64,000 nucleotides of DNA. It comes from Macrocystis pyrifera (taxonomy: Eukaryota; Sar; Phaeophyceae; Laminariales; Laminariaceae). The notes beneath the pieces are model-generated. The model had not been told where the DNA came from. It worked only from the letters and a program-made list of their open reading frames with translations, and did no database searches. A program made the position numbers and the translations under genes. Position 1 is the stretch's first letter. The number at the start of each line of letters is the position of its first letter. The DNA lies in the NCBI GenBank assembly GCA_031763025.1, contig JASSKH010000005.1, forward strand, positions 16,334,128 to 16,398,127, read 5' to 3'. Below, in pieces: positions 1-64,000 of this stretch.

Positions 1-1145
1 GCGTACTAAGTACGACGAGCGATGCGTCTATATCTGTGCAACCAACCTTCTCGACGAAATATTTCCAAAGCCACCATTTTCGTTGTGTGTGTCCCCCATG
101 TTCTCGAGGAAACGGGGTCTGATTTTTCGTCCCAGCTGTGTGTTGTCTTGAGTGTTATACGTAACACCTTCTGACCCGCGTATGCATGCACCAACACGTG
201 CTAGACTAATCGATAATCATGCGTCCATGCATACACCTCTATTTGTACCCATGGTTACACCCCATCCGTGCATAGCTTGTACTCATTCGTGCATACCTGT
301 ACCAGGTACCCTGGTGACGAGGAGAGTTACTGCTGTGCTGGCTTAATTCCGATATCCCAGCCGAGAGCCAGAGCCCAATTCAGGCCTGGTATAGTTTAGT
401 AGTCCCGCCGCAGTTGGATCTCGTCTTGTAGGTTTAGCGAGCGTTGACACGTCGAGACTCCGTTTATATAAGCAGCATACAAGCAGAACCTGGTACATTT
501 TCACAGCAGGTACCAACTATAATATAACGCTATGTTGTGTATATGGTGTTTGTACCCACATTAGGCCCACCAGGCAGGTACTGTTAGAAGAGTGCGGTGT
601 TGCTTAGATTGGACTGCGGTACTGCTATCACTACGTAGAAGCAGACAGCATACCTGGTAGTTTTTATGGATGTAACGGAAGACCTGGGGCTTCTTTCTCC
701 CTTTTGCACCTCCGCTTTTGTCAGAGGTGCGCGAGAAAGAAAGACACAAATAAACTGGCTGAGAACGTTGGGAAACAAGGAAGTACTTGGTAGCAAGTAA
801 CGATTGAACCCCGCCCATGTCCCACGCCCCACCTCCCACCGACCTTTTACCAGCTTTCATCCGTTTGGCCCCATCTCCTGACCTATCAAAATACCAGACT
901 ATGTCGGCGTGTACTGATGGTATACCAGGTACTGGTATACTTGGTACCATTTTTTTTATACCAGATCGTGTCCAGTATTTTTATCAAGTGCAGGCTGAAA
1001 TATTGCGAATACAAACACAAAGTACTGATGACGGTGCTGGGTATCTGGTATGTTCGAGTGCATCATGGTGCTGGTCTTGTGCACGATGTACTCCTGCACT
1101 CGCTGCCTCTTCGTCACCCCCGTTAGTTTTTTTTTTTTTGTGTTT
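1..1145. other. No gene recognised; upstream of first helicase exon
   Basis: No open frame here resembles a known protein. The helicase needs an upstream exon ending in phase 1 with a start codon, but I could not identify it in this stretch, so it may lie further left. The stretch contains several copies of the dispersed motif TACCAGGT/ACCTGGTA (near 300, 488, 652 and 922). Confidence 0.5.
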
Positions 1146-1400
1146 AACCTTCCCATCCCATCCCATACTGTCCCATCCAGTCCCATGACATCCCATCCCA
1201 TACTGTCCCATCCCGTCCGATGACATCCCATCCCACCCCATCCCATCCTATCCATTCCTGTCCCGTCCCATGATATCCCGTCCCGTCCGATCCCATCCCA
1301 TCCCATCCCATCCCATCCCATCCCATCCCATCCCATCCCATCCCATCCCATCCCATCCCATCCCATCCCATCCCATTCCATCCCATCCCACCCATCTCAC
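1146..1400 (+). repeat. CCCAT pentanucleotide microsatellite
   Basis: A long array of TCCCA/CCCAT units, pure from about 1290 to 1375 and interrupted on both sides. It runs into a C-rich stretch that ends at the acceptor CAG of the first recognised helicase exon at 1484. The array therefore sits where a polypyrimidine tract would be. The long open frames on both strands here are by-products of the repeat and are not genes. Confidence 0.9.
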
Positions 1401-1483
1401 CATATCCATCCCACCCACCACTTATCCCATCGCACCCCATTCCACCCTCGCCCACCCCCACCGCCACCCCCCCCCCCCCCCAG

Positions 1484-36978
<35,495 letters not shown>

Positions 36979-38062
36979 AACGAATTCCACCGAAGTTGGT
37001 GAAATCGGGACGGGGTGGTGGTCTCTTTTGCTCGTTCCGAGTGCAAGACGGGCTTCCATGGAGGCGTCGTTTGTGCGGGAAGAAGGGAGAGGCAGGGGAG
37101 GAGAGATATTGGAAGATGGTGGGGGCGGAGGGGAGGGGGGGGGGGGGGGGGGCGGTGGGTGGGGTTTCCACGACGCACCGCAAGGATGGATAAGAGGGTA
37201 TGTCTCCAGCAGCGACGTGGCTTCAGCGCGGATCAAACCAGAATAGTCCTGCAATCTGTTTCATTTGTGTTTCTTTGTGAGCGGGGCAGAGGTGGTAGGG
37301 GGGGAAGTTGTGTGGGAGGGGGTGGATGCGTTGGTGGGCGAGAGAGAGACGGGTTTGCTCGTTGTCCTGGAGCTAGCTGTGGGAGCGTTTGTCGCAATGC
37401 TCTATGCGGCTGGCTGGCTAGCTGCCCTCTGGGGTACGGGGAGGGGGTTTGAGTCGAGGGCGCCTGATCGACGACGTGAAGCGAGGCGGAAAATGAGGGC
37501 ATGGGGATGGGTGGGGTTTGTGTCGGTGGGCGAACCAAAGTGTTGGCTAGTTTAGAACATGGTGGTCGCGGGTTGGTAGAGAGGAGAGAGCGCGGCGAGA
37601 AACGTTTTACGCGCCAGCGTGCTATCTTTAGCGCCGAGTGCCGGACTTGACGCAAAAAAGGGTGTGTGTCTTGTTTTTTTTTCTTTGCCCGACTCGGACG
37701 GGGAAAAGGAAGAAAAGAGGCGTTATTGTTGTGGCGAGGACGGGGGAGGGGACACGATATTAGACAGAGGACTCCCTGTCTCTCACGTGTACATCGCCCC
37801 GCCCCCCGCCCCCACCCTCCCCTTCCCCTGTTAGTTGGCGGGGCCGGCGGGGCCGGGGGGGCGGGGAGGGGGAGGGGGGCGCGGTAAAGCTTGCTTTTTG
37901 CAAAAGCAAAATGCGGGGGTGCCAGGAGGCACCCATGCAACGGGAGAGAGTGAGACACGTGGAGATTTTCCTGCGGAATATGGACGTGCGGGGCAGCCTA
38001 GAGCCATCGCCCGCACGTATCGCGACTGTGAAAGCCGGGGTGGACGCGAAGGGGAGGGGAGG

Positions 38063-38093
<31 letters not shown>

Positions 38094-38331
38094 TGAGATT
38101 GCCAGCGATAGGATGGACAACAGCACACAATCTATTCTTGGGTTGTGAGTGGTGGGCGAGACCCCTTTTCGGAGTCTGCAAATTCTCGATTATTGTTCTC
38201 TATTGCTTGGTCCAAGCTTTGGCCGAAGTTTGGGGGGTTGTTGGTGGACGGTTCATGAGCCGGCCGCGGGAAAGAATGAGGAGAAAACAAACTGACGCCC
38301 CAGATTTTGCTCTGTGTTTCGTTTTCCTGTT

Positions 38332-38373
<42 letters not shown>

Positions 38374-41300
38374 GGGTTATATGCAGGGACAGAACGTTCT
38401 AGGCGAAAATGGGGCGTTGTGTTTTTTGTGTCTTTTCCCCTCCTTTTTTTCCGACGGTGCTCCGCTTTTTCGCGGAGGAAGTCCCCGTCGGTTATGTGCG
38501 GGATTGTCAACGCTTCCAAGGGGGGCGGTAGGGCAGAAAAACAAAGTACTGGCACAAGGCCGAGAGCGGGGGAGGGGGGGGGGGGGGGGGGGGGGGGGAC
38601 ACATCACTTTTTGTCAGAATGTTTTTTTTGAAGAAGCGAATCTATTATTGCTCCCTCTCTTTTTGAGGGTTTTCTATCGGCAACCTCGCCGCCCGAGTAC
38701 GCTCGGCATTCGATGGGTTCCGGGAGCGAGCGGCCTGCAATGGTACGTCGACTCTTTTGCCGACATAGACAGCGAAATGAGGGCGGGAGCGAGAGGGGGG
38801 AGGGGGGCAGTTGGGAATGGAAATGGGCATGGTAAACTGGAACGCGAGTTGGGGAACGCGCGGGACGAGGATTTGTAGTTTCGGGGGGGTGGGGGCGGGG
38901 GGGGGGGGATTGGGTGGATGGGGGGGGGTGGGGGTGGGGGTGGGGCGGGGGCAGAGCGGCGAGCGGTAACAACCAATATAGTACTTAGCCTTGCTGTTCG
39001 TCAGCTTTGATTGTGGAAAATGGCAGCCTGCTTAGCGGAGTGGTGAGCTTTTGCCGCAGCGAGGAGGCCGAGCGTCCGCAATGCTCAAACGGGTTGGGCA
39101 GGGGAAGGGGGAGGGAGACGGAGAAGATAATAGCATCTCGATAGTATTGATTGTTTGGAACGGTGCCCCCAAGGACCGCGAGGACTCGTGGACTGTCTAG
39201 ATGGTGCTACGCGCCAGTTGTTTGACCCCCGCGTGCTGACTGGCCGCTGTCGTCGGAGTGGCCCGGGGTGGCTTGGGCGTTCTCGCTGCTTCGTTTACGG
39301 CGGTTATCTGCATCCGAGACCTGGAGCAGCAGTAGGTAGTAGCGCGTGATTTCGGGGCTTGCGTGGAGAGGGAGGGTTGCGGGTGGTGATTACAACGGCG
39401 GGCGCGTGTTGCGCGTGAATGCCTGTCCTGTACCCCGACAGTCTCTTGTGCGTGAAATAGTCATGGTCGTGAAAATTACCACACTTGGCAACTCCTGTCC
39501 TGCTTTTCCTCCTCGACCGGGGGCATCGGCGGGGAGAGGCAGGGAGGGAGTGTTTTTCCTGAGAGGAAGGGTAAATGGTTCGAGAGTAGTATTTCTGATG
39601 TGTTGAATTGTGCATGGCGTTAGTTTTCTCCATCACGACATACAGAACAACACGTCATCGTAGCTGCAGCCGTACGCGTGTCGCCGGCCTGCCAAAAGTA
39701 GTAGTACCCGCGATATTTTCCCCTAAAACTCGGGCGTGGAAATTATGGCGTTCGGAAAAAGAGGGGAGGGAGGGAGGGGAGGAGGAAGGGAGGGTGCTAT
39801 TTGTTGGAAGTTCTTGACTGTTGTGCTGGTTATTAGGGTAGTGGGGAGTAACAGCTTTTTTTGCTCCGACGATCTGCTTCCCGGCGGGAGAGAAGGAGAG
39901 ACGTCTCTCGCTCCGTGAAGGGTTTTGGAAGAAGCTCCTCTATGGCACTTCCCTCCCAACCCGATCTATATGCGTATGTGTGTGGTGTCCCAGGGAGAGG
40001 AATGTAGCAGCAGGATCACGAACGGCAATTCACGGGTTGGTTGTTGTGTTATTTGTGGCGGTGCGAACGATCGCCTGCTGTTTGCCTGTCCTCCATCTAT
40101 CTATCTATCTGTGTCGTTGGTTGGTTACTTACCACTCACTACTTTACTGTAGGTGACCGGCCTATGTTGTCCCGGTGAGCGTGCGGTATCGTGTTACCTG
40201 GTACTTGGCAAGACTTAGCTGGCGAGCTGCTTTTGCTGGCCGGCCTTATTTTGCGGCATGACTGACCGCTGTGCCTATTCCTTTTTTTTTTTTGCTGTTT
40301 ACTGCTGCCATTCTACTTGTTGCTGTGCGCCGCTTCGTCGCAAACTATCCCGTGACACGCATGCAGCGCCCGGCCGGCGAGTTTATTTGTTTTAGGTGTT
40401 ATCTAGTATACGTGGGTGTATCAGTGCAACAACTGCAGCTAGCTGGTGATGCCGAATCTTTTGATAGGAAAAATGGCTGCACAACGTGGCAGGTGGAAGG
40501 AAAGGGTGGAATAGGGTTATGGTTGTCGCCGTAGGTTGTATGGAATTTGTTGTTCGGTCGGTGTTGGTTGACGATGTTTTGATTACGATATACAGGGGAA
40601 GGAATTGGTCGTCGTTTGTCTGATTCTATTACGCCCCCCCTTCCCCTCCCCTCCCCCCCCCTTCCCTCCTGCTCCACCCCCCGTCGTTGTGTTTCTTCTT
40701 GCTCCTTCTCGTCACGCCATCCATTTTTTGGCGGCGGTGGCGATGCACGGGGGAGTGGGGGGGGCGGGGGACGGGGCGATCTTACAAGTCTTGGCGCAGA
40801 CCAATATATATTCCTCCCGCGTACCGTACCGTAGATAGGTACCGATTCCCCACCATTATTATGATTGCGTGCGCCGGCTTTGCTTGCGCTCGCTTGTCTT
40901 CGCTCCCTCTTCTTTTCATGTACCTGATGTCTTGTTGCTCTGTTTGCGTCTATTTTCATTCACCAACCAATCTCGACGTGGTACATGCACGGCAAGTGTC
41001 GAAAAGCCAGTGTGCGCAATTTCTAGTTAGCGTAGACAGCTGTGCTGCTTGCCGCTCGACCGCCACCACCACCACCACCACCATCACTGGATCTATATTC
41101 ATGTATCCCTCCATGCACTCGACGCATAGGACGTGCGTACGTATCTCGCTCTTCAAATATTTTGATATTTTGGAAGGTGGGCGTGCAAAATGTCGCCGTG
41201 TCCGGACGAAAATCTAGCTGTCTAGAAGAATGTTCCACACTTATTTCTACGTGCTTTTGTGCTGCAGAGGGAAAGTGGGAAAATGATTCGTGCCCGCAGT

Positions 41301-41388
41301 TTTCTGGTTGTTTCTTTTTTAGGTTGGAATTCCCTATAGGTTTACCTAGGGTATCTAGAAACAAAATTAAAAACTTGCAGTAACGGAC
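36979..41388. other. Intergenic region, G-rich, no recognisable gene
   Basis: Downstream of the helicase stop. Several poly-G runs occur (38066-38093, 38333-38370, 38574-38598), with GGGAGG-rich stretches between. The long open frames here are proline- or glycine-rich by-products of base composition and resemble no family. From 39.1 to 41.4 kb the composition becomes normal, but I see no domain, RNA gene or transposon end. Confidence 0.6.
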
Positions 41389-41477
41389 AAAATGACAAAA
41401 ACGCTACACCAGTGACTTTTTGTCAGTTTACGGTACAAAAAATTCAAGGCTTATCACGCTAATTTCGGTGGAACGGT

Positions 41478-41795
41478 AAAACCGCCGTCAAAATGGTCCC
41501 GCCGTCCCGTCCCGCCGACAAAATCCCTGACCGTCGTCGCTTAACCGTCCCGTCCCGCCTATAAAATTTCTCCCGTTGGAAATTACCGTCCCGTCCCGCC
41601 GTGACACAGAAAATTACCGTCCCGTCCCGCCGTGGAACCGAAAAATTACCGTCCCGTCCCGCCATGACACCGACAAATTACCGTCCCGTCCCGCCGTGGC
41701 GCCGAAAAAATACCGTCCCGTCCCGCCGATAAAATCTCTCCCGTAGAAAATTATCGTTCCGTCCCGTCGTGGCACCGCCGCCGGCGGACATAACT
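41478..41795. repeat. Left subterminal array of ACCGTCCCGTCCCGCC
   Basis: About eight spaced copies of ACCGTCCCGTCCCGCC separated by short AT-rich spacers. Subterminal repeat arrays bind transposase in hAT elements; that role is inferred here. They point in the same direction as the right-hand array. Confidence 0.85.
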
Positions 41796-41902
41796 TTCCT
41801 CTTCCCGTACAAGAAACATTCATGGTGGTCTGTTCCCATCCATTTCCACCACGAATTACGAAAATAATCAAGAAATTTCGAGTTGTACCAAACTTCAATA
41901 GT

Positions 41903-41925
41903 AATTCCTATATAAATACATGTGT
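41903..41925 (+). promoter_or_regulatory. TATA-like element at the start of the USP-like gene, duplicated at 43942-43964
   Basis: CTATATAAATAC directly precedes the ATG at 41920. The same 23 bp, exact, recurs at 43942-43964 about 2.04 kb downstream and again ends in ATGTGT. Confidence 0.55.
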
Positions 41926-42195
41926 CGACCGGCCACGACAAGTCCTCCGGCTAGTTACACATCCCACACCAACGACGGACAAACAGACACCGGCTCCATC
42001 CGCCCTTCACCTTTTCTGCCGCCCAATGAGAACAATTGCTTCTTCAACACCGCCACCGCCTCCGCCATAGCTGCCTGGGAAGGACATCCTCTCCCCAACC
42101 CAACCATGGCAACACCAGCTGGAGCCATCTTCTCCACTCTTGCGGCTGTGCGTGCCTGCATGTTCGACGGCAAGCCTCTCCAACGCCCCCTCTTG
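41920..42195 (+). CDS. USP-like (C19-type) cysteine protease, exon 1 with Cys box
   Basis: Open from ATG to the donor GTAAGT at 42196, phase 0, 92 codons. Residues NENNCFFNTATASAIAAWEG around codons 37-56 match the Cys box of ubiquitin-specific proteases (N-x-C-[FY]-x-N); the Cys would be the nucleophile. It ends PLQRPLL. Proteases of this fold remove ubiquitin or ubiquitin-like tags; the substrate is unknown here. Alternatively it may be a degenerate host gene fragment picked up by the transposon. Confidence 0.6.
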
Positions 42196-42368
42196 GTAAG
42201 TTCTTGCTTGTTCTGCTATCCACATCTCGTCGTAATAATACCCCCCAATACTTACCGGCGCCCGCAAGTACCCATATATAAATTAATACTACGTTGTGCT
42301 TTCATGTGTCTTCTAAACGTATTGTATCATTTCGTTCGGTATGCGTCGCATTCTTTGGCGGAATGCAG

Positions 42369-43330
42369 GATTCTTTGGCTCAAGCACGTGACAAGATCCT
42401 TGGTAGTAGCGGCCTACCGGGCGCAGGATCCGTAATGGGAACGCCAGGCTCCATATACGAAGCGATCACCCTTCGACCTGATGATCAACTCCACCCCAAC
42501 AGCTGGTGGCCAGGTGACGTCGTGGAACGGCATGCTCGTATCATGTACACTCGGACGGCTCTCGGATTCAACTGGCACTACACTACCGATTGCCATATCG
42601 AAGACCATGGCCATATCGAGATAATCGCATCCCAATGTGCACGATGGCGAGATCCCGCACCAGTCTTGATTCCGCACGGACCGCCCCAGTCACTCCATGA
42701 TGCAGTCAATGCCTTGTTCCTAACCGGAGCCGCCTCCGACTTCCCATTTTCTGGACCTGCTCCGTGCCCCCCCTGCGACGAGAGCTGCGCCCGGCACGTC
42801 GGCACATCCACATGGTCGATTCTTCCTTGGAGTGCGGACAACGCCCCAGATCGCGTTTTCTTCGCGTCTTCGCGTCTGCACGTGTAGACATCTACGAGGA
42901 CGCCGGAGAGCCGCCAGCACCGTCACCCATTTTGATGATAGGCGTTGAGTACTGCCTCGTAGCTGTCATCTACTCCCTTCCGAACCATTTCGTGACCCAG
43001 TTGCGTTCCAGAGGGCGGTGGTTGAAGTACGATTGCATACTCGGGGGGAGTACCACGTCTTGCGACGATTTCGACTATGACTGGTATCATGGTTTCCAGC
43101 ATATGTATGTCTACCTTCGAAAGTCTATGACCTTGCCTGTTCCCCAGGCACAAACGACACCATACCGCAGTGCTAGCTACCATGAGCGCGCAAGCCAAGA
43201 ACGCGCGAAGATAATCGAGGCGACTAGACAAGGACCCATCATGCCTCCGCCTTACCGAAGTCCTGGCCACTACGACGTGGGGAGCGCAGCTGTGCCTTGC
43301 CGACTCGACTCCGACGTACCGCCGCCTTGA
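42369..43330 (+). pseudogene. USP-like (C19-type) cysteine protease, exon 2 with frameshift and His box
   Basis: Acceptor TGCAG at 42368, phase 0, consistent with exon 1. The first frame runs from DSLAQARDKILG to a stop at 42885-42887 and includes CPPCDESC, which could be part of the zinc finger found in many USPs. The second frame carries the His box: GVEYCLVAVIYSLPNHFVTQ, then GRWLKYDCILGG, matching Y.L..VI....HF....R..G.W..YD, and runs to TGA at 43330. An exact 8-bp tandem duplication (CTTCGCGT at 42860-42867 and 42868-42875) lies just where the two frames meet and accounts for the shift. The copy is probably inactive unless the duplication is polymorphic. Confidence 0.6.
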
Positions 43331-43501
43331 GCGTCTCCCGTGTTCTTCACACGTGTGTTGAAACGTTTTGATTTTTGATGTGATATTGCTTCTCGATTAG
43401 GACTGCCTGCCTTCTTGTTTCCCTCTTTTTGCTAGAACGAATTTTCTAGAAATGTTGCACGGCGCGTCCAGCCTTTCGAGTTCTGCGCGGCTACATTTAT
43501 A

Positions 43502-43598
43502 TTAACCCTTTTAGTACTGCAGTCCCGTTTTGGGGACAAATCACTTGGAATTAGAATGGTTTGTCCCCAAATCGGGACTGCGGTACTAAAGGGGTTAA
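43502..43598. mobile_element. piggyBac-like MITE with TTAA duplication (type copy), nested in the hAT-like element
   Basis: TTAA at 43502-43505 and 43595-43598 bracket an 89-bp palindromic element starting CCCTTTTAGTACTGCAGTCC and ending GTACTAAAGGGG. TTAA targets and CCC-starting ends are the hallmark of piggyBac transposons. No transposase is encoded. Confidence 0.9.
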
Positions 43599-44023
43599 CT
43601 GTTCGGTCGACAGAGTGTTGTTTACGGGGTGCATGTACGTGACGATCATCGGCGAAAAATCTACTTGTATGCCTTTTGTCATCTTTGACTTCACGGCAGC
43701 GTTTTATTTGGTGTGGGTGTGTTCGCGACACGTCGAGGTCATCGCAATCTGCGCGATGCTCGACTGTGGCGTTTTGTTTATGTGTTTGCTTCGAAATAGC
43801 GGCAACATCAGCATCTGCAAACAAGTAATATTCTACGTGGTAAATATATGACGTCGCGAGAGAATTGTCATACTGCCGGCCAACCTTTTGTTTTATGGTA
43901 AAACCCTAGGGAACAGCGGGGCAACCCTTGCCCTGCCCTACAATTCCTATATAAATACATGTGTTATCGTAAATTGTGCACAAGTCCCATCTATAAATGA
44001 AATACATATAGAATAGTAGTAGG

Positions 44024-44117
44024 TGTATTACCCAGCTTGCCAAATTGGGTATCAACTATTCAATTATTAATCAGTCGAACTCACAGATGACGTATTTTCA
44101 TCGTCTTGCTTATATAA
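44024..44117 (-). repeat. CAGCTGACGTATT module, copy near 44 kb
   Basis: GGTATCAACTATTCAATTAT, then GTCGAACTCACAGATGACGTA, followed by TTATATAA at 44110. Related copies lie at 51661-51747, 54162-54215, 58061-58110, 58281-58330, 60380-60435 (inverted) and 61671-61985 (split). Possibly a mobile short repeat or a promoter block. Confidence 0.65.
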
Positions 44118-44562
44118 CACCTGGTCAGTGGTTGGTATGATATTGCTGGGCACCACATTTACTTCTGCTAGAAAAAGTGCTGGTGGTGCTGATCAGCAGC
44201 TGGTTGATGATCTGTTTTTATATACTTTCAAATGAAGGTAAGTACAAATATTACCGAAAAAGAATGAAAATTACTACCAAGTAGTAAGTGTATACCTGGT
44301 GGTGTTGTTTTTTCTTTTCATATCTTCATTCTTCATTTCCACTCGCAACTGAAAGCAGAGTATCATATCACAACACCTGCCACAGGCTCGCCACCACACA
44401 CAAATAGCACACAGACCACGATCACACCAGTACTACTGGTGTGGCCCAAAAAGATTTTAGGAGACACGCCATCAAGCGGGACGCAAAACGTGCGCTGTCA
44501 AGGATGTAGGGTCGAGTGTTGCACATTGTCAATGTCAATGCCAAGTTGCTGTCTGTCAAGGG

Positions 44563-44945
44563 GTGAAAGTGCTGCCTTCTAACATCTTTGGTGTGACCGG
44601 CACGGACGCCATGGATGCCTATCTCACGGGCGAGGCCGATCGACCAGCAGCGGCACTAGAATCACCACCGCCGCCGCCACAACCTCCATCTGCACAACCA
44701 CCAGTAACACAGAGCAAGCACAACAATCAGAACAGCCACCGTGAGCTGGCAACGCAACAACAGCGCTTGGGGCAGGGGTGGAAGAAATCAGAAGACGTCG
44801 CCCGTGTAGTGGCAGCACTTCTCGGGGCTTGTGGGCTGCGCGGGTCGAGAAGAAAACGTCTGCGTCGGGACGGCTCCCTTCGCGGAACCAGCAGTGTGCG
44901 GGAATTTTTCAGGTACAACCGTGCTGACCCTGCGGCGGGAAATAA
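44563..44945 (+). other. Unidentified ORF part inside the hAT-like element
   Basis: The open frame has no ATG at its left edge. It encodes LPSNIFGVTGTDAMDAYLTG, a Pro/Gln-rich stretch, then GWKKSEDVARVVAALLGACG and a basic segment. It then runs into the CCGTCCC array, where it stays open only because of the repeat. The non-repetitive first 125 codons could be an exon of an unknown protein. I recognise no domain. Confidence 0.25.
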
Positions 44946-44959
44946 TCGAAAAATATATT

Positions 44960-45320
44960 TATCGTCCCGCCCGCCGAAGAAAAAGAAAATTACCGTCCCG
45001 TCCCGCCGTGGGAAAAATATTTACCGTCCCGTCCCGCCGAGGAAAAAAATATTTACCGTCCCGTCCCGCCGAGGAAAAAAATATTTACCGTCCCGTCCCG
45101 CCGAGGAAAAAAATATTTACCGTCCCGTCCCGCCGAGGGGAAAAATATTTACCGTCCCGTCCCGTCGAGAAATTCGGCACCCGCTGTCCCGTCCCGTCCC
45201 GTCCCGTCCCGTCCCGTCCCGTCCCGCCAACTTTTTATGTCCTCATTTTACCGTCCCGTTTTCATTTTTTTTTTCCCCGCCAAACGACTCAAATTTGTCC
45301 CGTCCCGTCCCGTCACGATT
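44960..45320. repeat. Right subterminal array, 31-34 bp tandem units
   Basis: Five or more units of TATTTACCGTCCCGTCCCGC plus GAGGAAAAAAA spacer, then a denser CCCGT run near 45185-45230. Open frames on the plus strand here are by-products of the repeat. Confidence 0.9.
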
Positions 45321-45343
45321 CTCAGTCACTGTGATAAGCCTTG

Positions 45344-45620
45344 AAAAAATTCAAACCAGGAAATCAGGGTACACCAAACCCAAGTTAGATGACGTTTTCT
45401 GTCAAAGTATCCTGTTTCATGGCAAAACATCCATGTCCGTCCGTCCAAGTTTCAAAAATGACAAAAAAAAAAAAACGATGCTCCAGTGTCTTTTTGCCAG
45501 TTTACCGTACGAAAGAATAGAACGAGGTAATAAAGGCACACCAAACCCAAGTTAGGTGACGTTGTTTGTCAAGGAACACCTTTTTCTGGTAATAAAGCAA
45601 TGTCGGGTGTAGCTTATGAT
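45344..45620. repeat. 167-bp tandem repeat, target of the hAT-like insertion
   Basis: ACACCAAACCCAAGTTAGAT at 45371 recurs as ACACCAAACCCAAGTTAGGT at 45538. The part preceding it (ATGACAAAAA...CTTTTTG(T/C)CAGTTTACxGTAC) occurs at 41393 left of the transposon and at 45455 right of it, showing that the transposon split one unit. Confidence 0.8.
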
Positions 45621-46390
45621 TACGAGCAAAAAACGCGTTCATGAATATTAGCACCCTCTTGTACTGGTATTTATACGAACATACCAGGTACGAGTCAAGC
45701 TTAGCTTACATTTGTGAAGAAATCTTGTTTCGTTTCGTGCGCGTGCTTGTACTCAGAGCACGGGACCGCGGGCGAACCCGGCGCCGTCGCGGGCGCTGGC
45801 GAATAGAGGGGGGGGTTGCAAGGAGCGCGGTTGCCGTTTTCGTGGCTAGGCGTCGCGCGTGCCCCGAGACATGAGGGAAGCACGAATGGTCTCTGTCTGG
45901 CCTCCTTGTGAGGCTCCACTTATACCATATGCGAGTCTAGAAGGGTCGTTTCGATGTGCAAAATAAAATTCAAGCGGTGCTTATTTTAGCGACCAGACTT
46001 TATAGTCGACAGAGAGAGCGACGCAACTTTGTTAAGCATACACTTTCTCACTCTGCGTTACATGCTAAATTTTCTTAAAAAGAAACACACGCAACATCAA
46101 GTAGTGATGTTATTGGGAACCAACACTTGAACCTAATGTACTTACATGAGTTCCAAGGATAGTCAAGTGTGCATAATGTACCTATCGCATGAGATCCAAC
46201 TTGAAGGAGTGAATTCAACACATACAAGGCAAGGAAATAACCGAACATATAGAATCGTTTTGTATCTACCGATACTGCAACACCTGCTTGTATGAGATGG
46301 GTGTGTACCTAAATTATGGTTGCTACAGGAGTACCTGGTAGCCCTGTGTTATGCAGCAGCGACCAGGTGATACTGGCTACTGCTGTAATA
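45621..46390. other. No gene recognised, spacer before the LINE
   Basis: Ordinary composition; short open frames only. ACCTGGTA-type motifs at 45682 and 46334. It may include the 5' untranslated part of the retrotransposon, whose left boundary I could not define. Confidence 0.5.
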
Positions 46391-46400
46391 ATGGGGGCAG

Positions 46401-47609
46401 GTGGAGCAGGGAGGCGCCGCTAGGAGTGCCACAGAAAGCCGCCACACCGAGGGGGGTAGGGATGCCGCGCTAGCGGGACATGTGGAGATCCCTCAGGCAA
46501 GGCCCAGTACCGCCTCTGCAACATTTGCGGCGGCAACGTCTCCTAGATCAGCTGGAAGCGCATTGCCCTCGCTCGAGGGCGGCCAAGGTGGAATGGGGGC
46601 AAACTTTAGAGGTTCCTGTCCAAGTGCTGCGCGGCCTCTGCCTCCGGCGGCAGAAACGACACCGCTGGGAGGAGAAGCTCTGGCGTCGGAGGGCGACTCG
46701 CGGATAAGGGGGCAGGTAGATCGGGGAAATGCTGCTGTAGTAGCCATGGAAAACCTTCAAACATCCAGAGACAGGGATGTCACGCCATCGGGACGCTTGA
46801 GGGTGCCCATGACACCATCCGGCGCCACCCCAACAACACCTGGAGATACTTCCTCTGAACCTGGTAGCGCAGCCAGGGAGGGGGGTGGCACAAGAGGCGG
46901 ACGGGGCCGACCGCGGGGGCCTGGGAGGGGGTCACGAGCGAGAAGCACTGGGAGAGGGGCCGTCACGAATCGGGAAAGAATCCCTCGACCCGGCGGCAGT
47001 GAGCCGCCCTCGGCCCCTGAACCGAGAGGAGGCAGCGAGTCGCCCTCGACTCCTGGATCGAGAGGGGGCAGCGAGCCTCGTTCGGATCCTGGATCGAGAG
47101 GGAGCGATGGTGAAGAGAGAGAACTCCCCAGGGAAGGAGAAGGTAGCGGGGGGGGAGGATCAGCATCGGGGAGCGCAGGGCGACTCCGTGCATTCATTGG
47201 CGCCAGTCAAGACGGCGTGATGTGCGGGGGATGCCGATCGGCAATCGCTCGGGGGCACCGAGTGGTAGGGCTGCCGTGTGGAAACCAGCACGTTATGCAC
47301 GCGCGGTGTGTGGTGGAAGCTATCCGAAGGAGTGGGTCACACGCACAACTCATTTGCGCTACACGAGGGTGCATGGCCCGCCATGGGAGACGGGAATCAC
47401 TTGAGGCAGCAGTTCAGGCTGATCCTGGACTCCGTGTTACGGTCGCAGGACTTGGAGGAAGGCAGGACAACAACTACGATGAACGGAGGGAAGAGCTTTG
47501 CTACCCGTGGGACCAGGATTCGTTAGGAATAGCAGGGCCACTAGATGATGTTCTCTTGAACAGCTCCAACAACGTTTCATCACCGTGGTTAAGGTACAGC
47601 CGGGGCTAG
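46401..47609 (+). CDS. LINE ORF1 part: low-complexity region and RING-H2-like finger
   Basis: The frame opens after a TAA at 46389 with no early ATG; the first in-frame ATG is at 46593. The central part is rich in Gly, Ser, Pro, Arg and Glu with a repeating PSAPEPRGGSESPSTPGSRG-like pattern. Near codons 274-320 a cysteine/histidine array reads C-x2-C-x14-C-x3-H-x2-H-x2-C-x15-C-x4-C, close to a RING-H2 finger. It might bind nucleic acid or act as a ubiquitin ligase; neither is shown. The frame ends at 47609, overlapping the next frame by 61 nt. R2-type elements normally have one ORF, so this may be the N-terminal part of a single frameshifted protein. Confidence 0.7.
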   Translation: MEQGGAARSATESRHTEGGRDAALAGHVEIPQARPSTASATFAAATSPRSAGSALPSLEGGQGGMGANFRGSCPSAARPLPPAAETTPLGGEALASEGDSRIRGQVDRGNAAVVAMENLQTSRDRDVTPSGRLRVPMTPSGATPTTPGDTSSEPGSAAREGGGTRGGRGRPRGPGRGSRARSTGRGAVTNRERIPRPGGSEPPSAPEPRGGSESPSTPGSRGGSEPRSDPGSRGSDGEERELPREGEGSGGGGSASGSAGRLRAFIGASQDGVMCGGCRSAIARGHRVVGLPCGNQHVMHARCVVEAIRRSGSHAQLICATRGCMARHGRRESLEAAVQADPGLRVTVAGLGGRQDNNYDERREELCYPWDQDSLGIAGPLDDVLLNSSNNVSSPWLRYSRG

Positions 47610-50600
47610 CTACTGTCCACGCCAAGCTTCTCACCCACGTGCTCGGTCTCCTGAACCACGCCCTTGGAGCGCATTGGCCAAACAGACACTCAGAGACGCC
47701 GAGGTCGCTCCTGAGGGCCATTAAGCTGTGGTACATCGTGCCAGCACTGCTACACTCGCAGGACAGCCGCGTGAAGCGACGCGAGAGATTCGCGTCCGTC
47801 GAACGTGGTGACATCACGCTTATTCTCCCGTGGTTGATGGAGTACACCAGCCGAGCATCGACACGGCTTAGGGGCCCAACCTACGAAGCCACATACGCGG
47901 CTAAGTACGAGAGAGCGTCGTCAGCCTGTCGCCACTCGGGCGGGGTGTCAGTAGCAGCACGCTGTCTTCTCGCGGAAGCGCGAGCGCCCGGCAACGAGGT
48001 GACATGGGAGCGGGTGAAAGCCAAATTTCCGGGGGAAGATCGTGCCTCCATCTCCGAGTCGGCAGCGGCCGCGGTGGCAGCAAGCTCCACGGAACCGGAG
48101 GAAGGAAGTGTTCCCAACTGGCGTCCAGAGCAAGAGTTCGATTCGCAGGTGGCCCTCGACGTCATCAACTCACGAAATGCGTTATCAGGCGCGGGGAGTG
48201 ACGGTCTACGCTTCTCACACCTGCAGTCGGTCATCAGGACCGGCTTCGGTCGCGAGAAGTTTGGAGCTAGCATCGAGGCCTTTTGGAGGCGGATCTTCGA
48301 CGACTCCGGTGCATTCCCGCCGGAATTCTGGAAGCTCTTCTTGCAGTCCAACCTCACTGCCTTGGGGGAAAAATGTCGCCCCGTATGTGTAGGTATGACA
48401 TGGAGACATCTTCTAGCAGCCGGGACTATGCGGCAGTGGCGGCCACGGCTGGAAGAGATTAATCGTGAGGCAAGACAGTTTGGGGTAGGGGTTCGAGGGG
48501 GGGTGGAGCAGGTAGCTCTACGCGCCCGGGTGCACCATGAGTCAAGAAACTGGCTCATCCCAACCGACTGTTCCAACACCTTCAATACTGTAAAGCGGAC
48601 GGCAGTACTTGCCGAGGCGGCCACTTGCGTGCCCGCGCTCACGCCGTTCATTGCTAAATGCTACGGCGAGAGGCCCGCCCCTACGTTCTTCCAGATGGAC
48701 TCGGGGGAGCGGCGTAAAATTGACTGCTCCAGTGGAGTGCAGCAAGGGGATGCCATGGGCCCGGCGCTGTTCTGCATGCCACTGCTGCCAATACTCAAAC
48801 GGGTCCGTGAGGAGTTTGAACACCGGGGTGTTGAAGCCTTTGCTTACCTCGATGACATCAGCATCGGTATATCAGAGATTACAACGGACACGGTGAGAGT
48901 AGTGCCCTTTCTCCAGCACGAGCTGTGCGAAATAGGCGTTGCAATTAACCCCAGCAAGACGGTTGCTTTGCCTCCAAAAGGGCATGTGCCTACGTCGGAA
49001 GAGATAGCACTTCTGGGGGGCATAGGTGTCCGCATTGCGGAAGGGGGTGGGGTAAAGGTGGTTGGCGTGCCCATAGGCACTGATGCATTCGCGGTGAACA
49101 GCGCCGTCGAGATAGTCCGAGATGGGGGAGCAGAGCAACTCGCGCGCATCCTGCCGCGTATGCCGGACAAACAGTCGGCGAACCTCATCGCCACCAGTTC
49201 AATGGTGAAGCGGACCTCCTACATTGAGCGGGTAATGGACCCGGAGCTGTCACTACCCGCGTGTCAGCGGGCAGACAATAGCGCAATATGGATGCTCGAG
49301 CGCCTTCTCGAGCTTCCAGGGATAGCGGACGAATCGCCGTTCTTTGCGGACGGATGCCCGGCGAACCGGTTGACGCTACAGCCCCACCAGAAAGCGCAGG
49401 CGAGCCTCTCCACAGGGGCCGGGGGGTTTGGACTGTCATCGGCTGAATCAAGGAGAATGTCAGCGTCCATCGGGAGCTTAGTGGCGACGGTGCCAGAGGT
49501 CCTTGCCGACCTCTCCGGTCCATTGGGGGGAAAAGTCCGAAGGGAGTTGCCCAATTCGGACCTCGTTCGCCGCATATGGAGTAGCGTCAGGGACCTCCGT
49601 GACATCCATGGGGTATCGGAGGAGGCAATGGCGAACGTGGTCCCGGAAAGCTGGCGGAACAGGGCGTTTCGCGCGAACGAGGGAGGAGTCTCAGAGCAGT
49701 CTGATATGGAGGCATTGCCATCACATGAAGCCCAAACGATCAGCTCCCACAAAGCGCAGCACAAGCTGGGGCAGCAGGTAAACCGGGTACGGTACCAACG
49801 GTACGTTGCGTCTCTGGACCAGCTCCCCGAGGCAGCAGGCCCGTCGAGTCGGAACGACGTGTCCGGGGGAATCGAAACCAGAGATCTTGCCAAGGCTCGG
49901 CAACGGAGCCTATCGGGACCAGGCGCTGTCGCCTGTTTGAGGGCAAGGCCTGTGGACACGGCACGAATCATACCGGCTTCGGAGTTCGTGTCTATGGGAC
50001 GGCGCTTTCTGGGAATGGAGGAGCCCATAGCGACGAGGTGCCCCTGCTGCGAAGCGACGGATGTCACCACGCGTCACGCGCGCACATGCCACCGAGCAGG
50101 CGCGCAGGTAAACCAGCATCAGCCGCTAGTCCACGCGCTGTCCCGCACGTTCAAGCGGTTGTCCATCCGCCATCAAACGGAAAGCGGAGCGCCCTTCAAC
50201 GCCGACAGAAACCTCCGCATGGATATAGTGATCGAGAGGGGAGGCCTCCGAGACGCTACGTCGTCAGAGTACCGTAACAAGGCGATACTCCTCGACATCA
50301 CGCACGCAGACCCCCAAGCGAGAGTCCACATGCGAGCTGGCAGCGCTGATCGAGACGGATCAGCTGCCTCCACTTCCGAGGCGCGAAAGCGCAACCACTA
50401 CGCTCGTGCAGGACAAGTGTCCTTCGACGAGCGCAGCCATAAACTTGTCACCCTCGCGGTGGAAAGTTTTGGACGCCTCGGGAAGAAAGGCAGCGATTTC
50501 ATTGACCAGCTGGCAACGAGCATCATCGGAGGAACGGACGGGGGATCTCTAGCAAGAAAAGGGGTTTGTAAGGAGCATCTTTTCCAGATCATATCGGTGA

Positions 50601-50725
50601 CCACCAGGTCGCGATCTCGCGCCGGGTGCACCGATATAAGCTCGCCCTGCGAGACCGCCAGGCCGCCAGGGGGAGAAGAGAGGAGGAGGGAGGACTACTC
50701 CCAATGGCGTGGGGATGGAATGTAG
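47549..50725 (+). CDS. LINE reverse transcriptase with CCHC finger and restriction-like endonuclease
   Basis: Open from just after TGA at 47546 to a stop ending at 50725, without an ATG near the start. Motifs: SGAGSDGLRFSHLQS; motif A LIPTDCSNTFNTVKR (catalytic Asp); motif B SSGVQQGDAMGPALF; motif C FAYLDDI, with YLDD at about 48845, carrying the two other catalytic Asp; motif D GVAINPSKT; motif E-like KVVGVPIG. From about 50040 a CPCC...H...C finger (C-x2-C-x8-H-x3-C) is followed by the endonuclease segment LRMDIVIERGG ... KAILLDITHADP, fitting the PD-(D/E)xK-like core. The protein replicates the element by target-primed reverse transcription. All key residues are present and there are no internal stops, so the copy is fairly young. 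Confidence 0.9.
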   Translation, partial: CSLEQLQQRFITVVKVQPGLATVHAKLLTHVLGLLNHALGAHWPNRHSETPRSLLRAIKLWYIVPALLHSQDSRVKRRERFASVERGDITLILPWLMEYTSRASTRLRGPTYEATYAAKYERASSACRHSGGVSVAARCLLAEARAPGNEVTWERVKAKFPGEDRASISESAAAAVAASSTEPEEGSVPNWRPEQEFDSQVALDVINSRNALSGAGSDGLRFSHLQSVIRTGFGREKFGASIEAFWRRIFDDSGAFPPEFWKLFLQSNLTALGEKCRPVCVGMTWRHLLAAGTMRQWRPRLEEINREARQFGVGVRGGVEQVALRARVHHESRNWLIPTDCSNTFNTVKRTAVLAEAATCVPALTPFIAKCYGERPAPTFFQMDSGERRKIDCSSGVQQGDAMGPALFCMPLLPILKRVREEFEHRGVEAFAYLDDISIGISEITTDTVRVVPFLQHELCEIGVAINPSKTVALPPKGHVPTSEEIALLGGIGVRIAEGGGVKVVGVPIGTDAFAVNSAVEIVRDGGAEQLARILPRMPDKQSANLIATSSMVKRTSYIERVMDPELSLPACQRADNSAIWMLERLLELPGIADESPFFADGCPANRLTLQPHQKAQASLSTGAGGFGLSSAESRRMSASIGSLVATVPEVLADLSGPLGGKVRRELPNSDLVRRIWSSVRDLRDIHGVSEEAMANVVPESWRNRAFRANEGGVSEQSDMEALPSHEAQTISSHKAQHKLGQQVNRVRYQRYVASLDQLPEAAGPSSRNDVSGGIETRDLAKARQRSLSGPGAVACLRARPVDTARIIPASEFVSMGRRFLGMEEPIATRCPCCEATDVTTRHARTCHRAGAQVNQHQPLVHALSRTFKRLSIRHQTESGAPFNADRNLRMDIVIERGGLRDATSSEYRNKAILLDITHADPQARVHMRAGSADRDGSAASTSEARKRNHYARAGQVSFDERSHKLVTLAVESFGRLGKKGSDFIDQLATSIIGGTDGGSLARKGVCKEHLFQIISVTTRSRSRAGCTDISSPCETARPPGGEERRREDYSQWRGDGM

Positions 50726-50929
50726 ATGCGGAGTAGGACGCAGGGCGTATAGATACATAGTCGGTGAAAATATATCGGTAAAAGGTAGTACGTATTCAAT
50801 TGAGTATACGCAAGGAAGGAGAAAAGGTTGGATAAAATTGAGGGTGTTCGACGAATTATGTTAGTTTTTTCATCTTGAATGAATAACGCCCTGCACATTG
50901 TCAGAAGGCAAATAATGAAAAAAATAGGT

Positions 50930-51061
50930 GTCATCCCTGATACTTTGGGTAATGCTATTTGCGACACCGGTGTCGTAATTTCTTATTTGCGACACGTCAT
51001 CCCTAATACTTTGGGTAATGCTATTTGCGACACCGGTGTCGTAATTTCTTATTTGCGACAC
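50930..51061. repeat. Two tandem 66-bp units with a perfect 12-bp palindrome
   Basis: Unit GTCATCCCTGATACTTTGGG through GACACCGGTGTC to TTGCGACAC, repeated with one visible difference (GAT/AAT). GACACCGGTGTC is self-complementary and flanked by TTGCGACAC copies. It lies just after the LINE 3' end and could be part of its 3' UTR or of the target. Confidence 0.9.
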
Positions 51062-51660
51062 CGCGTCACGTTCGCGGCACATACCTCAGATACCCTAATA
51101 CTTTACGTGCGTCCCCTTTTATATATATATCCGGACCAGACGTGCTTACTGCGAGCTCGCATTCGAACAATCACAAACGCAGGACGAGACTCTACGGAAT
51201 AACGCCAAGAATCGGCAAAAATACGAAAAATATATGAAAACGAACAAAATCAGGCGAAAAAAAAAATCGATAAATCAAACGAAAAAAAAATGCACAATAA
51301 TTCAAACTGAGCGAGATTATCGCAAAAAACGAATAAAAACGACGAAAAAAAAAAACTCGAAATTGGGGGTGAACATCGTGACAACTACCACTGCCGCACG
51401 TGTAAATGGATATTCTACATGCACACGCACGTGTACGTACTCTAAGTTTCGTGTAGTAGTGCTGTCTTGTGTTGATAGAACACAACAGGTAAAAAAAGTG
51501 CACACCCACGTGTACATGTGTGTAAGTTTCGTGTAGGGTGTTGTACGTGTAGTGCTGTCTTTTGTTGAGATAACAGGTAGAAAAATACAGCAATTAATTG
51601 TCCGGAGTGTCCATTTTATAATAAGGCCACTTGTAAAATTCGGTAAAAATGGAAGATAGA

Positions 51661-51747
51661 CGAGACGTATTACGCAGCTTGCAAAGTTGAGTATCAACTA
51701 TTTAATCAGTCGAACTCACAGCTGACGTATTTCAAAAGTTATAAATA
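51661..51747 (-). repeat. CAGCTGACGTATT module, complete copy
   Basis: CGAGACGTATTACGCAGCTT, GTTGAGTATCAACTATTTAA and CGAACTCACAGCTGACGTAT, followed by TATAAATA at 51740. This is the reference copy for the family. Confidence 0.7.
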
Positions 51748-52059
51748 AGGCCAGCAATTTCTCGTCCGACAATCTGCGGCATGAAGAAAGAGTTTCGTTG
51801 TCCATCGCTCATAAAAAATCCCCAGAGAGAAAGGCTGAAGGGAAACAAGAATTATTTCCAAGACAAAAAAGGCCGACTGCGACAAGAGAAGATTTAAACG
51901 GCCCACGACAACAACGGCCTATAACAACAAAGAAAGGACGACACACAACCCACCTTTCTACACCAGGTCGAAACAAGACAAGAGTGATACTACTGACTTC
52001 CCCGTACCTACAACCCGCGGTACCTTTTTTGCATCCAAGCACAGGTCACCCCATAGCGT

Positions 52060-52090
52060 TCGGGTTCGGGTTAGGGTTGGGGTCGGGTGG
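52060..52090 (+). repeat. Telomere-like patch, G-rich orientation
   Basis: CGGGTTCGGGTTAGGGTTGG, then GGTCGGGTGG: degenerate TTAGGG repeats. Confidence 0.6.
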
Positions 52091-52717
52091 TCAGCGTATA
52101 CTGTATGAGCATGCCTGGTATCTCCTGCTATCACTTTTCCTTAAAACCCACCCAAGGAACAATAAATAGCGGCAACAGCAGCATCGTAATGGTGAATATT
52201 ATGTACGTCGCGAGAGAATTTCCATCCCTCCGTCCAAGCTTGTATTAATTGGAAACAGCAGGGCCACCCTTGGACCTGCTCTACAATTTTTGATTGGGGG
52301 AAAACCCTTGGTCGACATTGATTAGTCGTCACCCGGAACCAACCGTGATATGTGCTGCTGCTGCATGGTTTGATATACATGGTATTCACACAGTCATGAG
52401 TGCGTGCAAATGCTTTGTACTTTTTTTTTGAGTGCACAAGAGCTTTGTACTGTTTGTACGAAGGCACAAGCAACCGTCTTTAAATCGTGAGGTAAGCTCC
52501 GTGCATTGGTTGCATCTCCTCGGACCGTCTTTGATTACCTCCGGTTTTGTGGAGACGACTTGAAGCAGCAAATATCAGCTACTACTTTAGCTGCAGTTCC
52601 CACGTCGCTGGGAATATCTCGTGGAGGAATGTTCCAACAATCGTGTCGCGTAACAACCATACATACATACCTAGATTCGTACTTGGCAAGGAATGCAGTT
52701 TTCTGCCGTGATTAACT

Positions 52718-52930
52718 GCCATGCATCGCCAGATCAATCGGTACCTTTTCTTCGACGTTTTCTTCGCCGTCTCTTGCAGCAAGTTGCAACGAACGCCGTT
52801 CATACTTGTCCCTGTATTTCGTCTCCCCGAATTCGGAAAATAAATAATTATTCACTCTCTCTCTTTTTTTTTTTTCCTTTCTATTTAATATCCTCCGGTA
52901 GATTGGTAAAAATAAAGCATCAAATCCCTT
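52718..52930 (+). repeat. Duplicated segment J, copy 1
   Basis: ACTGCCATGCATCGCCAGAT, CTCTTGCAGCAAGTTGCAAC, and ATATCCTCCGGTAGATTGGT before AAATAAAG. It matches 53337-53605 in the same order. Confidence 0.75.
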
Positions 52931-53135
52931 TTCCCTGTTTGTTTTTTTTTGCACACTCCTTGGATGATGAGTATTTCAGAGAGTTCTCCGCCGGCTCTGC
53001 CAACAGCCGGTGCGGATCCCTTCCCACCCACCCACGAGTCGCCCACCCAAGCCTAGACTTAGCGGCGGGGGGCCATCAAGGGAGAGGCTTCCCGAACTTC
53101 TGAGGTAGATGTACATTATTATTGTATTTTTTCGC

Positions 53136-53208
53136 GACATGCCGTGGCATGCCGTGGCACTACCTGCGGCAAAAAACCTTCCACGGCATCTTCCACGGCA
53201 TACCATGG
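53136..53208. repeat. GCCGTGGCA / CCACGGCAT inverted cluster
   Basis: GACATGCCGTGGCATGCCGTGG is followed within 30 bp by CCACGGCATCTTCCACGGCA. It can fold into a hairpin directly beside the telomere-like patch. Confidence 0.8.
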
Positions 53209-53213
53209 AACCG

Positions 53214-53254
53214 TAACCCTAACCCTAACCCTGACCCCAACCCAAACCCTAACC
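53214..53254 (+). repeat. Telomere-like patch, C-rich orientation
   Basis: TAACCCTAACCCTAACCCTG followed by degenerate CCCTAA units. Confidence 0.8.
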
Positions 53255-53336
53255 TAGGTGCCGTGGACATTGAGGTATTAGATAGACGCTACTACTATTA
53301 ATAGTACGAAATTACTTTACAACCGCAGCTTCAGAG

Positions 53337-53605
53337 TAACTGCCACGCATCGCCAGATCGATCCGGTCGTTTTTTTCGCCCTCTCTTGCAGCAACTTGTA
53401 ACGCACGTCGTTCATGCTTGTTGCCGAAATCAGTAACCTTCTCGACCGTCCAATTCCACAAGTGCACTTGTGGTCTCGCAAACGGATTCAGAAAAAGTGT
53501 CTGTCCGATGAGGATCACTCTATGGTCACCTGCGGACAAAGTTCTTTCGATTTTTTTTAATATATATATATATTCTCCGGCGGATTGGTGAAAATAAAGT
53601 TAAAG
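53337..53605 (+). repeat. Duplicated segment J, copy 2
   Basis: ACTGCCACGCATCGCCAGAT, CTCTTGCAGCAACTTGTAAC, and TTCTCCGGCGGATTGGTGAA. Lies 620 bp after copy 1, with telomere-like repeats and an inverted GCCGTGGCA cluster between. Confidence 0.75.
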
Positions 53606-53639
53606 CTCACCACATTTCCACGTTCCAAACGGCTACGCC

Positions 53640-53800
53640 CATGCCGCACGCATCGGGTCGACGCCCTCGCGGAGGCAATCGACATGGTCCAAACCACACC
53701 TCATCGGGTATCCTGTGTGTGAAGTTATCAGAGTTGATTTCCAGCATCTGAAACGGGGTCACGAAACGAGCAGCAGCAATCAATCGCTCGCCCGAGGCCA
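53640..53800 (+). repeat. Duplicated segment G, copy 1
   Basis: GACGCCCTCGCGGAGGCAAT, GGTCCAAACCACACCTCATC, GAGTTGATTTCCAGCATCTG. Copies at 53945-54105 and 63115-63225. Confidence 0.8.
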
Positions 53801-53944
53801 GCGGAAAAGTTGTTTGTCTACTCTATTTTCAAGTGGAATAGGGTTGGATGAAATCCATTTTGGTACGGTGCTCGTACGAGCCATCAGTGGCACAGCAGTG
53901 GCATAGGCTTTCCTCCATCCCTCCCTCCTTCCTTTCAAAACGAC

Positions 53945-54105
53945 TGCGCCCATGCCGCACGCATCAGGTCAAAGCCCTCGCGGAGGAGATCGTCATGGTC
54001 CAAACCACACCTCATCGAGTGCCCTGTGTATGGAGGTATCAGAGTTGACTTCCAGCATTTTAAACGGGGTCACGCGACGAGCAGCAGCAATCGCTCGCTC
54101 GATTT
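53945..54105 (+). repeat. Duplicated segment G, copy 2
   Basis: AAAGCCCTCGCGGAGGAGAT, GGTCCAAACCACACCTCATC, GAGTTGACTTCCAGCATTTT. Confidence 0.8.
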
Positions 54106-54111
54106 CGATAT

Positions 54112-54660
54112 AGATTGTTTGGTTCTGGACTACCCTTCTTTGCTATTCTTAAAAAAAAAAAACACGTCAGCTGTGAGTTCAACCAATCGGGCGATACTCA
54201 ACTTTGCAAACTGCATTCGAACGGTTCGCGGGTTTTCCATTAATTTCCCTGCGATTGACTACTGGCCGGTGTATTTGTGGGACGAGTGATCGTTAGATGC
54301 GGACCTCAAACGCGTTCTAGTGACGTATTCATGTCACTACCTTTTTACCACGTACTTTCACGGATATTATTATTATTATGCTTGCCATCCGACAATGTGT
54401 AATGTTGTTCTAAAAAAGACTAACAGAAAGTGAAGAACTCCAGAACAAAAGCGTGGCATGGATATTCGTACGAATGTTCTTTAATATTTGTAGGACTGGT
54501 GATCGTTGCAGCGTTGCCTCTGCCGGAAATGCTGTCCCGATATTCGTGATCACCCTCTGCATGGGGAGTAGAAAAGCGAGGGGGTGGGGGTTGGTTGAGG
54601 ATTGGGGTGCTGCATCGTTTATAGCGGTTGTCATGTGGTAGCTCTTATCAGGTATTGTTT
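54112..54660 (+). repeat. Duplicated segment F, copy with insertion
   Basis: Matches 63480-63800: GACGAGTGATCGTTAGATGC, TACCACGTACTTTCACGGAT, GGTGATCGTTGCAGCGTTGC and GGGGGTTGGTTGAGGATTGG. About 123 bp (54148-54270) are extra here; they start with a run of A and carry the CAGCTGTGAGTT module. Confidence 0.8.
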
Positions 54661-54706
54661 GGTCCTGGATCACCTTCTTTGATATTTGTGGGATGGGCGA
54701 TGGTTA

Positions 54707-56072
54707 TGTGAAGACGGGAGCGGAGATATTAGCTGGCAAGAGGCACAGGGATGTCGATGTTGGATAGAACACGCTGCTTGTAGCTCACGAACTTCTTATT
54801 GTTGCTCCATTAGTGAGTTGAGGGAAAGAGAGAACTCGAGTGGGCGAGGAGGGCATCGTCGGGGACACAACCCGATCCAGACGTTGACCAAAACTAACCT
54901 GTATGCAGATACAGTCTATCGGGACGTTGTCATACAGAAGATTCCCAACTTATAACAGAATGTTCTCTACTGGAACATTGTTACACATAAGTTTCCCAGA
55001 CTTATAACATAATGTTCTGCTCACAAAGGGGTGTCTGAACTGGCTGCACTGCATATCCCCAAATAGCTACGTATACCTGTAACCATATACGATTTAGAGC
55101 TACGTGCACCCATATAAGATGCGTCTACGGGTATACCTGGTATTCTCAAGGCGCTATGTGCAACCATATAAGGTTCGCCTACGAGTTAACGCGTTACTAT
55201 ACGATGCATATGCTACCCATCACATTAGCCCACCCTGGATAGTCATTCACGCAGATCATACGACGATAAAAGATGATGACCATATCATCCCGACTTTTGG
55301 AAGAGAGATCGAAGATGCGGCTGTTCAACACAGAGATGAGGTGATATATCTACGCCACATCTCGTAGCGAGGCTTCTACGCCTCACTCAAGAAATAGGCA
55401 ACACATGTGATTTTTTTTTTTACTTGGAACTAAAAAATAAAAAGCCTCTCATGATGCTCACAGGGTGACAAGAGTCGGGGAGGGTAGAAGAAGCCCGTGA
55501 GAAGCAAGTGCGTCTAGCTCAGCGGCGACCAGTCCTGCCGACGACGCCAAATGTGAAGAGGGGAGCAGAGATATAAGCTGGTAAGGGGCACAAAGATGTT
55601 GATACTGCGTAGAGCACGCTGCTTGTAGTTCACGAACTTCTTATTATTGCTCCACAAGTAAGTTGAGGGAAAGGGAGAACTCGAGTGGGCGAGGAGGGCA
55701 TCGTCGGGGACGCATCGCGATCCACGTTGACCAAAACTAACTTGTACGCAGATACAGTCTATTGCGACGTTTTCATACAGAAGATTCCCAAACTATAACA
55801 GAATGTTCTCTACCGAGACGTTGTCACACAGAAGTTTCCCAGACTTGTTCTTCTTTCAAAGAGAATGTCTGAACTGGCTTCACTAAACATTCCCAAAGAG
55901 CTACGAATGACCATACAAGATTCGCCTGCAGATACATTCCTAAAGAGTTACGTGCAACCATATAAGATCCGTTTCAGGTATACCTGGTATTCTCAAGAGG
56001 CTATGTGCAACCATATAAGGTTCGCCTACGAGTTGATGCGTTCCCAGACGATGGATATGCTACTCCATCACA
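54707..56072. mobile_element. Miniature LTR retrotransposon (TRIM-like)
   Basis: Direct repeats 54707-55224 and 55552-56072 both start TGTGAAGA and end CATCACA (TG...CA) and enclose only 327 bp. GTTA at 54703-54706 and 56073-56076 is a 4-bp target duplication. The inner part can encode a short peptide HIIPTFGREIEDAAVQHRD ending at a stop, possibly the end of a lost pol. No primer-binding site is obvious. Confidence 0.75.
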
Positions 56073-56076
56073 GTTA

Positions 56077-58050
56077 GATGTGGATGTTATGGTAGTGTAC
56101 TACGGCTGATAGAGCCGTTCGCGGCTCGTGGTGTCTGCAAGTGCACTAAGGAAGCTCCCTCCTACTTGGTATTGTGCGTAACGTTGACGAGTCCCACGGA
56201 GCCGAAATAGCTGGCTCTGCCGACTTGAATACGTCCCCGCACCCAACTTTAGTTTTTCGCATGCGTGTCTTCTGTAGCCGCCGGGGCTGGGTTTGGTATC
56301 TTGTCACTGTTTGTGTGGTTTACTTTTTTTGTTGTGCTGTAGGTGTATTGTTGGTTTGACTTTTGCCGAACTCTCCCGTCGTTTCCCTGCTTTCACGGCA
56401 GCTGGCTGCTGAGTTCTTGCGCCGATTGAGCTAACGGTTTGATTAACTTCTGCTTCCTTGCCATTCGGTCATGCGTCTCTCATGTTCCGTATCTACGGTT
56501 GTTTTCGCCCCCCCTTCGAGAGCGGCGGAAACGTTCGTTCTCGTTTGGATTCCTTTAGTCATGCCAGTTTTTCTTCCTGTTTTTCCTTGTATCCCTTGGC
56601 ACCTCTTTGGTTTTCCCGAGGCCATGTTCGTGAACCTTTTATACGCATCGTACAGGTTGCCCAAGATCTAGATCTGACCGCATTTGCCGTTCATGTGTTC
56701 CCTCTCCGCCTTCATACTATCCCCAAGCAATCCGAGGTGATAGATTTCGTTCTTTCGCGACCGTTTGCATTCCGCCCTCTCCTGTGCGATATTGCAGAGT
56801 GTTATCAGGTTTAGATTGGGTAGAAGGCGATTGGTTAACCTTTACCGATAAGCCAACGGACTCAGGCCTTACCAATAGGCCGTAACGATGTCTGCTCATT
56901 GTATTTTTGGGTTCTAGCACCCTCAGTGTCGGCGAAATCTGGCACGCATCATTCTTCCCTCTTTTATGGGATCGGGTCTTATCTGTCTTGGGTTCTCCCA
57001 TTGCGTGAGTTCCTGTTTTCCGACACTGTTCTCACTATTCGAGTGAGCCCGTTCGCGCCAGCACTTGTTTCCGTTGTATTACCCCCCCCGTTCATTTTAA
57101 GTCTCGAAGCACCACGTGCCTTCGCAGTGGGTAGTGTAACGGCTAATGCTTTGTTCTTTCTGTTTGTGTCTCGCTCTCAGGTTAGCTTATGCCGCTCCTG
57201 GCTATGCGAGTCACACCGCTTCCTCGAGTTCAAGTCCTCGATTTAGCGTCCGGGTAGTTCTAGCTTCTTTTGCCTGCTTTCGCGTATCGGCACTTTCGGA
57301 CTTGTTATCTTCTTCGCAGTGCCCACGTGTAATCGGCCACAGCCTTGCAAGTTAGAGCTGTGGGAGTGGGTTGTGAAGTGCCGCATCTTCGATCCATTCT
57401 CCGAATTCTCCGGATGGTTTTCCTGAGTTTTCTATGAATCTACATATACGGCTCTTCAGGGTGGACTAGTGTTAAGTTATCCCCTCTCCCCTGTTGCGGC
57501 GTTATATCCACTCTATCTTGTTGCAGCTTTATGGTTTTGTAGCAATCGTCCCCTCATCATACCTGGCAGGCGTTATCGCCTGCTTTTCTGATGAGCGCCT
57601 CGCCCCTTCGTTCAGAAGGCATCTGGTGAAGCAAACGTCAACTAATACAAGAGCTCAACACATCGTCAAGCACCTCGTGTGAGTGACCAGAACTGAGTCA
57701 AAGGCATCAACCTGCTAGCAGTAGTCGGTCCCTAGGTCCATACTGCCTTAAACTTAACATTGACCCTAGACGCGTTCTTCTGACGCATTCATGTCACTCC
57801 CTCTTCTTAAAGGAGTAAACTAAACAAGTTCAACTTTGAGACTTTCGTATTTATAAATGTATACACGATATTTGTTGGCCCTGTACTCTCAGCGCTCCTC
57901 AGCGTTTCTTAGACTTATTTTCTTTGTGTTGTTCATGCTGGCGCGAGATACGGTTCACATCCTGGGACGAAACTGCCTCATCGTAATCCCCGACCCCGAC
58001 TGTGTCGGGGGCGGCCTCGGGCGTGCTTGCGCCGTGCCCTGGCTGCCGGC
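56077..58050. other. No gene recognised
   Basis: Ordinary composition. Short open frames on both strands carry no known domain. A fragment of segment F (GACGCATTCATGTCACTCCC) occurs near 57780. Confidence 0.5.
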
Positions 58051-58060
58051 TGACCGGGTG

Positions 58061-58275
58061 TGAATACGTCAGCTGTGAGTTGGACCAGTTGAGTGGTCTA
58101 TACTTGATTTATGACAGTCTCGTGGCCAGAGAATTTGGTTGTCGGCTTACCTTTGCCCCGTCAGGCCTACTCTTGGCCCGCCAAACCCTCTTTCAAAGTA
58201 TTATAGTTTTTTCCATTAGGATGTCCTTGACTGCTGTGGCCGGGTGTGCTGTGCTCGTTTCTTGCAGAAGCTTTT
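58061..58275 (+). repeat. Duplicated segment I, copy 1
   Basis: ATACGTCAGCTGTGAGTTGG, ATGACAGTCTCGTGGCCAGA, CCTTTGCCCCGTCAGGCCTA. Copy 2 follows at 58281 and an inverted copy lies at 60298-60435. Confidence 0.8.
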
Positions 58276-58280
58276 TATAT

Positions 58281-58470
58281 TAAAACATCAGCTGTGAGTT
58301 AGACGAGTTGAGAGGTCGATACTTGATATATCACAGTCTCGTGGCCAAACATTTTGGTTGACGGCCTACCTATTGCCCCGTCAGGCCAACCTTTGACCCG
58401 TCAAACGCTCTATTGAAATATGATAGTCATTGAGATGCCCTTGATGGCTGCCCGTCAAGGGGCAAATGTG
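58281..58470 (+). repeat. Duplicated segment I, copy 2
   Basis: ACATCAGCTGTGAGTTAGAC, ATCACAGTCTCGTGGCCAAA, CTATTGCCCCGTCAGGCCAA. Confidence 0.8.
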
Positions 58471-59187
58471 CCGCCGATCGACATCTATGCTCGCTCGTGA
58501 CGATAAAAATATTCTGCTTTCGATGCCAGCACCCACATTCGACATCTTCTCTTTTGGCCGAACGGGAGAGGCCGAATCCTCCGCGGGTTTCGACAGCTCA
58601 GGGGGCAAGCGTGTGGAGAATATGGGCTGGAGTGACCGGTCTCGTGCTCCGCCGTTACTTCTGCATTGAGGGTTGGGCGTTCCAGGAACAAGTGTCGAAA
58701 TTCCGACTCGGGCTGTTTTACGTGTGAAGGCATGAGTTGTGCGCATAAATGTTGAGATACGTAGGCTAGCATATGGTCGGGAAACGAGCGTCACGAGCCT
58801 CTTCGGGTGCTGTGCACGCCGGGCGACCAGGCTCCGTGAGGCAGGGAAAACGGCGTCTTTGGGTTCGACCGAATCGGACGAGTCTACGCCGCGGGAGGAG
58901 CGATACAGTGGTGGGAGTACAAACGGTGTCTACGATTTTGTTTGTCGTTTCCACGCAGCAGGCAGTTGCAATGGCAATGGTTGCCATCAATGGGAATGAC
59001 TACTAGCCATTCCCATTAGGTACCAGCAATGGCAATGGCGAGTACTCGGCAATACCATTGGGCACCAGTATCACACGAGGCGTGGAGTTTCGGTTGTATT
59101 GTGAAGGCGTTTTTCTTTTTTATCGTGTAACCGCCAAGCAAAAATAAAGTCGTCGACATGTACCGGTTACGACGAGGCACGACGACG

Positions 59188-59765
59188 ACGTCGTGTTTCT
59201 TCCTCCTCGTGCGCCACCGGGCTCCCCTGTCCCGACTGTTGTGCCAGGGGCAGCCTCGGGCCTGTATGATGTGTTGCTATTGCTGCTGCCGCTGCTGCCG
59301 CTACTCATCCGATGCCCTGGTAATACTATGTCTGTGCGGCTACTGTCCTGTTCTGCTGCTGCTGCTGCTCCTGCTGCAGCTATGCCTGGAGTAATTTTTT
59401 GTTGTTAACCCCCGTGGGCATGGTAAATATGCAAGTCAACCCCTCTCGGTGATGTGTCTCCGCAATATAAAGCTGAAATACGGACCCATCTGCTGCGGGA
59501 GCTGTGCGAGTACCGTCTCGCAATTGACATTCTTTTGGCGTCTCGGCGGAGGTCTCGTGCCAGCGGAGTTTTCTTATGATACGTACTTGTACGCTATGCT
59601 GCTGGTGCTCGCTATGTGCTTGCTGCTGTGAGCTTGCTGCACCAACGCAGTCGCCGGCGCTTCGTACTGTCGATTAAACTCGAACGACTGCTACCCAACT
59701 CATTGTTTTGTATCTATCTGAATACGGAATATATAGTACGGGCGCCGAGCGTCTGGTACGTACGA
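59188..59765 (+). repeat. Duplicated segment H, copy 1
   Basis: Aligns over about 550 bp with 60868-61402, including the CTG-rich part, the conserved peptide and the shared end CGCCGAGCGTCT(G/C)GTACGT. Could be LTRs of one lost element; partial copies lie between them at 60130-60260 and 60655-60835. Confidence 0.75.
59427..59579 (+). CDS. Short conserved peptide ORF, copy 1
   Basis: No ATG; follows a TAA at 59424. Encodes CKSTPLGDVSP, then HLLRELCEYRLAIDI and RRSRASGVFL before TGA. The copy at 61047-61229 has the same peptide with conservative changes and the same stop position. Unknown function. Confidence 0.3.
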   Translation: MCKSTPLGDVSPQYKAEIRTHLLRELCEYRLAIDILLASRRRSRASGVFL

Positions 59766-60297
59766 GTTGGGCCAGCCGAAAAATGGATAAACCATCTGAA
59801 GGTCGTATCTCGTGAACCACTGCGAATTAGGACTTGAGATTAGCAGGGCTTCCTCGCGATTTTTCCCGTTGTGAAAATACCGCGGGGTTCCGCGGGCTAC
59901 GAGATAATCTCCCGTGATTTCGTGGAATTTTGAAAATCTCGTTCCCGTCCAAACTGATCCCGTGGAAATGTTCGCGATCTCGATCTTGTATCGTGTTTTT
60001 TTTTCAAATGCCGATCCCGTGCAAACTAGTCCCGTGAAATTTGGGCAAATCCTGTGAAATCCGTGCACCGTCCCGTGCAAACCCTTTGAAATGCTATTCT
60101 TGCCATGTCTGGGGACTGCGCGAGCGTGTACACGAGAAAAAAGAAAAACGTCCAACGGCAGTAGCAGCAGCAGGCCTCGGGCGCGTGTGGTGTGCTGCTG
60201 CTGCTACGTGCAGCTGTTGTTGTGTTCTGCTGTTGCTGCTCACGCAGTCCCCTTCGCGGAGTAGGTCGGCCTAAGATATACGAGGTGTATCAGCAGA

Positions 60298-60435
60298 GTG
60301 TTTGACGGACCAAAAGGTAAGCCTGACGGGGCAAAGGTAGGCCGTCAACCAAATTCTTTGGCCACGAGACTGTGATAAATTAGTAGTATCGAGCACTTAA
60401 CTGGTCTTACGCACAGCTGATCTATTTGAAATGTT
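60298..60435 (-). repeat. Duplicated segment I, inverted copy
   Basis: AAGCCTGACGGGGCAAAGGT and GGCCACGAGACTGTGATAAA on the plus strand are the reverse complement of copies 1 and 2. Confidence 0.8.
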
Positions 60436-60867
60436 TTCTGTAGAAACCGAGCAACAACACACCCGGTCAGCCGGCAACCAGGTTAGTCATGCTCTCACGC
60501 TTGCCGCTCGTCAAGTTTTTACGCACGAAATAGTTCCTCGAGCACGAGCACGCACTCGGTGAGACTCGATTCCCAAATTTGACTTTAGTGGGGACGAGAT
60601 TCACTCACTGTACTACATAGTAACTCCATCGGGGACGCCATTATAACTTTTTACGTAGTGCCCCACCGTGCTCCCCTGTCTCGACTGCTGTGCCGTGGGC
60701 GGCCTCGGGCGTGCGTAAACTGTTACTGCTGCTGCTACTACCGCTGCTCTGCTCTGCTCTGCTGCTGCTCTGCTGCTGATAGGGGCAGCTGCTGTGTTGT
60801 TCTGTTGTTGCTACTCAAACAGGCCCCCTCACGGAGTAGGTCGGCCTGAGATATATTAATATGTATT

Positions 60868-61402
60868 TCCTCTTCCTGCGCCATCGGCTCTCCTGCCCCG
60901 ACTGTTGTGCCAGGGGCAGCTTCGAGCGTACATGATGTGCTACTGCTGCTGCCGCTGTTCATCCGCCTCCCTTGTGCTACTGCTATGTGTGTCCTGCTGC
61001 TGTTCTGTTCGGCTTTTAGTGCTGCTGCTTTGTCTGCGATATATTTTTGCTGCTGACCCTCGTGTGGACATGGGCATTGTGCAAGTCAACTCCCCTCGGT
61101 AATGTATCTCCGCATCTCAAAGCTGAAAGACGGATCCATCTGCTTCGGAAGCTGTATGAGTACCGTCTCGCGATTGACATTTATATGACGTCTGGGCGGC
61201 GGTCTCGTGCTAGCGTAGTTTTCTTATGATATGTATCTGTACGCTATGCTGCTGCTGCTTGCTGCTGCTGAGCTTGCTGCACCAACGTAATCGCCGGCGC
61301 TTCGTACTGTCGATTAACTTGATCGACTGCTGGTCAATTAATTGTTTCGTATCTAACTGTACAAGAAGCATACAGTACGGACGCCGAGCGTCTCGTACGT
61401 AG
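60868..61402 (+). repeat. Duplicated segment H, copy 2
   Basis: Second member of the pair described at 59188, about 1.65 kb downstream in the same direction. Confidence 0.75.
61047..61229 (+). CDS. Short conserved peptide ORF, copy 2
   Basis: 60 codons from ATG. Encodes CKSTPLGNVSP, HLLRKLYEYRLAIDI and RASVVFL, then TGA. Predicted short basic helix. May be the tail or head of a lost retrotransposon protein. Confidence 0.3.
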   Translation: MLLTLVWTWALCKSTPLGNVSPHLKAERRIHLLRKLYEYRLAIDIYMTSGRRSRASVVFL

Positions 61403-61781
61403 TACTTTGTAGTGCTGCTTGCTGCTGGATACGAACAAGTAATGCGTTTATTGTGGGCCGGATGGCGGATGGTAATGCTTGTTTTTCTCGTGGTCGCAGC
61501 GTTTTATTTCTCTTCACTCAGAAATGTTTTTTTATTGGACCCCTTGGCAGTACTGTCGCACTAAAAGCCTCGAGTTGCATACCGGTACGCCCTTAGCCGT
61601 TACGGGCATGCGCGGAGATGCAGGCGGGCGTCAGCCCACCGCGGCGAAGCCCCCATCGTATAAAATGATGAAATACGTCAGCTGTGAGTTCGATGCAACC
61701 TACACGTGATACCGCAGTCAAGCAGGGCCTGAGCCACAAGTCCAAGGTGCGATACAGACTATTAATAGTTTTAAGTTTAGG

Positions 61782-61946
61782 ATGTTCGATGAGAGCAAGT
61801 CGTCGGAGGCCAACGCTAACGCAGCTACTGCTGCGCGAGAGGCTCATGCTGCTTTGATTACTGCGCAAGCACAAGCGGAGGTAAACGCTCATGCTGGTGT
61901 AGCTACTGTGCAAGCAGAGGTCGACGAACGCCGTGTACATAGTTGA
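61782..61946 (+). CDS. Small Ala-rich ORF, 54 codons
   Basis: ATG at 61782, TGA at 61944-61946. The peptide is very rich in Ala, Glu and Gln (EANANAATAAREAHAALITA, then QAQAEVNAHAGVATVQAEV) and would form an amphipathic helix or coiled coil. It sits between the two halves of a CAGCTGACGTATT module (61671-61693 and 61942-61985). It may be a fragment of a gag-like coiled coil. No homologue recognised. Confidence 0.3.
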   Translation: MFDESKSSEANANAATAAREAHAALITAQAQAEVNAHAGVATVQAEVDERRVHS

Positions 61947-62061
61947 TACTCAACTTTGAGAGGTGCGTAATACGCCTCGTCTATGCCCCATTTCTTTCTG
62001 AATTTACAAGTTGTGTGATAAGCCGTTCGGGCCTACCAGGTATTCTATATGTAATTCCATG

Positions 62062-62162
62062 TTAACCCTTTTAGTACCGCAGTCCCGTTTTGGGGGCAAA
62101 TTACTTAGAATTAGTGTGGTTTGTCCCCGAAACGAGACGGCAGTTTGCCGTAAAAGAGTTAA
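62062..62162. mobile_element. piggyBac-like MITE with TTAA duplication
   Basis: TTAA on both sides of a 93-bp element starting CCCTTTTAGTACCGCAGTCC and ending CCGTAAAAGAG. Confidence 0.88.
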
Positions 62163-62399
62163 GGATTTAGGTCAGCGATTCCCCTGGGCACGTACTGTAC
62201 ATAATAAGGGCGCTATGCATGCGAATAACAAGGAAACGGTGCACGTAAACGAGAGCGGACATTTGATTAATTAGATTATTAATCCAGTCACCGAATGTGA
62301 AACAACCCCATGAACCGTTTAGTGTGTGCTGGGATAATAATAACCCACTCCTTGAAGTCTGCAGCTTCAGATTTTATCGTCCTCGTGTAAGGACTCGTA

Positions 62400-62470
62400 T
62401 ACCGGGCATGAGGCCAAATAAAACCTGTAGTACGCGCCATCGAAGTATCATACACAGTTGGCAAAGAGAA
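62400..62470. repeat. Dispersed repeat D
   Basis: CATGAGGCCAAATAAAACCT, then CCATCGAAGTATCATACACAG. This is the closest match to the copy at 11.1 kb. Confidence 0.6.
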
Positions 62471-63018
62471 GATTAAAAAATAACAATAACTCGTGGCCAA
62501 AATACAATGCGAGGCGTTCTACGATGATAGAGGTTCACCCTAAATTTTCTGAGGCTCCTCACTTGAGGAGCTCTGTACCCCACCCGAAAACTGACTTCAG
62601 CAAAAATAAAATTGCATCCGGATGAATAGTCCCATGGCCCAATTATACAAAGTGCCATTTTTCGAAGCAAGATTGATATTCCGACGACCTTGGGCTAAGG
62701 AGCGCCGTCATTCAGAAAACAGTTTAGCGGAAATGTGCTACGTCTATCGTAGAACGCGTCATCCAGTCATTTCAAATAATATAATTGAAAAATCGATATT
62801 AGAGCCTGTCCTGTTTGTCAACTCCCAACGATATATAGCGTGTGCAGAGAAAACCTTGTCTGTTATAAACATTCGTGGCGTATTCGAAAGATTTTTTTGC
62901 AACTCCTTGCATGTAGCGAATTTTTTCAACATTTCACCATTCTAATAACGTGTGTGTAAACACAATACAACGTTCTTCAACTTGTCGAAATTCAGAACAA
63001 GTTGAAACCTACCATATC

Positions 63019-63080
63019 CTTTTAGAGCTCCAATCTAGTTTGTCCCCGAAACGGGACTGCAATCCTAAATGGATTAACCG
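63019..63080. mobile_element. piggyBac-like MITE, internally deleted
   Basis: CCTTTTAGAGCTCCAATC at the left and TTTGTCCCCGAAACGGGACTG at the right, ending GGATTAAC. The left half is shortened. Confidence 0.65.
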
Positions 63081-63114
63081 CAAGGGAGGGCGGCCGGATT
63101 CTTCTTTCAACTCG

Positions 63115-63225
63115 CCGACAGCATCAGGTCGAAGCCCTCGCGGAGGCGATCTTCATCGTCCAAACCACACCGGATCGGGTGCCCTGTGTGTGGAGTTATC
63201 AGAGTTGATTTCCAGCGCGACAGGT
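63115..63225 (+). repeat. Duplicated segment G, copy 3
   Basis: GAAGCCCTCGCGGAGGCGAT, CGTCCAAACCACACCGGATC, GAGTTGATTTCCAGCGCGAC. Confidence 0.8.
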
Positions 63226-63479
63226 CGAGCTGCAGAAATCGCTACCTGTTACCTCCTACCTCCTACGCACCCTGGCCTACGGTTGAAACTTTCGTGGTTC
63301 AAATAATTCAAGTGATTTGAAATTTGTTTGCCAACACCTTTGTTTGAACTTTCGTAATTTCTGATAATTCAAATGATTGAAAATTTAATATGGGAGCCTG
63401 TCGTGTTTGTCAACTCACAACAATATGTAGGGTTTTCAACATTTCACTATTCTAAGAACGTGTACCAGGTACCTGGTAT

Positions 63480-63800
63480 GAGGTATTGTTTGGTTCTAGA
63501 CCACCCTTCTTTGATATTTGTGGGACGAGTGATCGTTAGATGCGGACCTTGGACGCGTTCTATCAATAGTGACTATTCATGTCACTCCTTTTTTACCACG
63601 TACTTTCATGGATAATCGTATTTTTTTTATATTTGTAGAACTGGTGATCGTTGCAGCGTTGCCTCTGCCGGAAATGCTGTCCCGATATTCGTGAAACACC
63701 CTCTGCATAAGGAGTCGAAGCGAGCGGGTGGGGGTTGGTTGAGGATTGGGGTGCTACGTCTTTATAGCGGTTACCGTGTGGTAGCTCTTATCAGGTGTTG
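63480..63800 (+). repeat. Duplicated segment F, copy without the insertion
   Basis: Same order of blocks as 54112-54660, but shorter because it lacks the 123-bp module-carrying insert. An imperfect ACCAGGTACCTGGTATGAGG palindrome lies at its left border. Confidence 0.8.
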
Positions 63801-64000
63801 CACTCAATCAAGTGGAACGGGCCCATCGGTAGCCTTCAGATATTTTCGTGCCTGGTACAGAACAGCAGTACCAGCAGGAAGCAGTATTGAAGTAGTAGTA
63901 GTAATAGTTCCCGCGGAAACGAGGTGACATATACCGCATCCCTCGTATAAACTTGAACTTAACTATTATTAATACTATGCAAACGTCTACAAATGGAAAA

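Follow-up and report, generated by a model that had tools for sequence, protein, structure and literature searches.

A protease segment within a hAT-like element of Macrocystis pyrifera lies in a nested insertion of probable Helitron2-type origin

The protease segment found between the ends of a terminal inverted repeat (TIR) element of Macrocystis pyrifera lies in a second insertion nested in that element, and the arrangement is very probably the product of three transposon layers, with the protease being part of a Helitron. Representing the layers in their proposed order of arrival, we define the following: (i) an old Helitron2-type rolling-circle element, whose 5' end would be at position 41329 of the window (the whole stretch of DNA that was analysed, 64,000 nucleotides); (ii) a non-autonomous TIR element, presumably moved in trans by a hAT transposase, which would have entered the 5' repeat region of the first layer, leaving an 8-bp duplication; (iii) a second Helitron2-type copy, which would have inserted into the TIR element beginning with the 3' end, which is intact, would have been truncated at 41926, and may have been joined there with a target duplication of 20-23 bp, by 'one-ended' transposition.

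The TIR element, which has hAT-like ends, occupies 41445..45343, that is, 3,899 bp including the nested insert and about 1.86 kb without it. Its 13-bp terminal inverted repeats are CAAGGCTTATCAC on the left (41445..41457, + strand) and GTGATAAGCCTTG on the right (45331..45343, - strand), and the 8-bp target duplication AAAAAATT is present at 41437..41444 and at 45344..45351. Subterminal tandem repeats are found on both sides, with 32-bp units on the left (41580..41728) and 32-bp and 5-bp units on the right (44948..45226). When the flanks are fused over a single AAAAAATT, the alignment to the neighbouring unit runs through the junction, and an empty counterpart of the site was found in the genome relative L004. 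The inverted ends, the duplication and the empty site described in the initial annotation are all borne out by these results. The sequence on either side is assigned to the putative older Helitron2-type copy, with its 5' end at 41329..41444 and its 5' non-coding repeats continuing at 45344..45999 (both + strand). In the TIR element, the open reading frame (ORF) at 44563-45000 matched no family above its cut-off, and the weak matches fell only in a proline-rich stretch.

The TIR end has 721 exact matches genome-wide, versus 2 for a reversed-pattern control, and two exact matches inside the window. Perfect 8-bp duplications are present in 14 of the 18 TIR pairs that were fetched, as well as in the window element, so that both the predicted further copies with the same ends and the hAT-like character of the ends and duplications are upheld. 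The family resembles non-autonomous hAT elements in its short TIR starting with CAAGG, its 8-bp duplication, its subterminal repeats and its hundreds of end matches, and differs in that its ends are found without a linked hAT transposase. Inspection by eye of the ORFs in seven longer copies revealed none, four ORFs being also run against Pfam. The hAT domain PF05699 gave 18 matches on ten contigs, none closer than 22 kb to a listed TIR end, and the TIR end was found at none of four hAT loci. The copies of 7.9-10.5 kb were considered as autonomous partners and rejected, no transposase being recognised by eye in their extra DNA, which contains, on the same inspection, a gag-pol-like ORF of 1,530 aa in L033, LINE-like ORFs in L036 and short repeated ORFs in L031.

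The hAT target-duplication pattern is nTnnnnAn, and CAAGG-type ends are a hAT pattern; the ends of this family conform, whereas its duplications depart. It is conceivable, at less than even weight, that the family belongs to another superfamily with 8-bp duplications, such as KDZ/Zisupton, a side issue with no bearing on the nesting. Published figures that are consistent with this assignment include the share of KDZ in the Ectocarpus genome, 1.80% versus 0.05% for hAT in the data given by PMC12477816, and the 8-bp target duplications of Zisupton given by PMC12730594. Against it, the genome under study is rich in hAT dimerisation domains (150 scored matches).

In the window, the protease segment comprises the end of an upstream exon with the Cys box NNCFFNT (41926..42195), an intron with a GTAAGT donor that is identical in 24 of the 29 relative records tested (42196..42368), and a last exon with the His box LPNHFVTQ...GRWLKYD (42369..43330), all on the + strand. 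The frame of the last exon is broken near 42870. The segment had been described as a two-exon gene; this copy is not an intact one, because the exon with the Cys box, which ends at 42195, is read in one frame and the His box, at about 42976-43032, in another. The change of frame coincides with a tandem 8-bp repeat, whose exact 16 letters are missing from all 32 relative records tested, some of which overlap, with L003 left out. The ATG at 41920 lies inside a flanking 23-bp repeat, outside the protease source sequence. A palindromic, MITE-like insert with TTAA ends (43502..43598) was not seen at the corresponding position of the scored relatives.

The Cys and His boxes are conserved among relatives, and the domain looks USP-like by its motifs and by the Foldseek list of a low-confidence model. 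The assignment of the boxes to the C19 type thus stands as a resemblance of motifs, whereas the profile search was weak and under the cut-off: the best Pfam UCH score was 13.5 bits against a cut-off of 23.9, for the Ectocarpus relative P0007, and the window pieces gave no UCH match. An alternative that we consider unlikely is that the domain is OTU-like, VTD-like or of another papain fold, as on other Helitrons. The OTU Cys box is DGNCLF, to which the box NNCLFN is also similar. This alternative further agrees with the missed C19 cut-off and with the OTU and VTD domains carried by Helentrons, as reported in PMC9741609. Conversely, P0007 has a single Pfam peptidase match, to UCH over the His box (E 0.056), the His box follows about 250 residues past the Cys with GRWxKYD next, and USP or USPL1 entries made up the first 21 of 50 Foldseek rows for the P0007 model (best E 2e-3, pLDDT 33). 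The model of the Laminaria relative P0002 retrieved no USP, both models being of low confidence. No USP was found in the PDB sequence searches either; the matches rejected there were a spider-toxin chain (E 1.1), an FMN reductase (E 1.6), PIF1 helicases and a phage protein, and a designed repeat protein whose E of 5.5e-8 is the sum of weak repeats, none significant singly. No protein relatives were confirmed in viral_contigs and genome_contigs.

All of this protease "gene" is contained in an insert of about 2 kb (41926..43944, + strand) that lies between two copies of a 23-bp direct repeat, at 41903..41925 and 43942..43964, very probably the target duplication of the nested insertion. The length of the duplication is given as 20-23 bp because the first 3 bases of the right repeat are also the Helitron 3' end AAT. 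Allowing up to 4 substitutions, the 23-bp sequence is present once in 15 of the 18 TIR copies, was not found in 3, and is present twice in the window; a chance origin was rejected, the repeat being perfect and single in those 15 relatives. When the flanks of the insert are joined, they align to L050 (94.6%) and L044 (95.1%) with no gap at the junction. A LINE-type insertion was likewise rejected, since poly-A was not seen and the intron is retained.

The insert has its own family of copies. Matching begins at exactly 41926 in 25 of the 30 related records and within 4 bp in 3 more, a start determined by the window copy's own truncation, and nine relatives match through to 43944/5, one common 3' hairpin end. 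The 3' end is not intact in every copy, because in L003, L004, L017, L019 and L028 the match stops early although the sequence continues. Upstream of the 3' terminal hairpin (43916..43936, + strand) there is an asymmetric terminal inverted repeat, GGTAAAACCCTAGGGAA (43897..43913, + strand), which pairs with the 5' end of two-ended copies and is present in the window and in 11 of 33 relative records. The 3' hairpin exceeds shuffled sequences in stability by only a moderate margin (z -1.5 and -1.9; of 200 shuffles, 14 and 10 were as stable). A 5' terminal hairpin lies inside the 5' asymmetric inverted repeat (L051:4402-4440; none of 200 shuffles as stable), and its motif was detected in 11 of 33 relative records at 9 distinct places, the other 22 being cases in which it was not found or lay beyond the sequence available. 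The nested copy, being truncated, is without this hairpin. Judged from these sequence features, the source of the insert is in all probability a Helitron2-type rolling-circle element, 5'-truncated here.

Gap repair after excision can add filler DNA, and the insert has neither TIRs nor poly-A of its own; a Helitron fragment copied in by template slippage during repair of the TIR element, with the 23-bp repeat as its product, is nevertheless improbable, as the insert stops exactly at the 3' end common to the nine relatives whose matches reach it, which random filler would not produce. Least probable is that the hAT-like element took up the protease once as true cargo and then carried and spread it: the protease does sit inside intact TIRs with a perfect duplication, and the element may have transposed later than the insertion, but the frame is broken, the insert belongs to a family of its own, with its own ends, and is bracketed by its own duplication, and the protease is present in none of the 18 other fetched copies, the sample, out of 721 end matches, on which its presence in the family was judged. 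On the same count, copies with these ends do not always carry the protease, and the earlier view of the protease as a cargo or life-cycle gene of the element is not supported. Because the 18 fetched TIR copies are without the protease and the insert appears to be of Helitron2-type origin, the protease would be the Helitron's and not the TIR element's; its arrival in the latter would be accidental.

The relatives place the protease with a Helitron helicase. A helicase occurs with the complete protease in P0002 and P0007, and with the Cys-box part in P0006 and P0008, the order being a PIF1-like helicase, then the protease. At one divergent relative locus, C141, a PIF1-type helicase (PF05970, 4.5e-12) is preceded on the same strand by a Helitron_like_N (Rep) domain (PF14214, 2.8e-16), about 4.4 kb away with a repeat-flanked segment between them. 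We infer a C-terminal, USP-like protease domain that accompanies the PIF1-type helicase and probably also Rep, in what may be a single joint Rep-helicase-protease protein. The dN/dS ratio is 0.15-0.40 in the protease and 0.08-0.26 in the helicase, and an open last exon of 317 aa is retained at 7 of 28 distinct places; the protease values point to past protease function. In the Helitron, the protease would probably deubiquitinate proteins of the transposition machinery or a repair factor of the host, ubiquitin being the presumed substrate.

Among known systems, the truncated copy with its 20-23 bp duplication resembles the one-ended copies with variable duplications that Bao and Jurka (2013, PMC3627910) report for the Chlamydomonas Helitron2 elements CRe-1/2/3. 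According to that account, the shared features are a 5' terminal hairpin, asymmetric inverted repeats, a 3' hairpin, and 5'-truncated copies with an intact 3' end and variable flanking duplications. The differences from the elements as described there are the brown-algal host, the helicase-protease coding load in place of Fanzor, and the T-rich tetranucleotide reported before one-ended duplications, which was not seen at the window insertion, the one truncated copy in which the target duplication was examined. Helentrons and Helitrons with OTU or VTD similarly combine Rep, a PIF1-type helicase and a cysteine deubiquitinase-like domain, as presented in PMC9741609 and PMC4067079, whereas the domain here looks USP-like (C19). 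Ginger1 with OTU/Ulp1 has a ubiquitin-type protease fused to a transposition protein, and an IS5-like transposase of Trichomonas carries Peptidase C19 (PMC2836005); both are cut-and-paste transposases, not rolling-circle Rep-helicases.

The nested insertion, for which empty relatives are available, is a clean example of a Helitron2 that is 5'-truncated and flanked by a target duplication, and the protease shifts from a hAT context, in which its presence is accidental, to a rolling-circle transposon, of which it would be an inherited domain. We give an even chance to the broader proposal that brown-algal Helitron2 elements have a USP-type deubiquitinase built into the end of the Rep-helicase protein, a third class after OTU and VTD, under purifying selection, and also produce one-ended truncated insertions with long duplications. 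The new part would be the third type of deubiquitinase on Helitrons. If the proposal is true, Helitrons would need deubiquitination repeatedly and independently, whatever enzyme provides it; should the domain prove to be a genuine USP, Helitrons would have recruited three unrelated classes of deubiquitinase, and the role of ubiquitin in rolling-circle transposition would become testable across lineages.

The protease sequence very probably belongs to a 5'-truncated Helitron2-type copy nested in the TIR element at 41445-45343. Our confidence is slightly reduced because five records of related genomic copies (L003, L004, L017, L019 and L028) have a match to the insert that ends earlier than the common 3' end. 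The insert (41926-43941) is bracketed by a perfect 23-bp repeat, AATTCCTATATAAATACATGTGT. With up to four substitutions allowed, this sequence is double in the window and single in 15 of 18 TIR relatives; it was not detected in the remaining three. Among the matches listed, the sequence on each side of the insert aligns to at least nine TIR relatives, and the insert itself to none of them. When the flanks of the insert are joined, their alignments to the TIR relatives L050 (443 columns, 94.6%) and L044 (453 columns, 95.1%) are free of gaps around the junction; the alignment to L040 (93.6%) has one-base gaps 24 bases from it. The repeat, the relatives without the insert and the gapless joined flanks together indicate that the protease segment arrived as a separate insertion into the TIR element. 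The initial annotation had treated the protease as a cargo or life-cycle gene of a hAT-like element; this reading is not supported, given such an insertion within the 23-bp bracket and the absence of tblastn matches to any of ten protease or helicase relatives (queries P0001-P0010, E 1e-5) in all 18 sampled copies with the same ends.

The outer element has 13-bp perfect inverted ends, with AAAAAATT on either side. Its flanks, once joined, align across the junction to the neighbouring unit, and the undisturbed site in relative L004 is a second empty site; the ends, 8-bp duplication and empty site are as originally described. The genome containing the window (537 Mb, 223 contigs; the window is C219:16334128-16398127) has 721 occurrences of the 13-bp end, compared to two for the reversed pattern used as a control. 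Judged by its closest proteins, the host is probably a brown alga. Among the matches listed, 18 plus/minus pairs of ends were picked, longer pairs being deliberately included. Perfect 8-bp duplications surround 14 of these pairs (two of the 14 are one common sequence on one contig), and the remaining four match at 7, 6, 4 and 3 of 8 positions. Eleven sampled copies are 1.9-2.1 kb long and the others 2.6-10.5 kb. Matches to the hAT dimerisation domain are frequent in the genome (at least 150 scored); 18 of them, on ten contigs, are each 22 kb or more away from the TIR ends among the matches listed. Because no transposase was recognised by eye in the ORFs of the seven longer copies, and none of four hAT loci had the TIR end (up to two mismatches), the name hAT denotes likeness of ends and duplication length only. 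An ORF at 44524-44934 with NIFGVTGTDAM..YLTG..RPAAALESPPP is partly common to four TIR-family copies (L035, L036, L040 and L041), with frame changes, and may be what remains of the start of a lost transposase. At three sites on contig C189 of this genome, G000 (5202203-5202236, 5410106-5410139 and 5752370-5752403), right and left TIR ends face each other exactly 8 bp apart, as if one target duplication were common to two elements. By eye, some TIR copies contain nested retroelement-like sequences: L033 has a gag-pol-like ORF of 1,530 aa, and in L036 and L037 the ORFs are LINE-like.

A genome search with the Laminaria digitata protein P0002 (678 aa) yielded at least 130 exon-level matches, with 65 of 1,261 candidates scored; in a DNA-level search 40 of 3,920 candidates were scored, at 95-100%. 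In the 30 records obtained with P0002, from 28 distinct places, the match to the insert starts exactly at 41926 in 25 and within 4 bp in three; two records, from one place, are divergent. The match extends to 43944/5 in nine of the 30, and most others run out at the record edge. Two-ended copies start with (T)ATTCCCTAGGTTTACCTAGGG and finish with CCCTAGGGAAC-N22-CTACAAT or a close variant; the start motif recurs inverted near the finish, and a hairpin immediately precedes the 3' end. These are the features of Helitron2 in PMC3627910, and are close to those of Helentrons in PMC4067079. The same 5' end is present at 41329, which places the TIR element itself within an older Helitron2-type copy. 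The window copy carries a palindromic MITE-like repeat (43502-43598, TTAA ends, 42-bp arms), and no match runs across 88 bp of it in the 39 other scored copies; related repeats occur at 5827-5923, 7062-7149, 16213-16302 and 62059-62144. The stretch 51667-52288 holds degraded pieces: 51667-51732 resembles an internal portion of the TIR element, and 52164-52288 a Helitron2 3' end. The region 46401-50725 has ORFs of 402 and 1,046 aa that are non-LTR retrotransposon-like by eye, with a YLDD reverse-transcriptase-like stretch. A young Helitron subfamily (L018, L020, L022, L023, L025, L027, L029 and L030) has a common 5' junction within the helicase, at L051:6090, joining unrelated GTAGCTC-rich sequence.

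The window insert begins within a coding exon and preserves the 3' end exactly. Its duplication measures 20-23 bp, the Helitron's last AAT coinciding with the first bases of the 23-bp repeat. In its truncated 5' end and its duplication it is like the 5'-truncated Chlamydomonas Helitron2 relatives, for which PMC3627910 describes mostly variable duplications of 7-19 bp, sometimes much longer, and none in relatives reaching the consensus 5' end. No duplication was seen by eye around L051, which has both ends. The T-rich tetranucleotide reported in PMC3627910 for Chlamydomonas is absent at the window insert. We infer that rolling-circle transfer, begun at the Helitron 3' end and cut short, made the window insert.

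In P0002 and the Ectocarpus protein P0007, a PIF1-like helicase ends and a complete protease domain comes after it; P0006 and P0008 have the helicase and the Cys-box part. Contig C141 has, in order, a helicase start (PIF1, 4.5e-12), the remaining helicase and the protease. The same strand carries a Helitron_like_N domain (2.8e-16; one of 63 in the genome) some 4.4 kb upstream of these. Because the intervening DNA includes a segment bearing direct repeats of 270 bp (92%), a joint Rep-helicase-protease product is a candidate only. With synonymous sites near saturation, dN/dS of the protease against the C141 copy was 0.40, 0.22 and 0.18 in three window pieces and 0.29 and 0.15 in two pieces of L051; the helicase gave 0.08 and 0.26. 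In seven of 28 distinct places (four records unscorable), the last exon has an open frame of 317 aa that includes the His box. The Cys and His boxes of the two-exon gene first proposed are present in the window copy; they fall in different reading frames, and the gene is not intact.

The profile search gave no peptidase family match for the window pieces or P0001-P0005; P0007 had a UCH match at its His box (E 0.056, 13.5 bits, below the cut-off of 23.9). In PDB sequence searches the helicase matched PIF1, and no USP appeared. With Foldseek, the Ectocarpus model (pLDDT 33) had USP or USPL1 in the first 21 of the best 50 rows (best E 2e-3, none reaching 1e-3), and, in a viral library, ranks 3 and 5 were viral ubiquitin hydrolases (E 0.05 and 0.08); the Laminaria model (pLDDT 33) had no USP among its best 50 rows. 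Sequence and model comparisons suggest that the domain is probably USP-like, short of proven USP membership. Among the openly licensed papers listed, titles and abstract openings yielded no report of a USP-type domain on a Helitron, which is weak evidence of absence. Transposons with deubiquitinase-type domains are already known: Helitrons carry OTU and VTD (PMC9741609), Ginger1 has OTU/Ulp1, and a Trichomonas IS5-like transposase has C19 (PMC2836005).
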